In this document: positions 1-64,000 of the stretch, in pieces
Numbering within the stretch: position 1 is the first letter of the stretch
How the letters are laid out: every line of letters begins with the position of its first letter
From: Weissella oryzae SG25
GTDB lineage: Bacteria > Bacillota > Bacilli > Lactobacillales > Lactobacillaceae
Direction of reading: 5' to 3'
NCBI RefSeq assembly: GCF_000691805.2
Contig: NZ_DF820492.1
Span: forward strand, 62,001-126,000
DNA length: 64,000 bases
Notes under the pieces: generated by a model
Told to the model about the DNA's origin: nothing
Databases searched by the model: none
What the model saw: only the letters and a program-made list of their open reading frames with translations
Program-made: the position numbers and the translations under genes

Positions 1-630
1 AAATTAATATATATTGATGCAAGTGATGAAACTTTAGTGGCACGTTATAAAGAAACTAGACGGCAGCATCCACTTTCGGGTGATAAGGGTACCCTATGGG
101 GAATCCAACAGGAGCGTGAACAATTAGCCAGCATTCGTGAAATGGCAACTGAGATTATACACACTGATGAATTAGCTGCACGTAAGCTTAAACAGTTAAT
201 CGTTAGTAAATATGGTGATCAAGAGGCCCAACATAACTTGTTTAATGTTCAAGTGATGAGTTTCGGCTTTAAATATGGCATGCCAGTTGATGCTGATTTA
301 GTCGTTGATGTACGCTTTTTGCCGAACCCATACTATTTAAAAGCTTTGCGTGACCTAACTGGGATTGACCAAGCAGTAAGCGATTATATCTGGGACAATC
401 AAGATGCAAAAGAGTTTTACCAATTAGAGCTAGAGCAAGTCAAATGGCTGTTGCCACGTTATAAAGCTGAAGGTAAGACCACGTTGACAATTGCTTTTGG
501 TTGTACTGGTGGTCAACATCGCTCAGTTGCCTTTGCACACCAACTGGCAAATGATTTGAAGGCCAATTGGAAGGTCAATGAATATCATCGTGATATTGAA
601 CGCCGCCGGGAAGGAAGTACCCGCGCATGA
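1..630 (+). CDS. rapZ: RapZ-type RNase adapter / nucleotide-binding protein, 3' part
   Basis: The reading frame is open from base 1, so the N-terminal P-loop half lies outside the window and the start is not visible. The visible part begins with the RapZ signature DASDETLVARYKETRR, and the C-terminal domain carries FGCTGGQHRSV, typical of the family (YvcJ in Bacillus). In Gram-positives it binds nucleotides and UDP-GlcNAc-type ligands; its RNA role is best known from E. coli. The stop overlaps the start of yvcK by four bases (ATGA), so the two are translationally coupled in the conserved rapZ-yvcK-whiA order. Confidence 0.93.
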   Translation, partial: KLIYIDASDETLVARYKETRRQHPLSGDKGTLWGIQQEREQLASIREMATEIIHTDELAARKLKQLIVSKYGDQEAQHNLFNVQVMSFGFKYGMPVDADLVVDVRFLPNPYYLKALRDLTGIDQAVSDYIWDNQDAKEFYQLELEQVKWLLPRYKAEGKTTLTIAFGCTGGQHRSVAFAHQLANDLKANWKVNEYHRDIERRREGSTRA

Positions 631-1655
631 CAAAAGGGCAAGAGCAACTTGAAAAATTTGCCCTTAAACCTGTACCTAAGATAGTTGTAATTGGTGGTGG
701 CTCAGGCCAGCCAGTAATTTTAGGGGGCTTAAAAAAGTGTGATACTAATTTGACGGCAATCGTGACGGTTGCTGACGATGGTGGTTCTTCTGGCGTTTTA
801 CGTAATTATTTAAATATGGTGCCACCAGGAGATATTCGCAATGTCTTATCAACCCTGGCCAATATTGACCAAGAAGTAATTGATATTTTCCAGTATCGTT
901 TTAACTCCGATGATGAGATGTTAGCTGGTCATGCACTAGGTAATTTAATCTTGGCTTCAATTGCCGAACAAGATAATAGTATTTTTAGTGCGGTTCAGCG
1001 GATGTCTAAGCTCTTCCAAATCGATGGGAATGTATTCCCAGTGGTAGATGAACCGTTAGTCCTACATGCTGAGTTCGCAGACGGTACGATTTTAGAGGGT
1101 GAGGGTGCAATTACTGCAGCTGGTAAGAAAATTAAACATGTCTGGGTAACCCCGCAATTTACCTTGGATAAACATCGCCTGCCAGAGGCACCTAGTGAAG
1201 TTGTCAATTCAATTCTAAATGCTGATGTGGTGGTATTGGGACCGGGCTCACTATTCACTTCAATTATGCCTAATTTAATGGTACCAAATGTGGCCGAGGC
1301 TCTTTTGGCCACGCGCGCTAAGGTTGTCTATGTTGCTAATATTATGACGCAAAAAGGTGAAACGGACGGCTTTTCAGATGCCGATCATGTGCGTGCCATT
1401 AATGAGCATATTGGTGAACGGGTGGTCGATGCCGTCATCATGAACACAGCACAAGTACCAGAAGATTATATTGATTGGAAAAAGTGGAATGAGGTATCTA
1501 GGCAAGTAATCTCTGATCCTGAACATGTACGTGCGGAAGGTGCAATCCCTGTGATGGGTGATTTGCTTGAACTACGGGATGCCGGTGCTTTCCATGATGG
1601 CTATAAAGTTGCTCAATTAATAATGCAGATTGCAGCTGCCGATAAACTAAATTAA
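627..1655 (+). CDS. yvcK: YvcK/CofD-like gluconeogenesis factor
   Basis: A 342-aa protein. The N-terminus has the glycine-rich GGGSGQPVILGGLK nucleotide-binding motif followed by VADDGGSSGVLR, both characteristic of YvcK. Family members bind UDP-GlcNAc and are needed for growth on gluconeogenic carbon and for correct localisation of cell-wall enzymes. Length and motifs match the family and nothing is truncated. The start ATG lies inside the end of rapZ, with AAGGAAG about ten bases upstream. whiA follows after 17 bases, so this is the middle gene of a three-gene operon. Confidence 0.95.
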   Translation: MTKGQEQLEKFALKPVPKIVVIGGGSGQPVILGGLKKCDTNLTAIVTVADDGGSSGVLRNYLNMVPPGDIRNVLSTLANIDQEVIDIFQYRFNSDDEMLAGHALGNLILASIAEQDNSIFSAVQRMSKLFQIDGNVFPVVDEPLVLHAEFADGTILEGEGAITAAGKKIKHVWVTPQFTLDKHRLPEAPSEVVNSILNADVVVLGPGSLFTSIMPNLMVPNVAEALLATRAKVVYVANIMTQKGETDGFSDADHVRAINEHIGERVVDAVIMNTAQVPEDYIDWKKWNEVSRQVISDPEHVRAEGAIPVMGDLLELRDAGAFHDGYKVAQLIMQIAAADKLN

Positions 1656-1672
1656 GAATACGGAGGTAAGCC

Positions 1673-2629
1673 ATGTCATTTGCTAGTGATGTAAAGAAAG
1701 AACTAACAATGCTCGATATTTCTAAGGCTGACAATGCCCGAGCAGAGTTATCGGCTTTAATGCGGATGAATGGTTCTCTTGGCCTAGCCAATATGCACTT
1801 TACCTTAAATGTACAAACTGAAAATGCAGCGACTGCCCGCCGTATCCTTTCATTATTACAAAAGTTCTATGATGTGAACTCAGAGATTTCTGTTCGACGG
1901 CAAATGAAGTTAAAGAAAAATAACCTTTATGTCGTTCGAATAACCCAGGATGTTGATAAGTTATTAGATGATTTGCGGATTTTTGAAAATTTTGAATTAC
2001 TACCAACAATTCCGGATAGCTGGTTGGCAGATGAGGGGATGGCCCGTTCATATTTACGCGGCGCCTTTTTAGCAGCTGGGTCAGTTAATAACCCAGAAAC
2101 AAGTCGCTATCACTTTGAGATTTATTCTTTGTATGAAGAGCAAGCAAATCAATTAGAACAGTTGATTAATCAATTTGATTTAAATGCTAAAACTGTTGAG
2201 CGTCGTTCAGGTTACATTGTTTATCTGAAGGAAGCTGAAAAAATTGCAGATATGTTGAACGTTATTGGTGCAACTGAGGCGATGTTAAAGTTTGAAGATG
2301 TCCGAATTGTGCGTGATATGCGGAATTCAGTTAATCGCTTGGTTAATGCTGAACAGGCTAACATCGAAAAGACAGTTACGGCTAGCCAAAAGCAAGTTGA
2401 TGATATTGAATTCTTAGATGATGAACTAGGCTTGCATAAATTACCGGAAAATTTGCGGGAGATGGCGCAAATTCGTTTAAGTCATCGTGAAGAACCATTA
2501 TCTGAATTAGGTAAGTATGTGACGGGCGGTTCAATCTCTAAATCAGGAGTTAATCACCGTCTAAGAAAAATTTCGCAACTCGCAGATGAATTAAGAACTG
2601 GGGGCAGCGTGCCCAAAATATTACGCTAA
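1673..2629 (+). CDS. whiA: WhiA sporulation/cell-division regulator homologue
   Basis: A 318-aa protein with the WhiA layout: an N-terminal degenerate LAGLIDADG homing-endonuclease-like fold ([17 protein letters not shown] near residue 125) and a C-terminal helix-turn-helix ([11 protein letters not shown], then [11 protein letters not shown]). In non-sporulating firmicutes WhiA influences cell division and chromosome segregation. The ribosome binding site GGAGGTAAGCC precedes the ATG. It ends 69 bases before clpP, whose own promoter and CtsR site begin right after the whiA stop. Confidence 0.95.
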
Positions 2630-2636
2630 GAAAAAG

Positions 2637-2653
2637 TTTGACCTTTTTTGACT
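2637..2653 (-). promoter_or_regulatory. CtsR operator at the clpP promoter
   Basis: The minus strand reads AGTCAAA-AAA-GGTCAAA, a perfect match to the CtsR heptad repeat (RGTCAAA NAN RGTCAAA). On the plus strand it overlaps the probable -35 of clpP (TTGACC 2638-2643, 17-bp spacer, TAAAAT 2661-2666). This predicts heat- and stress-inducible derepression of clpP. Confidence 0.88.
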
Positions 2654-2698
2654 AATAGTTTAAAATATACGCAATCAACCTTATAGGAGGAATTTGTA

Positions 2699-3292
2699 AT
2701 GAATCCAATTCCATATGTTATCGAACAATCAGCACGTGGTGAGCGTTCATATGACATTTTTTCACGCTTGTTAATTGATCGGATTATTATGGTGAATGGT
2801 CCCATCGAGTCACAGATGGCAACGGCAATTATTGCCCAGCTATTGTTCCTTGATGCGCAAGATCCTGATAAGGACATTTACATGTACATTAATTCACCTG
2901 GTGGGGAAGTTAATGCCGGTATGGCCATTTACGATACTATGAACTTCATTCGGGCAGATGTGCAGACCATTGTTATTGGGCTAGCTGCATCAATGGCGTC
3001 AGTTTTGGCCTCATCAGGAGCAAAGGGCAAGCGTTTTATCTTGCCTAATTCACAGTTCATGATTCACCAACCATCTGGTGGTGCGCAAGGACAACAAACT
3101 GAAATTGCGATTGCTGCAGAAGAAATTCTCAAGACTCGTAAGAAGTTAAATGAGATTTTGGCTGCTAATACTGGTCGACCTTATGAAGAGGTTGAACGTG
3201 ACACTGAACGTGATCACTGGCTTGATGCAGAAGAATCACTTACCTATGGTTTGGTTGACAAGATTATGGTTTCAGCCAACGAGCAAAAATAA
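2699..3292 (+). CDS. clpP: ATP-dependent Clp protease proteolytic subunit
   Basis: A 197-aa serine protease that forms the tetradecameric chamber used with Clp ATPases. The catalytic triad is readable as Ser98 (GLAASMAS), His123 (MIHQP) and Asp172 (ERDHW). The length is normal. The ribosome binding site is TAGGAGGAATTTGTA just before ATG. A CtsR box covers the promoter and an intrinsic terminator follows, so it is a single-gene stress-regulated unit. The likely ATPase partner in this window is the ClpE-type protein at 27.5 kb, also under a CtsR box. Confidence 0.97.
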
Positions 3293-3314
3293 TTAGTTTA
3301 GGTGTTAATTGATT

Positions 3315-3350
3315 AAAAGTGAGCTAACTTTGAAGGTTAGCTCACTTTTT
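3315..3350 (+). terminator. Intrinsic terminator after clpP
   Basis: A 14-bp perfect stem (AAAAGTGAGCTAAC pairing with GTTAGCTCACTTTT) with a short loop and a T-run. The A-run on the 5' side could make it bidirectional. Confidence 0.9.
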
Positions 3351-3462
3351 AATTTGCATCAAATCTTAGCTTAAAAATAAAGAAGTGAGCTAGAAATTTA
3401 AATTTATGCGGAGAAAATTGGTGAAAAGCTATCCATTATAGGCGTTAAGCCTGCAAATGTCG

Positions 3463-4525
<1,063 letters not shown>

Positions 4526-4584
4526 AAATTAGATTTATCAATATTTTGGGGTCTATTTTTAACTTATAGGGGTTAACACTTTTT

Positions 4585-5733
4585 ATGAATAACGAAGTTT
4601 TTGACGGTAACTACCGTTTCAATCTTAAAGATTTTCTCTTTAAGATTCTTGCTGGTTCAGCGCAAGGAATTCTAATTGGAGTTCTTCCGTCAGCAATTTT
4701 AAAGTACGTTCTACGACCATTTATCCAAAGTGGTATGCATTGGGCGATTAGTTTGAATGCAATTTTGGTGCTATTCTCATCATTTATTCCTTTGTTAATT
4801 GGTTTGGCAATCGCCATGCAATTTAAAATGAAGGCCTTAGATGTTGGAGTTTTGACAATTGCCGTTGGTGCGGCCTCTGGTTCAATTAAATGGGCCGTTG
4901 CACCGGCTGGATTTGTTAATCCCGTTAGTGGGCTAGCATTGAAGGCACCAGCCAGCGTTTATATCGCAGCTGGTGCGGGTGATGTTATTAATGCGATGAT
5001 TGTTTCGGCAATCGGGGTACTAGTTATTTGGTTAGTTTACAAATATCTTTGGGGCTTTGGCGCATTAGCAATTATCTTAAGCCCATTGGTAATTGGTGGT
5101 GGCGTTGGCTTGCTTGGCTTGACAATCGCCCCAGTTGTTGGGAATGTAACAACTTGGCTAGGTAATCTAGTTGAGTATTTCACGACCTTGCTACCAATTC
5201 CAATGTCAATCTTAATTGCGATGGCATTCTCATTTATTATCATTACACCGGTTTCAACAGTTGGAATTGCTTTGGCGATTTCACTTGCTGGATTGGGATC
5301 TGGTGCTGCCGGAGTTGGCGTAATTGCGACAACTGTAATTTTGCTAATCAATTCAGTTAAGGTTAACAAAAAGGGAACATCAATCGCAATCTTCTTGGGT
5401 GCAATGAAGGGAATGATGCCTTCAGTCTTTAAGCGACCACAGATGATTCTATCCTTCCTATTGACGGCTGCAATTTCAGCTATACCAGTAGCTTTGTTTA
5501 ATGTACAAGGTACACCAACAACTGCTGGGTTTGGGTGGATTGGAATGGTTTCACCAATCCAATCTTCTGTGATGGATACAGCTGATAAAGCCTTCCAAAC
5601 GCATACGGTTTCACCAATGATTGCAATTCTAGTATTCTTCGTAGTACCGATAATTGCTGGGTTATTGTCAGATTTCTTATTCACTAAGGTGATTAAGTTG
5701 TACAAGCCAACTGACTTGCAACAAGAACTATAA
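4585..5733 (+). CDS. PfoR-like PTS EIIC-family membrane protein
   Basis: A 382-aa polytopic protein with about nine or ten hydrophobic segments and the glycine-rich FIIITPVSTVGIALA stretch of the PTS_EIIC_2 / PfoR group. No EIIA or EIIB domain is fused or adjacent, so sugar phosphorylation by this protein alone is doubtful. It lies directly downstream of ldhD without a terminator, which suggests a role linked to lactate or pyruvate traffic or sensing; that is inference. The ribosome binding site (AGGGG) is about 13 bases from the ATG, which is long and may mean weak translation. A strong terminator follows. Confidence 0.75.
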   Translation: MNNEVFDGNYRFNLKDFLFKILAGSAQGILIGVLPSAILKYVLRPFIQSGMHWAISLNAILVLFSSFIPLLIGLAIAMQFKMKALDVGVLTIAVGAASGSIKWAVAPAGFVNPVSGLALKAPASVYIAAGAGDVINAMIVSAIGVLVIWLVYKYLWGFGALAIILSPLVIGGGVGLLGLTIAPVVGNVTTWLGNLVEYFTTLLPIPMSILIAMAFSFIIITPVSTVGIALAISLAGLGSGAAGVGVIATTVILLINSVKVNKKGTSIAIFLGAMKGMMPSVFKRPQMILSFLLTAAISAIPVALFNVQGTPTTAGFGWIGMVSPIQSSVMDTADKAFQTHTVSPMIAILVFFVVPIIAGLLSDFLFTKVIKLYKPTDLQQEL

Positions 5734-5786
5734 GCATAACCTAAAATATTGGCTGCTCTTAGCAGTTGAATAGATAAAATTAATAC

Positions 5787-5825
5787 AAAAAAGCTCTAAA
5801 ATCTTCACAATTTTAGAGCTTTTTT
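5787..5825 (+). terminator. Intrinsic terminator after the EIIC-like gene
   Basis: A 16-bp perfect stem (AAAAAAGCTCTAAAAT with ATTTTAGAGCTTTTTT), a 7-base loop and a T-run. It looks functional on both strands. Confidence 0.9.
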
Positions 5826-6116
5826 GTGCATAATATAAGTACTGAGGCAGACGTAGTGGTTATTATAACTGAATAAAAAATACTAATTGATAATTAATTT
5901 TTAGCAAATGTAAGCAAATATATTACTTACAAATTATAAAGTAGTATGAAATTATCCTTACAAATAGCATTGTATTAGCCCAGAAATACCGGACTATCAC
6001 CATATAGATAAATATTTAATTTTAGTAAAACCCTTTCATTTAATCCGAAAAAGTATATAATGAATTTGAGGGGCTTGGTGAAAACGGATACATTTTTTTA
6101 AAAGGAGGCATGACCT
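5826..6116. other. AT-rich intergenic region with one dyad
   Basis: No gene is seen here. One 6-bp dyad, TGTAAG-N11-CTTACA (5909-5931), could be an operator. At its right end a probable promoter -10 (TATAAT, 6056-6061) precedes the small ORF at 6117. Confidence 0.4.
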
Positions 6117-6239
6117 ATGTCATTGCTAGATTTACAAGCCAAGGAACTTGGCTTCAAAAATTGGCAGGAACTTCGCAAGAAGTTACCCAATACAACAGCG
6201 CAACGTTTGATCAATGATTTGATTCTAAAGGAGCTATAA
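6117..6239 (+). CDS. Small 40-aa protein of unknown function
   Basis: A 40-codon frame starting MSLLDLQAKELGFKN and ending in LILKEL. It has a full-strength ribosome binding site (AAAGGAGG, 6101-6108) nine bases before ATG, a TATAAT at 6056-6061 and an intrinsic terminator after its stop, so it forms a complete small transcription unit. The peptide is charged and amphipathic (predicted helix), without a signal or membrane segment. I do not recognise the family. Confidence 0.55.
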   Translation: MSLLDLQAKELGFKNWQELRKKLPNTTAQRLINDLILKEL

Positions 6240-6259
6240 AATGGCTACGAGCGGCGCAC

Positions 6260-6300
6260 AAAAAAAGACCTGAAATGAATTAACATTTCAGGTCTTTTTT
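6260..6300. terminator. Bidirectional terminator between the small ORF and rpmF
   Basis: A long stem (AAAAAAGACCTGAAATG with CATTTCAGGTCTTTTTT) lies between two convergent genes. The A-run and T-run allow it to serve both. Confidence 0.9.
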
Positions 6301-6302
6301 AA

Positions 6303-6476
6303 TTACTTAGGAGCAACAACTTGCTTACCCTTGTAAGTACCATCAGAAGCTACGTGATGGTTACGTACGTAAATACCATTTTCGTTTTGGTGAATTGCAG
6401 GGGTCTTTAGACCACCTTGACCACCGCGACGTGAGCGCTTAGCATTCTTTGAAACTTTACGTGCAGGAACTGCCAT
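6303..6476 (-). CDS. rpmF: 50S ribosomal protein L32
   Basis: A 57-aa protein on the minus strand, starting MAVPARKVSKNAKRSRRG and rich in basic residues, as all L32 proteins. The middle has GGLKTPAIHQNENG and the C-terminus HHVASDGTYKGKQVV. It lacks the zinc-binding CxxC pairs, so it is a cysteine-less (C-) form. The ribosome binding site GGGAGGATAAC precedes ATG. It stands alone here, without the yceD partner often found upstream. Confidence 0.96.
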   Translation of the reverse strand: MAVPARKVSKNAKRSRRGGQGGLKTPAIHQNENGIYVRNHHVASDGTYKGKQVVAPK

Positions 6477-6705
6477 AATGTTATCCTCCCTTACACCGCC
6501 GTGCCGGATTGGAATAGGCAGTGTTATTTAATAATCGATTATTTTTTTCAACTGTTCTAATTTACATGAAAATGAGCTATATGTCAATAATTCAGCCATA
6601 ATCACAGAAAATTTATATTTAATAGCTTAAAATGAGAAAGGATGCGCTTTCAATTAAAAGTCGACAAAGAAGCGCTAAAATTTACGTTTTCCTTTAGTAA
6701 AAGTA

Positions 6706-6734
6706 TTTACAAAAACTATTAATAATAAGATAAT
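6706..6734 (+). promoter_or_regulatory. Promoter of mntH with upstream dyad
   Basis: TTTACA (6706-6711), 17-bp spacer, GATAAT (6729-6734). Just upstream a dyad TTTAC-N11-GTAAA (6681-6701) could be the operator of an MntR-type manganese repressor; that assignment is inference. Confidence 0.55.
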
Positions 6735-6771
6735 GAGTGATACCAAAAAACAAGAAGGAGGAATTTTACTG

Positions 6772-8130
6772 ATGCTTACAAATTCAGTAAAGGATTCCGT
6801 AAAGGATGAAAATGGCGGTTCAAGTTTGGCGGAAATTAACGGCACAGTTGAAGTACCGCAAAGTGGTGGCTTTCTCAGGAAACTGATGGCTTGGAGTGGT
6901 CCAGGAGCGCTGGTAGCTGTTGGTTATATGGATCCAGGTAATTGGATTACATCAATTGTTGGTGGTGCAGAGTACCATTACTTATTGATGTCTGTTGTCT
7001 TAATATCTAGTTTAATTGCGATGATGTTGCAATTTATGGCAGCTAAACTAGGCATTGTGGCTCAGAAAGATTTGGCGCAGATGATTCGTGACTCAACGAA
7101 TAAAACCACTGGTTGGATTTTATGGTTTGTAACTGAGTTAGCAATCATGGCGACAGATATGGCAGAAGTTATTGGGGCGGCGATTGCCATCAATCTGCTT
7201 TTTGGCTTTCCACTACTCTGGGGTGTTTTGATTACAGCGGCAGATGTATTGCTACTGTTGCTTTTGATGAAACTCGGTTTCAGAAAGATTGAAGCAATTG
7301 TGGCGACCTTGATTCTAGTAATTCTAGCAATCTTTTTATACATGGCAATCTTAGCCAAGCCAGATATGGGAGCGGCAGTTGTTAATTTAGTACCGCACCG
7401 GGATATTTTAAAGTCAGGTCAGCTAACCCTAGCCTTGGGTATTGTGGGTGCGACTGTGATGCCCCATAATCTATATTTACATTCGTCAATTTCACAAACA
7501 CGTAAGATTGACCGTAATGTGCCAGGTCGTGTCCGTGAGGCTCTTAAATTTACTGCTTGGGACTCAAATATCCAGTTGACTGGTGCCTTTGTTGTAAACT
7601 CATTGCTCTTGATTGTGGGAGCTGCCTTGTTCTTTGGTCATGGTAGTGACATGCAAGCCTTTGGTGATTTGTATAGGGCATTAAATAATAGTCATATTGT
7701 GGGTGCAATTGCTAGTCCGCTATTATCAATGCTCTTTGCATTAGCATTGTTAGCTTCTGGTCAAAATTCAACAATCACGGGTACATTGACGGGACAAATT
7801 ATTATGGAAGGTTTTGCGCACTTACAGTTACCAATGTGGGTACAACGATTGGTAACGCGTGGACTTGCCCTTGTGCCAATCATTATCTTTACAATTATCT
7901 TTGGCGCAACTGAAGGAGCTTTAGATAAGCTATTAGTTTATTCACAAGTATTTCTATCAGTAGCGTTGCCTTTCTCAATGTTTCCTTTGATTTACTTTAC
8001 TTCAAGAACTAAGTATATGGGTGAGTTTAAGAACGCAAGATGGATGACAATTGTAGCTTATCTTGTAGCACTTGCTTTAACGTTGTTGAATGTCCAGTTG
8101 ATTATTCAAACAATTTCAAGTCTTTTCTAA
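6772..8130 (+). CDS. mntH: Nramp-family Mn2+/H+ symporter
   Basis: A 452-aa proton-coupled divalent-metal importer. The substrate-site motifs are present: VGYMDPGNW in the first transmembrane helix and [15 protein letters not shown] in the sixth, with about eleven membrane segments. I chose the ATG at 6772 because a strong ribosome binding site (AAGGAGG, 6755-6761) lies ten bases upstream. The alternative in-frame ATG at 6733 overlaps the predicted -10 hexamer and would not be transcribed. Manganese uptake is the main oxidative-stress defence in many lactic acid bacteria. A universal-stress-protein gene follows after 22 bases. Confidence 0.93.
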
Positions 8131-8152
8131 GGAGTTAAAGGAGCTAGAAATT

Positions 8153-8590
8153 ATGGAACCAAAAACTTTTAAACATGTTTTAGCAGCAGTAGATGATTCA
8201 GAACTAGGCCAGATGACACTAATTAACGCAATTCATCAAGCACGCGAAGATGATGCGCGTCTAACGATTTTATCGGTCTTCGAATCGGATGATTTGAGCG
8301 TTTTTGATTATTTTTCAAAAAATCGCAATCAAGCAGCGCGTGATGATGTCGAGCGTGCTTTAGGGCGCTATCGTAAGCTTGCTGAGGATGCAGGGGTGGC
8401 TAATGTTGCCACTATGCTAGCTGAGGGCGAGCCTGGCGAAGTAATCGTTAAAGATGTAATTCCAGATATTCATCCCGACTTGGTGGTGATTGGGGCGCAT
8501 TCTAAGGACGATGAGGACCATCATTACTTTGGTTCACAATCAAAGTACGTTGCTAACAATGCACCGGTAACTGTAATGGTTGTACGATAA
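8153..8590 (+). CDS. UspA-type universal stress protein
   Basis: A 145-aa single-domain Usp. It starts VLAAVDDSELGQM and ends with VIGAHSKDDEDHHYFGSQSKYVANNAPVTVMVV, matching the G-2x-G-9x-G-(S/T) ATP-binding region of ATP-binding Usp proteins only in part (G then GS). It lies 22 bases after mntH, and this pair recurs in lactobacilli, so they are probably co-transcribed. A terminator follows. Confidence 0.9.
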   Translation: MEPKTFKHVLAAVDDSELGQMTLINAIHQAREDDARLTILSVFESDDLSVFDYFSKNRNQAARDDVERALGRYRKLAEDAGVANVATMLAEGEPGEVIVKDVIPDIHPDLVVIGAHSKDDEDHHYFGSQSKYVANNAPVTVMVVR

Positions 8591-8605
8591 TTAATCGATA
8601 GTACT

Positions 8606-8637
8606 AACGAACAATTATGCTTAATTGTTCGTTTTTT
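8606..8637 (+). terminator. Intrinsic terminator after uspA
   Basis: A 12-bp perfect stem (AACGAACAATTA with TAATTGTTCGTT), a 4-base loop and a T-run. Confidence 0.9.
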
Positions 8638-8705
8638 AATGCAAATATTTTAAATATAAGATAGAATTATCAAGTAGTTTGGGGATTCCTTGAAACGAGG
8701 AAGAT

Positions 8706-9170
8706 ATGATGAAGTTATTAAACGGGTATATTGATGCTTATTTGACAACGGTAAAATATCTAGATGATGTTGTTTCAGAACCAGCGATGGAGTTTGGTTT
8801 ATCATTTGAACAATATTTAATAATGCACAGCATTGCTAATCATCAATCAGGCCTGACCTTAACAGAAGTTGTTGAAAGCCGTAATGTAACGAGAGCAGCG
8901 ATTTCACGTCAGATTAAAATGCTCTTGAAAAAGCAGTATATTTACCAAGTACACGACCGAGCGGATCGGCGGCGAATGTTATTGTATTTAACTTCGGAAG
9001 GCACGGTCGTTGAAAAGGTCGTCACGATGCGGGTACAACATCGTTTTGAGGGCTGGGTAGAAACCTTTGGCGAAGCTAGTGCTGAGCGGGGACTGCGCAT
9101 TTTAAAGCTGATTGAGCGTAAAATCGTATCAAAAGCCCGGGCTCGAATTAAGGCCCGTCAGTTAATGTAG
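8706..9170 (+). CDS. MarR-family transcriptional regulator
   Basis: A 154-aa winged-helix protein. The recognition region reads LTLTEVVESRNVTRAAISRQIKMLLKKQYI, followed by the wing DRADRRRMLLYLTSEG, typical of MarR. The C-terminal tail is rich in Arg and Lys. Two adjacent ATG codons (8706 and 8709) follow GAGGAAGAT; the first is annotated. No clear target gene lies beside it: upstream is mntH-uspA behind a terminator and downstream is a tRNA. Its ligand and regulon cannot be read from sequence. Confidence 0.88.
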   Translation: MMKLLNGYIDAYLTTVKYLDDVVSEPAMEFGLSFEQYLIMHSIANHQSGLTLTEVVESRNVTRAAISRQIKMLLKKQYIYQVHDRADRRRMLLYLTSEGTVVEKVVTMRVQHRFEGWVETFGEASAERGLRILKLIERKIVSKARARIKARQLM

Positions 9171-9187
9171 GCATTATTTTGATGGAT

Positions 9188-9222
9188 AAAAACAGTGGGG
9201 AACTTAACCCCACTGTTTTTTT
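9188..9222 (+). terminator. Intrinsic terminator after the MarR gene
   Basis: A perfect GC-rich stem (AACAGTGGGG with CCCCACTGTT) and a run of T. Confidence 0.92.
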
Positions 9223-9231
9223 AAATAGGCC

Positions 9232-9260
9232 TTGATGGTTTTTAGGGATATTGGTATAAT
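9232..9260 (+). promoter_or_regulatory. Promoter of tRNA-Gln
   Basis: TTGATG (9232-9237), exact 17-bp spacer, perfect TATAAT (9255-9260), 15 bases before the tRNA. Confidence 0.8.
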
Positions 9261-9275
9261 AAATATTGTTGTTTT

Positions 9276-9346
9276 TGGGCATTGGCCAAGAGGTAAGGCA
9301 AAGGTCTCTGAATCCTTGAGCACTGGTTCGAATCCAGTATGCCCAA
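9276..9346 (+). tRNA. tRNA-Gln (anticodon CTG)
   Basis: The cloverleaf folds by eye: acceptor TGGGCAT with ATGCCCA, D-stem GCC/GGC, anticodon loop CTCTGAA giving anticodon CUG, T-arm ACTGG-TTCGAAT-CCAGT. CCA is not encoded. The U1-A72 pair is usual for glutamine tRNAs. The integrase remnant just downstream suggests this gene served as an integration site. Confidence 0.9.
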
Positions 9347-9360
9347 TTAGCAGTTTTAGC

Positions 9361-9403
9361 AAACCCCGTCAGATTAGCGTTTTCGCCGGTCTGACGGGGT
9401 TTT
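9361..9403 (+). terminator. Intrinsic terminator after tRNA-Gln
   Basis: A 12-bp perfect stem (AACCCCGTCAGA with TCTGACGGGGTT) with a long loop, ending in TTTT. Confidence 0.85.
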
Positions 9404-9510
9404 CTTATGTTTTCAAGATTTTAAAAAGGTCATAGAAAGTCATGAAAAGTCACCGAAAATCAAGCAACTGTGTATTTTAGTGTGTATTTCTTGTTGTACT
9501 TTTGTAAGTG

Positions 9511-9815
9511 CTAGAAGTTCACTAATGAAGTGAATACATCAGCCATTTTTACCCGCATATCCTTAGTAACAGCGGCATAGATATTATGCGTTGTGTTTAT
9601 ATCATCATGACCGACTTGTGCTTGTAGTGTCTTAATATCCATGCTAGCTTGTACTGCTAGCGTGATATAAGTATGGCGTAACCTGTGTATATTTGTGTAT
9701 ATTTATCTGTGGTAGGTCAGGAACGTCTTTAATTGCAGATAGTAGCCATTCACGGGGCTGATTGGCGCTAATGCGCTTGTCTAGATTAAAGACAATGTCA
9801 GAGTGTACACCAGCC
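9511..9815 (-). pseudogene. Tyrosine-recombinase (phage/ICE integrase) C-terminal remnant
   Basis: On the minus strand the frame reads HRLRHTYITLAVQASMD, then LQAQVGHDDINTTHNIYAAVTKDM and a stop at 9511. This gives the catalytic Arg (LRHT), the His of VGH and the nucleophile Tyr (NIYAAV) of the integrase family. Upstream of LRHT the frame changes: a perfect 10-bp tandem duplication (9685-9704) splits it from the preceding ...NLDKRISANQPREWLLSAIKDVPDLPQINIH. Deleting one copy restores PQINIHRLRHT. The N-terminal two-thirds is missing and an in-frame stop occurs near 9815. It sits 3' of tRNA-Gln, the usual place for such an integrase. Confidence 0.85.
9685..9704. repeat. 10-bp tandem duplication inside the integrase remnant
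   Basis: GTGTATATTT occurs twice without a gap. It accounts exactly for the frame change in the integrase pseudogene, so the duplication is probably an inactivating event. Confidence 0.9.
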
Positions 9816-10009
9816 TAGCCACTATGAAGGCTTGTTGTTGGATAGAGCCATAGCATTATAGATAGTTGCCAAAAGGCTGCACACAAAAAACAAAAAAGGT
9901 TGCAAGATGTGCATGAAGTAACCGTTGATGTGATAGCTAACACACCGAATATTATGATGCTAACATTATAACTTTGCAAACCCTAACATCATCTTAGGGG
10001 GCATTGTGT
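9816..10009. other. Gene-poor mobile-element debris
   Basis: Only short open stretches are seen. One plus-strand fragment (about 9884-9972) reads QDVHEVTVDVIANTPNIMM before a stop and looks like the end of a lost protein, but I cannot assign it. No insertion sequence is visible. Confidence 0.35.
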
Positions 10010-10091
10010 TATACTTCAGGTACTAATTCATTCAAAACTAAGCGTCTTGGGTCTAAGTTATTTTCTGGTTTCGTCGCTAGAGGTAGCTTTT
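10010..10091 (+). ncRNA. Putative small RNA, module A of a tandem pair
   Basis: A TATACT -10 (10010-10015) is followed about 45 bases later by a terminator-like hairpin (10055-10091; a ten-pair stem with several G-U pairs closing a CTGGTTTCGTCGCT loop, then TTTT). A predicted transcript is about 70 nt. The unit is repeated 107-108 bases downstream as module B with conserved ends and a different ~30-nt middle. No good -35 is seen, so transcription is inferred. Confidence 0.45.
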
Positions 10092-10116
10092 AATTTACGC
10101 TTAATATAAAACGTGT

Positions 10117-10201
10117 TACACTTCAAGCATGAATTGGGATATGCTGGGATACCTACATGTCTAAGCTACTTTCTGGTTTCAGCGCTAGAAGTAGCTTTTT
10201 T
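10117..10201 (+). ncRNA. Putative small RNA, module B of a tandem pair
   Basis: TACACTTCAAG (10117 onward) corresponds to TATACTTCAGG of module A. The terminator (10163-10201) has the stem AAGCTACTTT with GAAGTAGCTT and a run of six T. All stem differences from module A (C-G to U-G twice, U-A to U-G once) preserve pairing, and the loop CTGGTTTC-NN-CGCT is conserved. The ~31-nt middle segment differs from module A, as expected for an RNA pair with a fixed scaffold and variable target region. Confidence 0.5.
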
Positions 10202-10230
10202 GTGTCTAATTTGTGCCACGCTGAAAATAG

Positions 10231-10341
10231 GCACAGACTGGAGGTTTCCAGTGTAATAGCTCATTCATAATCGCAGTGTTTGCAGGTTTAGCAGTAAACC
10301 TAATAAGCTACATTGCCAAGTGTTGGATAGATAAGGACTAG
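10231..10341 (+). pseudogene. Remnant resembling an Fst-type hydrophobic toxin
   Basis: The open frame encodes FIIAVFAGLAVNLISYIAKC then WIDKD and a stop at 10341. A short hydrophobic helix ending in an aromatic-plus-DKD tail resembles Fst/par-type type I toxins (xxAPxxVGxxxxLxxYWLDxRD). A good GGAGG (10240-10244) precedes a GTG that is immediately followed by TAA, and no other suitable start is in frame, so it is probably inactivated. A strong terminator follows. The assignment rests on pattern only. Confidence 0.35.
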
Positions 10342-10358
10342 TCATAATTTATTGAACG

Positions 10359-10394
10359 GCCTTATCAGTTGTGTTTGAACTGGTAAGGCTTTTT
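10359..10394 (+). terminator. Intrinsic terminator after the toxin-like remnant
   Basis: A 12-bp stem (GCCTTATCAGTT with AACTGGTAAGGC, one G-U) and TTTTT. Confidence 0.85.
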
Positions 10395-10689
10395 GTTTGT
10401 CACATTGCAAGGTTTAAAGTAATAAATGCGGGGATGTTTTAGGATATAACTATTTAATGTAATATAAAGCGTTTTAAGAGCACTTTACACGTAATTGTTG
10501 AGAAGGTAACGAAACGAGCTCAGAGCAAAGACCAGCGATAGACAATCAAACGATAACAGCATTACAAGCTAATGATTGTTAGTCAGTGGCTAGATTAACC
10601 ATACGTAAAAGTGTAAATACTAATTGCTAGCGGATATCTAATGGTTAGCTAGCAAGTAAGTAACAAAACAAGAAACTATACGGTTAAAA
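10395..10689. other. Gene-poor stretch with one dyad
   Basis: No gene is seen. An 8-bp dyad TTGCTAGC-N16-GCTAGCAA (10624-10655) lies upstream of the small hydrophobic frame and may be a protein-binding site. Confidence 0.3.
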
Positions 10690-10812
10690 ATGGCGGTGTT
10701 AGTTATGTTAGTGGATATATTCGGTGCTGAAAAAACAGTACCCCTTTTCCTCGTAGCTGTTTTGTTACAATATGCAACCAAAAAGATGTTAATTCCAACT
10801 AGATATATTTAA
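10690..10812 (+). CDS. Possible 40-aa hydrophobic peptide
   Basis: The frame reads MAVLVMLVDIFGAEK, then a hydrophobic stretch TVPLFLVAVLLQYATKK and a short tail. One membrane helix is likely. No ribosome binding site is visible upstream of the ATG, which lowers confidence. It could be a small membrane or toxin-like peptide of the island, or a chance frame. Confidence 0.25.
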   Translation: MAVLVMLVDIFGAEKTVPLFLVAVLLQYATKKMLIPTRYI

Positions 10813-10899
10813 GATTTGATTTTAAGATATTTAAATACACTACAAACGCAAGAAAGTTAGTGTAATATGTAACTTAACAACTTATTTTGGGGAATTATA

Positions 10900-11640
10900 A
10901 TGGCAAAGAAGTATTTAAGTACGAAAACAAGAACCAGTCACACTTTTGAATTTTATGAGATTCGGCAAGATGATCCGAATTGGCGTGAGGACTACCTTAG
11001 GATTAAGGCAATCCGCCAACGCGAGTTCATTCGATCAATGATGATTGGCCTTGTTGTTCTAATTGTAGTTTGTGGGGGACTTTTCGTAATCTACGGAAAT
11101 AAAAAACAAACTGCGGCTAAAGATAATGAGAGTTCTTTGGTGGACCATGAAAAAGCTAGTGTGAGCTCAAGCAGTACAAGTGATAAAGTTTCAAGTAGCA
11201 TGAGTGTGGAAACTTCGAACAGTATGAGTGACAAGGTTTCAAGCAGTGAAACAGCTGAGGAAGCAAGTGAGTTTCCTCATGCAGTGGTCTATACCGGGAC
11301 TTGGACGGATAAGTTTCATTATGGCGATAGAATGATTACGGTAAATAAAGGTTCAGATGATGATAGCCTAACATTAGAAGATAGTCTAACTTTGCCAAAT
11401 TCGCCTGTAAAATATACTGATTTGCAGATTGAGAATACTGATACTAAAACATTGACAGTCAGGACAAAGCGAACAGGACAAACTAAACGTATAAAAGTAA
11501 ACACAGAAATTTACAATCCAGCCAATCAAGATACATATTATTTGGGCTATAATGCTGACAATGTCGTCACCTTGATTTATCCAATGTCGGATGCCTATGG
11601 CACCCCGCACTACTATGAATTTGACTACATTAACAACTAA
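10900..11640 (+). CDS. Membrane-anchored protein with Ser-rich linker, unknown function
   Basis: A 246-aa protein with a cytoplasmic N-terminus (about 47 residues, charged), one transmembrane helix at about residues 48-65 (MIGLVVLIVVCGGLFVIYG), a Ser/Thr-rich linker at about 75-125 containing imperfect repeats of SDKVSSS, and a C-terminal extracellular domain of about 120 residues with many Tyr, Asp and Thr (KFHYGDRMITVNKG; YYLGYNADNVVTLIYP). No catalytic motif is recognised. The ribosome binding site is GGGGA. The topology suggests a surface-exposed domain held off the membrane by the linker. It lies in the tRNA-Gln island and shares a terminator with the convergent gene at 11837. Confidence 0.75.
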   Translation: MAKKYLSTKTRTSHTFEFYEIRQDDPNWREDYLRIKAIRQREFIRSMMIGLVVLIVVCGGLFVIYGNKKQTAAKDNESSLVDHEKASVSSSSTSDKVSSSMSVETSNSMSDKVSSSETAEEASEFPHAVVYTGTWTDKFHYGDRMITVNKGSDDDSLTLEDSLTLPNSPVKYTDLQIENTDTKTLTVRTKRTGQTKRIKVNTEIYNPANQDTYYLGYNADNVVTLIYPMSDAYGTPHYYEFDYINN

Positions 11641-11722
11641 CTTGGGTTGATTTAAGCGCTTTTTTGGGCTAGCGAAGCTTGCAGTAATTTTAAAATTGTT
11701 GATTGAATTAAGCAGAAAACCT

Positions 11723-11763
11723 AAAGGAGGACTACTAACAATTATTGTTAGCAGTCCTCTTTT
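11723..11763. terminator. Bidirectional terminator between convergent island genes
   Basis: A long near-perfect stem (AAAGGAGGACTACTAACA with TGTTAGCAGTCCTCTTT) with A- and T-rich flanks. Confidence 0.85.
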
Positions 11764-11836
11764 AAGTAAGAATGTTGGTAATACTTTGTAAGGCTGAAAG
11801 AATCATTAAGAAGTGAATAGCAAAGTGATTAATGTT

Positions 11837-12355
11837 TTAAACAATCACCAAATTTGGAAGCATTGAATTAATGCGATGAATGCTTTTTGGCTGATTAACC
11901 GCATTAATGATGGCTGACATAGCTACAGTATGGGTAAGGTCAAAACCTTGCGAGTGAATGATAAAGCTATGGTAACTAACGGTGTCACCATTAATTTCAA
12001 ACCAGTTAGGTTCAATATGTTTGCTTTCAGCCTGAATATTTTTATCAGGCCAAACAAGATAGCGGATATTTCCATCAACATTGATTTTTTGAATTTGCCA
12101 GCCACGGTTAAAATCAGAAACTTCAAGCCAACGGCCATCAGAAATGTTTGAAATTGCATAATAAACTAGGGTGCTCATTAAAAGCTTTTGGTCATGATTT
12201 AAGTCACTAGCTGTAATGCTTGTAAGCGCTAGTTTGCTATTGTGTATTGGCGCATCAAGCTCATGCGTACGATAAGTTTGAATGCTAAGGGATATGAAGC
12301 AAGTTACTAGTATAAAGACTAAGGTACGGAGTATAGTGATTGGTTTATATTTCAT
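11837..12355 (-). CDS. Exported or membrane-anchored protein, unknown function
   Basis: A 172-aa protein with an N-terminal hydrophobic segment (TILRTLVFILVTCFISLSIQ, residues 7-26) that is either an uncleaved anchor or a signal peptide. The rest is soluble: LNHDQKLLMSTLVYYAISN, a GRWLEVSDFNRGWQIQKI region and VSYHSFIIHSQGFDLTHTV. It resembles small extracellular domains common in lactobacilli (possibly the Lreu_0056-like group, from memory only). The ribosome binding site is AGGTAAACAC. No neighbour explains its role. Confidence 0.7.
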   Translation of the reverse strand: MKYKPITILRTLVFILVTCFISLSIQTYRTHELDAPIHNSKLALTSITASDLNHDQKLLMSTLVYYAISNISDGRWLEVSDFNRGWQIQKINVDGNIRYLVWPDKNIQAESKHIEPNWFEINGDTVSYHSFIIHSQGFDLTHTVAMSAIINAVNQPKSIHRINSMLPNLVIV

Positions 12356-12714
12356 GTGTTTACCTAAATATGAGTTGAGTTCTTAGCGAATGTAAGTGCT
12401 GTAATAATTGATAATAACAAATACTATTATTAATCAGTTTGTGTGAAAGTACGAGGATATTGGAGAATATCCAATTAAACTATACCTAAAAATTTTTAAT
12501 TTCATCAATGTTGACAAATAATTAATCTAATTAACGGCTGTGCGCAATGCTATTAGAAGTGATTTGCAAAAAAGAGTTTAGAGATATGCTCTTCAAAATA
12601 TTATGCTACTAAGCTTTAGAAAAAGCAGTTGATATTTTGTTTAAGTAAAGGTTAGGTATTGGAAATGCTTGTGTTCAAAAGCTAGTAAACATAAGAAAAT
12701 AAAGTCAACAAAAC
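12356..12714. other. AT-rich intergenic stretch before the R-M locus
   Basis: About 360 bases with no supported gene. An isolated TTGACA (12511-12516) has no good -10 at the proper spacing. Confidence 0.4.
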
Positions 12715-12745
12715 TTGACAAAATAAAAAGGGACGCACTGATAAT
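12715..12745 (+). promoter_or_regulatory. Probable promoter of the BcgI-like locus
   Basis: A perfect TTGACA (12715-12720) is followed by TGATAAT (12739-12745). The spacer is 18 or 19 bases depending on the hexamer chosen, longer than optimal. Transcription would then start inside the heptamer repeat immediately downstream. Confidence 0.5.
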
Positions 12746-12747
12746 GA

Positions 12748-12810
12748 CAGAGCACAGAGCACAGAGCACAGAGCACAGAGCACAGAGCACAGAGCACAGA
12801 GCACAGAGCA
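12748..12810. repeat. Nine tandem copies of a 7-bp repeat upstream of the R-M operon
   Basis: CAGAGCA is repeated nine times without a mismatch, then CAT breaks it. A perfect array of this length is a classic slipped-strand mutation site. It lies between the probable -10 and the ribosome binding site of the nuclease-methylase gene. An ATG at 12744 opens a leader frame encoding repeated TEHRAQS. With nine copies it ends at 12827; with eight copies it would end in TAA at 12850-12852, one base before the methylase ATG; with ten it would end at the TAA starting at 12815 (present numbering). Confidence 0.92.
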
Positions 12811-12853
12811 CATTTAAATTGGACTAAACCTTCTTTCTTGGAGGTGGCCTAAA

Positions 12854-14896
12854 ATGGTTAAATCATTTGAAACATCTGTAAAGCAGTGGGCTGATGAGCA
12901 GATTCGACATTTAGGCTGGCCGATAATAGGTTCAGAAGAACAAGTTATTGATGCAGATATCGAGCGTGCACTTAAAACAAACCCATCTAAAAGTGGTGGT
13001 AATGGTGGTGGAAGGCCTGACTATTCATTGATTATTGAAGACGGCGAAAAGCGAATACCAGTTTTCGTTGAATATAAGGGAGCCAAAAATAAGCTTATTA
13101 AATTAGATAAACAGAATTTAGTTATTTTACGTGATAAAGATGAGAATTTTGATTATAAGCAAGCAATTCCTCACTATGCTGTAAATGGTGCAGTCTATTA
13201 TGCTATGAATGTTGTTAACGATACAGAGTACCGGGAGGTGCTCGCAGTAGGGGTAAATGGTTTTGAATCAGCTGGGAAGATGCAATATGAAATTAGTGTC
13301 TATGTACTGAATAAAATTCATGCAGAACTACCAATCCATTTAGGTGATTTTAAAGATTTTGATTTTTTGAAAAATAAAGCAATTCAACGAGAAGCGTTAT
13401 TCAAAAAAATTGAAGCGGTTCAATTAGATCCAAAAGAAATTGAACAGCGAGCTATTCGGGATGATGCAAAAATCGAAGCAGCCTTGCAGGAGTTAAATCA
13501 AAAAATTCATGATGAGCAACAAATTATCCCAAGCCAAAGGATAAATGTAGTGGCGGGTGCCCTAATGGCAGCTATCGGCGTAAAAAATGAAGATGGTGGC
13601 TATAAGGTAGCACGGCTAAAGCCAAGTGAATTAATGGGCTCGACCGAAGAAGGAAATACCGACGGCGAAAAGATACTACGTAAAATAACTAACTCCTTGA
13701 AAAGTCGCAAATTACCAGAGAAGAAACAAAAACAGATTATCAATGTTTTAAGAAGTAATTTTGTAGATAATAATTTAAATCAAAAATCTGAATTAGAGAC
13801 ACAGACGCCAATTAGGGCAATCTATAAAGAAGTTTACGATAAATTAATTCCAATTTATGACGTAACCGGAATCAATGATTTCACTGGTAAATTATTTAAT
13901 GTAATGAATGCGTGGGTTGATGTACCTGACGGCGGAGCTAATGATGTGGTCTTAACACCACGCTATGTTACTAACTTTATGGCAAGATTAACTAGGGTTA
14001 ACATGGGAAGTTATGTTTGGGACTGGGCTTTAGGTTCTGGTGGCTTTTTGATTAGTGCGATGAACTTAATGATTAAGGACGCATATGAACACTATCCAAA
14101 TGATAAAGGGAAATTGTTTGATACCATTGAAGGAATTAAAACCAAGCAATTATTAGGGGTTGAACTGCTACCGAACGTCTATATGCTGGCGGTTTTGAAT
14201 ATGATTTTAATGGGGGATGGCTCTTCAAATATTGTTAATGATAATTCACTAACCCAATATGAAGGTAAGTACGCATACAATGAAGACCCATTTCCAGCGG
14301 ATGTGTTTTTGCTGAATCCACCTTACTCTGCTGAAGGTAACGGTATGATTTTTGTCGAGAAAGCTTTCAAAAAGCAGAAAAAAGGCTATGGCGCAGTCAT
14401 TATCCAAGATAGTGCAGGAACAGGTAAGGCCGTCGAAATAAATCAACGTATTTTAAAAGAAAACACATTAAAGGCCAGCATTAAAATGCCAGCCGATTTA
14501 TTTAAAGCTAGTGTGCAAACGTCAATATACCTGTTTGAGGTCGGAACGGGTGGCCATAAAAAGGATGATAATGTTTACTTTGTTGACCTAAGAGAAGATG
14601 GCTATACCAGAACCAATCGCAAGAAAGCGAAGATTAATTTAATCAACTCAAATGATGCAAAAGGGCATTATCAAGAAGTTGTTGACCTTATTTTGAATAA
14701 GGCTAAGAAAACGAATTACTTTAATGAGAATGATAATTATTATTTAGGGACAATTGACCCAGAGAGTGGAAAAGATTGGAACTATAACAAGAAAATTGAT
14801 ACAACTCCAACCGAGGCTGACTTCAAAAAGACGGTTAGTGATTATTTAAGCTGGGAAGTTTCTCAAATTCTTAAAGGAACGAATCAGGATTTTTAA
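12854..14896 (+). CDS. BcgI-like fused restriction nuclease / N6-adenine methylase subunit
   Basis: A 680-aa protein. The N-terminal domain carries a PD-(D/E)xK nuclease core: Pro55-Asp56 (GRPDYSLII) and Glu73-x-Lys75 (VFVEYKG). After a helical linker (about 180-350) comes a gamma-class N6-adenine methylase with motif I DWALGSGGFL (about 390-399) and motif IV NPPY (488-491). This nuclease-methylase fusion followed by a specificity gene, with no separate HsdR, is the layout of type IIB enzymes such as BcgI, which cut on both sides of a bipartite site. The ribosome binding site is TTGGAGGTGG. A heptamer array lies 43 bases upstream of the ATG. Confidence 0.88.
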   Translation: MVKSFETSVKQWADEQIRHLGWPIIGSEEQVIDADIERALKTNPSKSGGNGGGRPDYSLIIEDGEKRIPVFVEYKGAKNKLIKLDKQNLVILRDKDENFDYKQAIPHYAVNGAVYYAMNVVNDTEYREVLAVGVNGFESAGKMQYEISVYVLNKIHAELPIHLGDFKDFDFLKNKAIQREALFKKIEAVQLDPKEIEQRAIRDDAKIEAALQELNQKIHDEQQIIPSQRINVVAGALMAAIGVKNEDGGYKVARLKPSELMGSTEEGNTDGEKILRKITNSLKSRKLPEKKQKQIINVLRSNFVDNNLNQKSELETQTPIRAIYKEVYDKLIPIYDVTGINDFTGKLFNVMNAWVDVPDGGANDVVLTPRYVTNFMARLTRVNMGSYVWDWALGSGGFLISAMNLMIKDAYEHYPNDKGKLFDTIEGIKTKQLLGVELLPNVYMLAVLNMILMGDGSSNIVNDNSLTQYEGKYAYNEDPFPADVFLLNPPYSAEGNGMIFVEKAFKKQKKGYGAVIIQDSAGTGKAVEINQRILKENTLKASIKMPADLFKASVQTSIYLFEVGTGGHKKDDNVYFVDLREDGYTRTNRKKAKINLINSNDAKGHYQEVVDLILNKAKKTNYFNENDNYYLGTIDPESGKDWNYNKKIDTTPTEADFKKTVSDYLSWEVSQILKGTNQDF

Positions 14897-15525
14897 GTAG
14901 CCCTAATTCAGAAGTTGAAGAACGAGTTAGGGCGCGATATCCAGGGCTTAATAATAAAAGATTCAAGCTATCCGAGTTGTTTCAAATTAGTAACACAAAA
15001 TCATTCAATAAAGACCGTCTTACTAGAGTGAATGAAGAAAAGTATCCATATGTAACCAGAACCAGTATTAATAATGGTGTTTGGGGATATACGGGATTTG
15101 TAAATAGCGAGAACATTAATTCGGCAAAAACGTTTAGCCTTGGATTATTACAAATGGATTTTTTTTATCAAAAAGAAGCGTGGTATGCCGGACAATTTGT
15201 TAGGAAAATAATACCGAAGTTTGAAATAAACGATATTTTGGCGCTTTATTTTTCGGGAATATTAAATAAGCAAAAGTCACTGCTTTTATCGGTGCTAGTC
15301 AGGGAAGTTGACGATACTTTTAATAATATTGAAATCAATTTACCGGTATATAACACTGGAAATATTGCTTTTGATTATATGGAGGCTTATATCAAGGAAC
15401 TTGAAGCAGAGCGTATTAAGGCTCTTGAAACATATCTACAGGCAACGGGATTGAATAGCTACGTATTATCAGATGAGGAGCGACAATTAGTTGAAAGCTT
15501 TAGAAAAAATGGGGGGGGCGATTAG
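14896..15525 (+). CDS. Specificity (S) subunit, first half, truncated in the present phase
   Basis: The coding frame extends upstream of any normal start: codons from about 14893 read SSPNSEVEERVRARYPGLNN, typical of the N-terminus of such S proteins, but no ATG or GTG is in frame; the first usable start is TTG at 14977, without a ribosome binding site. The frame covers the first target-recognition domain and the central helical repeat (YMEAYIKELEAERIKALE), then ends at TAG directly after a run of eight G (15511-15518). Removing one G joins it in frame to the second half. It may act as a half-size S protein in this phase. Confidence 0.8.
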   Translation, partial: SSPNSEVEERVRARYPGLNNKRFKLSELFQISNTKSFNKDRLTRVNEEKYPYVTRTSINNGVWGYTGFVNSENINSAKTFSLGLLQMDFFYQKEAWYAGQFVRKIIPKFEINDILALYFSGILNKQKSLLLSVLVREVDDTFNNIEINLPVYNTGNIAFDYMEAYIKELEAERIKALETYLQATGLNSYVLSDEERQLVESFRKNGGGD

Positions 15526-16042
15526 TTGGCGTGAATTTGAAATTGGTTATTTATTTGACCATGTTGTACAAGGTAGACGTTTGAAAAAAGATGATCAGAT
15601 AGAAGGCGAATTACCTTTTGTTATGTCGGGCACTACTGAAAATGGTATTGCAAACTATATATCAAATAATGTTCGTATTTTTCCTGGTAATAGTTTAACC
15701 GTAGATATATTTGGAAATGTATTTTATCGGTCGTATGAATACGGAATGGGAGACGATACTGGTGCATATTGGAGTAACGATAATAAGATGGCGAAATATA
15801 CCATGTTATTTATTGGTGCATCAATGAGAATATCTTTGTTTGGACAATATGATTATGGACATAAACTCCGTAGTTCGAAATCTTTAGGGAAAAAGATTCT
15901 ATTGCCAATTGATGAAAATAATCAACCTGATTATGAGAAAATGGATAAATATATCCATGCGATCGAAAAACTTGTAATTAAAAGTGTAGTCGAATGGAAA
16001 GACAAGCAGATAGAAGCAACTAGGTCCGTTGTAAGTAAATAA
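15509..16042 (+). CDS. Specificity (S) subunit, second half, out of frame in the present phase
   Basis: After the G-run the frame reads GGAISWREFEIGYLFDHVVQGRR and continues through a second target-recognition domain (FVMSGTTENGIANYI; YGMGDDTGAYW) to the C-terminal helix (YIHAIEKLVIKSVVEWKDKQIE). The ATG at 15509 overlaps the first half and has no ribosome binding site, so independent translation is doubtful. SWREFEIGYLFDHV mirrors KRFKLSELFQIS at the start of the first half, as expected of the two repeats of one S protein. Confidence 0.8.
   Translation: MGGAISWREFEIGYLFDHVVQGRRLKKDDQIEGELPFVMSGTTENGIANYISNNVRIFPGNSLTVDIFGNVFYRSYEYGMGDDTGAYWSNDNKMAKYTMLFIGASMRISLFGQYDYGHKLRSSKSLGKKILLPIDENNQPDYEKMDKYIHAIEKLVIKSVVEWKDKQIEATRSVVSK
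15511..15518. repeat. Poly-G tract (8 G) between the two S-subunit halves
   Basis: Eight consecutive G in an AT-rich gene. Present length: frame stops at TAG 15523-15525. Seven G (or ten): one continuous S protein. It lies exactly at the junction of the two halves, where a phase switch would change the number of recognition domains. Confidence 0.93.
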
Positions 16043-16056
16043 TGATAATTTATGAG

Positions 16057-16091
16057 AGTATATTGTTTAGAAATAAGCAATATACTTTTTT
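16057..16091 (+). terminator. Intrinsic terminator after the R-M locus
   Basis: A 9-bp perfect stem (AGTATATTG with CAATATACT), a 12-base loop and TTTTTT. Confidence 0.85.
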
Positions 16092-16334
16092 AGTTAATTA
16101 GTGATTTACAATAACTTTTTAGAATTTGTATTATAGTGCATTTGAATGCTACAGAAAATCGCACCTACCCTAGTGCAAGTGTTTATTATTTGTAAGCAAA
16201 TTTGATGAAATTATAAATAATAATGATTTAATTATATAGATAATTGTAGTTGTTTTATCTGGTTATCGCCTTGAATATAGCTAAAGAAAGGCCTAAAATA
16301 ATAGACGTTTAGTTAATAAGAGGGGATAGGGATT

Positions 16335-16946
16335 ATGTACGTTAAGCGTTTTTTACAGTTATTTGTTGTGTTTTTTATTGCGATTTTACTTTCTGAATTA
16401 GTTGTCTTTGGTTTGGGGATTAAGACGCTATTTTGGACCATTATCGTTGTTAGTGTTCTGGGATATATCTTACTGGTCATCCCGTTAGTAGTCATGACAA
16501 TTCGCAAGGCCAAGGAGAAGAACGCTAATGATGCTAGTAATAATCAATTTGGTTTAGTTTTAGCCAAGTTGCCTAACAAAATTACGCTGGCCTATGTAAA
16601 TAACACAAAGGTGTACAATTCAATTGTGACATTTAAACAATCAAAGACCGCTGAGAATGTCTTGTATGTTGTAACGCCTAAAGACACAAGTCGGGCTGAA
16701 AAAATTGCGACTGGCGACACCGTGGCAATTAGTTCTTGGTTTGTGGAAGCAACCGGTTTACGATTTAGCTCTAATAATGTAGTTGTGGATAAATTAACCG
16801 ACGAGCAATTAAAAGCGGAACTAGTGGCGCAGCCAGAAATAAAAAGTTTGAATGAGAACGCTGAAAATATGCTTGTAATTAAGCTGACATTAAAATCAGT
16901 TTTGATTGAGAGCTTTAGGGATAATCCTAAGACGATTGAGTGGTAA
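16335..16946 (+). CDS. Membrane protein with a possible FMN-binding split-barrel domain
   Basis: A 203-aa protein. Two transmembrane helices occupy about residues 5-55 (FLQLFVVFFIAILLSELVVF; TIIVVSVLGYILLVIPLVVM). The soluble C-terminal part (VLYVVTPKDTSRAEKIATGDTVAIS, then KSVLIESFRDNPKTIEW) resembles the strand pattern of pyridoxamine-oxidase-like split barrels, but this is weak and no cofactor residues can be named. The ribosome binding site is AGAGGGGATAGGG. It is a monocistronic unit with its own terminator, at or beyond the right edge of the accessory island. Confidence 0.6.
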   Translation: MYVKRFLQLFVVFFIAILLSELVVFGLGIKTLFWTIIVVSVLGYILLVIPLVVMTIRKAKEKNANDASNNQFGLVLAKLPNKITLAYVNNTKVYNSIVTFKQSKTAENVLYVVTPKDTSRAEKIATGDTVAISSWFVEATGLRFSSNNVVVDKLTDEQLKAELVAQPEIKSLNENAENMLVIKLTLKSVLIESFRDNPKTIEW

Positions 16947-16975
16947 TATTTGATAAAGTTAATGTATTAAACTTG

Positions 16976-17007
16976 TTCGTTATCCTTAGGGATAACGAAT
17001 TTTTTTA
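16976..17007 (+). terminator. Intrinsic terminator after the split-barrel-like gene
   Basis: Stem TTCGTTATCC with GGATAACGAA, a very short loop and a run of T. Confidence 0.88.
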
Positions 17008-17171
17008 ACTATGTGGGTAAATATTGATAAAACTGATTGTCAGATAGACTAGCTGCCACATGCTCTATCAGCGGTAGAAGGTACAAATTAAAAATATTGC
17101 TTTGCAGACCGCTTGATTTATAAGAAAATACTCTTAGAAAGCTAAAAACTGGAATTGCAGGAGATAATGCA

Positions 17172-17582
17172 ATGCAACTATATTTTTTATGTACTGGAAA
17201 TTCTGCGCGTAGCCAGATGGCCGAAGGCTTTGCCAAGCAGTACGCACCAAAGGATTGGCAGATTAAGAGTGCTGGTATCGAGCAGCATGGACTAAATCCC
17301 CTTGCAGTGGCGGTAATGCAAGAAAGCAATATTGATATTTCAATGCAGACCTCTGATTTGATTGATTTAGCCTATCTAAATTCAAGCGATTATGTAATTA
17401 CGTTATGCGGCGATGCACGCGATAAGTGCCCAATTGCACCGGCAGCTGTCAAAAGACGGCATTGGCCATTGCTTGATCCAGCAAGGCCCTATGATAGTGC
17501 AGATGAGGAGTTAGCCATGTTTAGGTTGACCCGTGATAAGATTGAACGCTTAGTTAATGAATTAATTCAAAATATAAGGTGA
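17172..17582 (+). CDS. arsC: ArsC-like arsenate reductase (thioredoxin-coupled, LMW-phosphatase fold)
   Basis: A 136-aa protein. The phosphate-loop CX5R is Cys7-TGNSA-Arg13, the two redox cysteines are Cys79 and Cys86 (TLCGDARDKCP) and the general acid is in LDPARP (Asp102). These are the residues of the thioredoxin-dependent ArsC family, which reduces arsenate to arsenite. The usual CTGNSCRSQ is CTGNSARSQ here; the changed Cys is not one of the three essential cysteines. No arsR or arsenite pump is adjacent, so a general low-molecular-weight phosphatase role is possible. It starts ATG after AGGAGATAATGCA. Confidence 0.85.
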   Translation: MQLYFLCTGNSARSQMAEGFAKQYAPKDWQIKSAGIEQHGLNPLAVAVMQESNIDISMQTSDLIDLAYLNSSDYVITLCGDARDKCPIAPAAVKRRHWPLLDPARPYDSADEELAMFRLTRDKIERLVNELIQNIR

Positions 17583-17601
17583 AACCGTGATTTTACCAAA
17601 C

Positions 17602-17642
17602 AAAAATGATAGTGCCCAACTTAGTTAGGCACTATCATTTTT
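17602..17642. terminator. Bidirectional terminator between arsC and the TMEM175 gene
   Basis: Stem CAAAAATGATAGTGCC with GGCACTATCATTTTTG separated by about ten bases, with A- and T-runs on the two sides. Confidence 0.9.
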
Positions 17643-17652
17643 GTTATATAAG

Positions 17653-18243
17653 TTATGCAACTCGATCGCTGTCCGCCGGCGTAAGAATGGCCATTGAAAT
17701 AAGTTCTAAGATAGTCATTATTAGGACGATTGGTGGGAAAAACGCTACTGCAATTAGGACAATGACAGAAGTCAGCATAACGTACCAACTGCTGAGAAAT
17801 TTAATTGCGGGCATATTCAAAACCTTTTGTGCTTTTGCCTGGTTGGTTTGCTTTAAGTCTGCAACAATTGCTAAGGTCAACCAGATGTAGGCTAATGTCC
17901 AAATAAAGACTGTGAAAAAATAGAACCATTCGGGGATGGCTTTATCAACAAAGCGGCCAACCCACGCCGTAGAAACAGGTAATAGTGACATGGTGAATAA
18001 CCATAAGTTGTTTAACCAATAAACTTTTTTGGTAACTCTCTCAATTAAGGCAAACATATAATGGTGATTATACCAAGCGACTAGAATGAAAAAGAAACTG
18101 GTACCATAAGCAAATAGATAGGGTAGTTCTTCAATAATACCGTCTAATCCATAACTAGTTGGGGTTTTAAACTCTAAGACCATGATGGTAGCAATGATGG
18201 CAATAATAGCATCCGTAAATGCTTCGACACGATTTTTATTCAT
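17653..18243 (-). CDS. TMEM175-family (DUF1211) potassium-channel-like membrane protein
   Basis: A 196-aa protein with six hydrophobic helices. The first helix carries RVEAFTDAIIAIIATIMVLEF, the bacterial TMEM175 signature with FTD in place of the usual FSD. Bacterial members form tetrameric K+ channels. The start is the ATG at 18243, which has GGAGGGAAAAATT upstream. It is a single gene. Function as a channel is inferred from the family. Confidence 0.88.
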   Translation of the reverse strand: MNKNRVEAFTDAIIAIIATIMVLEFKTPTSYGLDGIIEELPYLFAYGTSFFFILVAWYNHHYMFALIERVTKKVYWLNNLWLFTMSLLPVSTAWVGRFVDKAIPEWFYFFTVFIWTLAYIWLTLAIVADLKQTNQAKAQKVLNMPAIKFLSSWYVMLTSVIVLIAVAFFPPIVLIMTILELISMAILTPADSDRVA

Positions 18244-18371
18244 AATTTTTCCCTCCAAGTAATATTTTACAAGATTTCATGCAGTATAGCTTTTACAATT
18301 GATAATAATAAACATTAATTAATAAGTAATATTAAAAGCTATGAAAATAATTAAATGCTTAGAAGAACTCT

Positions 18372-18400
18372 TTGCAAACGCTTACATAAAATTGTAAACT
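18372..18400 (+). promoter_or_regulatory. Promoter with overlapping cre site for the Gfo/Idh gene
   Basis: TTGCAA (18372-18377), 17-bp spacer, TAAACT (18395-18400). TGCAAACGCTTACA (18373-18386) matches 13 of 14 positions of the CcpA cre consensus and overlaps the -35, which predicts repression by glucose through CcpA. Confidence 0.75.
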
Positions 18401-18420
18401 ATCTTTTGGAGGCATGAAAA

Positions 18421-19557
18421 ATGGAAATAATAACAATTAAGGCCGCAATTGTCGGTTGTGGTGTAATTAGTGATATATATATTCAATCATTACAGGAAAA
18501 GTTTAAGATTATTGATTTAGTTGCCTGTTTTGATCTTAATCAGGAACGGATGTTAGCAACTGCTGAGCGCTATCAACTAAAGGCTTTAAGTTATGAAGCA
18601 ATTTTGGCTGACCCACAAATTGAAATGATTATCAACTTAACCAATCCCAAGGCGCATTATGATGTAATCAAGCAAGCATTACTTCATGATAAGCATGTTT
18701 TTTCTGAAAAAATGATTGCGGTTGAATTGGCAGAAGGGGCAGAACTTTGTCAAATCGCTAAAGACCGAAATTTGCGCTTAGGTCTGGCGCCAGATACCTT
18801 TTTGGGAGCTGGAATTCAAACGGCCAATTATATCTTAGAAAAAGGGTTAATTGGTCAACCGCTATCAGCCGTTGTTTCTTTGAATCGCGACTTTAATATC
18901 TACGCTGATATTTTCCCGCATATGAACCAAAAAGGTGGCACCTTGCCTTTTGATACTGGTTGTTATTATATGACTGCGTTGGCAAGTATCTTAGGACCAG
19001 CTAAGCGTGTGACCGCCTTTGGCCGGACTTACAAGCCAGACCGGATTGGTCGGCGGGTTGATCGGCCTTGGTTTGGTGAAGCATCACAGGTTAAAGCTGA
19101 AAATATTTTGACAGCGGTAGTTGAATATGCGAATGGTGTATTATGCACGGTGCATTTTAATTCAGAAAATATTCTTAGCGAGGAGCCAGAATTAAAAATT
19201 TTTGGGGATGAAGGCATCTTAAAACTAGGTGATCCGAATAACTTTGATTCAATCAATATTCTACAAAAACCAATGAATGAAGGAACTGAATTTCCTTTCA
19301 CCCATGGCTTTAGAGAGAATTCACGGGGTGTTGGCGCTGCTGAAATGGCTTGGTCAATCGTTAAGGGACGGCCACATCGGGCAAGTATGGAGATGGGCTA
19401 TCATGTTTTTGAGCTACTACACGGTATGTATATCGGTGCTCAACAGGGAAAAATCTATGAGTTGCAGTCATCCTTTGAAAAGCCAGCTCCACTACCGACA
19501 GGTTATGTTGATAATGGCTTTTGGGGGCCAACGCAAGAAATTGCGTTAGCCTTTTAG
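18421..19557 (+). CDS. Gfo/Idh/MocA-family NAD(P)-dependent oxidoreductase
   Basis: A 378-aa protein with an N-terminal Rossmann fold (AIVGCGVISD, residues 9-18). The EKP catalytic motif is EKM here (residues 96-98, Lys97 retained), and FDTGCYYMTAL holds the D-x-G region of the substrate domain. The family oxidises sugars, inositols or related polyols; the substrate cannot be read. The start ATG follows TTTTGGAGG. A cre site over the promoter suggests a role in use of a secondary carbon source. A UPF0303/HbpS-like gene follows 54 bases downstream without a terminator. Confidence 0.88.
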   Translation: MEIITIKAAIVGCGVISDIYIQSLQEKFKIIDLVACFDLNQERMLATAERYQLKALSYEAILADPQIEMIINLTNPKAHYDVIKQALLHDKHVFSEKMIAVELAEGAELCQIAKDRNLRLGLAPDTFLGAGIQTANYILEKGLIGQPLSAVVSLNRDFNIYADIFPHMNQKGGTLPFDTGCYYMTALASILGPAKRVTAFGRTYKPDRIGRRVDRPWFGEASQVKAENILTAVVEYANGVLCTVHFNSENILSEEPELKIFGDEGILKLGDPNNFDSINILQKPMNEGTEFPFTHGFRENSRGVGAAEMAWSIVKGRPHRASMEMGYHVFELLHGMYIGAQQGKIYELQSSFEKPAPLPTGYVDNGFWGPTQEIALAF

Positions 19558-19610
19558 CGTTTGGAAGTTGCAATTTATTTTTACAGAAGAATTTGATCGA
19601 GGTAAAGCAA

Positions 19611-20075
19611 ATGCAAATACCATCTTTAGAAACAGTGGTCGCCCAAGAAGCGAAACTACAATTTGATCAATTTGATAATGATACTGCCCTAGAAATTGGG
19701 TATCGCTTAGTAAAGTTGGCACAGGCCGAGGCAGCTCCAGTTACGATTGATATAACACGGGCGCACCAACAACTTTTTCATGCTGCCTTGGCGGGAACTG
19801 CGCTTGACAACGATAAATGGCTACAACGTAAAATTAACACAGTCTATAATTTTGGTAGCAGTAGCCTAGCTTTGCAAATTAAAATGACGAGCGAGCAACG
19901 AAGCTTAGAAGAGGCGAGTTTGTTGAACAAGTTTGAATACGCAGCAGCTGGTGGGGCCTTTCCAGTGAACGTTAAGGGAACTGGCTTGGTCGGCACGATT
20001 GCCGTATCTGGGATGCGTTCAGAAGAAGACCATCAATTAATTGTTGATTGTTTGGAAAACTACTTTGCCCAATAA
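19611..20075 (+). CDS. UPF0303 / HbpS-like (GlcG-heme-utilisation domain) protein
   Basis: A 154-aa protein. I chose the ATG at 19611, preceded by GAGG, rather than an in-frame start inside the upstream gene. The sequence (FDNDTALEIGYRLVKLA, VTIDITRAHQQLFHAAL, then GGAFPVNVKGTGLVGTIAVSG) matches the UPF0303/GlcG-like alpha-beta fold that includes heme-binding HbpS. It is probably co-transcribed with the oxidoreductase, so a redox or cofactor role is possible. The biochemical function is unknown. Confidence 0.82.
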   Translation: MQIPSLETVVAQEAKLQFDQFDNDTALEIGYRLVKLAQAEAAPVTIDITRAHQQLFHAALAGTALDNDKWLQRKINTVYNFGSSSLALQIKMTSEQRSLEEASLLNKFEYAAAGGAFPVNVKGTGLVGTIAVSGMRSEEDHQLIVDCLENYFAQ

Positions 20076-20076
20076 A

Positions 20077-20149
20077 AAAGAGGACAGTTATTGTCCTCTT
20101 TAAAATAAGATTATTTTAGCAACTAGGCGCTTGGCCTAGTTGCTTTTTT
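20077..20149. terminator. Two hairpins between convergent genes
   Basis: The first (20077-20103, AAAGAGGACA with TGTCCTCTTT) has only a weak T-run. The second (20119-20149, GCAACTAGG with CCTAGTTGC, then TTTTTT) is a good terminator for the plus strand. Confidence 0.8.
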
Positions 20150-20158
20150 GATTAGTTT

Positions 20159-21370
20159 TTACGCATGCACAAGGTGGTTTTTTAGTCGGCCAAGCGCACC
20201 AACACATAGGAGGGCTAAGATTGCGAAAGTGACCCCACTAAGGCCAATCCAGCGCATTCCGATGTGAGCAACAATTAAGCTAGCGAAGCCCGACCCCAGA
20301 GCGATACCGCCGTTCCAAGCAATGGATTGTAGGGCGGCAGCCAGATTAGTTGACCCCAAGCCGGTACTTGCTTGTACATCGACAAAAAGTACCTGCGCAG
20401 GTGAATTTTGTAGATACATCATTAAACTTAGGCTAAGTAGTACCAAGGATAGTGCGATGAAATTATTCATAACCAAGGTAAAAATGATGAGCGCCAGTAG
20501 TTGCGCAAGTAAAACTTTCCATAATTTAGTGGCTGGCTCAATACCGCTACCTTGAGCAGCGAGTTTACCGCTGTAAATATTTCCACAAAGGCCAGCTAGC
20601 CCAATAACGACTAACCCCAAGCCAGACCAAGTTTTTGGGATGTGGATGTAGTTAATTAGTAAGGGGGTAATATACGTGTAAAAGGAGTATGTTCCAGCGG
20701 CACCAAAGACCACGATACCGCAGGCTAAGAGAATTCGTAAATCAGTGAAGATTTTAAATTGCGTAAAAATATTGGTTTTGTTTTGTGTAACCACTGCGCT
20801 GGTGCGAGGGATAGTTACATAAACGGCGCAAATTAATAGAATCGTAAGCACATTAATTAACCAAAAAGTTACTCGCCAGCCAATTTGATTAGTAATGAAA
20901 GATCCAATCGGCACGCCAAGGACTGCTGCAATTGAAAAACCAGAGTAGACCCAAGCAAGAAACCGCGTTCGATTGGCTAGGTCAACTAAATCAGGTGCAA
21001 AGGTCAGAGCAACGGCAGTTAAGGTACCAGCAACTGAAGCCCCGATAAGCCGAGCAACGACCAGACTCCAATAATTCCAAGAAATAGCAGCGAGCATGTT
21101 GCCACTTAGGAAAAAGATGAGGAGGGTTAGGAGCAAGGGAAAACGTTGAAAGCGTGAGCTTAGTGCAGCACCAAAGGGCGCAAGAATAACATAAGCAATT
21201 GCAAAATAAGACACTAAGTTACCTACTGCCGTAATTGGTACATTGATCGCGTGGGCAATTTGGGGTAGAACCCCAACCATAATGAACTCGCTTAAACCGA
21301 GTAGAAAACAAAGCATAAATAATAGGAAAACCTGAACATTTAAGAAGCGATTTTTATTGACGGAAATCAT
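20159..21370 (-). CDS. MFS transporter of the AraJ/sugar-efflux (DHA1) type
   Basis: A 403-aa protein with twelve hydrophobic segments. The N-terminal GLSEFIMVGVLPQIAHAINV and the motif-A-like region APFGAALSSRFQRFP between helices 2 and 3 are characteristic of DHA1 drug- or sugar-efflux members. VYSGFSIAAVLGVPIGSFI corresponds to the antiporter motif C, so export by proton antiport is likely. The substrate is not predictable. It is monocistronic, with a purine-rich ribosome binding site (GAAAGGGTC) before ATG. Confidence 0.88.
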   Translation of the reverse strand: MISVNKNRFLNVQVFLLFMLCFLLGLSEFIMVGVLPQIAHAINVPITAVGNLVSYFAIAYVILAPFGAALSSRFQRFPLLLTLLIFFLSGNMLAAISWNYWSLVVARLIGASVAGTLTAVALTFAPDLVDLANRTRFLAWVYSGFSIAAVLGVPIGSFITNQIGWRVTFWLINVLTILLICAVYVTIPRTSAVVTQNKTNIFTQFKIFTDLRILLACGIVVFGAAGTYSFYTYITPLLINYIHIPKTWSGLGLVVIGLAGLCGNIYSGKLAAQGSGIEPATKLWKVLLAQLLALIIFTLVMNNFIALSLVLLSLSLMMYLQNSPAQVLFVDVQASTGLGSTNLAAALQSIAWNGGIALGSGFASLIVAHIGMRWIGLSGVTFAILALLCVGALGRLKNHLVHA

Positions 21371-21591
21371 TTTAAAGACCCTTTCGACAGCCTGATTTAA
21401 AGTGCTTTTCCATTGTAGCCTTTAAACAACTGGGTTTTCAAGGTTGGTATTTCTAAAAAACTAACCTAGACTTTGAAAAGGGAAGTTAAAGCAGAGTACG
21501 TCGATAAAGTTATTTATCAATTTGGCTTAAGGTCAAATTGATAGTAATAGCCGTGTATTACTGGCATGAAGGTTTAATTGCGTTAGCAAAT

Positions 21592-22170
21592 TTACCGCAG
21601 CAATAGTTGTATTAGGTGTGGGATGATGGCGGTAATAAATAAAATATAGATGCCAATTGTAAAATAGGCTACACGAGTAATGATTGCTTGGTAACGAATA
21701 AGATGGCTTTTGATAAAGGTGTGCGAATAGATTATTTGCATGATTACGGGTAATAAGCCAGTGAGTATTAGTAATATAGCGCTAATTGCTAGCCGATTTG
21801 CTAACGAACTAGCTGTAAAGACGGCACTGTAGGAAATTAAGTTGTCACTACTTGAGCTTAAATAGAGCATGTAGATTAACCAATAGGCGCCTGATTTTTT
21901 AAGTATATCTTGCTTAATTGGTAGGTCAACGTTTACTCGAAAGGCAAGGATGATGGGGATAATACCTAATAAACCTAGGCTCCAAGTTGGGACAAGGTGG
22001 TTAAGAATTTGGCTAGCTAAATTTGCCAAGGCGATTACGGTAATCGCCCCAGCTAGCTGGGATAATACAATTGTATGTACGGGATAAAGTAACAACATGC
22101 TAAGTAACAGTAACAGAGTGTCAACATTTGTAGCAAAAAATAGGGGAATACCAACAGTTAAAGCAGTCAT
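21592..22170 (-). CDS. CadD-like cadmium-resistance family transporter
   Basis: A 192-aa protein with five or six hydrophobic helices. The N-terminus FFATNVDTLLLLLSML matches the ATN(I/V)DD-type motif of CadD, and GLLGIIPIILAFRV matches its third helix region. CadD proteins, related to LysE exporters, confer cadmium resistance in staphylococci; the natural substrate here may differ. No CadC-type regulator is adjacent. A promoter and attenuator-like hairpin precede it (22224-22298). The ribosome binding site is weak. Confidence 0.7.
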   Translation of the reverse strand: MTALTVGIPLFFATNVDTLLLLLSMLLLYPVHTIVLSQLAGAITVIALANLASQILNHLVPTWSLGLLGIIPIILAFRVNVDLPIKQDILKKSGAYWLIYMLYLSSSSDNLISYSAVFTASSLANRLAISAILLILTGLLPVIMQIIYSHTFIKSHLIRYQAIITRVAYFTIGIYILFITAIIPHLIQLLLR

Positions 22171-22223
22171 AGTATAGGCCAGCTTTCAGTATTAATGCGC
22201 TTTTTGGCAGGTAATTAAATATT

Positions 22224-22298
22224 AAAAAAGACGTTGTTCAAAGAACAACGCCACAAACATGAAAGTCTTTCTACTTTAAGATTTTCATTCTAATTATA
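22224..22298 (-). ncRNA. Short leader transcript or attenuator upstream of the CadD-like gene
   Basis: On the minus strand an extended -10 (TGATATAAT, at 22293-22301) is followed about 35-60 bases later by an intrinsic terminator (GCGTTGTTC-TTT-GAACAACGT then TTTTTT, 22224-22252). This predicts a 60-nt transcript ending 54 bases before the CadD-like start. An AAAGAC segment early in the leader could pair with GTCTTT of the terminator. It may be an attenuator controlling the transporter or an independent small RNA. Confidence 0.5.
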
Positions 22299-22325
22299 TC
22301 ATAGCTTATCAAGAAACTTGAAAGC

Positions 22326-24425
22326 TTATTTGTTTTTTCTTTTCACTTGTTGGAATGCCTGCCAACGTGGATAGGCTAACATTAGCCAAGTAACAGCGAT
22401 AATACCCGTAAAGCTACCAATAAGGGTTGGTGTATAGACAGCCCGCTGGTTAGAACTACGCCAAAATGTAAAGACTAAGGTACTATTATCACCCTGGGGA
22501 TTAGTAGCTAATAAACGATTTGGTGTCGTATAAGATTTTTGTGCCACAGCTACCTCAGCCGGATAAATTGTATTATTTTGTAAGGTAATTCGATATTTAC
22601 CGGCTGCAAAGGGATAAGAAATATTCTTAACTAAACTATGGGCGGGGATTTTGCTTTCCAAGACAGGCTGCCATTGATTTGCTTGCCAACGATCGATGTA
22701 CAACACAAGCGGTTGTGAGTACTCGGTTACTAGTTGCAAATTTGATGATTTAACGCCCAAAGGAACAATTTGTGAAATCTGCTGGCCTTGCTCAATAAAG
22801 GTATGATCATTTTGCTTTTGAATTGATGATTGAGCCCAACGATAGCTTGATACCGGTGATAAGAGATGGTTACTAGGAATCAAATTCATCGTTAGCAAGG
22901 AAATCCCACCTAAAATTGGCAAAGCAATTAGCGCCCAAGTATTTTTTTGCGTGAGCTCTTTAAACTTATTAAATTTAAGCGGTTGTTCGATTAAGTCAGC
23001 AAGGTTTTGATAACCAGCAAAGAGTAATAAACCAATGGTCATGAATTGGTAGCGGATTTTTACTTCCCAAATTAACGAATGGAATAGCGAGATACCGATG
23101 ATGAAAAGTAATACTAGCAACATTAAGTTGACTTGTAACTTTTTCATTCGATAAAGTTTAACAACGATTGAAAAAAGTAGTAAGGCAATGAGGGCTTTAG
23201 TAAAGCTTTCATTGAGAACATCCAAGGTCAGCATGTGATTAAGCAAAAAGCTGGGTGCAGATTGCCAACGAATTTGATAATCAGTACTAGTTTGGAAGGT
23301 CCCGGATGACCAAAGGGTAAAGAATTTTGCTAACCAATGTAGAATCAGCGTAATTGGGTTGTATTCAGCGAAACGATGCAAAATGCCAGCCCAATCAGCC
23401 TGTGCCGCTGTCTTATACCCGTGGTGTAAAAGGGTATAATAACGGTCTGCAGTTGAATATTTACCACCAGAAGTTGGATTTAACCCCATGTAAATCCAGT
23501 GTAGCGTTGGGAAGACATCGGCATTATTTTTATCGTAGTGGAAGATGGTAAAGAGCCAACGACTAACTTGACTAGCGAGGATTAGACCAACAAAGCTACT
23601 GGCTAACATTCTTAGATTTAGTTGAAAAGTGAAATTTTGTTTTCGATTTTTAAACGATAACAAGAGCATCAATAAGAATGCAACCAAAAGAATGATAATA
23701 TTAGGTCGCATAAGGTAGGCGGCACCAAATAAAATAACGGTCAAGCTAGCTGCTAACCATTTAAATGTCCCTTTATGTTCAGCTGAGTCATAAATGAGAG
23801 CTAAAGCTAGTGAAATTAAAATTGCGGGCCCATCTGAATAACCAACATTAAGTAGAAAAGTGTAGAAGAACGGTGTTATAATCGCAAAGCCAGCGGCGAT
23901 TACGGCGATATTTTGATTGTGACGCCAGATTAAGTAGAACGTTAAACCGACAATGGCACTAGTAACAGCGACGTTAAAACTATAAAAAACCGCTAAGAAT
24001 GGTAGGCCAGTCCAGCTACTCAGATGGAGAAAACCAGTATAAAGTGCAGTTAATGGCACTAAATTTGGATATTGGCGAATCCATTCTACCCAATCATAAT
24101 TATGATTAGCTAGGCGAGTTGCCATTTGTAGCATTTGGACTGGATCACCGAAAACGCCAACGTGTACGGTAAAGACGAAGATGATTTGAATCAATAAAAT
24201 TGAAAACCAGGCTAGCCAGATTATATATCCTTTAGTTTTGCTGGAAAAGCTTGTCAATTGGTGATAAATCCATCTAATGAGCAAGAAAAGAATTATCGTT
24301 AGAGTTATGACGCTAATTGAACTGATAATTGTCGTATCAGTGTGGCTAGCGAGTAACATTGATAAGAAAGCCCCAAAGAAAAGAATTAGTAAAGACCAAC
24401 GGATAATTTTATTAATAATGGTCAT
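22326..24425 (-). CDS. GT39-like polytopic membrane glycosyltransferase
   Basis: A 699-aa protein with about twelve transmembrane helices followed by a C-terminal extracellular domain (about 530-660) and one final helix. The first large loop contains VFGDPVQMLQMATRLANHNYDWVEW, where the acidic residue after the second helix fits the GT-C fold (ArnT/PMT-like, GT39), enzymes that use polyprenyl-phosphate sugars. Acceptor and donor cannot be read. It is a monocistronic gene; its product probably decorates wall polymers or lipids. Confidence 0.75.
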   Translation of the reverse strand: MTIINKIIRWSLLILFFGAFLSMLLASHTDTTIISSISVITLTIILFLLIRWIYHQLTSFSSKTKGYIIWLAWFSILLIQIIFVFTVHVGVFGDPVQMLQMATRLANHNYDWVEWIRQYPNLVPLTALYTGFLHLSSWTGLPFLAVFYSFNVAVTSAIVGLTFYLIWRHNQNIAVIAAGFAIITPFFYTFLLNVGYSDGPAILISLALALIYDSAEHKGTFKWLAASLTVILFGAAYLMRPNIIILLVAFLLMLLLSFKNRKQNFTFQLNLRMLASSFVGLILASQVSRWLFTIFHYDKNNADVFPTLHWIYMGLNPTSGGKYSTADRYYTLLHHGYKTAAQADWAGILHRFAEYNPITLILHWLAKFFTLWSSGTFQTSTDYQIRWQSAPSFLLNHMLTLDVLNESFTKALIALLLFSIVVKLYRMKKLQVNLMLLVLLFIIGISLFHSLIWEVKIRYQFMTIGLLLFAGYQNLADLIEQPLKFNKFKELTQKNTWALIALPILGGISLLTMNLIPSNHLLSPVSSYRWAQSSIQKQNDHTFIEQGQQISQIVPLGVKSSNLQLVTEYSQPLVLYIDRWQANQWQPVLESKIPAHSLVKNISYPFAAGKYRITLQNNTIYPAEVAVAQKSYTTPNRLLATNPQGDNSTLVFTFWRSSNQRAVYTPTLIGSFTGIIAVTWLMLAYPRWQAFQQVKRKNK

Positions 24426-24549
24426 ACAGTTAAACCCCTAAGTATTTATTTCTATTTGTAATCATAGGCGTACGCCAAGTAATTGTCATGAATTTTTATC
24501 AGAATTTTATATTTTGAAATATGGGCTAGTAAAAATTATTAGTTTGACG

Positions 24550-24648
24550 TATAATAATGAATATAGTTTTAAGATATGTTTTATGTTTTACCCAAAATAT
24601 CTGGCATTACCTTTGAATTATAATTATGTGTGTCAGGAGATATTAGAC
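24550..24648 (+). promoter_or_regulatory. -10 element and long 5' leader of cspA
   Basis: TATAAT at 24550-24555 gives a leader of about 85-90 nt before the ATG. A long leader is usual for cold-shock genes, whose leaders act as thermosensors. No good -35 is visible. Confidence 0.45.
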
Positions 24649-24849
24649 ATGGAACAAGGAACAGTAAAGTGGTTTAACTCAGAAAAGGGCTTCGGATTTA
24701 TCGCCCGCGAATCAGGTGACGATGTATTCGTACACTTCTCAGCTATCCAAACTGATGGATTTAAGGCTTTGGAAGACGGACAAAAGGTTTCTTTTGACGT
24801 TGAAGAAGGTAACCGTGGTTTGCAAGCTGTTAACGTTAACAAGATCTAA
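24649..24849 (+). CDS. cspA: Cold-shock protein (CspA family)
   Basis: A 66-aa OB-fold RNA chaperone. It has RNP1 (KGFGFIAR) and RNP2 (DVFVHFSAI), starts [17 protein letters not shown] and ends [15 protein letters not shown], with codon use typical of a highly expressed gene. The ATG at 24649 follows AGGAGATATTAGAC. Longer upstream in-frame sequence is the leader and not coding. Confidence 0.97.
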
Positions 24850-24866
24850 TTCAAACCAATGTGTTA

Positions 24867-24947
24867 AAAGCATCAGTTCTTCGGAATTGATGCTTTTTAT
24901 TTTTTCAAAAAGGTCACAAGCTAATTTATAGGCTTGTGACCTTTTTT
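24867..24947 (+). terminator. Two consecutive terminator hairpins after cspA
   Basis: The first (24867-24898) is AAGCATCAGTTC-TTCG-GAATTGATGCTTTTT with a stable UUCG loop. The second (24907-24947) is AAAAAGGTCACAAGC with GCTTGTGACCTTTTTT, symmetrical and able to stop transcription from either side. Confidence 0.9.
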
Positions 24948-25284
24948 AACTATAAGACTGAATTTTTAGTTTTTGAACACCAACTTAATTGTGTGAACTT
25001 GAAGACAAAGGGTTTTAAACTATGCAAGCAAATTGAAGCTGGCTAATAATCTGCATAGAGGAGGAACCAAAACTTATAATAACAGGCTTTGTCTTTCTAT
25101 CCTCCAACGGTTTATAATCTATTTGTGTTACTTTTATACTTTCATTTTGAAAGCACACTAATTTGGTATCTTTCATATTTGTTTAGTTAGTGACTGGTAA
25201 GCAGTGGAGCTTATAAGCTGATTTAATATGCTTAGCTTAGCTGTTTTCATTAGCAAAAAATGTAGATAGAATAGAAGGAAAACG
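24948..25284. other. Intergenic region upstream of the MDR oxidoreductase
   Basis: No gene is seen. TATACT (25135-25140) may be the -10 of the next gene, and a small dyad CTTTC-ATTTT-GAAAG (25139-25153) overlapping it could bind a regulator. A GAGGAGGAACC at about 25060 looks like a ribosome binding site but no start codon follows at a useful distance. Confidence 0.35.
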
Positions 25285-26310
25285 ATGATGATGGAACAAA
25301 ATACAAGCAGAATGCAGGCACTAGTAACGACTGACAATCAAGCAAAACCTTTGGCATTAATGGATATACCACGCCCTGTACCAAATGCTGAGGACATTCT
25401 AGTGCGAGTGTTTGCATCTGGGATAAATCCGGTCGATGCAAAACAGCGAGAACAAGCCAATAAATTGGGGGCCTCACGGGTCTTAGGATTTGATGGCTTT
25501 GGTGAGGTTGTCGCCTTGGGTGAGCGAGTAGCCAATTTTAAGGTCGGTGACCAGGTCTTTTATGCTGGTCAATTGAATCGAACTGGTTCAAATGCAGAAT
25601 ATGAAGTTGTTGATGCGCGGATTGCAGCTTTGGCACCAAAGAATGTTAGTCCAGCGGCGGCGGCAGCAATGCCGCTGACATTTTTAACGGCCTATGAATT
25701 GTTGCATGATCACTTTAAACTTGAAATGCAAATGCAGGCAGCTAAAGGAAAGCGTTTATTAATTATTAATGGAGCTGGTGGCGTTGGCTTGGTGATGATA
25801 CAACTTGCTAAATGGCTTGGTATGGAAGTGATTGCTTCTGCTTCTCGGCCTGAAACGGTGCAACTTGTTAATGATTTTGGCGCTGATCAGGTTATAAACC
25901 ATCGTGATGATTACGTTGCAGTTGTTAAATCACTTAATTTAGCACCAGTTGATTATATTGCAATTTTACATCAACCTGAGCAACATATCGAAGCGGCTGC
26001 CGAGTTAATCGCCCCCTTCGGACATATTGGGGCGATTGTTGAACCTAAGGCTCCTCTAGAGGTTCGTAAATTAAAAAATAAATCCGCATCATTAGACTGG
26101 GAATTTATGTTTACAAAAACTAATACGGGCTACGCGGTTGCAAGTCAAGGTCAGGCTTTGGCTTTGCTAAGTGAGCTGATGGAAAACGGACAAATTCTTT
26201 CAACCTTGACAGAAACAATGTCCGGATTAAGTGTTGAAGTAGTTGAAAAAGCTCAAAATCAGGTGGCCGCTGGAACTGGTTTAGGTAAGGTTGTTGTTAC
26301 GTTCGACTAG
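25285..26310 (+). CDS. Zinc-type alcohol dehydrogenase-like / quinone oxidoreductase (MDR)
   Basis: A 341-aa medium-chain reductase. It has a GroES-like N-terminal domain (VFASGINPVDAKQRE) and a Rossmann domain with the NADPH motif INGAGGVGLVMIQLAKWLG. The structural-zinc cysteines are absent, so this is a zinc-independent member despite the family name. GroES-side FDGFGEVVALGERVANFKVGDQVFY is typical. Likely substrates are quinones or enones. Three ATG codons in a row follow AGAAGGAAAACG; the first is used. Confidence 0.9.
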   Translation: MMMEQNTSRMQALVTTDNQAKPLALMDIPRPVPNAEDILVRVFASGINPVDAKQREQANKLGASRVLGFDGFGEVVALGERVANFKVGDQVFYAGQLNRTGSNAEYEVVDARIAALAPKNVSPAAAAAMPLTFLTAYELLHDHFKLEMQMQAAKGKRLLIINGAGGVGLVMIQLAKWLGMEVIASASRPETVQLVNDFGADQVINHRDDYVAVVKSLNLAPVDYIAILHQPEQHIEAAAELIAPFGHIGAIVEPKAPLEVRKLKNKSASLDWEFMFTKTNTGYAVASQGQALALLSELMENGQILSTLTETMSGLSVEVVEKAQNQVAAGTGLGKVVVTFD

Positions 26311-26393
26311 TACCTTGGGTTAGCTTTAGTATAATTAATATTTAAGGTATGTTATTTACAATAATCTCTATCTAAAAATGTCTGGAGAAAAGT

Positions 26394-27284
26394 ATGGCTT
26401 GGAAAGAAATACAGGAAAATATTGAACAAAATCGCTTGCGCAGAGTTGAAATAAAAGCACAAGCACAAAAAATTTTTAAGCGCGATTGGTTGGGCAACTT
26501 GAGTCTTTGGTTGATGCCATTTGTAACAATGGCCTTGGGCTTGTTTCTTTTAGGTGCTTTAATTGGTGGATTTGTGCGGGTCAAAAGTACAATGGCATTG
26601 ATTGGTGTCTTGTTATTATTCTTCTTGGGCTTATTTTTAATCGGTCTGATTGTTAGCTATGGTCTTCAAGTCATACAGTATCGAGCACTAGCGCAGTGGC
26701 GTGATTCAACAACGAAGGCAGCACCGTTTACTAGTTATTTTCAGCAATTTTTACAGATAGATTGGTTGAAGCGAAGCATTTTAGTCGCCTTTGTGACGGG
26801 AATATTTATAATTTTATGGGGTTTGTTACCTTATTTATTAAATTATGCGGCAGGTGTGCTGACCGGTCTAGCATTTATGACTGGGAGTATGGGTGCTGAT
26901 AGTTCAGGCTTGATTGGATGGGCTTGGATCGTACGCTTAGGTTCTTGGGCTTTGTTTGCTTTGTTAATCTACAAAATTTTAGGTTATACTTTTGGTCCCT
27001 ATTTTATGTTAGATGCAAAACTGCGCGACCGTAGCTTGGGGGGGAGAACGATGCTTAAGCAAGGTTTGGCTTTGGTTAAGGGGCATCGCTTTGAACTACT
27101 GACGGCAGTGGCTTCCTTTTTCTGGTGGTTTATGCTTGTGATTTTAGTAGAGTTTTTATTGTTCCGTTTTGTGAATGATATTGTAGCGGTACTGGCATTT
27201 GCGCTGCTTTGGTCATACATCGGTAGCTATATTACACTGACTTGGACTGGATATTATGAGACATTGAAGGCAACTTCAAAATAA
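26394..27284 (+). CDS. DUF975-family integral membrane protein
   Basis: A 296-aa protein with about six transmembrane helices. The N-terminal helix (RRVEIKAQAQKIFKRDW) and the terminal VAVLAFALLWSYIGSYITLTWTGYYETLK match the DUF975 pattern in firmicutes. The conserved central region YTFGPYFMLDAK-LRDRSLGG precedes a hydrophobic C-terminal half. Family function is unknown; some members lie near envelope-stress genes. It is 83 bases after the oxidoreductase stop, with GGAGAAAAGT before ATG. Confidence 0.82.
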   Translation: MAWKEIQENIEQNRLRRVEIKAQAQKIFKRDWLGNLSLWLMPFVTMALGLFLLGALIGGFVRVKSTMALIGVLLLFFLGLFLIGLIVSYGLQVIQYRALAQWRDSTTKAAPFTSYFQQFLQIDWLKRSILVAFVTGIFIILWGLLPYLLNYAAGVLTGLAFMTGSMGADSSGLIGWAWIVRLGSWALFALLIYKILGYTFGPYFMLDAKLRDRSLGGRTMLKQGLALVKGHRFELLTAVASFFWWFMLVILVEFLLFRFVNDIVAVLAFALLWSYIGSYITLTWTGYYETLKATSK

Positions 27285-27333
27285 GTAAGTGAGGGTTAAT
27301 CGGCAACGATTAGCCCTTTTATTTTCGTTGTCT

Positions 27334-27360
27334 CTTGCACTCTCGTTACCAGAGTGCTAA
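27334..27360 (+). promoter_or_regulatory. CIRCE element (HrcA operator) upstream of the Clp ATPase
   Basis: CTTGCACTC-N9-GAGTGCTAA. The right half is perfect, the left differs at two positions from TTAGCACTC. The 9-base spacer is exact. Confidence 0.8.
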
Positions 27361-27377
27361 TATATAAATAGTGGAAA

Positions 27378-27394
27378 GGTCAATAATGGTCAAA
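27378..27394 (+). promoter_or_regulatory. CtsR operator upstream of the Clp ATPase
   Basis: GGTCAAT-AAT-GGTCAAA matches the CtsR heptad repeat with one mismatch in the left half. It lies 18 bases downstream of the CIRCE element, so the gene appears to be under both heat-shock repressors. Confidence 0.8.
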
Positions 27395-27459
27395 CTACAA
27401 AATAAACGAAATTAACAAGAAAAATATGATGATATATGAATGATTAGGAGGTAGCAAAT

Positions 27460-29568
27460 ATGGCACAAGATCCATTTGCTTTTTCAAATTTTGATGATAT
27501 TTTCCGCATGATGAATAGCGATGCAGCGCGTATGCAGCAAGCAGAGCGTGAACGAATGTTACAAGCACAAGCAATGCAGCAACAGCAACAAGCTAAAGGC
27601 CAAGCAACGGGAAATGAACAAGGTAATTTATTGGAACAATTTGGCATAAATTTGACGCAACTTGCTCGCGAAGGTAAGTTTGACCCAGTGATTGGTCGAG
27701 ATAACGAGATTAAGCGGGTAATTGAAGTTCTAAACCGCCGGACTAAGAATAATCCAGTCTTAATTGGTGAAGCCGGGGTTGGAAAAACGGCTGTGGTCGA
27801 AGGGCTAGCACAAGCAATTGTTGACGGTAGTGTACCTGCTAAGTTGGCAAACAAAGAAGTTATCCGCTTAGATGTGGTTTCGCTTGTGCAGGGCACAGGG
27901 GTCCGCGGGCAGTTCGAAGAACGGATGCAGCAATTGATGAAAGAAGTTACCCAAAGGGCTGATGTAATTCTCTTTATTGATGAGATTCATGAAATTATGG
28001 GTGCCGGAACTGCGGGTGAGGGTTCTTTGGATGCTGGTAATATTTTGAAGCCAGCCCTAGCACGTGGTGAGTTTCAATTAATTGGTGCAACGACTTTGAG
28101 CGAATACCGACAAATTGAAAAAGATGCAGCAATTGCACGGCGTTTTCAAACGATTCAAGTTAATGAGCCGACGGCGGCGGAAGCCTTACTGATTTTGCAG
28201 GGGATTAGAGCACGCTATGAGGCTTACCATCAAGTCCATTATGCTGATGACGCGTTGGCAGCAGCAGTAAATTTGTCTAGTCGTTACATTCAAGAAAGGT
28301 TCTTGCCGGATAAAGCGATTGATTTGTTAGATGAAGCTGGCTCACGTAAGAACTTAACTTTGAAAGTAGCCAATCCAGAGGACTTAAAGCAACAAATTCA
28401 TAATGCAGAAGCGCAAAAGCAGAGTGCTGTTGAGCATGAAGCTTTTGAGCGAGCTTCTAAGCTACGGGATGAAATTAATCGCTTAGAACTACAATTAGAA
28501 GCAATTGAACAGCAAGCACCACAAAAAATTGATGCAGCCATGGTAACAGTAGCAGATATTCAAAAAATTGTTGAAGAACGTACTGGGATTCCGGTTGGTG
28601 ATTTACAAGCAGCTGAACAAAGTCAATTACAAAACTTGGCTGATAATTTAGCCCAACATGTAATTGGCCAAAGTGAAGCCACTAATAAGGTTGCTCGGGC
28701 GATTCGGCGTAATCGAGTTGGTTTCAACAAAACTGGACGACCAATTGGCTCTTTTCTTTTCGTTGGACCAACTGGTGTCGGTAAAACTGAAACGGCTAAG
28801 CAATTAGCCAAAGAGTTATTTGGTACGGCGGACAATATGATTCGCTTTGACATGTCTGAATACATGGAAAAGCATTCAGTTTCTAAATTGATTGGTGCAC
28901 CAGCGGGGTATGTTGGTTATGAGGAAGCTGGTCAGCTAACGGAGGCTGTTCGTCGTCATCCGTACAGTCTGATTTTGCTTGATGAAGTTGAAAAGGCACA
29001 TCCTGATGTTATGAACATGTTCTTACAGATCTTAGATGATGGTCGGCTAACTGATGCACAGGGACGCACAGTATCTTTCAAGGACACGATTATCATCATG
29101 ACTTCAAATGCGGGAACTGGTGTGCAAAGTCCTAAAGTAGGCTTTGAGGCAGAAAAAGTTGCAACTGATAAGCAGAGTAAGGCTGATGTTTTACATCGCT
29201 TAGCTCCATACTTTAGACCAGAATTTTTGAACCGTTTCGATGGGATTATTCAATTTAACCCGTTGAACAAACGTGATTTACTTAATATTACAAGCTTGAT
29301 GCTTGCTGACATGAATAAGACTGTAGCTGAGCATGGTTTACAGGTCACGGTATCAAAAGCAGCTGAGGAACGCCTAGTCGAATTAGGCTATGATCCAAAT
29401 ATGGGTGCGCGTCCTTTGCGGCGGGTAATCCAAGAGCAATTAGAAGATCAAATCGCTGATTTCTATTTAGATCATCCGACACAAAAGGCGCTAGTGGCTG
29501 ACTTAGAAGATAATAAAATTACGATAAAAGCAGCCAAACCAGCTGTTACTAAGGTAAAGGCTAGCTGA
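27460..29568 (+). CDS. clpE: ClpE-type Clp ATPase (HSP100) with Q-rich N-terminus
   Basis: A 702-aa AAA+ unfoldase with two ATPase modules: Walker A GEAGVGKT (103-110) and GPTGVGKT (about 436-443). The middle domain ([22 protein letters not shown]) is UVR-like, as in ClpE. The ClpP-docking loop VGF (560-562, SPKVGFEAE) is present, so it should work with ClpP. Canonical ClpE starts with a zinc-finger; here residues 20-55 are a Gln-rich segment instead, closer to ClpL. It is regulated by both CIRCE and CtsR sites. ClpE rather than ClpL is my choice from the middle domain and VGF loop. Confidence 0.85.
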
Positions 29569-29595
29569 TGATTCTAGAATAATTAATAAAAAGCT

Positions 29596-29632
29596 AAAGG
29601 GCCTAAACTTATATTTTAAGTTTAGGCCCTTT
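29596..29632 (+). terminator. Terminator after the Clp ATPase
   Basis: A 16-bp stem (AAAGGGCCTAAACTTA with TAAGTTTAGGCCCTTT) and a short loop; the T-run is short. Confidence 0.8.
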
Positions 29633-29837
29633 GTGATGACTTATCTTTGTAATATATTTATAAAGAAAGGGTTACTTTTTTAGAGAACGAAAAGCTTGTC
29701 TTTACTTTTGTTATTAAAAACTCATAATAATTTTTTTGAAAAATTATATTAATCACCCAATTTTTATCTAGGTTTTTTCAAAGGTTTTGCATATTTATTG
29801 GCTAGCAAAAATGATGATTTTGTTTAATTTTTAAATT

Positions 29838-29854
29838 TGTAACATTTTTGTAAC
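29838..29854 (+). promoter_or_regulatory. WalR (YycF) box upstream of the LysM/CHAP gene
   Basis: TGTAAC-ATTTT-TGTAAC matches the WalR consensus TGTWAH-N5-TGTWAH with no mismatch. It lies 70 bases upstream of the predicted -35 (TTGATA 29924-29929; -10 TATGTT 29946-29951, 16-base spacer). An additional dyad ACCTGC-N14-GCAGGT (29882-29907) lies between. Confidence 0.75.
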
Positions 29855-29999
29855 CAAAGTAAAGAAAATTAAATATTAATTACCTGCTCATGTAACAAAG
29901 TGCAGGTAGAATAATCCCTGTACTTGATAAAGTTAAAGATTATTTTATGTTAGCATCGTTAAAAGCGGTGGAATTAAACAGTATAGGAGAAATAAAGTT

Positions 30000-30854
30000 A
30001 TGAATTCAATAAAAGGTTCATTATTGGTTGCAGCTGGGGCCGTTGCAACTATCGCTGGTTCACAAGTTGTCGCGTCAGCTGATACGACATACGCCGTAAA
30101 GTCTGGGGATACATTGTATAGTATCGCCGCACGTTACAACTCATCAGTTAATGCTATTGCACAAGCTAATGGTATTTCAAATACTAATTTGATTCTTACT
30201 GGGCAAAACATTAATATTCCTGGTGCTGATTCAAACACTACAAATAACAATAGTAACAACAGCAACAATAACAATGCTGGCAACACAAGCTCATCAGCTT
30301 CATACACGGTTGTTAGTGGTGATACTTTGTATGGTATCGCTTCAAAGCATGGTATGACTTTAGCTAGCTTAGTTCAATTAAACAATTTGAACCCAGCACA
30401 AGTTATCTTCCCTGGACAAGTATTGAACTTGTCAGGTAATGGTAGCTCAACTGATTCAAATTCATCAGCTAATACTGATACAAACGCAAATACGAACAGT
30501 AACTCTAACCAAAACAATACAGTTGTTGATACGACTAACACATACCCATATGGACAATGCACATGGTACGTGAAGTCACAACTATCTTGGGTTGGTAACT
30601 ACTGGGGTAACGCAAGTAGCTGGGCAGCTTCAGCTGTTTCAGCTGGTCACACTGTAAGCAGTGTACCTACTGCTGGTTCAGTTGCTTACTTTGGACCTGG
30701 TGTTCAAGGTGCAGATGCAACTTATGGTCACGTTGCGGTAGTTGACTCAGTCAATGCTAACGGAACTGTTAATATTTCTGAAGCAAACTATCTTGGTTTG
30801 ATTTACCACACACGGACAATTTCAACTTCAGGTTTGTTGTTCATTCACCAATAA
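30000..30854 (+). CDS. Secreted peptidoglycan hydrolase, LysM-LysM-CHAP
   Basis: A 284-aa protein. The signal peptide covers residues 1-27 (cleavage after AVASA-type ASA-27). LysM repeats at about 31-74 and 102-144 (TYAVKSGDTLYSIAARYN; SYTVVSGDTLYGIASKH) bind glycan. Asn/Ser-rich linkers (77-97, 149-175) separate the modules. The C-terminal CHAP domain has its nucleophile Cys187 (YPYGQCTWYVK) and His244 (YGHVAVVDS). It cleaves peptide bonds of peptidoglycan, probably at the division septum. The WalR box upstream fits the known control of wall hydrolases by WalRK. A terminator follows. Confidence 0.93.
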   Translation: MNSIKGSLLVAAGAVATIAGSQVVASADTTYAVKSGDTLYSIAARYNSSVNAIAQANGISNTNLILTGQNINIPGADSNTTNNNSNNSNNNNAGNTSSSASYTVVSGDTLYGIASKHGMTLASLVQLNNLNPAQVIFPGQVLNLSGNGSSTDSNSSANTDTNANTNSNSNQNNTVVDTTNTYPYGQCTWYVKSQLSWVGNYWGNASSWAASAVSAGHTVSSVPTAGSVAYFGPGVQGADATYGHVAVVDSVNANGTVNISEANYLGLIYHTRTISTSGLLFIHQ

Positions 30855-30864
30855 GAAACACATT

Positions 30865-30901
30865 AACTGGCTGGGGATTTTGATTCCTAGCCAGTTTTTT
30901 A
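30865..30901 (+). terminator. Terminator after the LysM/CHAP gene
   Basis: Stem AACTGGCT with AGCCAGTT plus an inner GGGA/TTCC pair, loop TTTTGA, followed by TTTTTT. Confidence 0.85.
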
Positions 30902-30919
30902 TTAAGAAAGGTTACAACC

Positions 30920-31450
30920 ATGCAGACACATTATGAATTTGGTCATATTTGGGTAACTGAAGCAGATGACGAAATAAAGGCCGAGCTTTTTTATAGCCGT
31001 TCAAAAGCAGGTAAGGGTTTTGAAATTACCGAGCTACGTAAAACGGCCGACATGCAAGACAGCGGCATTGAGCGTCAGTTAATGGCAGGTATGATGGATT
31101 ATCTGAAATCACAACTTTGGGATTGGATTGATAGTTATCAAGGCCGGCCATTCTTAAGTGCTGATGGGCGTTATGATGTAATGGGATTCATGCAAGATTT
31201 TTATGGTGAAGTCTTTGGCGTAGATATAACTGATAATCTTACGGGGATGGTTGATCAAATGACCGCTGTACCGTTGGATGCATTGATTCCAGGTGATGCA
31301 GTTTTTTGGGGGCTGGAGACTGAGCCACACCAAGTAGCGATTTACCTAGGTGGTGGGAAAATCATGACTGTTGCCGTGAGCGATGGGAAAATTATCGAAC
31401 AAGCATTGCAACGCTATGATCAGCCAAGTTTTGCACGAACTTTACGCTAA
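30920..31450 (+). CDS. Degenerate YjdJ-like domain fused to a cysteine-less NlpC/P60 domain
   Basis: A 176-aa cytoplasmic protein (no signal). Residues 5-63 align by eye with the YjdJ-type acetyltransferase encoded next door (YEFGHIWVTEAD; AELFYSRSKAG; ERQLMAGMMDYLK), but the acetyl-CoA loop is lost (MQDSGIER instead of LRGRGIAS). Residues 84-176 follow the NlpC/P60 pattern: RYDVMGFMQDFYGEVFG, then LIPGDAVFW, PHQVAIYLGGGKIM and QPSFARTL. The catalytic Cys of DCSGF is Val87; His137 is retained. A strong frame, a ribosome binding site and tight coupling to the next gene suggest it is real and probably non-catalytic. Confidence 0.7.
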   Translation: MQTHYEFGHIWVTEADDEIKAELFYSRSKAGKGFEITELRKTADMQDSGIERQLMAGMMDYLKSQLWDWIDSYQGRPFLSADGRYDVMGFMQDFYGEVFGVDITDNLTGMVDQMTAVPLDALIPGDAVFWGLETEPHQVAIYLGGGKIMTVAVSDGKIIEQALQRYDQPSFARTLR

Positions 31451-31468
31451 AGCTGGGAGGTTTCTAAG

Positions 31469-31750
31469 ATGGAATTTCAATATGAATTGGGACGCCTTTG
31501 GCATGCTGATGCGCAAGGTGTGGTTGATGCTGAATTGCGTTTTTCAATTATTAATGATGGTGCTACTTGGTCAATTGATGAGATTCGGGTTGCCTTTGAG
31601 TTACGTGGTCGTGGAATTGCCAGTGAGATACTAGCACAGCTAGTTGAACGGGCTCGGAATGCTAGAATTACTTTGAAGCCAGTTTGCTCATATGCACGAA
31701 TGCAATTTTTAAAACGGGCAGATTATCAAGCGCTGCAATATAAAGATTAA
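31469..31750 (+). CDS. YjdJ-like GCN5-related N-acetyltransferase
   Basis: A 93-aa compact acetyltransferase. It contains the acetyl-CoA loop FELRGRGIASEIL (residues 50-62) and KPVCSYARMQFLKRADYQ, the family's C-terminal signature. The family acetylates unknown small molecules or proteins. Its N-terminal half resembles that of the preceding gene, indicating a local duplication. It lies 18 bases after that gene, with GGGAGG before ATG. A terminator follows. Confidence 0.85.
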   Translation: MEFQYELGRLWHADAQGVVDAELRFSIINDGATWSIDEIRVAFELRGRGIASEILAQLVERARNARITLKPVCSYARMQFLKRADYQALQYKD

Positions 31751-31762
31751 AAGAAAGTAATG

Positions 31763-31796
31763 AGCGACCATTTTATTAGGTTGCTTTTTCTTTTTA
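31763..31796 (+). terminator. Terminator after the acetyltransferase
   Basis: A 7-bp stem (AGCGACC with GGTTGCT, one G-U), an AT-rich loop and a T-rich tail. Confidence 0.65.
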
Positions 31797-31848
31797 GCAG
31801 AATTTTAAGTTATACTGAAAACAAATAGTTAAAAACGAGGGCAATAAT

Positions 31849-32388
31849 ATGAAGCGTGGATTTGCAATTGTGGATAGATTTAAAGATGCTCAACTAAGTT
31901 TACCTAGCCGGGCTACGCAACACGCTGCTGGGTATGATTTTGCGGCAGCTGAAGATTTTGAATTGCCGTCAATTTGGCGTTTGAATTTTATCAAAATTTT
32001 ATGGCAGATTTGGCAACAAAAATCACCGTCAGCCGACGATTTAGCTGCCGGGCAAGCTGTCTTGAAACCTTATCTAGTACCAACGGGAATTAAAGCTTAT
32101 ATGCAAGACGATGAAGTTTTGATCCTAGCAAACCGTTCGTCAAATCCATTGAAGCGCTCACTAATCCTGCCAAATGGGATTGGGGTAATTGATGCTGATT
32201 ATGTTGATAACCCGCAAAATGAAGGGGAGATTTTTGTACAATTACTTAATTTCTCACTAGGTACAGTTAAAATTAAAAAAGGTGATCGAATTGCCCAAGG
32301 AATATTTATGCCATTCTTGTTAACTGATAGCGATCAGACAGCAAAAAAGCAGGCGCGGGTTGGTGGCTTTGGTAGTTCGGGTAATTAA
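31849..32388 (+). CDS. dut: dUTPase (deoxyuridine triphosphatase)
   Basis: A 179-aa trimeric dUTPase that hydrolyses dUTP to dUMP. The five motifs are readable: I HAAGYDFAAAE, II RSSNPLKRSL, III GVIDADYVDNPQNEGEI, IV KGDRIAQGIFMPF, V RVGGFGSSG. It is longer than minimal dUTPases because of an insertion between motifs I and II (about residues 38-80), typical of lactic acid bacteria. It starts a dut-radA-yacL-gltX cluster; radA follows after 16 bases. Confidence 0.93.
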   Translation: MKRGFAIVDRFKDAQLSLPSRATQHAAGYDFAAAEDFELPSIWRLNFIKILWQIWQQKSPSADDLAAGQAVLKPYLVPTGIKAYMQDDEVLILANRSSNPLKRSLILPNGIGVIDADYVDNPQNEGEIFVQLLNFSLGTVKIKKGDRIAQGIFMPFLLTDSDQTAKKQARVGGFGSSGN

Positions 32389-32404
32389 AAGAGTGAGGTG
32401 AAAA

Positions 32405-33772
32405 ATGGCAAAACAAAAGACCCAGTTTGTATGCTCAAATTGTGGCTATGTATCACAACGCTATATGGGACGTTGTCCTAACTGCGGCGCTTGGGGAACT
32501 TTGGTCGAAGAAGTTATGCAGCCCGAAAAGGCTGACCGTAAGTCACGGGTTAATCTAGCCGGTGAAATTGCGCAAGTTCAAAAATTAACCGAGGTAAATA
32601 TTGAAGAAACTCCTCGTGTTCAAACAAATCTGGCAGAGTTTAATCGTGTCCTCGGTGGTGGCGTTGTGCCCGGATCGATGGTCTTGATTGGTGGTGACCC
32701 TGGAATTGGTAAATCAACACTGTTATTGCAAATTTCAGGTCAACTAGCAAGCACTGGGACGGTTTTGTACGTTTCTGGTGAGGAAAGTGCCAGCCAAATT
32801 AAGTTACGGGCTGAACGGCTGGGTGTAGAACCCGATGCAGATTTCTTTTTGTTCCCAGAAACTGATATGAGTCGTATTAGAAAAGCAATTGACGAAGTGA
32901 AACCAAGCTACGTAATTATTGATTCAATTCAAACGATGCAACAACCTGATGTGCAGTCAGCGGTTGGTTCGGTTGCACAAATTCGTGAAACAACTGCTGA
33001 GCTATTACAAATTGCGAAAACTAATGGGATTACAATTTTTATTGTGGGTCATGTTACAAAAGAAGGAGCAATAGCTGGGCCGAAAATTTTGGAACACATG
33101 GTTGATACTGTGCTTTACTTTGAAGGCGACAACCAGCGCGCTTATCGCTTGTTGCGCGCAGTGAAAAATCGCTTTGGTTCAACAAATGAACTAGGTATTT
33201 TTGAGATGGAACAAACGGGCCTGATTGAGGTTGCTAATCCATCGGATATTTTCTTGGAAGAACGTTTGGCTAATGCAAGTGGTTCGGCGGTTGTGATTGC
33301 GATGGAAGGGACAAGACCAATTATGGTCGAGGTCCAGGCCCTCCTGACTCCTACGGTTTTTGGTAATGCGCAACGGACCGCAGCAGGAATTGATCGCAAT
33401 CGTGTTTCGGTTTTGATGGCAGTCTTGGAAAAACGGGCGAATTTGCTGTTGCAAAATCAAGATGCCTATATTCGAGCAGCTGGTGGTGTTCGCCTTGATG
33501 AGCCAGCCATTGATTTAGCAGTAGCAATTGCTATTGCCTCATCTTACAAGGATGTAGGAACCCAAGCGACCGATGCTTTTGTGGGTGAAATTGGCTTAAC
33601 TGGCGAGATCAGACGGGTGCCAAGAATTAATGAACGTTTACTTGAGGCAGAAAAGATGGGCTTCAAACGTGTCTTTGTCCCTAAGAGTGTGGCGAATGAT
33701 TTGGATGAGGTTTCCTTGCAAATTGTTCCAGTGGCAACGCTAGCGGATGCTTTACGATTGGCTTTAAATTAA
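32405..33772 (+). CDS. radA: DNA repair protein RadA/Sms
   Basis: A 455-aa protein with an N-terminal zinc-finger (CSNCG...CPNCGAW), the RecA-like ATPase Walker [11 protein letters not shown], the RadA-specific KNRFG motif ([11 protein letters not shown]) and a C-terminal Lon-protease-like domain ([19 protein letters not shown]). It processes recombination intermediates. The ribosome binding site GAGTGAGGTG precedes ATG. Confidence 0.96.
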
Positions 33773-33791
33773 TTTAGAAAGGAGGCTAACT

Positions 33792-34898
33792 ATGTTAAGA
33801 AAACGATTAATTTTAGGTGCCTATGCCTTAGTTGGTGGTGGGCTGGCAATTTCAATTTTGCCAATTCTATGGCGGATTTTTAAAATTGAACATTTGATTT
33901 GGTTAGCTAATCCGGTGACGGATTTCATTATTGGTGCATTTATTCTTTTTGTAATTGGTATTTATACCTGGCGCTTAGTTGATCGTGGGTTACATCAACT
34001 TGAGGTAGTTTTAAATAAGCAATCACCTTTGACTTTGCTTGTTTCCTCAGTTACTACGATTATCGGTTTGGCTTTGGCAGTTTTGATTTCAACGCCTCTG
34101 ACACGGATGAATAATTTTTTCTTTAGTGCAATTATTCCAGTAATTCTACTAGGTTTGTTTGGATATTTAGGTTTTAGACTAGGTTCTACCAGAATCGATG
34201 AATGGCGGACCTTGATTCCGTCTCTAGCCAAAAGAACCCGTATTCGACCAAGAAAGTCAGACAATGGCAGTGACTTATTAACCGATGAAGAGACTAATTA
34301 TCATCATTATAAGATTTTGGATACGAACATCTTGATTGACGGACGCATCGCAGATCTTGTAAAAACTGGCTTCATTGAGGGAACCTTGTTAGTACCAAAT
34401 TTTGTGCTTTATGAATTGCAATATATTGCAGATGCTGGCGAATCAATCAAGCGAGTACGCGGTCGTCGTGGCCTCGATATTTTGAATGAATTACGCGAAA
34501 CTGATGCAGTACCCCTTGAAATGTGGGAAGGCGACTACGATGACATTAAAGAAGTTGACGAGAAGTTGATTCGCCTTGCTAAGGATGTTAATGGCATTCT
34601 TGTAACGAATGATTATAATTTAAATAAGGTTGTGACTTTTCAAAATGTTGAAGTATTAAACATTAATGAGCTTGCTGGTGCCCTACGTCCACGCGTTGTT
34701 GTGGGGGATAAAATGCGGGTACAATTGGTTCGTAATGGAACTGAACGTAAGCAAGCGGTCGGATATTTAGATGACGGAACGATGATCGTTGTTGAAGACG
34801 GGCGTAATCATTTGCAAGAGAATGTTACGGTCGAAGTTACATCGTCACTGCAGACCGATGCTGGGCGGATGATTTTTGGAAATTTGGTAGAAAATTAA
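33792..34898 (+). CDS. yacL: YacL-like PIN/TRAM-domain membrane protein
   Basis: A 368-aa protein with four N-terminal transmembrane helices (about residues 8-120), a cytoplasmic PIN-type nuclease domain (ILDTNILIDGRIADL, then VTNDYNLN with the acidic residues of the active site), and a C-terminal TRAM domain (VVVGDKMRVQLVRNG...). Family members probably act on RNA at the membrane. The ribosome binding site is AGGAGGCTAACT. It sits between radA and gltX as in many firmicutes. Confidence 0.93.
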   Translation: MLRKRLILGAYALVGGGLAISILPILWRIFKIEHLIWLANPVTDFIIGAFILFVIGIYTWRLVDRGLHQLEVVLNKQSPLTLLVSSVTTIIGLALAVLISTPLTRMNNFFFSAIIPVILLGLFGYLGFRLGSTRIDEWRTLIPSLAKRTRIRPRKSDNGSDLLTDEETNYHHYKILDTNILIDGRIADLVKTGFIEGTLLVPNFVLYELQYIADAGESIKRVRGRRGLDILNELRETDAVPLEMWEGDYDDIKEVDEKLIRLAKDVNGILVTNDYNLNKVVTFQNVEVLNINELAGALRPRVVVGDKMRVQLVRNGTERKQAVGYLDDGTMIVVEDGRNHLQENVTVEVTSSLQTDAGRMIFGNLVEN

Positions 34899-34980
34899 AG
34901 TTACCGGCCGAAAAGCCGAACTTTGTGCTATATTAGAAAACAGTTACTAAAATGATATTGTCATTGAGGAGTTGAAATTC

Positions 34981-36471
34981 ATGGCTGACAAGAAGAAAGT
35001 ACGCGTTCGATACGCGCCATCACCTACTGGACATTTGCATATTGGAAATGCTCGGACTGCTTTATTTAATTGGTTATATGCTCGGCACAACAAAGGCGAG
35101 TTTGTAATTCGGATTGAGGATACGGACACTGCACGTAATGTTGCTGATGGTGAACAATCACAGTTGGATAACTTGAAGTGGCTTGGCCTTGATTGGGATG
35201 AATCACCAGCTAACCCAGGTAAGTATGGGCCTTACCGGCAGTCAGAACGTTTGGCGATTTATAAGCCACTAATTCAAGAACTATTGGATAAGGGACTTGC
35301 ATATAAGTCATACAAGACATCTGAAGAGTTGACGGCGGAACGTGAGGCACAGATTGCAGCTAAAGAAGCTCCACACTATGTCTATGAGTATGCGAACATG
35401 TCAGCTGAAGAAATTGCAACGGTTCAAGCTCGGGCCGAAGATGCCGGCTTAAAGCCAGTTGTACGTTTCCGGGTGCCAGTTGAGAAGACCTATGCTTGGG
35501 ATGATATTGTTAAGGGCCACGTTGAGATTGGCGCCAACCAAGTTGGTGGTGATTGGGTCATTCAAAAGGCTGACGGTATGCCAACCTATAACTTTGCTGT
35601 GGTGGTTGATGATCACATGATGGAAATTTCGCACGTATTGCGGGGAGACGATCACGTTTCAAACACACCTAAGCAATTGATGATTTACGAAGCCTTTGGC
35701 TGGGAAGCCCCAATTTTTGGACATATGACTTTGATTGTTAACTCAGAAACTGGAAAAAAGTTGTCAAAGCGTGACGAAACAATTTTGCAGTTTATTGAGC
35801 AATACCGCAACTTAGGTTATTTGCCAGAAGCAATGTTGAACTTCATCGTTATGTTGGGTTGGGCACCAGTTGGTACCGAAGAAATTTTTACTAAGCAACA
35901 ATTGGTTAAAATTTTTGATGAAACTCGTTTGTCAAAATCACCAGCTAAGTTTGATAGTAAGAAATTAGCCTGGGTAAACAATCAATGGATTAAGAAGGCC
36001 GATGAGCCACGCGTATTTGCTCAAATGGTTGAGAACTTAATCAGTGCTGGCTTAGTTACGGCTGAAGAGTTATCAACTGAGCGGATGCAATGGTTGCGTT
36101 CAGTTATCAATATGTATAAAGAGGGTGTTTCATATACCTCAGAAATTGTTGACTTAGTTAAGCCAGTCTTTTTTGCAATGCCAGCCGCAGATGAAATTCC
36201 AGCATCAGCTAAGGAATGGATGGCCGCTGATACCGCTCGACCAGCGCTAGAATTATTTGCACAAAAGTTAGCTGCGATGCCAGTCTTCTTATCAGTTGAT
36301 ATTTTAAAGGCGATTCGCGAAGTTCAAAATGAGCTTGGTATTAAAGGCCGTGAGCTTTGGAATCCACTACGAATCGCAACAACCCGTCAAGAAGATGGTC
36401 CAAATTTGGGCGATTTGATTGAGTTACTTGGCCGTGAGCAAGCCATTGCTAACATTAACGAGTTTTTGTAA
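34981..36471 (+). CDS. gltX: Glutamyl-tRNA synthetase
   Basis: A 496-aa class I synthetase. HIGH motif HIGNA ([20 protein letters not shown]) and KMSKS-like motif KKLSKRDE are present. In this clade a non-discriminating enzyme often also charges tRNA-Gln; no glnS is in this window. I chose ATG at 34981 after TTGAGGAGTTGAAATTC; an in-frame TTG nine bases earlier is less likely. A terminator follows. Confidence 0.95.
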
Positions 36472-36496
36472 TTTGAATTAGCAAGCAACAAAAATA

Positions 36497-36539
36497 AAAC
36501 CAAACTACTTTTCTAGTAAGAAAGGGTGGTTTGGTTTTT
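36497..36539 (+). terminator. Terminator after gltX
   Basis: Stem AAACCAAACTAC with GTGGTTTGGTTT (one G-U), a long loop and TTTTT. Confidence 0.82.
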
Positions 36540-36633
36540 CTATTATAGTTGCCAGTGTAGTCTTAGAGTTATTTATGGTAAAATTTAGTAGACTATATTG
36601 ATTTAGTTTAACAACTTGCAAAGGAAAAATAGA

Positions 36634-38997
36634 ATGGCAAATCCGTTAAGGAACATTATTGAAAGTGATAAAAAAGAGATGCTCCGTCTCAACCGCATCG
36701 CTGACCAAGTTGAAGCGTACCAAGATGAGATGGCTACATTAAGTGATACAGAATTAAAAGCAAAAACACCATATTTGCGTCAATTACTAAAAGATGGTAA
36801 AACGCTAGATGATATTTTACCTGAGGCTTTTGCTGTCGTACGTGAGAGTGCCCGGCGTGTCTTAGGGTTGTATCCATTCCGTGTGCAAATTATGGGTTCG
36901 GCGGTCTTGCATGGCGGTAATATTTCCGAGATGCGGACTGGTGAAGGAAAAACATTGACGGCTACAATGGCGGTCTATTTAAATGCTCTCCCAGCACAAG
37001 GTGTCCATGTCGTTACAGTTAACGAATATTTGGCAGCGCGTGATGGTGAGGAAATGGGTGAATTGTACCAATGGTTAGGTTTGACCGTTGGCATCAATAC
37101 TTCTGAGAAATCAGCGAGTGAGAAGCGTGACGCCTATAATGCAGATATTACCTATTCAACTAATTCAGAAATTGGTTTTGATTATCTACGAGACAACATG
37201 GTGGCAAACAAAGAAGACCGTGTACAACGTTCTTTGAACTTTGCACTAGTTGATGAAACTGATTCGATTTTGATTGATGAAGCGCGTACACCATTGATTA
37301 TTTCAGGCGCACCAGAACAGGAAAATACCCAGTTGTATATTCGGGCAGACCGTTTTGTGAAGTCTTTGGTGGCCGAAGATGATTTCAAGGTTGATATGGA
37401 AGCCAAGACTGTATTGTTGCAAAATGAAGGAATTAAAAAGGCCGAACGTTACTTTAACCTGGATAACCTTTATGGGGCGTCAAATACGGCTTTGACCCAC
37501 CATATCGACCAAGCTTTGCGGGCTAACTACACAATGGATAACAATAAAGATTATGTTATCCGTGACGGTGAGGTTGTCTTAGTTGATTCATTCTCCGGAC
37601 GTATCCAAGAAGGTCGGCGTTTCTCTGATGGCTTGCACCAAGCTTTGGAAGCTAAAGAGCAAGTTCAGATTCAAGAGGATAATCGAGCAATGGCCTCGAT
37701 TACCTATCAAAATCTTTTCCGACGGTATAAAAAGCTGTCTGGAATGACTGGAACCGCCAAGACTGAGGCCGAAGAATTCCGCGAAATTTATAATATGGAG
37801 ATTATTACAATCCCAACAAATCGGCCAGTTCGCCGGGTTGATGATCAAGATTTGCTCTATCCAACGTTGCATGCAAAGTTTAATGCGGTCGTTGCTTTAA
37901 TTAAGAAGTTGCATGCCAAGGGACAACCAATGTTGATTGGTACGGTTGCAGTGGAGACTTCTGAAATGCTATCAAGCATGCTTGATGCACAAGGAATTGC
38001 TCATAATGTTTTGAATGCGAAAAATCACGCACGTGAAGCTGAGATTATTGCAAATGCTGGTCAAAAAAGTGCCGTAACGATTGCAACTAATATGGCTGGT
38101 CGAGGAACTGATATTAAGCTTGGCCCTGGCGTGGCAGCACTTGGCGGCCTTGCCGTAATTGGTACTGAACGTCATGAGTCACGCCGAATTGATAATCAAT
38201 TGCGTGGTCGTGCCGGTCGTCAAGGTGATAATGGTTATTCCCAGTTCTTCCTATCTTTGGAAGATGACTTGATGGTTCGTTTTGGTGGTGAGCGAATTCG
38301 CCTAATGATGGAGCGTATGAACTTAGATGAATCGGATGCGGTCATCCGAAACCGTTTGATTACCCGTTCAGTTGAATCAGCACAACGGCGCGTTGAAGGA
38401 AATAACTACGATTCACGTAAAAACGTCTTACAATACGATGATGTAATGTCACAACAACGTAATACTTTCTACGAAAATCGGAATGCTGTAATCGACGAAG
38501 AAAATTCGTTGGTAGATGTGATTTTACCAATGGCGGAACGTACGATTAAGCGAGTAGTCGATTCACACACGATTGGTAAGCCAGAAGAGTGGAATTTAAA
38601 GCCGGTTGTTGATTTTGCCGGTGCAATTTTGGTAAACGAGGGTGAAGTTACACTAGCTGACTTGGAAAAGAAGAGTCAAACTGAAATTGAAGATTATCTC
38701 TATGGCTTGGCAAAGGATGTTTATCTAGCTAAGGAAGCCCAGTTAGCTGATGCTGATCAGTTACTACAGTTCTCACGAGTGGTTGTACTGCGGGTTGCCG
38801 ATGCCCGTTGGACTGACCACATGGAAGCGATGAACGAGCTTCGTGATGCGATTCAGCTTCGTGGCTATGGACAACTAAACCCTTTGATTGAATATCAAAA
38901 TGAAGGCTTCCAAATGTTTGAAGAGATGATTGCTGATATTGAGTACGACGTTACGCGGCTATTTATGAAGGCTGAAATTCGTCAAAATCTCCGTTAA
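36634..38997 (+). CDS. secA: Preprotein translocase ATPase SecA
   Basis: A 787-aa motor that drives Sec-dependent protein export. Walker A is [11 protein letters not shown] and Walker B lies in [20 protein letters not shown]. The C-terminus ends soon after the helical scaffold ([12 protein letters not shown]), without the zinc-binding SEC-C tail, as in several lactic acid bacteria. The ATG at 36634 has AAAGGAAAAATAG upstream. Its product exports the wall hydrolase and other secreted proteins encoded in this window. prfB follows 141 bases later. Confidence 0.95.
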
Positions 38998-39138
38998 GCA
39001 CTAAAAAATATTAGGTAAGCATACCTAATCATTAGTTGAACAATTGGGCCGGATGAATTCGTAAGAAAGTCATTCGGCTCTTGTACATAGTAAAAGCGTG
39101 GAAGCTTTTGTTGGTATAAAAGAAGATTGGAGACAGAA

Positions 39139-40254
39139 ATGGAACTATCAGAAGTACGGCATGAGTTAGAGTTGATGAACGATGAAATTGTTCGTTTTGG
39201 TGACTCATTAGACTTAGACGCACTAAATGATGAAATTGCTGCCAACGAGCATCAGATGGTAATGCCTGATTTTTGGAATGATAATCTGGCAGCGCAAAAG
39301 GTGATTGATGGAAACAATGTTTTGAAAGAGCGACGTGACAACTATCTCAAGTTGACCCAAGCTGTTGAAAACATTGCAACGGCCTTAGAGTTGTTGAGTG
39401 AGCTACCTGATGATGAGATGCAAGCTGAAATGGAAGCTGATTTAAAGCAACTGGCTTTAGATTTGGAAAGCTATCGTTTGGCGCAGCTATTGAATGAACC
39501 ATACGATGCAAATAATGCAATTTTGGAAATCCATCCAGGTTCCGGGGGAACTGAATCGGCCGATTGGGGAGCCAATTTGCAGCGCATGTATACCCGCTGG
39601 GCAGAAAAGCATGGCTTTAAGGTTGATTTGATGGATTATCATCCCGGGGATGTTGCAGGAATCGATTCAGCGACCTTGATGATTACCGGGCATAATGCCT
39701 ATGGTTATCTACGTTCAGAACGTGGTGTCCATCGTTTTGTACGAATTTCACCCTTTGATTCGGCCGGCCGCCGCCATACATCTTTTGTATCAATCGATGT
39801 AATGCCAGAATTAGATGATTCAGTTGAAATTGATATAAATCCGGCGGATGTTAAGATGGATGTTTATCGGGCGTCTGGTGCCGGTGGACAGCATATTAAT
39901 AAGACGTCTTCAGCAGTTCGCTTAACGCATATACCAACCGGAATTGTAGTTGCCTCACAGCAACAACGGTCACAATTCCAAAATAAGGATACTGCTTACG
40001 GTATGTTGAAAGCTAAGCTATATCAACTTGAAATGGATAAAAAAGAAGCTGAGCGAGCAGCAATTTCAGGTACGCAGTTAGAGAATGGTTGGGGCTCACA
40101 AATTCGGTCTTATGTTTTCCAGCCCTATCGAATGGTAAAAGACCATCGTTCAAATTACGAATCAGGTAACCCACAAGGGGTTATGGATGGTGATTTGGAT
40201 CCCTTTATTAATGCTTATCTACGTTGGAAATTGGCTGAACAAAATCCAGATTAA
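39139..40254 (+). CDS. prfB: Peptide chain release factor 2
   Basis: A 371-aa class I release factor (from ATG 39139) for UAA and UGA stops. The GGQ motif (GAGGQHIN) and the RF2-specific SPF codon-recognition tripeptide (RISPFDSAG) are present. The programmed +1 frameshift usual in prfB is absent: at the equivalent place the frame reads straight through SLDLDALN with no UGA. The ATG follows GGAGACAGAA; an in-frame TTG at 39127 is less likely. The secA-prfB order is common in firmicutes. Confidence 0.94.
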   Translation: MELSEVRHELELMNDEIVRFGDSLDLDALNDEIAANEHQMVMPDFWNDNLAAQKVIDGNNVLKERRDNYLKLTQAVENIATALELLSELPDDEMQAEMEADLKQLALDLESYRLAQLLNEPYDANNAILEIHPGSGGTESADWGANLQRMYTRWAEKHGFKVDLMDYHPGDVAGIDSATLMITGHNAYGYLRSERGVHRFVRISPFDSAGRRHTSFVSIDVMPELDDSVEIDINPADVKMDVYRASGAGGQHINKTSSAVRLTHIPTGIVVASQQQRSQFQNKDTAYGMLKAKLYQLEMDKKEAERAAISGTQLENGWGSQIRSYVFQPYRMVKDHRSNYESGNPQGVMDGDLDPFINAYLRWKLAEQNPD

Positions 40255-40259
40255 AATCG

Positions 40260-40299
40260 AATCGATAAGTAGTGGATATCCACTGCTTATCGATTTTTT
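40260..40299 (+). terminator. Terminator after prfB
   Basis: A long stem AATCGATAAGTAGTGGA with TCCACTGCTTATCGATT (one mismatch) and TTTTTT. Confidence 0.92.
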
Positions 40300-40445
40300 C
40301 ATTACTTGTTGTTGATTACTTAACTTTAAGTAAGCTCCAGTAAATTTAATAGGTAGAGTATTTTGAATGCTTATACTTAAGATGACTATGTATAGGCGCT
40401 AATTAGTAATATACCTAAATTATGGAAAAATTTAACGATTTAGTC

Positions 40446-40474
40446 TTGTGAAAGCGTTTTATTTATTGTATTAT
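40446..40474 (+). promoter_or_regulatory. Promoter with overlapping cre-like site for glcU
   Basis: TTGTGA (40446-40451), 17-base spacer, TATTAT (40469-40474). TGAAAGCGTTTTAT (40449-40462) matches the cre consensus except for its last two bases and overlaps the -35, like the arrangement at 18372. CcpA control is inferred. Confidence 0.55.
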
Positions 40475-40519
40475 AAATCACGTTGTTACTAATATAATGT
40501 TGAGTGGAAGGTTTTATAT

Positions 40520-41482
40520 ATGTCAATTTTAATTGCTTTGATTCCGGCAATCGCTTGGGGATCGGTTGGTATTGTTACCACCAAAATGGGTGGCTCTGCC
40601 GCACAAGGAACTTTGGGGATGACAATTGGAGCCTTAGTTTTCGGACTAGGGACGATGTTAATCTACGTTCTCCCCGTAGCTGGGAGTGATTATGCCTTCA
40701 ATCCTAAGATTTGGGTTGTTGGCGTGGTTTCTGGTTTGTTCTGGGCAGTTGGAACCGCTGGTCAGTTCATTGGGTTTAAAAAACTAGGGGTTTCAATTGG
40801 TAATCCAATTTCAACGGCTGGTCAGATTATTTTTAATGCAATTATGGCGGCGGCTGTTTTGGGTGATTGGACCAGCTCACGGATGTGGCTATTTGGTCTG
40901 ATTGCGATTGCTATGGTTGCTTTGGGAGCATACTTCACATCAATACCTGACGCTAATGCACCTAAGCAGATGAATATTGATTTTAGCTGGTCAGCTGGGT
41001 TGTTGGCAATGTTAATTTCAACTTTGGGATACATGATGTATTTTGTCTTCCCAAATCTACTAGCCAAGATAGGTTATATCTCAGCTAGTTTGAAAGCTGG
41101 GCCACATGGATCAGCAGATGGCCTATACTATATGACTTCAATTGTCGGCCCACAATCAATTGGACAAGTCGTTGGAGCCTTAATTATCGTTATCTTCTTT
41201 ATGAAGGAACGCGAAATTTTCGCTAAGGCAACTTGGCGTAACGTAGTTACCGGATTAGTTTGGGCAGTTGGAAATGTCTTTATGTTTATCTCAGCAGCTA
41301 ATCCAAAGATTGGACAAGCAACAGCGGCCACGTTGTCACAAATGGGAATTATCGTTGGAGTCTTTGGAAGTATTTGGATTCTTGGTGAACGTAAGTCAAA
41401 GCGTCAAATGGTCTTTATCATTATTGGAGTAATCTTGGTTGCCTTAGGTGGCGTAGTTATTTCAAATTTGGCTAATATATAG
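40520..41482 (+). CDS. glcU: GRP-family glucose/sugar uptake protein (GlcU-like)
   Basis: A 320-aa protein with ten hydrophobic helices. It starts IALIPAIAWGSVGIVTTKMGGSAAQGTLGMTIGALVF, the GlcU signature, and has the second-half repeat PKIGQATAATLSQMGIIVGVFGSIWILGE. Such carriers import glucose by proton symport, which feeds the GlcK kinase encoded at 57.5 kb. A cre-like site overlaps the promoter. The ribosome binding site AAGG is modest. Confidence 0.85.
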   Translation: MSILIALIPAIAWGSVGIVTTKMGGSAAQGTLGMTIGALVFGLGTMLIYVLPVAGSDYAFNPKIWVVGVVSGLFWAVGTAGQFIGFKKLGVSIGNPISTAGQIIFNAIMAAAVLGDWTSSRMWLFGLIAIAMVALGAYFTSIPDANAPKQMNIDFSWSAGLLAMLISTLGYMMYFVFPNLLAKIGYISASLKAGPHGSADGLYYMTSIVGPQSIGQVVGALIIVIFFMKEREIFAKATWRNVVTGLVWAVGNVFMFISAANPKIGQATAATLSQMGIIVGVFGSIWILGERKSKRQMVFIIIGVILVALGGVVISNLANI

Positions 41483-41485
41483 ATG

Positions 41486-41527
41486 AAAAAAAAGGTAGCT
41501 CACCGATACTGATGAGTTACCTTTTTT
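41486..41527 (+). terminator. Terminator after glcU
   Basis: Stem AAAAAAAGGTAGCTCA with TGAGTTACCTTTTTT (one G-U). Confidence 0.85.
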
Positions 41528-41604
41528 ATTGATTTAGTTAGATCTAGCTGGTGGCTTTAACTTTCTTATAAGAGAGTGTGGTATATTATTATATTATAAA
41601 TGTT

Positions 41605-41730
41605 TGGACGGGCTTAGTTAAAAGGTGGGACCATTATGGGTGATCAGTGGGGAGCCCCAGGTAGTATGGTGGAACCAGTTTGGTATATAGTCAGTTAAAA
41701 ACAGAATAAGAAAATTTAGGGAGTATATTA
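41605..41730 (+). promoter_or_regulatory. Structured G-rich leader upstream of femX
   Basis: An AT-rich -10 region (around 41590-41600) precedes a ~125-nt leader that is unusually rich in G. The motif GGTGGRACC occurs twice (41624-41632 and 41668-41676). ACCAT (41630-41634) can pair with ATGGT (41666-41670) and encloses a hairpin TGGGG-AG-CCCCA. There is no terminator-like U-tract. The second motif resembles a T-box core but no full T-box architecture is present. Confidence 0.4.
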
Positions 41731-42747
41731 ATGCCACTTTTAGATATGAATGATTCAGACGCTTTGGCCCGCTATAATGATTTTGTTCGGCAGTCACCCT
41801 TTGCGCAAATAACCCAGGATTTAGCTTGGGCAGAAGTTAAAAATAACTGGACACCACGCTATGTTTATTTGGAAGATGCAGATAAGCAGATTATCGCTGC
41901 ACTATCAATTCTTATGATTAAGCAGGCCAATGGTAAGATGTTTGCTTATGCTTCTAAAGGTCCAGTTATGGATATGCAGGATTTAGACTTATTTGATCGT
42001 TTAATGCAAGAAGCAAAGCTAGCTTTGGCAAATGATGATGTCTATGTTCTGAAGGTTGATCCTGAGATTAGTTATAGTGATGAGTTAAACGCACAATTAC
42101 AGGCTCGTGGTTATGTCACACGTAATCGGGGCTTAAAGGGTGGGATGCACGCCACAATTCAACCACGCCTGAATATGGTGATGGATTTGACGGTTAAGCC
42201 AGATGCAGAAACCGCTTTTGATTTTGTGCCTTCAAAGACTAAAAATAAATTACGGCGGCCATTCCGTGATGGTATCGTGGTTGATTTTGGTCTCGAGCAG
42301 AGCGATTTAGATGATTTTTACATGACTTATGAAATTATGAGCCAGCGACATGGTATTACATATCGACCAAAGGACTATTTCCAACGTATGGTAGATGCCT
42401 TTGTTGGCACTGATATGATGCGAATTTATCGGGCCCGTTTTGAAGAGCAAACGATTGGAACCGGAATTGCTTTTAAGATTGGCTCAAAGATTTGGTATAT
42501 GTACGCTGGTACAATTGATGATGCGCCAGTAAATGGGGCTGCTTATGCAATTCAAGTCGAAATGATTCAGTGGGCCATTGACAGTCATATGCCCCTTTAT
42601 GATTTGGGTGGGATTGAAAAGGAAGATGTTGAAGATTCACTCTGGAAGTTCAAGCATAATTTTGTGCGCGGAGCAGCCCAAGAGTATATTGGTGAGATTG
42701 ACTTAGTCTTAGATGAGGCCAGTTACGAAGCCAGTTATGCGGATTAA
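41731..42747 (+). CDS. femX: FemX-type UDP-MurNAc-pentapeptide alanyltransferase
   Basis: A 338-aa FemABX transferase. It shows the pattern of the structurally known Weissella viridescens FemX along its whole length: QSPFAQITQDLAWAEVKNNW, FAYASKGPVMDM, GMHATIQPRLNMV, KIWYMYAG and PLYDLGGI. The known enzyme adds the first residue (Ala from Ala-tRNA) of the interpeptide bridge to the lysine of UDP-MurNAc-pentapeptide at the cytosolic face. It has two GNAT-like lobes and no signal peptide. The ribosome binding site TTAGGGAG precedes ATG. The resemblance is the main support for a Weissella-like host. Second-residue Fem genes are not in the window. Confidence 0.93.
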   Translation: MPLLDMNDSDALARYNDFVRQSPFAQITQDLAWAEVKNNWTPRYVYLEDADKQIIAALSILMIKQANGKMFAYASKGPVMDMQDLDLFDRLMQEAKLALANDDVYVLKVDPEISYSDELNAQLQARGYVTRNRGLKGGMHATIQPRLNMVMDLTVKPDAETAFDFVPSKTKNKLRRPFRDGIVVDFGLEQSDLDDFYMTYEIMSQRHGITYRPKDYFQRMVDAFVGTDMMRIYRARFEEQTIGTGIAFKIGSKIWYMYAGTIDDAPVNGAAYAIQVEMIQWAIDSHMPLYDLGGIEKEDVEDSLWKFKHNFVRGAAQEYIGEIDLVLDEASYEASYAD

Positions 42748-42825
42748 TTAAGCAATAAAGCTTAATAACTTAGGATTTAAGTGGTATATAAGCCTTGCCT
42801 TTTAGCAATTCATGGTATGGATATC

Positions 42826-42854
42826 TTGACATTAATATGCAAATAACTTATATT
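42826..42854 (+). promoter_or_regulatory. Promoter of tRNA-Ser
   Basis: TTGACA (42826-42831), 17-base spacer, TATATT (42849-42854), 23 bases before the tRNA. Confidence 0.82.
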
Positions 42855-42877
42855 AGTATTTGTCGTAAGAAAGTCAT

Positions 42878-42967
42878 GGAGATATACCCAAGTCTGGCTG
42901 AAGGGAACGGTCTTGAAAACCGTCAGGTCGGGAAACCGGCGCGGGGGTTCGAATCCCTCTATCTCCT
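42878..42967 (+). tRNA. tRNA-Ser (anticodon TGA)
   Basis: Acceptor GGAGATA with TATCTCC, D-arm CCC/GGG, anticodon stem ACGGT/ACCGT with loop CTTGAAA (anticodon UGA), a long variable arm as expected for serine, T-arm with TTCGAAT. CCA is not encoded. Confidence 0.92.
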
Positions 42968-42973
42968 TTCGAA

Positions 42974-43003
42974 GAATCGTATCCACTTGGATGCGATTTT
43001 TTT
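42974..43003 (+). terminator. Terminator after tRNA-Ser
   Basis: Stem AATCGTATCC with GGATGCGATT (one G-U), loop ACTT and a T-run. Confidence 0.88.
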
Positions 43004-43057
43004 GTTCAAGGGTTAGTTTTCATGCAAGTTCAAGGAAGAAAAAGGTATAATTAATTT

Positions 43058-43828
43058 ATGGAAAAGCTTAGTTCAGTGCAAAATAGTCGCGTAAAGGCTT
43101 GGCAAAAGTTACAATCTAAAAAGGGACGGCAAGCTAGTCAAACCTATCTTTTAGATGGTTGGCATTTAGTTGAAGAAGCAATTAAACATGATGGTAAATT
43201 ACATGCAATCATGGCAACACCAGAACAACTAGCACAACATCAGGATGAACTTCCTTTGGGTGTACCAGTTTTTGAAATTAATGACGACATTGCAAAGAAG
43301 CTATCTGATTTAGTAACACCACAAGGAATTTTTGCGGAAGTGACGTTACCAGTAGCAAGTCGTTCACCACAGTTTATTCATGACGGCGCTTGGTTGTTCT
43401 TGGATGGAATTCAAGACCCTGGTAACATTGGTACCATGGTACGAACGGCGGATGCAGCTGGATATAGTGGAGTTGTCTTTGGTCAAGGAACAGTTGACCC
43501 ATATTCAGCCAAAGCTTTGCGGGCAATGCAAGGTAGCCAATTCCATTTGACCCTCACAGTTGGTGACTTAGCTGAATGGACGGCCGCCTTTACGCAAAAC
43601 GGGCTAAATGTTTATGGAACCAAACTTGATCCTAGTGCCGCTGATTTGTTCACGATTCCAGCTCAAAGCCAGTTTGCCTTGATTATGGGAAATGAGGGTC
43701 AGGGAATGCGGACTGATTTAGCTGAAATGACGACCCAAAACCTATATATTCCGCTAACTGGTCAAGCTGAGTCATTGAATGTTGCAGTAGCCGCCGGGAT
43801 TGCGATGTTTGCTTTAAAAAATCGGTAA
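43058..43828 (+). CDS. TrmH/SpoU-family RNA 2'-O-ribose methyltransferase
   Basis: A 256-aa protein. An N-terminal RNA-binding substrate domain (LSSVQNSRVKAWQKLQSKKGR) is followed by the SPOUT knot with motifs LDGIQDPGNIGTMVRTADAAG, IMGNEGQGM and IPLTGQAESLNVAVAAGI. It probably modifies rRNA or tRNA; RlmB/YsgA-type. No clear ribosome binding site is seen: a TATAAT (43046-43051) ends six bases before the ATG, so the mRNA could be leaderless from that promoter. Confidence 0.9.
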   Translation: MEKLSSVQNSRVKAWQKLQSKKGRQASQTYLLDGWHLVEEAIKHDGKLHAIMATPEQLAQHQDELPLGVPVFEINDDIAKKLSDLVTPQGIFAEVTLPVASRSPQFIHDGAWLFLDGIQDPGNIGTMVRTADAAGYSGVVFGQGTVDPYSAKALRAMQGSQFHLTLTVGDLAEWTAAFTQNGLNVYGTKLDPSAADLFTIPAQSQFALIMGNEGQGMRTDLAEMTTQNLYIPLTGQAESLNVAVAAGIAMFALKNR

Positions 43829-43871
43829 GAGATAAGTAGCTGTCAGCCTTGGATGAATAGGAGATGGTTTG

Positions 43872-44354
43872 ATGCAAGCACAGAAATGGCAAAAAGATAC
43901 GGTTTATTTGGAGATTGTGGGTGACCTATTGGCACACCCACAAGTTCAATTGCTTAAGAATTATGTGCAACATCATCATTCTGATCGGTTGCAACATTCA
44001 ATTGATGTGTCTTATTTAAGCTATCGAATAGCTTTACGCTATGGCCTAAATGCAACTGCGGTTGCGCGAGCCGGCTTGTTACATGATTTATTCTTTTATG
44101 ATTGGCGGGTAACTAAGTTCGAACTAGGTACGCACGCCTTCATTCATCCCCGGGTTGCTTTTAGAAATGCCGAAAAAATTACGGCACTTTCACCGATGGA
44201 AAAAGATATTATACTTAAACACATGTGGGGGGCAACCAGTGCCTTGCCGCATTTTAGAGAAAGTTTATTGGTTGATTTAGTTGATGATTGGGTTGCTTTG
44301 GTTGATTTTTTTGCCCCTAAGTGGCGAAAAATTCGCAACTTGCTAAAAAAATGA
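43872..44354 (+). CDS. HD-domain phosphohydrolase-like protein
   Basis: A 160-aa protein with the HD motif: RLQHSIDVSYLSYRIA (His), then AGLLHDLFFYDW (His-Asp) and a downstream Asp in LVDLVDDWVALVD. Family members hydrolyse phosphate esters or nucleotides with a divalent metal. The ATG at 43872 is preceded by AGGAGATGGTTTG. It is 43 bases after the methyltransferase and probably co-transcribed with it. Confidence 0.85.
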   Translation: MQAQKWQKDTVYLEIVGDLLAHPQVQLLKNYVQHHHSDRLQHSIDVSYLSYRIALRYGLNATAVARAGLLHDLFFYDWRVTKFELGTHAFIHPRVAFRNAEKITALSPMEKDIILKHMWGATSALPHFRESLLVDLVDDWVALVDFFAPKWRKIRNLLKK

Positions 44355-44452
44355 AATCCGGTTATTAAGCAAAGATTCGTGCAATGCACTAAAATTAGCG
44401 CTAAAATAATTACCGAGTAATTGTTAGTAAAATAAGTAAGGAGAAACAAAAC

Positions 44453-44803
44453 ATGACAGCAGCAACTGAACAAAAGGTAAGCGAAGGAAACTGTGCTGAT
44501 GCAGTAATTTGTGATAAATTCACTGCTACTTTTAATATTTTAGGTCGTAAATGGAATGGCTTAATTATTGAAGTCTTACTTAATGAGGGACCAAGCCGTT
44601 TTAAGGACTTGTCACGAGCAGTGATTAACTGTTCTGATCGTGTAATGGTCGAACGCTTAAAAGAGCTTGAAGAAGCTGATTTGATTGAACGTCGGACCTA
44701 TGAAGATTCTTCTTTGATTGAATATGCATTAACTGAGCGTGGTGAATCAATGCGACCAATGATGGAAGCAATCCATACTTGGTCAGATAAGTGGAATAGC
44801 TAA
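44453..44803 (+). CDS. HxlR-family transcriptional regulator
   Basis: A 116-aa winged-helix protein. The characteristic FNILGRKWNGLIIEVLLNEGPSRFKDL and VMVERLKELEEADLIERRTYEDSSLIEYALTERG are intact. Two cysteines near the N-terminus (NCADAVICDKF, residues about 14 and 20) may sense thiol-reactive or quinone stress, as in some relatives; that is inference. The ribosome binding site AAGGAGAAACAAAAC is strong. The quinone-reductase-like gene at 25.3 kb would be a possible target. Confidence 0.88.
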   Translation: MTAATEQKVSEGNCADAVICDKFTATFNILGRKWNGLIIEVLLNEGPSRFKDLSRAVINCSDRVMVERLKELEEADLIERRTYEDSSLIEYALTERGESMRPMMEAIHTWSDKWNS

Positions 44804-44816
44804 AATTAATTAATTT

Positions 44817-44857
44817 AAAAAGTGGTTACTTAGACATCGTTCAAGTGACCTTTTTTT
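44817..44857 (+). terminator. Terminator after the HxlR gene
   Basis: Stem AAAAAGTGGTTACTT with AAGTGACCTTTTTT (with a small internal mismatch) and T-run. Confidence 0.7.
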
Positions 44858-44876
44858 GCTGATAGGGGAGAAGTGG

Positions 44877-45236
44877 ATGTTTGCTTTAGGTTTAAGTATG
44901 TTAGTTGGGTTGGAAGCACTTTATATTATGATTTTGGAGATGTTTATGTCAGCTGAAAAGCAAGCAGCTGTTTTTGGTATCGATAAAAAGGTGTTAAATA
45001 TCAAGGAAGTCCGATCTTTACTAGCGAATCAAGGTATTTATAATGGTGCCTTGGGCGCATTAATTTTGGTAGTTGGTATTTTTTTCATGGCCAATGCTGG
45101 AAAAATCTTTTTGAGCCTTTTAATGGTTTATATTGTAATTGTTGCGCTATACGGCGCACTAACCGTTAATAAAAAAATTGCCTTGGTTCAAGGATTACCC
45201 GCATTAGTGGCGCTGTTAGCCTTAATTTTTAGCTAA
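44877..45236 (+). CDS. DUF1304-family membrane protein
   Basis: A 119-aa protein with four hydrophobic helices. The N-terminal LVGLEALYIMILEMFMSAEK matches DUF1304 (the LVxxEHxYIxxLEM pattern), with the remainder NQGIYNGALGALI typical. The ATG at 44877 has GGGGAGAAGTGG upstream. It lies downstream of the HxlR gene, beyond a terminator. The function is unknown. Confidence 0.82.
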   Translation: MFALGLSMLVGLEALYIMILEMFMSAEKQAAVFGIDKKVLNIKEVRSLLANQGIYNGALGALILVVGIFFMANAGKIFLSLLMVYIVIVALYGALTVNKKIALVQGLPALVALLALIFS

Positions 45237-45282
45237 GGGACTCGACAGATTAAAAAATTATCGGTAAAATAAATTTATTACT

Positions 45283-45508
45283 TTGAATGACCTAGTAGGT
45301 TGGTTAATCTTTTCAGCGATTATGGGTGGGTGTGAGCCATAGATGATGACAAACTGAATTTCAGTCAGGAGTAGGATGGTTGATAAGGCTGTCCCGACTT
45401 AGCCCGCGTTATAGGGCCCCTAAGAACAGGGCAATTGACTGTTAAAGTAGGGTGGTACCACGTTTATAGACGTCCCTTTGGTATTTATTTACCAAAGGGA
45501 CTTTTTTT
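45283..45508 (+). promoter_or_regulatory. T-box riboswitch leader of pheST
   Basis: The conserved T-box AGGGTGGTACCACG (45449-45462) precedes an intrinsic terminator (GTCCCTTTGG-N-CCAAAGGGAC, T-run; 45472-45508). Upstream stem I includes a probable TTC phenylalanine specifier (within CTGAATTTCAGTC, about 45354-45366). Uncharged tRNA-Phe would favour the antiterminator and expression of pheST. Confidence 0.92.
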
Positions 45509-45529
45509 ATTCAAAAAAGGAGAACTAAG

Positions 45530-46573
45530 ATGAGTTTAGCTGATGAGTTACAAGCTTTAAAAAAGCAAGCATTAAACGAAATTAAAGACTCAGTTGATAA
45601 CTTAAAAGAGCTGAATCAAGTTCGGGTTAATTGGCTTGGTAAAAAGGGACCGATTACTGAAGTATTGCGCGGTATGAAAGATTTAAGTGCTGAGGAACGC
45701 CCAAAAGTTGGGGCAATTGCCAACGAGCTTCGCGATAAGTTGGCTGATGCCATTAGTATTAAGCAAGCCCAGCTGGAAAAAGCTGCTTTGCAAGCCCAAC
45801 TAAGTGCTGAGAAACTTGATGTAACTTTGCCAGGAAGGCCTTTAAAACAGGGGCAACCCCATGTTTTGCAACAAATCATTGATGACTTGGAAGATCAATT
45901 TATGGGAATGGGTTATCAAGTATTAGAGGGACCAGAAGTTGAAACTGACAAGTTTAATTTTGAAATGATGAACTTGCCAAAAGATCACCCCGCCCGTGAT
46001 ATGCAAGATACCTTTTACATTACACCCGAGATTCTGATGCGGACGCAGACATCACCAATGCAAGCTCGGGCAATGGTAAACCATGACTTTACTAAGGGGC
46101 CTTTGAAGATGATTTCACCAGGTCGTGTTTATCGGCGTGATACGGATGATGCAACGCATTCACATCAATTTCACCAAGTCGAAGGCTTAGTACTTGATAA
46201 GCACATTACAATGGCTGATTTAAAGGGTACATTGCTAGCAGTTGCCCACCAACTCTTTGGTGATGACCACGATATCCGCCTAAGGCCATCATACTTTCCT
46301 TTTACTGAGCCTTCAGTTGAGGTTGATGTTTCTTGGGGACCGGTTACCGCTGATACCAAGCCAGAAGATATCGAATGGATTGAAGTTCTTGGTGCTGGAA
46401 TGGTTCACCCTAACGTATTGCGCATGGCAGGCATTGATGCAGATGTATACGGCGGCTTTGCCTTTGGCTTAGGCCCAGATCGTTTTGCCATGTTAAAGTA
46501 TGGGGTCGAAGATATCCGTAACTTCTATTTGAATGATGTACGTTTCTTAGAACAATTCACGCAGAGAGGATAA
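45530..46573 (+). CDS. pheS: Phenylalanyl-tRNA synthetase alpha subunit
   Basis: A 347-aa class II synthetase catalytic subunit. An N-terminal coiled-coil arm (1-90) precedes motif 2 ([23 protein letters not shown]) and motif 3 ([18 protein letters not shown]). It forms an alpha2-beta2 enzyme with PheT, encoded six bases downstream. The ribosome binding site AAGGAGAACTAAG precedes ATG, after the T-box terminator. Confidence 0.97.
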
Positions 46574-46579
46574 AATACT

Positions 46580-49000
46580 ATGAAAGTTTCAGTAAATTGG
46601 CTACGAGATTATGTCGATATTAATTTGCCAGTCAATGAACTTGCCGAAAAGATTTCACGTACGGCGGTTGAAATTGAAGGTCAATCACAACCTAAGGGAA
46701 ATATGAAGAATGTTGTCATCGCTAAGGTGTTATCAGTAGAGCCACACCCAGATTCTGATCACATGGTAATTACCCAGATTGATGCGGGTGAAGATGAACC
46801 AATTCAGATTGTGACTGGGGCACCTAATATTGCAGTTGGTCAAACCGTAATTTTGGCGAAGCACAATTCAATAATTGGTGGCGGTCAAAAAATCAAAAAG
46901 AGCAAGTTGCGTGGGGTAATGTCAAATGGAATGTTGGCTGCCTTACAGGAGCTGGGCTTTGATGATAAAATCGCACCAAAGGCCTTTGAAGCCGGTATTT
47001 GGGTCTTTGATGTTACGGATGCAGCAAGTCTAAAGCCGGGTGAAGATGCGCTAGAAGTATTAGGCTTGACCGATGATGTGCTAGAAACGGGTATTACACC
47101 AAATCGGGCTGACATGCTTTCAATGAACGGTACCGCTTTTGAAGTCGCAGCAATTTTGGAGCAAGAGGTTAAGTTACCAACTTTTGAATTAACTGAATCT
47201 GCCCACAAGACGGCTGATTTACTCTCAGCAACGGCACCAGCTGATTTAGCAAGTAAGTATGCACTGCGCGTTGTTGAAAACGTTGAGATTAAGGATTCAC
47301 CACTCTGGTTGCAACGCCGGCTATGGACGATGGGAATTCGGCCAATTAATAACGTAGTTGATGTAACCAACTACATGTTGTTAATGTACGGTCAACCTTT
47401 GCATGCCTTTGATTTTGATAGTTTGCCTAATAAGCAGATTAATGTGCGTACTGCCAAGGCGGCTGAACAAATTAAGACCTTAGATGGTCAAGAACGTTTG
47501 GCTGATGAGCAGGACATTATTATTGCTGATGGTGAAACAGGTCTAATGTTTGCGGGTGTCATGGGCGGTGAGTCAACTGAAGTTACCAATGCAACGGTGA
47601 ATGTTGTCTTAGAAGGTGCGGTCTTTGAGGCAAGCATGATTCGTAAGACTGCCCAACGCCAAAACCTTCATTCAGAAGCTTCACAGCGTTTTGAACGTGG
47701 CGTTGACGTAGAGGCAACCTTTGTGGCTTTAGACCATGCCGCAGCCTTAATTGCACAATTAGCTGGCGGAACAGTAGCAGCAGGACGTTTGGTAGCACAA
47801 GACTATCAATATGTAGCACCTGTAGTGAAAGTAAGTGTTGCGCAAGCTAACCATGTATTGGGAACGCAAATTACGGCGGCAACGATTGCTAAGATTTTTG
47901 ACCAACTAAAGTTTGCTTATACAGTTGAGAATGATGAATTTACCGTAACCATTCCAGCAAGACGCTGGGATATTAGCTTGCCAGCTGATCTAATTGAAGA
48001 GATTGCGCGTTTGTATGGTTATGATAAGCTACCAGCTACTTTGCCAACTGGGGAAACAACTCCCGGTATGTTGAGTGCAAAACAGGTATTAATTCGGGCA
48101 AGTCGCCATATTTTGGAAGGCTTGGGTCTAAATCAGGCAATCTCATATGTATTGACAACGCCACAAAAAGCCCAAGATTTCAAATTACATGCCGGTGAGC
48201 CGATTAAATTGGACTACCCAATGAGTCAAGACCGTTCGCAAACCCGTAGTTCACTATTGACGGGACTATTGGATGATGTTGCTTACAATGTTGCACGCAA
48301 GCAAAAAGATTTAGCTTTGTATGAACAAGGACGAGTGTTTGTATCGACTGATCCAACCCAGTTACCGGTTGAAGTTGAGCATTTGGCAGGTGTGATAACT
48401 GGTGATTGGACAAAGCGCACTTGGAATCAAGCAGCGCAGCCAGTAGATTTCTTTACTCTTAAGGGGATTGTAATGGCATACTTGAATAACTTGGCTTTGC
48501 TTGATCAAGTTGAGTTTGTCGCTAGTCAAGATTATCCTGAGATGCACCCAGGTCGTACAGCTGAGTTACGCCTTGGTGAAACGGTTCTTGGTTTTATTGG
48601 GCAAATTCACCCAAGTACTGCTAAAGCTTATAAGGTTAATGAAACCTATGGATTTGAGCTTGATTTGACAGCAATCATGGCCATTAAGCAGCGTGCTGAT
48701 CAATATAAAGCAATCTCACGTTATCCTGCAATCAGTCGTGATTTAGCAATTATGGTTGATAAGCAGACCGAAGCAACAGCCTTGCTAAAGGCAATTCAAC
48801 AAGCGGGTGGACCTTATCTACATGATGTTGAACTATTCGATTTGTATACCGGTGATAATTTGCCAGCAGGTAAGAAGTCTTTGGCTTACACTTTGAATTT
48901 TGTTAATCCAGCGGCAACCCTAGTTGATGACGATGTTAATGTTGCGGTTGAAAAAATTACCCAACAATTAACACAGGACTTTGCGGCAGAATTGCGCTAA
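46580..49000 (+). CDS. pheT: Phenylalanyl-tRNA synthetase beta subunit
   Basis: An 806-aa protein with the N-terminal tRNA-binding EMAP-like domain (VVIAKVLSVEPHPDSDHM), B3/B4 editing region (MGGESTEV, EASQRFERGVD), B5 (ARRWDISLPADLIEEIARLYGYDKLP) and C-terminal ferredoxin-fold anticodon-binding domain (RYPAISRDLAIMVD). Length is normal. It is separated from pheS by six bases, so the two are translated from one mRNA. Confidence 0.97.
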   Translation: MKVSVNWLRDYVDINLPVNELAEKISRTAVEIEGQSQPKGNMKNVVIAKVLSVEPHPDSDHMVITQIDAGEDEPIQIVTGAPNIAVGQTVILAKHNSIIGGGQKIKKSKLRGVMSNGMLAALQELGFDDKIAPKAFEAGIWVFDVTDAASLKPGEDALEVLGLTDDVLETGITPNRADMLSMNGTAFEVAAILEQEVKLPTFELTESAHKTADLLSATAPADLASKYALRVVENVEIKDSPLWLQRRLWTMGIRPINNVVDVTNYMLLMYGQPLHAFDFDSLPNKQINVRTAKAAEQIKTLDGQERLADEQDIIIADGETGLMFAGVMGGESTEVTNATVNVVLEGAVFEASMIRKTAQRQNLHSEASQRFERGVDVEATFVALDHAAALIAQLAGGTVAAGRLVAQDYQYVAPVVKVSVAQANHVLGTQITAATIAKIFDQLKFAYTVENDEFTVTIPARRWDISLPADLIEEIARLYGYDKLPATLPTGETTPGMLSAKQVLIRASRHILEGLGLNQAISYVLTTPQKAQDFKLHAGEPIKLDYPMSQDRSQTRSSLLTGLLDDVAYNVARKQKDLALYEQGRVFVSTDPTQLPVEVEHLAGVITGDWTKRTWNQAAQPVDFFTLKGIVMAYLNNLALLDQVEFVASQDYPEMHPGRTAELRLGETVLGFIGQIHPSTAKAYKVNETYGFELDLTAIMAIKQRADQYKAISRYPAISRDLAIMVDKQTEATALLKAIQQAGGPYLHDVELFDLYTGDNLPAGKKSLAYTLNFVNPAATLVDDDVNVAVEKITQQLTQDFAAELR

Positions 49001-49112
49001 ACTTCGGTTTTGTAAAAAGTTCTTAATTAAAAAGTTAAAAATTCACATTTTCGTGGTATTGCTGTTATACTTTCGATAATGTGGATTTTTATTTTTGGGA
49101 GAATATAATAAG

Positions 49113-50294
49113 ATGCAAAAATTTGAAGCGCGTACTACACGCCAGGATAGTGCTAAAAAGCAGCGCCCTGGCGGGAAAAAGCCCAAGCAATCTAAGCGAA
49201 TGAGAATCATTATTGCCGTTATTGGCTTATTGTTGGTAATCGGCATTGGTTATGCTGTCTATTATCATGCAGAGGTTACCAATTATTCAGCATTAGATAG
49301 CAGTTCGAAGCGTGAACAACAAATTGAAATTAAGAGTGGCACGAGCACTAAGGCCATTGCAACTGATTTAAAAAATAAGGGTGTAATTCGTTCAGATAAG
49401 GCATTTTTACATTATATTGATGTAAAGAATGTCGCCGAATTAAAAGCAGGTTACTATTTACTTAGTCCAGCCATGTCACTTAGCACAATTACTACTAAAT
49501 TATCCGCAGGTGGATCGCCTTATCCATTGAATGGTAAAGGGGCTGTAACAGTTCGTGAGGGCGAGAATGCAGAGGCAATTGCTAAAGAAGTTGCCGTTGA
49601 AACTAACTTTTCTGCTAAGGAATTTTTAGCAGCACTAAATGATACAAGCTTTTTGAACCGCCTAAAAGCCGCTTATCCTGGTTTGTTAGATGATGCGGTT
49701 AATGCACAAAACGTACGTTATAAGCTAGAGGGTTATCTATATCCTGCAACCTATGAAGTGAAAAATGCAGCCAATGTTCGCCAAATTATTAACCAAATGG
49801 TGGCCGCTGATTACGAAAAAATGAGTCCATATTTCGACCAGATTAAGCAATCAGGAATGACGGTTCAACAAGTGATGACCTTAGCTTCTTTGGTTGAACG
49901 TGAAGGCACTAGTCAAGATAATCGTGGTATTATTGCCGGTGTTTTCTTGAATCGGATTAAGGTAAATATGCCATTGGCTTCAGATGTGGCGGTTAAGTAC
50001 GCCTTAGATACGGATAAGGCGAATTTAAGTGATGCGGATGTTAAGGTTAATTCACCATATAATTTATATGCGAATACTGGATTTGGACCTGGACCATTTG
50101 ACAGTCCAACCGTTAGCTCAGTAGAAGCAGTGTTAAATCCTAAGGATCAAGATAAAGGCTATCTCTTCTTCGTAGCTAACTTAAAGACCGGTGAAATCTA
50201 TTATTCAAAGACCTATGATGACCAGTTGAAGAATACTAGTAAGGTTCAATCCGCTAATAATGCGGCTGGGGCGGCTAGCAAGAGTAGTAAGTAA
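49113..50294 (+). CDS. mltG: Endolytic murein transglycosylase MltG
   Basis: A 393-aa protein with a basic cytoplasmic N-terminus, one transmembrane helix (about residues 33-54, MRIIIAVIGLLLVIGIGYAV), a LysM-like fold (AITxL... VREGENAEAIAKE) and the YceG catalytic domain (LASLVEREG with the glutamate, VFLNRIKVNMPLASDVAVKYA). It cuts nascent glycan strands. The ATG at 49113 has GGGAGAATATAATAAG, giving a long spacing of about 12 bases; an in-frame TTG 18 bases upstream is unlikely. A terminator follows. Confidence 0.93.
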   Translation: MQKFEARTTRQDSAKKQRPGGKKPKQSKRMRIIIAVIGLLLVIGIGYAVYYHAEVTNYSALDSSSKREQQIEIKSGTSTKAIATDLKNKGVIRSDKAFLHYIDVKNVAELKAGYYLLSPAMSLSTITTKLSAGGSPYPLNGKGAVTVREGENAEAIAKEVAVETNFSAKEFLAALNDTSFLNRLKAAYPGLLDDAVNAQNVRYKLEGYLYPATYEVKNAANVRQIINQMVAADYEKMSPYFDQIKQSGMTVQQVMTLASLVEREGTSQDNRGIIAGVFLNRIKVNMPLASDVAVKYALDTDKANLSDADVKVNSPYNLYANTGFGPGPFDSPTVSSVEAVLNPKDQDKGYLFFVANLKTGEIYYSKTYDDQLKNTSKVQSANNAAGAASKSSK

Positions 50295-50307
50295 AAATAT
50301 GTATATT

Positions 50308-50337
50308 AAAAAAGCCGGCCTAATTGCCGGCTTTTTT
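50308..50337 (+). terminator. Terminator after mltG
   Basis: Stem AAAAAAGCCGGC with GCCGGCTTTTTT. Confidence 0.92.
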
Positions 50338-50341
50338 GATA

Positions 50342-50378
50342 AAGAAAAAGTGACTGGGCTAAAAGCTCAGTCACTGCT
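50342..50378 (-). terminator. Terminator after greA
   Basis: On the minus strand AGTGACTGAGC pairs with GCCCAGTCACT (one mismatch) and is followed by TTTTTCTTT. Confidence 0.85.
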
Positions 50379-50386
50379 TAACGCTA

Positions 50387-50872
50387 TTAAGCATTTTTAA
50401 CAGAAAGGATTTTTACATCCATTGAACCGTTATTTGGTAGGGTAACAGTAACCTCATCACCAACGGTCTTACCAATTAGAGATTGTGCGATTGGTGATTC
50501 GTTTGAAATCTTACCAGCAAGTGGGTCAGCTTCAACGGCACCAACAATTTCGTAAGTCTCAGGATCTTCATCAGGTAACTCTTGGAAAGTTACAATCTTA
50601 CCCAAGGCAACTTCATCAGCAGCAATTTCTGATGAATCAATGATGACGGAATTATCAAGCATACTTTGCAAGGTGTTAATTCGTCCTTCAACAAAGGCTT
50701 GTTCATCTTTAGCAGATTGATATTCAGAGTTTTCAGATAAATCACCAAAACTACGTGCAATTTGAATTCGGTTAGTGATTTCAGCGCGAGTCTCTGTGAT
50801 TAATTTATTAAGTTCTGCCTCTATTTTTGCCTTTCCATCAAGCGTCATTGGAAATGTTTTTTCTTCAGCCAT
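50387..50872 (-). CDS. greA: Transcription elongation factor GreA
   Basis: A 161-aa protein. An N-terminal antiparallel coiled coil bears the tip acidic region ([17 protein letters not shown], with the catalytic acidic residues) and is followed by the FKBP-like domain ([13 protein letters not shown]). GreA binds the RNA polymerase secondary channel and stimulates transcript cleavage of backtracked complexes. The ribosome binding site GATAGGAGGCCGTC precedes ATG. Confidence 0.96.
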
Positions 50873-50994
50873 GACGGCCTCCTATCGTTAATTAAATCTA
50901 TTAAACTGACAAAACGTAATCAAAGCATTTTGCCAGGCTTACAAAGTAAAATACCATGACCAGCGTATTGTGTAAAGATATAGTTATGTCGGTT

Positions 50995-53640
50995 TTAATA
51001 AATCTTTTTATGGCGTTGGTTGAAACTCTCAGTCCAAAGAACACCAAGTGTAAAGAGTAAGGTACCGGCTGAAATGATTATACCAGCTTTTAAATAAGGC
51101 GCCTCAAAAGTAAGTTCGATATGATGTTTGCCTGGGGTTGTCGTTGCGGCTAAGAAGAAGCCACCAACTTTATTATTAGTAACAACATGACCGTCAATTT
51201 TAATCTGCCAACCCTTAGCATAAGGGATTGTAGTCATTACCAGATTTTGATTGGCTGGTAAGTTAATATCACCAGTGATTTTAGTGTCTGCAAAAGTCAT
51301 ATTGGTTATTCCATTGGCTTTAAGTTGTTCGGCACCTTGGGCAATGGCAGTTTGGTCACTTTGATAGAGTGAAACATTTTGTAGCCATAATTCATTTTTA
51401 TTCAAAGTAAAAGTGATATTTTGTGGCTGTCCAGCAACACCAGCTGGCAAAGCTAAAACAATCGTGTGCCGATGACTTGGGATGGCCGCAATTGGCGTGC
51501 CATTAACCGTAATACTGGCTTCATCGGCCGATATTTGGCCACCAATACTCAAATAATAAGGACTATCAGTTTTCGGTGTGTAGGTCATTGAAATGCTGGC
51601 CGGTTGGTCATCATTGTTTTTCTTTAGAAAGGCCCCTGTAATGGTGCCTGGTGCATTGAGATTATCAACTGATGTCTGATTGAAATTCACAGCGGTGAAG
51701 ACTTGATTGTCATTATAACCAGTTAGAGTGTCCCAGAGTCGATTTTGATTAGTCAATGGATCATCAGCCTTAAATCTGAGATTTAAAGCATTTGGACTGG
51801 CTGCAAAAACTAATGGCAGAGCATTTTCGTTTTTGCTAACAACGACATCTGAAGTTGTCTGTTGAATTTTATAAATACCATTAGTATCCCAACGCGGGAA
51901 AGTTGCCATATTAGAGGGGGTTCCCTTTTGTTCAGCTTGGTTGCCGGTTGGCTGCATTAAATACCGCATACCGAGGAGGTCGTCGGTCAAAAGAGTACCA
52001 CTATTATAAGTTACATAGTTATCACCTTCTGGTTGCCCAATTGCAGCCATAAAATCACTCTGTTGATGCTCGAGAGCTGAAGAAAAAGTTGAAGCGCCAA
52101 AATAATTACCCTGCAAGGGGTCGCCCTTAGTACGTTGGAAAGACTGAGCAACACGGTAGAAGGTATGATGGTTTGGTTTAAAGTTACGACTAACTTTTTG
52201 GAGAGCTCGAATATAAGTCTGGTATTCAGTGTTAGTTAAATAAGAGAATTGATTGAGCGTCCAAATCGTTGAAACGGTCATTTCACCAATGGCTAAAAGA
52301 CTAACTGCCGCCAACCACCAGCGACTATTATTAGCTAAAATGTATAAAATTAGCATTAAGGCAAAAAATGTTACGCCAAGAATTAACTGGTCTTGGGTCA
52401 AGAAGTTAAGCTTATTTAGCCGAGAGAAGAGATAAATTAGACTGACAACTAGGATTACAAGCAAGAAACCTAACTGCCACCAATTCATTTGAAGCTTAGG
52501 TGACCAGATTGAGGCTGCAAGCCAGATAAGCCAGAAGCTAAAGACAAAGGAAAAGCGGTAAGGATACCAAACTGGATACTGGAAACCATGCCAAGCTAAG
52601 TCAAGTGGTGCATACATCATTGATAGAATTAAAAAACTTGTGATAATTGCAGCCCAAAGACGCGTTTGCCAGCGAATTTGCTGACTAGTAAAAAAGTACC
52701 AGACGGTAATTAATACTAAAGAACCAACAAAGATATTAGGTAAACCAGTTGGCATTTGGTCAAAGTTGAACGTTCCTAAAAAGAATTTACCAATGAAATC
52801 GGCGATGGGGTACTCAAAATTCCATTTGAGATTTTCAAGCATGTACTGGCCTTTTGAATTCATCAGAGTATAAGCCGTTGGAAGCCAAATGAAGGCGGAT
52901 AAACCAATCGAAACTGCAGAACCAAAGACAAATTTGCGCAGCATCCTTAAACGACTTTGCCAGGCAAATGATGACCATGATTGGCGCCAGATGAAGTATA
53001 ATATCATGAACAGGCCAACCATGTAGGCCATATAGTAGTTAATAATCAACATGGCAGTTAGTGGTAGAATATATTGCCACTTTGAACACTCATTAAGATA
53101 TTTCTCTAGGCCAACGACAATGAAGGGTAGCAAAATTGCAGCATCAAGCCATAACAGATTAAGTTGGTTGGCCACGAACCAGCCAGACATACTGTAAATT
53201 ACACCAAAAAATAGTAAGGACCAGCCTCTTTGCCAGCGCATCCGTTTAAGAGCAAAAGCCATACTCCAACTGGCTAGTCCGTATTTAATAACGGTCAAAA
53301 ATAAAATGCCAGCCGGCAGTGAGGCGTTAGGAAAGAACAGTAGTACTAGGTTAGTTGGGCTCATTAAATAGTAGGCCCAATCGCCAAGGCTTTCGCCACC
53401 AAGTCCTTTAGCAAAGTTAAAGAAAATACTGTTAAGATTGCCTGTGAGCGTAGTTTTGTAGCCGGCAAAAAAATCAATGTACTGTTGACCGAGGTCGACA
53501 GTTAGAATGGAGCTGGAACCAAATGGTGCCATTTTACGATAGGCGAAGTAAACGAGCATTATCAGGCTAGGTAGCAAAAAACTAAGCCAGAGGATTCGGG
53601 TTGTCTTACGCCATTTAATTGGGTTTAAGTTTTTAAGCAT
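50995..53640 (-). CDS. YfhO-family polytopic membrane glycosyltransferase-like protein
   Basis: An 881-aa protein with about twelve N-terminal transmembrane helices, a long extracellular segment (about 500-840) and one C-terminal helix (GIIISAGTLLFTLGVLW). It contains PFGSSSILTVDLGQQYIDFFAGY and NLLWLDAAILLPFIV, characteristic of YfhO. In Bacillus and Listeria YfhO modifies lipoteichoic acid or related polymers; lactic acid bacteria often have several. The gene is monocistronic and divergent from the PBP gene. Confidence 0.88.
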   Translation of the reverse strand: MLKNLNPIKWRKTTRILWLSFLLPSLIMLVYFAYRKMAPFGSSSILTVDLGQQYIDFFAGYKTTLTGNLNSIFFNFAKGLGGESLGDWAYYLMSPTNLVLLFFPNASLPAGILFLTVIKYGLASWSMAFALKRMRWQRGWSLLFFGVIYSMSGWFVANQLNLLWLDAAILLPFIVVGLEKYLNECSKWQYILPLTAMLIINYYMAYMVGLFMILYFIWRQSWSSFAWQSRLRMLRKFVFGSAVSIGLSAFIWLPTAYTLMNSKGQYMLENLKWNFEYPIADFIGKFFLGTFNFDQMPTGLPNIFVGSLVLITVWYFFTSQQIRWQTRLWAAIITSFLILSMMYAPLDLAWHGFQYPVWYPYRFSFVFSFWLIWLAASIWSPKLQMNWWQLGFLLVILVVSLIYLFSRLNKLNFLTQDQLILGVTFFALMLILYILANNSRWWLAAVSLLAIGEMTVSTIWTLNQFSYLTNTEYQTYIRALQKVSRNFKPNHHTFYRVAQSFQRTKGDPLQGNYFGASTFSSALEHQQSDFMAAIGQPEGDNYVTYNSGTLLTDDLLGMRYLMQPTGNQAEQKGTPSNMATFPRWDTNGIYKIQQTTSDVVVSKNENALPLVFAASPNALNLRFKADDPLTNQNRLWDTLTGYNDNQVFTAVNFNQTSVDNLNAPGTITGAFLKKNNDDQPASISMTYTPKTDSPYYLSIGGQISADEASITVNGTPIAAIPSHRHTIVLALPAGVAGQPQNITFTLNKNELWLQNVSLYQSDQTAIAQGAEQLKANGITNMTFADTKITGDINLPANQNLVMTTIPYAKGWQIKIDGHVVTNNKVGGFFLAATTTPGKHHIELTFEAPYLKAGIIISAGTLLFTLGVLWTESFNQRHKKIY

Positions 53641-53746
53641 GTAAATTAAGTCCTTGTAATTTGAAAACTAATACTCTTATTAAAGCATAAAAATTTTGTG
53701 ATACAATTAAAAGCGTTGAAAATTAGGAAGAAAAAAGGTTAAAACC

Positions 53747-55813
53747 ATGAAATCACCAGAAAAGCGACGGCAGAAAAAACGAGGAAGAACAACATCGTTG
53801 TCACGGATTCCAACGAGATTAAATATTCTTATGGGGGTCGTTGTGGTTATGTTGGGGGCGCTAGCGTTTAAGGCGTTCACTTTGCAAATCACTCATCATA
53901 CGCTTTATGAGGATGCGGTTTCTAGTAATACGACGAGTATTCAAGAAGAGAATGTACAGCGTGGCGAAATTTTTGATAGTCAAGGTAAGTTATTAGTATC
54001 AAATTCAGGTACACACTCAATTCAGTATACTAAACCACAAAATGTAACCAATGAACAAATGTACTCAGTTGCAAATAACGTTGGAAAATTTGTTAAAATC
54101 TCAACCGACCAATTATCGACTGGTAATTATGCGGCTTATTATATTCTTGATAGTAGTCGCGCTAAGGATGTCGCAAAAAAAGCTAAGTTACAATACGCAC
54201 CAACAACCGATGTTTTTGTAAACAAAGCTAAAGCGTATGTTGCAGACCATAAAGATGAATTTCCTCTAACGGCTAAGCAAGAGAATGCCGCTATGATTTT
54301 CCAAAAAATGGCTAATGCATATTCGTTATCGACAGTGCAAATTAAAACATCAGATGTAAGTGATGAAGAAATTGCCGCAATTGGGGAACGTCAATCAACC
54401 ATGCCCGGAATTAATGTTGGTATGTACTATACCCGATCTTATCCAGCCGGTGATGGCATTAAGAGTTTGGTGGGAACAGAAGGTAAAGTACCAGATGATT
54501 CACTTAATCAGTTATTAAGTGAAGGCTACAGTCGCGATGACATGGTTGGAACGTCATTCCTTGAAAAAGAGTATGAAGCACAACTAAAAGGTGCTAAGCG
54601 ACGCGTCCAAATCACGACTGATCCAAAGACGGATGAAACTAAGTCTAAGGTTTTGTATAAGGGTAAAGTTGGTTCAAACTTGATTTTAACTTTGAATAGT
54701 AAGTTTCAAGATGACGTTCGGCAAATTATCACCAGTAATATGCCAACAGGACCTGCGACTGGTGGATATGCAGTGGTGCTTAATCCAAAGACTGGTGGTG
54801 TCTATGCCATGGTTGGTGTTGATCGAAACAATCAAAATGGTCAGCTAACTGATAATGATGCGGCGAACGTTAATAAAGCTCAGGTAATGGGATCGGTTGT
54901 TAAGCCAGCAATGATTACGACAGCCATGATGCGCGGAGTAATTACACCAAGCAACAATACTTTGACTGACCAGCCAATCAAGATTGCTGGAACAGCTTCA
55001 AAGAGTTCATGGTTCAATTCTGACGGTAACCATAATACGGCCTTAACAGCGCCAGAAGCTTTAGAAGTTTCTTCTAATTCATACGTTATGCAATTAATGC
55101 TAAAGATGGGTGGCTTAAACTATAGCCCTGGTATGGGCTTGAGTGGATTGAACACTAGTATCTTTGGAATTATGCGGAATGGTTTAGCTCGCTTTGGAAT
55201 GGGTGTTAAAACAGGTATTGACTTACCCGGTGAACTTTCCGGATTGAAGGGACCAACAACAGCCAGTGATATTGGTTTGGCCTTGGATGAATCATTTGGA
55301 CAATACGACACCTTTACAACCATTCAACTAGCACAATACGTTTCAACGATTGCTAATGGCGGTTATCGGATTCAACCTCATTTGGTTGAAGCAATTCAAC
55401 AGCCTGGTACTAATGGAGCTAAGTCTACTCTAGAGAGCATTCCAACAAAAGTTTTGGGAACGGTTGGCTGGACAGAGGCCGAGCGAAACATAATTTGGAG
55501 TGGAATGAACTTAGTATCGCATGGTACTAGTCCATACGTTACAGGTGGTTCTAAGATTAAGACCCTACCAGTTAATGTCAGCATGAAGACTGGTACAGCC
55601 GAAACCTTTACTAATGGTGCCTCAACAACTGCCAATACAGCGATTTCTTTCGTGCCAAATTCAAATGTGGCCGTTGCAGTTGTATATCCTGATGTAGCAG
55701 CCGGTAATACTAGTGATCCAAATATCACAGCAACTTACCAGATTTGGCAAAAGGTGTTGGACGATATTGAAGATAAAGATGCTCTAAATGCGTCAACTAA
55801 TACAAATAGTTAA
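53747..55813 (+). CDS. Class B penicillin-binding protein (PBP2b/PbpB-like transpeptidase)
   Basis: A 688-aa membrane-bound transpeptidase. It has a basic cytoplasmic N-terminus, one transmembrane helix (about 28-45), a dimerisation domain (about 60-270) and the transpeptidase domain with SxxK 383-386 (GSVVK), SxN 442-444 and KTG 614-616. C-terminal PASTA repeats are missing, so it is closer to PBP2b-type elongation or division enzymes than to PBP2x. It crosslinks peptide stems after FemX has built the bridge. Divergent from the YfhO gene. Confidence 0.92.
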   Translation: MKSPEKRRQKKRGRTTSLSRIPTRLNILMGVVVVMLGALAFKAFTLQITHHTLYEDAVSSNTTSIQEENVQRGEIFDSQGKLLVSNSGTHSIQYTKPQNVTNEQMYSVANNVGKFVKISTDQLSTGNYAAYYILDSSRAKDVAKKAKLQYAPTTDVFVNKAKAYVADHKDEFPLTAKQENAAMIFQKMANAYSLSTVQIKTSDVSDEEIAAIGERQSTMPGINVGMYYTRSYPAGDGIKSLVGTEGKVPDDSLNQLLSEGYSRDDMVGTSFLEKEYEAQLKGAKRRVQITTDPKTDETKSKVLYKGKVGSNLILTLNSKFQDDVRQIITSNMPTGPATGGYAVVLNPKTGGVYAMVGVDRNNQNGQLTDNDAANVNKAQVMGSVVKPAMITTAMMRGVITPSNNTLTDQPIKIAGTASKSSWFNSDGNHNTALTAPEALEVSSNSYVMQLMLKMGGLNYSPGMGLSGLNTSIFGIMRNGLARFGMGVKTGIDLPGELSGLKGPTTASDIGLALDESFGQYDTFTTIQLAQYVSTIANGGYRIQPHLVEAIQQPGTNGAKSTLESIPTKVLGTVGWTEAERNIIWSGMNLVSHGTSPYVTGGSKIKTLPVNVSMKTGTAETFTNGASTTANTAISFVPNSNVAVAVVYPDVAAGNTSDPNITATYQIWQKVLDDIEDKDALNASTNTNS

Positions 55814-55822
55814 TTAATTACT

Positions 55823-55863
55823 TTCCAAAAGGAGCTTAAAACCTTCTTTTGGAATTTTTTTTA
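55823..55863 (+). terminator. Terminator after the PBP gene
   Basis: Stem TTCCAAAAGgag with cTTCTTTTGGAA and a run of eight T. Confidence 0.88.
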
Positions 55864-55929
55864 ATTAGTAAAATATAATATGATAAAATTATAAAAAGTT
55901 TGATAGATTTTTGTAAGAAGAAGGAAAAA

Positions 55930-56487
55930 ATGGATAAAAAAATAGCAAGGGCACAGGCATTAGTTAATTTGCAAAATTTAACTGATGGGCAACGGGCTAG
56001 GGCGATGCAATTGCTAGTTAAGCAGGTGACTCAGCTAACGGCTTGGCAAAAAGCTAAAACGGTGGCTTTAACCTTGGGACAGGGGGCCGAAATACCAACA
56101 GATTTATTGGTGCAAACTGCCTTGTTACAAGGTAAGGAGGTTAGTTTACCGCGAGTATTGCCAAAGCGGCAAATGGAATTTGTGAAGATTAACCAAGCGA
56201 CAAGCTATTATCGACACTCCTTTGGTATGTTAGAGCCTGTTGATGGTCCGTTGATTGAAGCAACTGATATTGATTTTGTTTTGGTACCAGGTCTGGCATA
56301 TACAAAAGCTGGTGATCGACTTGGCTTTGGGGGTGGTTATTATGATCGTTGGCTACCGCAAACTAAGGCGACTAAAGTAGCTGTGACCTTGGCAGTAAAT
56401 TATCAGGCAAAGGCATACTGGCCCAAAGAACCTACCGATGTACAAGTTGATCAAATTTTAGTAATCGATGAAAGGAGCTTAAGTTAA
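55930..56487 (+). CDS. 5-formyltetrahydrofolate cyclo-ligase
   Basis: A 185-aa enzyme that converts 5-formyl-THF to 5,10-methenyl-THF using ATP. It has the KEVSLPRVLPKRQMEFVKI region and the GDRLGFGGGYYDRWL loop. The ATG at 55930 follows AGAAGGAAAAA; an earlier in-frame ATG is not preceded by a ribosome binding site. The stop overlaps the next start (TAATG). The THF product connects to FolD, encoded at 59.9 kb. Confidence 0.93.
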   Translation: MDKKIARAQALVNLQNLTDGQRARAMQLLVKQVTQLTAWQKAKTVALTLGQGAEIPTDLLVQTALLQGKEVSLPRVLPKRQMEFVKINQATSYYRHSFGMLEPVDGPLIEATDIDFVLVPGLAYTKAGDRLGFGGGYYDRWLPQTKATKVAVTLAVNYQAKAYWPKEPTDVQVDQILVIDERSLS

Positions 56488-57200
56488 TGCAAGAATTAAA
56501 GGCAGAATTTAAAATTCAGCCAGTAAATTTGATACTAGTTGGCATAATGATTATGCTTTATGGGGCCGAAGTGATTGTGAGTCGTAGCACGACAATCTCA
56601 ACGCAGATTCTCTATAATTTTGGTGCAAATTTTGCTCCGGCAGTCATATTCAATCATCAATGGTGGCGGCTGTTTACGGCTGGCTTATTACATGTTAGCT
56701 TTTTCCATATTGTTTTCAATTTAATTGTAATGTACTGGATTGGGCGCTTACTTGAACGGGCTTTGGGTAGTATGCGTTACCTAATTTTGTTTGTTTTTGC
56801 CAACATTTTAGGAAATTTATTCACTTTGGCGCTTGGCGATTTACGCGCAATCTCAGCAGGGGCTAGTGGTGCTATTTATGGTATGTTTGGTAGCCTAATT
56901 ATTTTAGGAATTCTAGCTCACTGGCGGGGCTTTTGGGGCGAACAAGCTAAAACCATTGGCCTTTTGGTGGTTCTCTCACTAGTTGGAAACCTCTTTTCAA
57001 CTGGTATTGACCTCTGGGCGCATATAGGGGGCATAATTGCCGGAGCGGTGCTGACACCATTATTGTTAAAAAATCAGGCACTACAGGCAAGTAATCAACG
57101 ACCAGAGCTTTTGAAAAGTGGAAGTGTTATTTTAATAATTGGGATGATTGGTATCTTGATAATGATAGGAGTAAGTCATGGCAATGCGTACTTTTCTTGA
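56487..57200 (+). CDS. Rhomboid-family intramembrane serine protease
   Basis: A 237-aa protein with seven hydrophobic helices. The catalytic dyad is Ser127 (AGASGAIYG) and His179 (WAHIGGIIAG), and the upstream HVSFFHIVFNL motif is conserved. It cleaves transmembrane substrates in the bilayer. Its start overlaps the stop of the cyclo-ligase by TAATG, and its end overlaps yqgQ by 23 bases, so it is in a translationally coupled operon. The order rhomboid-yqgQ-glcK is widely conserved in firmicutes. Confidence 0.94.
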   Translation: MQELKAEFKIQPVNLILVGIMIMLYGAEVIVSRSTTISTQILYNFGANFAPAVIFNHQWWRLFTAGLLHVSFFHIVFNLIVMYWIGRLLERALGSMRYLILFVFANILGNLFTLALGDLRAISAGASGAIYGMFGSLIILGILAHWRGFWGEQAKTIGLLVVLSLVGNLFSTGIDLWAHIGGIIAGAVLTPLLLKNQALQASNQRPELLKSGSVILIIGMIGILIMIGVSHGNAYFS

Positions 57201-57387
57201 TGTTTTGGATTTATTGAAAAATTACGATGTGTACATCCATATTGGTAAAAGATTATGGGATATCGAAGTTGCAGCTTTGGAAATTGACAATTTATATAAG
57301 GCTGGTTTATTAGACGTTAAAGAATACGGGCAGATTAAGCTGGTTTTAGCTCATGAGCATGAATTAGAGGAGCGAAAAAATAAGTGA
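57178..57387 (+). CDS. yqgQ: YqgQ-family (DUF910) small protein
   Basis: A 69-aa protein with three predicted helices, containing YDVYIHIGKRLWDIEVAALEIDNLYKAGLL, matching the DUF910/YqgQ pattern. It may bind single-stranded nucleic acid, according to structural work on the family; its role is unknown. It overlaps the rhomboid gene and lies upstream of glcK. Confidence 0.9.
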   Translation: MAMRTFLDVLDLLKNYDVYIHIGKRLWDIEVAALEIDNLYKAGLLDVKEYGQIKLVLAHEHELEERKNK

Positions 57388-57492
57388 AGTATTTCATGAA
57401 ACCGCTTTAATTAATTAAATATATCTGTTATTATTTTATAGTAGTAAAAGGTTAATCATAATGTTGATTAAATAGTGAAGGAGAAATTTTCG

Positions 57493-58470
57493 ATGGTAAA
57501 GGATAAGTTGATCGGTATTGACCTAGGAGGTACAACGATCAAGTTTGCAATTTTAACAGTTGAAGGAGAAATCCAACAAAAGTGGTCCTTACGTACAAAT
57601 ATTTTAGATGAAGGAACGCACATTGTGCCCGACATCATCGAATCAATTAATCACCATCTTGATCTTTATCAATTGGATCGAGAGCGCGTGCTAGGAATTG
57701 GTATGGGGACACCAGGAACAGTTGATATTGAAAATGGAACTGTTCAAGGTGCTTTTAACTTGAATTGGAGCAACTTACAAACTGTTCGCCAAGATATTGA
57801 AACTGCTACGAGTTTACCACTGACGCTAGATAATGATGCAAATTCAGCCGCGCTTGGAGAACAATGGCGTGGTGCTGGAAACAACGAACCTGAAGTAGTA
57901 TTTATTACCTTAGGGACTGGTGTCGGCGGTGGCTTAATTAACGAAGGTAAGTTGATCCATGGTTTGAACGGTGCAGCGGGTGAAGTTGGTCATATCATTG
58001 TTCAACCTTACGGATATCAATGTACTTGTGGCAACTATGGCTGCTTGGAGCAATATGCTTCAGCTACAGGGGTCGTTCATTTAGCACAAGACTTTGCTGA
58101 AGAATATGTTGGAACTTCAAAGCTTAAGGCCATGATTGACAATGGTGAGGAAGTTACCTCAAAAATTGTTTTTGACTTGGCAAAAGAAGATGATTACCTA
58201 GCAAATGAAGTTGTAAACAAGGTAGCATACTATCTTGGCTTGGCTACTGCTAATATTGCTAACATCCTAAATCCATCATCAATTATTATTGGTGGTGGTG
58301 TCTCAGCAGCAGGGAATTTCTTATTAGAACGTGTACAAAAGAATTTCTTTGAATTTGCCTTTAAAACAACGCGCGATGCTACGAAGGTAAAGTTGGCTGA
58401 ATTGGGTAACGATGCTGGTGTATATGGTGCAGCATCACTTGCTAAAAATTCTAAACGAGTATTAGCTTAG
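57493..58470 (+). CDS. glcK: Glucokinase (ROK family)
   Basis: A 325-aa kinase that phosphorylates glucose with ATP. The N-terminal phosphate loop is IGIDLGGTTIKFAI and the zinc-binding ROK motif is CTCGNYGCLEQYAS. The ATG at 57493 has AAGGAGAAATTTTCG upstream; the earlier GTG at 57475 overlaps this site. It supports the phosphotransferase-independent glucose uptake suggested by glcU. A terminator follows. Confidence 0.94.
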   Translation: MVKDKLIGIDLGGTTIKFAILTVEGEIQQKWSLRTNILDEGTHIVPDIIESINHHLDLYQLDRERVLGIGMGTPGTVDIENGTVQGAFNLNWSNLQTVRQDIETATSLPLTLDNDANSAALGEQWRGAGNNEPEVVFITLGTGVGGGLINEGKLIHGLNGAAGEVGHIIVQPYGYQCTCGNYGCLEQYASATGVVHLAQDFAEEYVGTSKLKAMIDNGEEVTSKIVFDLAKEDDYLANEVVNKVAYYLGLATANIANILNPSSIIIGGGVSAAGNFLLERVQKNFFEFAFKTTRDATKVKLAELGNDAGVYGAASLAKNSKRVLA

Positions 58471-58485
58471 AAATTTTAATTAATT

Positions 58486-58524
58486 AGGGTTGAGGGCACA
58501 AATATGTGGCATCAACCCTTTTTT
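58486..58524 (+). terminator. Terminator after glcK
   Basis: Stem AGGGTTGA with TCAACCCT closing an 18-base internal hairpin region, then TTTTT. Confidence 0.85.
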
Positions 58525-58574
58525 GCTAGTATGCTAAACTAATGATAAAAGACCTTGACGGAAAAGAGTTTTAA

Positions 58575-59060
58575 ATGGAATTAACTGGGAATGAATTTAT
58601 TGAACTTCTAAAGAATGAGCAATATACTAAGAAAAGTTTTACAGCTGCGGATACAGAGGACATAGAACTAGATGACTTCTTTGCTTTTGTGACTAAAACA
58701 TTAGAACTAAATCAATTGGTTAGCGCGGAAATGATTATTTCGGGCGAAGAACCGATTATTTTACGTTTAGAGAGTAGCTTGATCAACTTGCCATTGCGAT
58801 ATGTAAATGCAATTAGCAAAATTGTAATTAATGACCCAGCCCGTGAACTTAACCTTTATATGATTGTTGAACATCCTTTGGTTAGTCACTCAGGATTGCG
58901 TATAGATTTAGCAGCATCGGTTGCGGCCTATTTAGATGATCCTGATTCAGTTGCAAATAAAATTGCGAGTTTCTTTACTGAGAAAATAAAGGCGATTCAA
59001 GTTGCTAGTGAAGAAGCAGAGGATGAAAAAACAGAAGATGCAAAAACTACTGATGAGTAG
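58575..59060 (+). CDS. Conserved-looking acidic protein, unknown function
   Basis: A 161-aa soluble acidic protein with no signal peptide. Predicted alternating helices and strands (LTGNEFIELLKNEQYTKKSF; LRLESSLINLPLRYVNAISKIVI; IDLAASVAAYLDDPDSVANKIASFF) end in an acidic, low-complexity tail (EEAEDEKTEDAKTTDE). I do not recognise the family. A promoter-like TTGAC is upstream and the ribosome binding site is weak (GGAAAAGAG). The ECF-type transporter component follows 26 bases later. Confidence 0.7.
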   Translation: MELTGNEFIELLKNEQYTKKSFTAADTEDIELDDFFAFVTKTLELNQLVSAEMIISGEEPIILRLESSLINLPLRYVNAISKIVINDPARELNLYMIVEHPLVSHSGLRIDLAASVAAYLDDPDSVANKIASFFTEKIKAIQVASEEAEDEKTEDAKTTDE

Positions 59061-59086
59061 TTTTGGCTTTTCTGGGAGGAATACAG

Positions 59087-59623
59087 ATGAACAATAGATC
59101 GATGGGAAGCTGGTTGGCTGGTTTAGTAATTAGTATCTTGATATATTATTTCTTTTCAGCTTATCTTGGGTTGCCTTTCCCACGTTACCGAATGGAAATT
59201 TCTTTAGCAAATCCTTGGTTAAACTTTGTTGCAATGATTTTGGGCCCAATTGCGGCCGGCTTGGCAGCCTTTTTTGGGCAAATTTTAGCAGGCCTTGGAA
59301 CTAATACAATCTGGTGGACTTGGATTATTGCAGATGGGATTTACGGTTTGCTATTAGGCTTGTTGGTTAAGCGGCTGGCTTTTGACCGTTTTAGATTAAC
59401 ATTCAAGCGTTATATGATTTTTAATTTTTGGCAGATTATTGCAAATATTTTGGTTTGGCTAGTACTTGCCCCATTAGGCGATATTTGGGTTTATGGTTCG
59501 TACAGTCAGCTTGTTTTTTCACAGGGTGCAATTACAATGCTGGTCAATATTTTTGGAAATGCAACGATTGGTATCATAATGGTGTTACTATATCAGAAGA
59601 TTTCAAAGCTTGAGTTAGTATAA
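59087..59623 (+). CDS. ECF-transporter-like substrate-binding (S) membrane component
   Basis: A 178-aa protein with five or six hydrophobic helices. The MILGPIAAGLAAFFGQILAGL region and the following WTWIIADGIYGLLLGLL are typical of vitamin-binding ECF S components that use a shared energising module (not in this window). Its vitamin is not readable; the folate-type leader just downstream makes folate or a related cofactor a speculative candidate. The ATG at 59087 has GGGAGGAATACAG upstream. Confidence 0.75.
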   Translation: MNNRSMGSWLAGLVISILIYYFFSAYLGLPFPRYRMEISLANPWLNFVAMILGPIAAGLAAFFGQILAGLGTNTIWWTWIIADGIYGLLLGLLVKRLAFDRFRLTFKRYMIFNFWQIIANILVWLVLAPLGDIWVYGSYSQLVFSQGAITMLVNIFGNATIGIIMVLLYQKISKLELV

Positions 59624-59654
59624 AATAAGTTAGATAAATTGGATTATGAAAATG

Positions 59655-59725
59655 GCGATCTTGATAGTAGTTACCCGGCGATTTTACGACAAAGCCAGGT
59701 GGTACAATGGAAGATCGCTTTTTTT
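59655..59725 (+). promoter_or_regulatory. Candidate tetrahydrofolate-type riboswitch upstream of folD
   Basis: A 71-nt element. The outer stem is GCGATCTT (59655-59662) with AAGATCGC (59711-59718), immediately followed by seven T. Inside, AGTAG, then ACCcGGC (59673-59679) pairs with GCCaGGT (59694-59700), followed by GGTGGTACAATG. The AGUAG ... GGUG ... CAAUG order and spacing recall the THF riboswitch, though its P3 pseudoknot region is reduced to a short loop. Because the closing stem is also the terminator, ligand binding would be expected to stop transcription before folD. The element lies 129 bases before folD. Confidence 0.5.
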
Positions 59726-59853
59726 GTTGAATAATCAATATAGAACTAATAATTAGCAACAAATTTAGGTTAATAGTTAATAGAGGGTGAGCGTAAATAG
59801 CTAAATTATGGTAAGATTTATGCAGTGAAATGAATAAAAATTGAGGTGGGTAG

Positions 59854-60744
59854 ATGGCAAAGATAATTGATGGGAAAGCAATTGCAAAAAAACTACGAGC
59901 AGTTGTCAAAGCACAAACCGAGCAGCTCAAGCAAAAAGGGGTTATTCCTGGTTTAGTGGTGATTTTAATTGGAAATGATCCAGCAAGTGAAATATATGTG
60001 CGTAATAAAGAAAGAGCAGCTGAGAAAGTTGGCGTTAATGCACGAACCATTAAGTACCCAGCAAGTGCAACTGAGGCTGAAGTCTTAGCTAAGATTGAAG
60101 CATTAAACCAAGACGAGCAGGTTGATGCAATTCTTGTGCAAAGTCCGATGCCAGCGCAGTTTAATTCAGAAGTGATTCAAGCAGCAATTAGTCCAGCTAA
60201 GGATGTAGATGGCTTTCACCCATTAAATATCGGGAAACTCTTTGCGAATCGCTCAGGCTACTATCCAGTGGCAAATACTCCACGGGGAATTATGACGATG
60301 TTGAAGCACGAGGGAGTGGCTTTAGCTGGTAAGAATATTTTAGTTGTTGGGCGTTCAATTTTAGTTGGGCGACCAATGTTTGCTTTACTTGAACGGGCCA
60401 ATGCAACGGTGACCTTAGCACATCGCTACACTCCAATAGACACTTTGAAACTTTTAGCGCAACAAGCTGATGTAGTCATTGTTGCAACTGGGGTAGTGAA
60501 TTTAATTCAGGGGAGTGATTTAAAGGCTGGTGCGGTTGTGATTGATGTAGGAATCAACCGCTTAGCCGATGGTAAATTAGTTGGTGATGTTGATTTCAGC
60601 TCAGCCAGCCAAGTTGCTAGCGCAATAACACCAGTGCCAGGTGGCGTTGGCCCAATGACAATTGCCACCTTACTGCAAACTACGGTTGAATTAGCAGGAC
60701 AACACCATGATATTGAAATGGAGCAGGCATGGCAGAATATTTAA
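59854..60744 (+). CDS. folD: Bifunctional methylene-THF dehydrogenase / methenyl-THF cyclohydrolase
   Basis: A 296-aa enzyme of one-carbon metabolism. It has the conserved signature DPASEIYVRNKERAAEKVGV (lysine of the active site), QSPMPAQFNSEV, DGFHPLNIG and VVGRSILVGRPM, and ends PVPGGVGPMTIATL. It supplies 10-formyl-THF for purine synthesis and formylation. The ribosome binding site is TTGAGGTGGGT. It starts the operon folD-xseA-xseB-ispA-tlyA-argR, overlapping xseA by 16 bases. Confidence 0.96.
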   Translation: MAKIIDGKAIAKKLRAVVKAQTEQLKQKGVIPGLVVILIGNDPASEIYVRNKERAAEKVGVNARTIKYPASATEAEVLAKIEALNQDEQVDAILVQSPMPAQFNSEVIQAAISPAKDVDGFHPLNIGKLFANRSGYYPVANTPRGIMTMLKHEGVALAGKNILVVGRSILVGRPMFALLERANATVTLAHRYTPIDTLKLLAQQADVVIVATGVVNLIQGSDLKAGAVVIDVGINRLADGKLVGDVDFSSASQVASAITPVPGGVGPMTIATLLQTTVELAGQHHDIEMEQAWQNI

Positions 60745-62003
60745 CAGTTAGTACATTAACTAAATATTTAAAGCGTAAATTTACAGCTGACCCATATTTA
60801 AAAGAGGTCTATTTAACGGGTGAAGTTTCAAACTATCGGCAACGACCGGGTCATCAATATTTCTCACTAAAGGATGACGGCGCAGTCATTAGCGCTACGA
60901 TGTTTAAAGGGGTATTTGATAAATTACCATTTAAGCTTGAAGCGGGGATGAAGGTGAACGTGGTTGGCTATGTTGACTTATACGGTCCTAATGGCTCGTA
61001 CAGTATTATAATTAACCGTTTAAATGTCGATGGGGTTGGTGCCTTGTACCAGGCACTTGAACAATTAAAAGCAAAGCTTGCACAGCAGGGTACTTTTAAG
61101 GTTTTAGAGCGACCAATTGAACGTTTTCCTAAAAAGATAGCGGTGATTACTTCACCAAGTGGCGCAGTCATTAGAGATATTATGACCACTGTACAACGAC
61201 GTTATCCAATTGCTGAAATTATTTTATATCCGGCAGTGGTGCAAGGAAACGGTGCAGTGCCATCTTTGCTAAAACAATTAGATTTGCTTGCTGAAAGAAC
61301 AGATATTGATACTTTAATTATCGGCCGCGGTGGCGGTTCAATTGAAGACTTATGGGCTTTTAACGATGAAACTTTGGCACAAAAGTTGTTGACGATGCCA
61401 ATGCCAGTTATTTCATCAGTTGGTCATGAAACAGATACCACGATTGCTGATTATATAGCCGATAAACGAGCAGCCACGCCAACCGCGGCAGCAGAGTTAG
61501 CGACGCCAATTCAATTGGTTGATTTATGGAGTGGTTTACAACAATTACAAGGGCGTCTGATTCAACGTATACAGTTACAAATTATGCAACAAAGGCAACG
61601 CTTGAATCGTGTAGAACAGAGTTATGTTTTAACTCAACCAGCACGATTGTACGAAGGGCACATGCAACGCTTGGACTTAGTTCAGCAACGTTTGCAGCGA
61701 GTGATGCAAGCAGAATTGCAAAACTATCAACACCGATTTGCAATGGTAGTACCAAGATTAAATCAATTAATTGAACGCTACTTAGAACGAGCAAATGAGC
61801 GGTTTAGTCAGGCAGCTAAGGGCTTGAATTTAGTTAGCCCTTTGGCAATTTTAGGACGGGGTTATAGTTTAGTGAGCAATAAAGCTGGCTTAGTTCGGTC
61901 AATTGATGATGTAGCGTTGGATGAATCAATTGAGATTCGAACTAACGATGGAATTTTAGAAGCTAAGGTAACAAGGAAAGAAGAGAGCAATGGCGAAAAA
62001 TAG
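60729..62003 (+). CDS. xseA: Exodeoxyribonuclease VII large subunit
   Basis: A 424-aa nuclease subunit. The N-terminal OB-fold (VYLTGEVSNYRQRPGHQYFSLKDD) is followed by the catalytic domain (VITSPSGAVIRDI, IIGRGGGSIEDLW, HETDTTIADYIADKRAATPTAAAE) and a coiled-coil C-terminus (about 270-380). ExoVII degrades single-stranded DNA. The start overlaps folD and the stop overlaps xseB by 14 bases. Confidence 0.95.
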   Translation: MAEYLTVSTLTKYLKRKFTADPYLKEVYLTGEVSNYRQRPGHQYFSLKDDGAVISATMFKGVFDKLPFKLEAGMKVNVVGYVDLYGPNGSYSIIINRLNVDGVGALYQALEQLKAKLAQQGTFKVLERPIERFPKKIAVITSPSGAVIRDIMTTVQRRYPIAEIILYPAVVQGNGAVPSLLKQLDLLAERTDIDTLIIGRGGGSIEDLWAFNDETLAQKLLTMPMPVISSVGHETDTTIADYIADKRAATPTAAAELATPIQLVDLWSGLQQLQGRLIQRIQLQIMQQRQRLNRVEQSYVLTQPARLYEGHMQRLDLVQQRLQRVMQAELQNYQHRFAMVVPRLNQLIERYLERANERFSQAAKGLNLVSPLAILGRGYSLVSNKAGLVRSIDDVALDESIEIRTNDGILEAKVTRKEESNGEK

Positions 62004-62208
62004 TTTTGAAGATGATTTAACCACCTTAGAGCAAATTGTGGCGCAATTGGAAAAAGGTGATGTACCTTTGGAAGAAGCGTTGACTAAGTTTGAGCAGGGT
62101 GTCAAATTAAGCAAGGGTTTGCAGAAGACACTACAGGATGCTGAACAAAGTTTGGCTAAGATTGTGAATGAAGATGGTACAGTAACAGACTTTAAGGTAG
62201 AGGATTAA
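61990..62208 (+). CDS. xseB: Exodeoxyribonuclease VII small subunit
   Basis: A 72-aa helical protein (FEDDLTTLEQIVAQLEKGDVPLEEALTKFEQGVKL) with the standard XseB pattern. It stabilises the XseA oligomer. It starts 14 bases before the xseA stop and ends two bases before ispA. Confidence 0.95.
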   Translation: MAKNSFEDDLTTLEQIVAQLEKGDVPLEEALTKFEQGVKLSKGLQKTLQDAEQSLAKIVNEDGTVTDFKVED

Positions 62209-62210
62209 TC

Positions 62211-63071
62211 ATGCGTTTAGCAGAGTATGCAAAGATTGTACAACCTGAGATTGAGCAGTTTTTAATGACTGAATTTGCAAAATTAGATTCGAATAATCAG
62301 TTAATTGCAGCAATGGATTATGCACTGATGACAGGTGGTAAGCGATTACGACCCTTGCTAACTTTGGCAGTGGCTGAAACCTTTGGTCAAAAGCGAGCAA
62401 TGATAATAAAAAATGCCAGTGCGGTTGAGTTAATGCATACATATTCGCTAATCCATGATGATTTACCCGCCATGGATAATGATACTCTTCGGCGTGGTAA
62501 GCCAACGGTACATCTAAAATTTGGTGAAGATGTAGCAATTTTAGCGGGCGATGCTCTGCAACCGTTAGCCTTTGAATGGGTACTAGCTGGAGAGCAAATC
62601 TCAGCGGAAAGCAAGCTTGAACTAAGCCGTTTATTAGCTAAAGCGGCCGGGGCTAATGGTATGGTTGCTGGTCAGATTCTTGATATGGAAATGACTAAGG
62701 CGACCAAGACTGAGTTAGCAACGGTTAGAAAGTTGCATAATTTGAAGACCGGTGCATTAATTGCCTATGCAGTACAGGCTGGTGGTATATTAGCTGGTGT
62801 TAATCAGGAAATTCAGCAGGCACTGTGGCAGTTTGGCTTAAAATATGGATTGGCTTTTCAAATTAAGGATGATATTGACGACTTAATCCAAGATGGTGAT
62901 GAAGATAAGCAAGCTTATCCAACTTTATTAGGTTTAGCTGGGGCACAAAAAGCACTGCGCAAAGAAGTTACAGACGCTCAAGGGCTCCTTAAGGAAATTG
63001 GTGAAAAAGCAGGTGTTGATATAGCCTTGCTATTAAGTTTTTTAGATTACTTTGATGAAATGGTGAAATAG
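62211..63071 (+). CDS. ispA: Farnesyl-diphosphate synthase-type prenyltransferase
   Basis: A 286-aa trans-prenyltransferase. The first Asp-rich motif is DDLPAMDND (in YSLIHDDLPAMD) and the second KDDIDD (FQIKDDIDDLI), with GGKRLRPLL before. It produces farnesyl diphosphate for undecaprenyl-phosphate. It is two bases after xseB and its stop is adjacent to the tlyA start. Confidence 0.94.
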   Translation: MRLAEYAKIVQPEIEQFLMTEFAKLDSNNQLIAAMDYALMTGGKRLRPLLTLAVAETFGQKRAMIIKNASAVELMHTYSLIHDDLPAMDNDTLRRGKPTVHLKFGEDVAILAGDALQPLAFEWVLAGEQISAESKLELSRLLAKAAGANGMVAGQILDMEMTKATKTELATVRKLHNLKTGALIAYAVQAGGILAGVNQEIQQALWQFGLKYGLAFQIKDDIDDLIQDGDEDKQAYPTLLGLAGAQKALRKEVTDAQGLLKEIGEKAGVDIALLLSFLDYFDEMVK

Positions 63072-63920
63072 ATGGCAATTGAAAAAGAACGTGTAGATAT
63101 TTTAGCCGTACAGCAGGGATTATTTACCTCGCGTGAACAGGCCAAAAGGGCAATCATGGCAGGTGAAATCCTTGGTGAAAATGAACAACGGATGGATAAG
63201 GCCGGTGAAAAGATTCCGGTAACAGTTGAATTGCACCTTAAAGGAAAGCCAATGCCCTATGTATCAAGAGGGGGCTTTAAATTAGAAAAAATGTTGCAAG
63301 TTTTTTCAATTGATATGCAAGACCAGGTCGTTTTAGATATTGGCTCATCAACCGGTGGCTTTACTGACGTATCTTTGCAGAATGGTGCAAAACTAGTCTA
63401 TGCGCTTGATGTTGGAACGAATCAATTGGCATGGAAGCTACGTTCAGACGAACGAGTAGTTGTCATGGAAAATACAAATTTTCGTTATGCTAAGTTAGCG
63501 GATTTTACAGCTGGCCAACCTAGTCGCGCAACGATTGATGTTTCATTTATTTCTTTGAATCTAATTTTGCCAGCTTTGAGTGGAATTTTAGCTGCTGGTG
63601 GTAGTGTGGCGACATTAATTAAGCCCCAATTTGAAGCTGGCCGCGAAGCTGTTGGAAAACATGGAATTGTCAAGGATGCTAAAACTCATTTGGCGGTAAT
63701 TGATAAGCTAGTTGGTTATGCAATTGATAACGGCTTTAGTATTGTGGGACTAGATTATTCACCAATTAAGGGTGGCTCAGGGAATATTGAGTTTATTGCT
63801 CATTTGAAGTTAGATGGTGGCAAAACTAGTATTGATGAACAAACGCGTAAAGCCGTAGTGGATGCAGCACATCAACAGTTAAATGCACGACGAACGGGGG
63901 ATGAAGATGCGGCGGAGTAA
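63072..63920 (+). CDS. TlyA-family rRNA 2'-O-methyltransferase / hemolysin-like
   Basis: A 282-aa protein with an N-terminal S4 RNA-binding domain (VDILAVQQGLFTSREQAKRAIMAGEI) and a C-terminal FtsJ-like methyltransferase (VVLDIGSSTGGFTDVSLQNGA; ATIDVSFISLNLILPAL; KPQFEAGREAVGKHGIV). TlyA of mycobacteria methylates ribosomal RNA; the substrate here is inferred. It starts one base after the ispA stop. Confidence 0.93.
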   Translation: MAIEKERVDILAVQQGLFTSREQAKRAIMAGEILGENEQRMDKAGEKIPVTVELHLKGKPMPYVSRGGFKLEKMLQVFSIDMQDQVVLDIGSSTGGFTDVSLQNGAKLVYALDVGTNQLAWKLRSDERVVVMENTNFRYAKLADFTAGQPSRATIDVSFISLNLILPALSGILAAGGSVATLIKPQFEAGREAVGKHGIVKDAKTHLAVIDKLVGYAIDNGFSIVGLDYSPIKGGSGNIEFIAHLKLDGGKTSIDEQTRKAVVDAAHQQLNARRTGDEDAAE

Positions 63921-64000
63921 ACAGGCAAGGCAACAAGCCATTCGAACACTAGTACTTACTGAACGTATTCAAAAGCAAGAAGATTTAGTGAAACATTTAA
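63907..64000 (+). CDS. argR: ArgR-family arginine repressor, 5' part
   Basis: The window ends inside the gene. The first 31 residues (MRRSKQARQQAIRTLVLTER...IQKQEDLVKHL) match the start of the ArgR winged-helix domain. The ATG at 63907 has GGGGG eight bases upstream; an in-frame ATG at 63901 directly abuts that site. It overlaps the end of tlyA by 14 bases. The tlyA-argR order is conserved in firmicutes. Confidence 0.85.
   Translation, partial: MRRSKQARQQAIRTLVLTERIQKQEDLVKHL

Follow-up and report, generated by a model that had tools for sequence, protein, structure and literature searches.

A BcgI-like restriction-modification locus of Weissella oryzae with a putative −1 frameshift and two candidate repeat switches

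In this study, we describe a BcgI-like restriction-modification locus of Weissella oryzae SG25 in which the specificity (S) frame lacks a start codon and carries a poly-G tract between its two target-recognition domains (TRDs), while a second repeat tract lies upstream of the RM gene. We favor, at a probability of roughly three in four, a combined explanation in which S is made as a −1-shifted RM-S fusion, the G tract switches the TRD content of that fusion, and the leader repeat controls RM. What the sequence itself shows is how the frames lie, that S lacks a start, and that the stem and the repeats exist, with repeats recurring in relatives; that a frameshift product is made, that the locus switches and which specificities result are what we infer. 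Coordinates refer to the window, the whole 64-kb stretch that was analyzed (positions 62001–126000 of contig C9, from the one genome assembly of 70 contigs), and all features lie on its forward strand.

The RM gene (12854–14896) encodes a protein of 680 aa with an N-terminal nuclease-like region and an N6-adenine methyltransferase bearing the motif NPPY. The methyltransferase scores above its Pfam cut-off (N6_Mtase, PF02384; 78.8 bits against 20.4), and the N terminus gives a weak nuclease match (VRR_NUC; 20.6 bits, under the cut-off of 23.8). Among 20 aligned RM proteins, residues E73 and K75 are invariant and D56 nearly so. PADLOC classifies RM as a type IIG REase-MTase (PDLC03616, 6.5e-164) and S as a type II specificity subunit (Specificity_II). 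Together with the two Methylase_S domains of S, the methyltransferase and PADLOC matches bear out the BcgI-like identity proposed in an earlier note made from the letters of the window alone. When solved structures were searched with the single RM sequence, only type I M proteins were returned; a search with a profile placed RM.BsaXI (1.6e-11) among them. A megablast of the locus against phages gave no match. BcgI and BsaXI, both type IIB enzymes, likewise pair an RM polypeptide with a two-TRD S, at a stoichiometry of 2 RM to 1 S. Unlike the fusion proposed for the window, however, their S is a separate polypeptide, and the relevant passages of the two reports describe neither a frameshift nor a repeat switch (PMC3874165, PMC11997821). 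The single-chain type IIB enzymes TstI, AloI and HaeIV resemble the fusion proposed for the window in having RM and S in one chain, but they are homo-oligomers of that chain, with one nuclease per S (PMC4027205).

The S frame lacks a start codon of its own. Its first part (14893–15525; first TRD and central helix, PF01420 at 3.5e-22) lies in the −1 register relative to RM and would be entered from RM by a −1 shift. Between the upstream stop at 14872 and a TTG at 14977, the frame contains no other ATG, GTG or TTG and no CTG, ATT, ATC or ATA, a stretch of 35 codons including that TTG. The TTG lies inside TRD1, and we rejected it as the S start on that ground. In close relatives, the segment GFLSSPNSEVEERVRARYP is conserved whether or not a start codon is present, and three of them do have a start at this junction (ATG in L005 and L006, TTG in L002). 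Codon changes downstream of the RM stop were counted across five spacing-matched loci of the window's clade, giving 26 synonymous to 43 nonsynonymous in the S frame, as opposed to 13:54 and 13:58 when either of the remaining frames is read. The segment after the RM stop thus fits the S frame. In a second clade, counted without a frame control, 64 changes were synonymous and 108 nonsynonymous.

We propose that RM is translated to its own stop and that some ribosomes slip back one base at GAT_TTT just before it. The candidate slip site, T_TTT at 14890–14893, reads GAT TTT TAA in frame 0 and GGA TTT TTA in frame −1. It is preceded by an SD-like AAAGGA (14873–14878) and followed, 6 nt later, by the 5′ arm GCCCTAATTC (14900–14909) of a stem whose 3′ arm is GAGTTAGGGC (14924–14933). 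With one G-U pair allowed for, the arms form a perfect 10-bp stem, and a 70-nt fold at the junction has an energy of −16.2 and a z score of −2.4. Aided by the stem and the SD-like element, the slipped ribosomes would enter the start-less S frame and produce an RM-S fusion, 890 aa long in the G8 state and reading QDF-LSSP across the slip site, beside free RM. Downstream stems and upstream SD-like sequences are described as stimulators of −1 frameshift signals in bacteria (PMC4066793), and both of these dnaX-type elements are present in the window. A dnaX-type X_XXZ_ZZN heptamer is absent from the frame change, which offers T_TTT only, and we therefore call the window frameshift-like and not a member of the dnaX type. 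In E. coli, tetramers of the U_UUU kind cause hardly any shifting by themselves, and with a strong pseudoknot the six that were active reached 0.26–5.6% (PMC4066793). Given so weak a tetramer, a 1:1 yield of RM and RM-S is doubtful, and the efficiency of the shift in the window may be a few per cent.

To place this junction among its homologues, we surveyed related genomes, plasmids, phages, viral contigs and E. coli. Thirty-six loci had been omitted beforehand, mostly shorter or second copies of retained loci, along with own-genome S matches and one type I M plasmid locus. Of the 136 loci entered, 10 had no match to the RM C terminus, and the other 126 were reduced to 89 representatives at 95% identity. 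S was recognized by frame length and not by domain search. On this basis it lies at −1 in 45 representatives and at +1 in 27, is fused in frame to RM in 14 (called by a length rule), and could not be judged in 3, two of them too short and one, L047, with an S cut short by the end of the record. In the natural fusions S follows RM unshifted, and Methylase_S was found in seven of the eight tails tested, L156 being the one without. Once L033 was dropped because its RM is interrupted, 71 separate RM/S pairs were left.

We scored a pair as having no start when no ATG, GTG or TTG occurred between positions −30 and +25 relative to the RM stop; L046, L059 and L107 have a GTG or TTG further upstream, inside RM. 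By this rule 26 of the 71 pairs, the window among them, have no start, and every one of these is a −1 locus. In each of the 27 +1 loci a start is present close to the RM stop. The 26 loci fall into only five RM clusters at 60% identity, so that they do not count as independent observations. A sequencing error in one genome was rejected as the source of the start-less S, which is common to loci of all five clusters. Annotation handles these genes unevenly: among 11 E. coli copies fetched, seven have S annotated from 69 or 75 nt past the RM end, three list the first half of S as a fragment that lacks an N terminus, and one has S starting inside RM.

The no-start loci also differ from the rest in what precedes the RM stop. 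A slippery heptamer (A_AAA_AAR or G_GGA_AAR) occurs within the last 10 RM codons in 20 of the 26 no-start loci versus 6 of the 45 with a start (Fisher 1e-7), against a background of 0.014 (1.4%) per locus in the same RM genes. The forms found in no-start loci are A_AAA_AAA, A_AAA_AAG, G_GGA_AAA and G_GGA_AAG, and in 18 of the 20 the distance from the end of the heptamer to the RM stop is 0 or 3 nt. G_GGA_AAG, for example, stands at the junction of phage PhiR12_3. The remaining six no-start loci carry T_TTT (the window, L003, L030, L031 and L046) or A_AAG (L039) in that position. The slip motif varies between lineages, but its place does not.

The stem and the SD-like element recur as well. Stems of 9 bp or more that begin no further than 12 nt from the RM stop are present in 19 of the 26 no-start loci, in 9 of the 18 −1 loci with a start and in 4 of the 27 +1 loci. 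Of 852 control positions taken within these RM genes, 44 have such a stem (5e-18 for the no-start loci against the controls). The seven no-start loci without such a stem include L003 and L046 of the window's own clade, where the perfect pairing is limited to 6 and 5 bp. SD-like tetramers lie 3–30 nt before the RM stop in 19 of the 26, versus 134 of 520 control positions. In a pairing test with the arms at fixed offset, covering 17 loci, all nine pairs form; all 81 of the 81 cells given by the nine distinct arms were paired, a result that 1 of 5000 partner shuffles reached. The loci for this test were chosen by hand, including the start-bearing L002 and L005 and leaving out, among others, L003, L041, L046, L059, L063, L075, L106, L107 and L109, and each 3′ partner was the best of many positions, so that 81/81 overstates its weight and the stem control over all loci is the reference.

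Taken as a model for the window, these features lead us to infer that programmed −1 frameshifting makes RM and RM-S from one message. It is improbable, in our judgment, that S is instead a separate protein, made without any frameshift when ribosomes coupled to RM translation restart at an internal codon or a non-canonical one, such as TTG 14977. Coupling is common in related systems, as in EcoKI hsdM/hsdS (PMC3510504), and both the +1 loci, every one with a start near the RM stop, and the relatives L005, L006 and L002 show that usable starts can exist at this place. However, the 34 S-frame codons ahead of TTG 14977 hold no standard or near-cognate start and are constrained in the S frame, the TTG itself falls within TRD1, and the no-start loci are exclusively −1 and enriched in slippery heptamers and stems. 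A frame change produced by RNA polymerase slippage, and not by the ribosome, is very unlikely. The A7 and T5 runs at some junctions would suit it, but polymerase slippage usually needs longer runs than the G_GGA_AAG or T4 sites offer. Moreover, the stem and the SD-like element are known stimulators of ribosomal shifts (PMC4066793).

Several known systems bear on whether an RM-S fusion made by frameshifting is plausible. Because BcgI and BsaXI use 2 RM to 1 S, a shift that supplied both RM and RM-S from one gene would be useful. For EcoKI, HsdM and HsdS have been joined by engineering into a fusion that is functional in vivo but requires extra HsdM in vitro (PMC3510504). Signals like that of dnaX combine a slippery heptamer by the stop, a stem and an SD-like element, as do most of the no-start relatives (PMC4066793); the window differs in having a tetramer, and whereas the E. 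coli dnaX shift shortens its protein, the shift here would add a specificity subunit. A parallel for the missing start is found in Helicobacter pylori, where HP1472/HP1471 is reported to have a stop after RM, no S start codon and a poly-G tract in S, a layout that it and JHP1365/JHP1364 (Hpy99XXII) share with the window (PMC3936762). The authors of that study considered the missing start the most likely reason for inactivity and added a ribosome-binding site and a start, whereas in the window we would explain the start-less S by −1 frameshifting.

Further downstream, a run of eight G occupies 15511–15518. It can be placed at the TRD1/TRD2 junction because the halves on both sides match Methylase_S above the cut-off (PF01420 at 3.5e-22 and 1.9e-9), the second TRD extending from 15509 to 16042. 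With G8, the S frame terminates as KNGGGD-TAG (stop at 15523–15525); with G7 or G10, it reads through across the second TRD to a stop ending at 16042. The short form also results from G5 and G11, and a frameshifted tail from G6, G9 and G12. The earlier note had reported eight G at the junction of two specificity domains, with the same outcomes for G8, G7 and G10, and our frame analysis and the flanking Pfam matches agree on both points. In the G8 state, TRD2 shares its frame with an ATG at 15509 whose G opens the tract, and a separate TRD2 half-S from this codon is conceivable; no clear SD was seen before it. The window has no other G or C run of at least 8, and its only remaining runs of at least 6 are a G7 (27038–27044) and a G6 (44227–44232). 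In the 2.13-Mb genome, searched on both strands, there are three tracts of G8 or longer (four overlapping matches), and a single run therefore proves little and could be chance.

What makes the tract significant is its context in relatives, where non-triplet repeats of unrelated units recur at the same TRD1/TRD2 junction; on this evidence we rejected a chance run. The junction carries G8 in L003 (A. yilanensis) and G9 in its near copy L004; G7 in L046 (L. manihotivorans), L031 and L035; and G9 in L109. Longer units are found in L005 (Convivina praedatoris; (ACAGA)12), L102 ((CAGAG)18), L107 ((GCGGACTC)6) and L038, an RM-S fusion with (GACA)17. All of these unit lengths are indivisible by three. 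Nine of the 14 non-redundant repeats in the S zone lie 552–629 nt after the RM stop (binomial p 4e-8, for an interval picked after the data were seen). The majority of homologues have no junction repeat, S-zone repeats coming from 14 of the 89 representatives. TRD2 is in frame in 8 of the 10 non-redundant repeat-bearing centers and out of frame in the other two, the window and L038. Such recurrence with non-triplet units is, at the level of sequence, the signature of a contingency locus, and the G8 tract is very probably a phase-variable switch. Among relatives, polymorphism of tract length was seen in the upstream repeats, and not in the central tract within one species.

If so, the length of the tract would decide where the fusion ends, either after TRD1 (G8, as assembled) or with TRD2 included (G7 or G10, about 1062 aa). 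Through slipped-strand changes the locus would then alternate between two enzymes, one with a single TRD that should pair up on a palindromic site and one with both TRDs for a bipartite site, and the product that switches is probably RM-TRD1 versus RM-TRD1-TRD2 rather than free S. The one-TRD/two-TRD mechanism is already known from HpyUM032XIII of H. pylori UM032, a BcgI-like system in which the S gene is split by G12. There, RM with S1 (G12) methylates the palindromic CYAN7TRG, S1 and S2 joined at G11 yield CYAN7TTC, and S2 with RM but without S1 has no activity (PMC4450513). The switch in the window would be a further case, with the same RM fusion, poly-G split of S1 and S2 at the TRD junction, and one- and two-TRD forms, but with G8 in place of G12/G11 and with specificities that are predicted here and were shown by experiment there. 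Section 10 of that report does not discuss a start for S1 (PMC4450513). NgoAV of Neisseria gonorrhoeae, in which a poly-G tract in the S gene alters the methylated motif, is a Type I system (PMC6789123), and HpyUM032XIII is the closer precedent.

These comparisons support in part the interpretation offered in the earlier note, which held that poly-G tracts in S genes change specificity because half-size S proteins can dimerize, with NgoAV as the example, and that the locus switches. A change of specificity by a half-S has the UM032 experiment behind it (PMC4450513), although the NgoAV example belongs to Type I. Switching gains from the frame analysis and the recurrent non-triplet repeats; as the S frame is start-less, the product that switches is probably not a free S protein. 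Neither the missing S start nor the second repeat tract upstream of RM had been mentioned.

Two other readings of the tract have to be weighed. One is an ON/OFF switch, in which the G8 half-S would be inactive and only the two-TRD form would work. Repeat tracts often silence genes, and we hold this alternative to be possible but tentative. The half-S of UM032, however, is active with its own palindromic motif (PMC4450513), and natural one-TRD fusions exist in L032 and L040, whose open frames of 863 and 883 aa and Methylase_S tails resemble the 890-aa G8 product. The second reading, that G8 is a fixed state reflecting a decayed S gene or an assembly miscount, we regard as unlikely. It draws on the single assembly of 70 contigs and on the two repeat-bearing centers in which TRD2 is out of frame, one of them the window itself. 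On the other hand, the Methylase_S match is intact in both TRDs, and decay would not be expected to place differing repeat units at the same junction with 8 of 10 in frame. A fusion whose TRD content is switched by the tract is the reading that we prefer. RM fused in frame to a single TRD, followed by a stop, was seen in five loci (L032, L040, L067, L088 and L112), with Methylase_S in each tail.

The second repeat lies in a leader ORF upstream of RM (12744–12827; 27 aa, ATG at 12744, stop at 12825–12827). Just inside it is a perfect tandem repeat, (ACAGAGC)9.4, at 12747–12812. As assembled, the ORF stops 29 nt before the RM ATG, a register that we describe as off-like; in one of the three registers, it runs to a TAA beginning 4 nt before the RM ATG. 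A predicted hairpin, ACCTTC/GGAGGT (12828–12845), would cover the RM Shine-Dalgarno sequence GGAGG, and no terminator-like site was found at 12500–12900 of the window. The (ACAGAGC) repeat looks like a second switch, judged by its registers and position, and RM is probably under further control, on/off or high/low, through the leader ORF. The leader of pil1 in Streptococcus gallolyticus is comparable in that a non-triplet repeat in a leader peptide precedes the regulated gene (PMC3894217), and in the window, too, the register of the repeat sets where the leader ends relative to RM. It differs in that pil1 is a pilus under attenuation, whereas the window has a restriction system with a hairpin over the SD.

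Other repeats stand upstream of RM in relatives, namely (AACAC) in L031, (ACTCA)24 in L035, (GAAC) in Ligilactobacillus salivarius plasmids and (TCACAGC) in L090. In L043, L048 and L107, C7/G7 runs lie upstream. Registers were worked out for the repeat of the window, for the four named here and for that of E. coli. In one register, the leader ends at −4 relative to the RM ATG in the window, −2 in L031, −3 in L035, −2 in L049/L050 and +5 in L090, where, as in L031, the available DNA begins inside the repeat and the leader start is not visible. In L. salivarius, the 17 (GAAC) copies of UCC118 put the leader end at −2 and the 25 copies of IBB3154 put it at −109. Among the megaplasmid loci of this species (L049–L052), CECT 5713 also has 17 copies, and LPM01 has about two units and an interrupted RM. 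Hairpins are predicted in the leaders of L035, L050 and L048; in the window, the one over the SD is the only one.

The E. coli prophage relatives take a different form, in which the RM frame is continuous with a (CAGCGAC)n tract. Matches occur in 29 E. coli genomes; in 11 of these that were examined, and in phage PhiR12_3, the longest stretch without interruption comprises 31 to 88 copies. Across 14 such loci, viral contigs included, an ATG in the RM frame is present in eight, no start in five and only a GTG in one. The copy number varies between strains with nearly identical RM-S DNA (L071–L081, L068). Antisense to the (CAGCGAC) stretch, a YXWGXW repeat-containing or hypothetical protein is annotated, which may be spurious.

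One broader implication of our study is that frameshifting may not be peculiar to the window. We lean toward the view that a widespread BcgI-like lineage makes S obligatorily as RM-S by −1 frameshifting, which would give 2 RM to 1 S from one gene, while the leader-ORF and inter-TRD repeats would control level and specificity independently; the same account would explain HP1471. The lineage would range over Lactobacillaceae, another genus within that order, prophages of E. coli and, judged by eye, an Acinetobacter plasmid. In the literature on frameshifting in restriction systems, we found no case of programmed frameshifting that sets the stoichiometry of restriction-enzyme subunits. In one study, a fusion of C protein and REase was tested and no frameshift product was in evidence (PMC3850674). 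A survey of frameshift motifs nowhere uses the words restriction, methyltransferase, methylase or endonuclease in its main text (PMC4066793), and where the GeneTack survey mentions restriction or methyltransferases (12 of 16 places), it deals with cloning and with the phase variation of type III systems (PMC3711429). As far as the searched literature shows, a frameshifted RM-S would be new, whereas the poly-G kind of switch is already known. If our explanation is correct, type IIB S genes that look broken or start-less, including the one in H. pylori, may work via frameshifting, genome annotation mis-calls such genes, and three separately tunable recoding or hypermutable steps are linked in one operon.

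Finally, the same genome contains another arrangement of specificity genes. On contig C1 (15769–20471), a two-TRD S gene on the reverse strand lies close to a half-length S on the forward strand, and the pair may be an inverting type I specificity locus.
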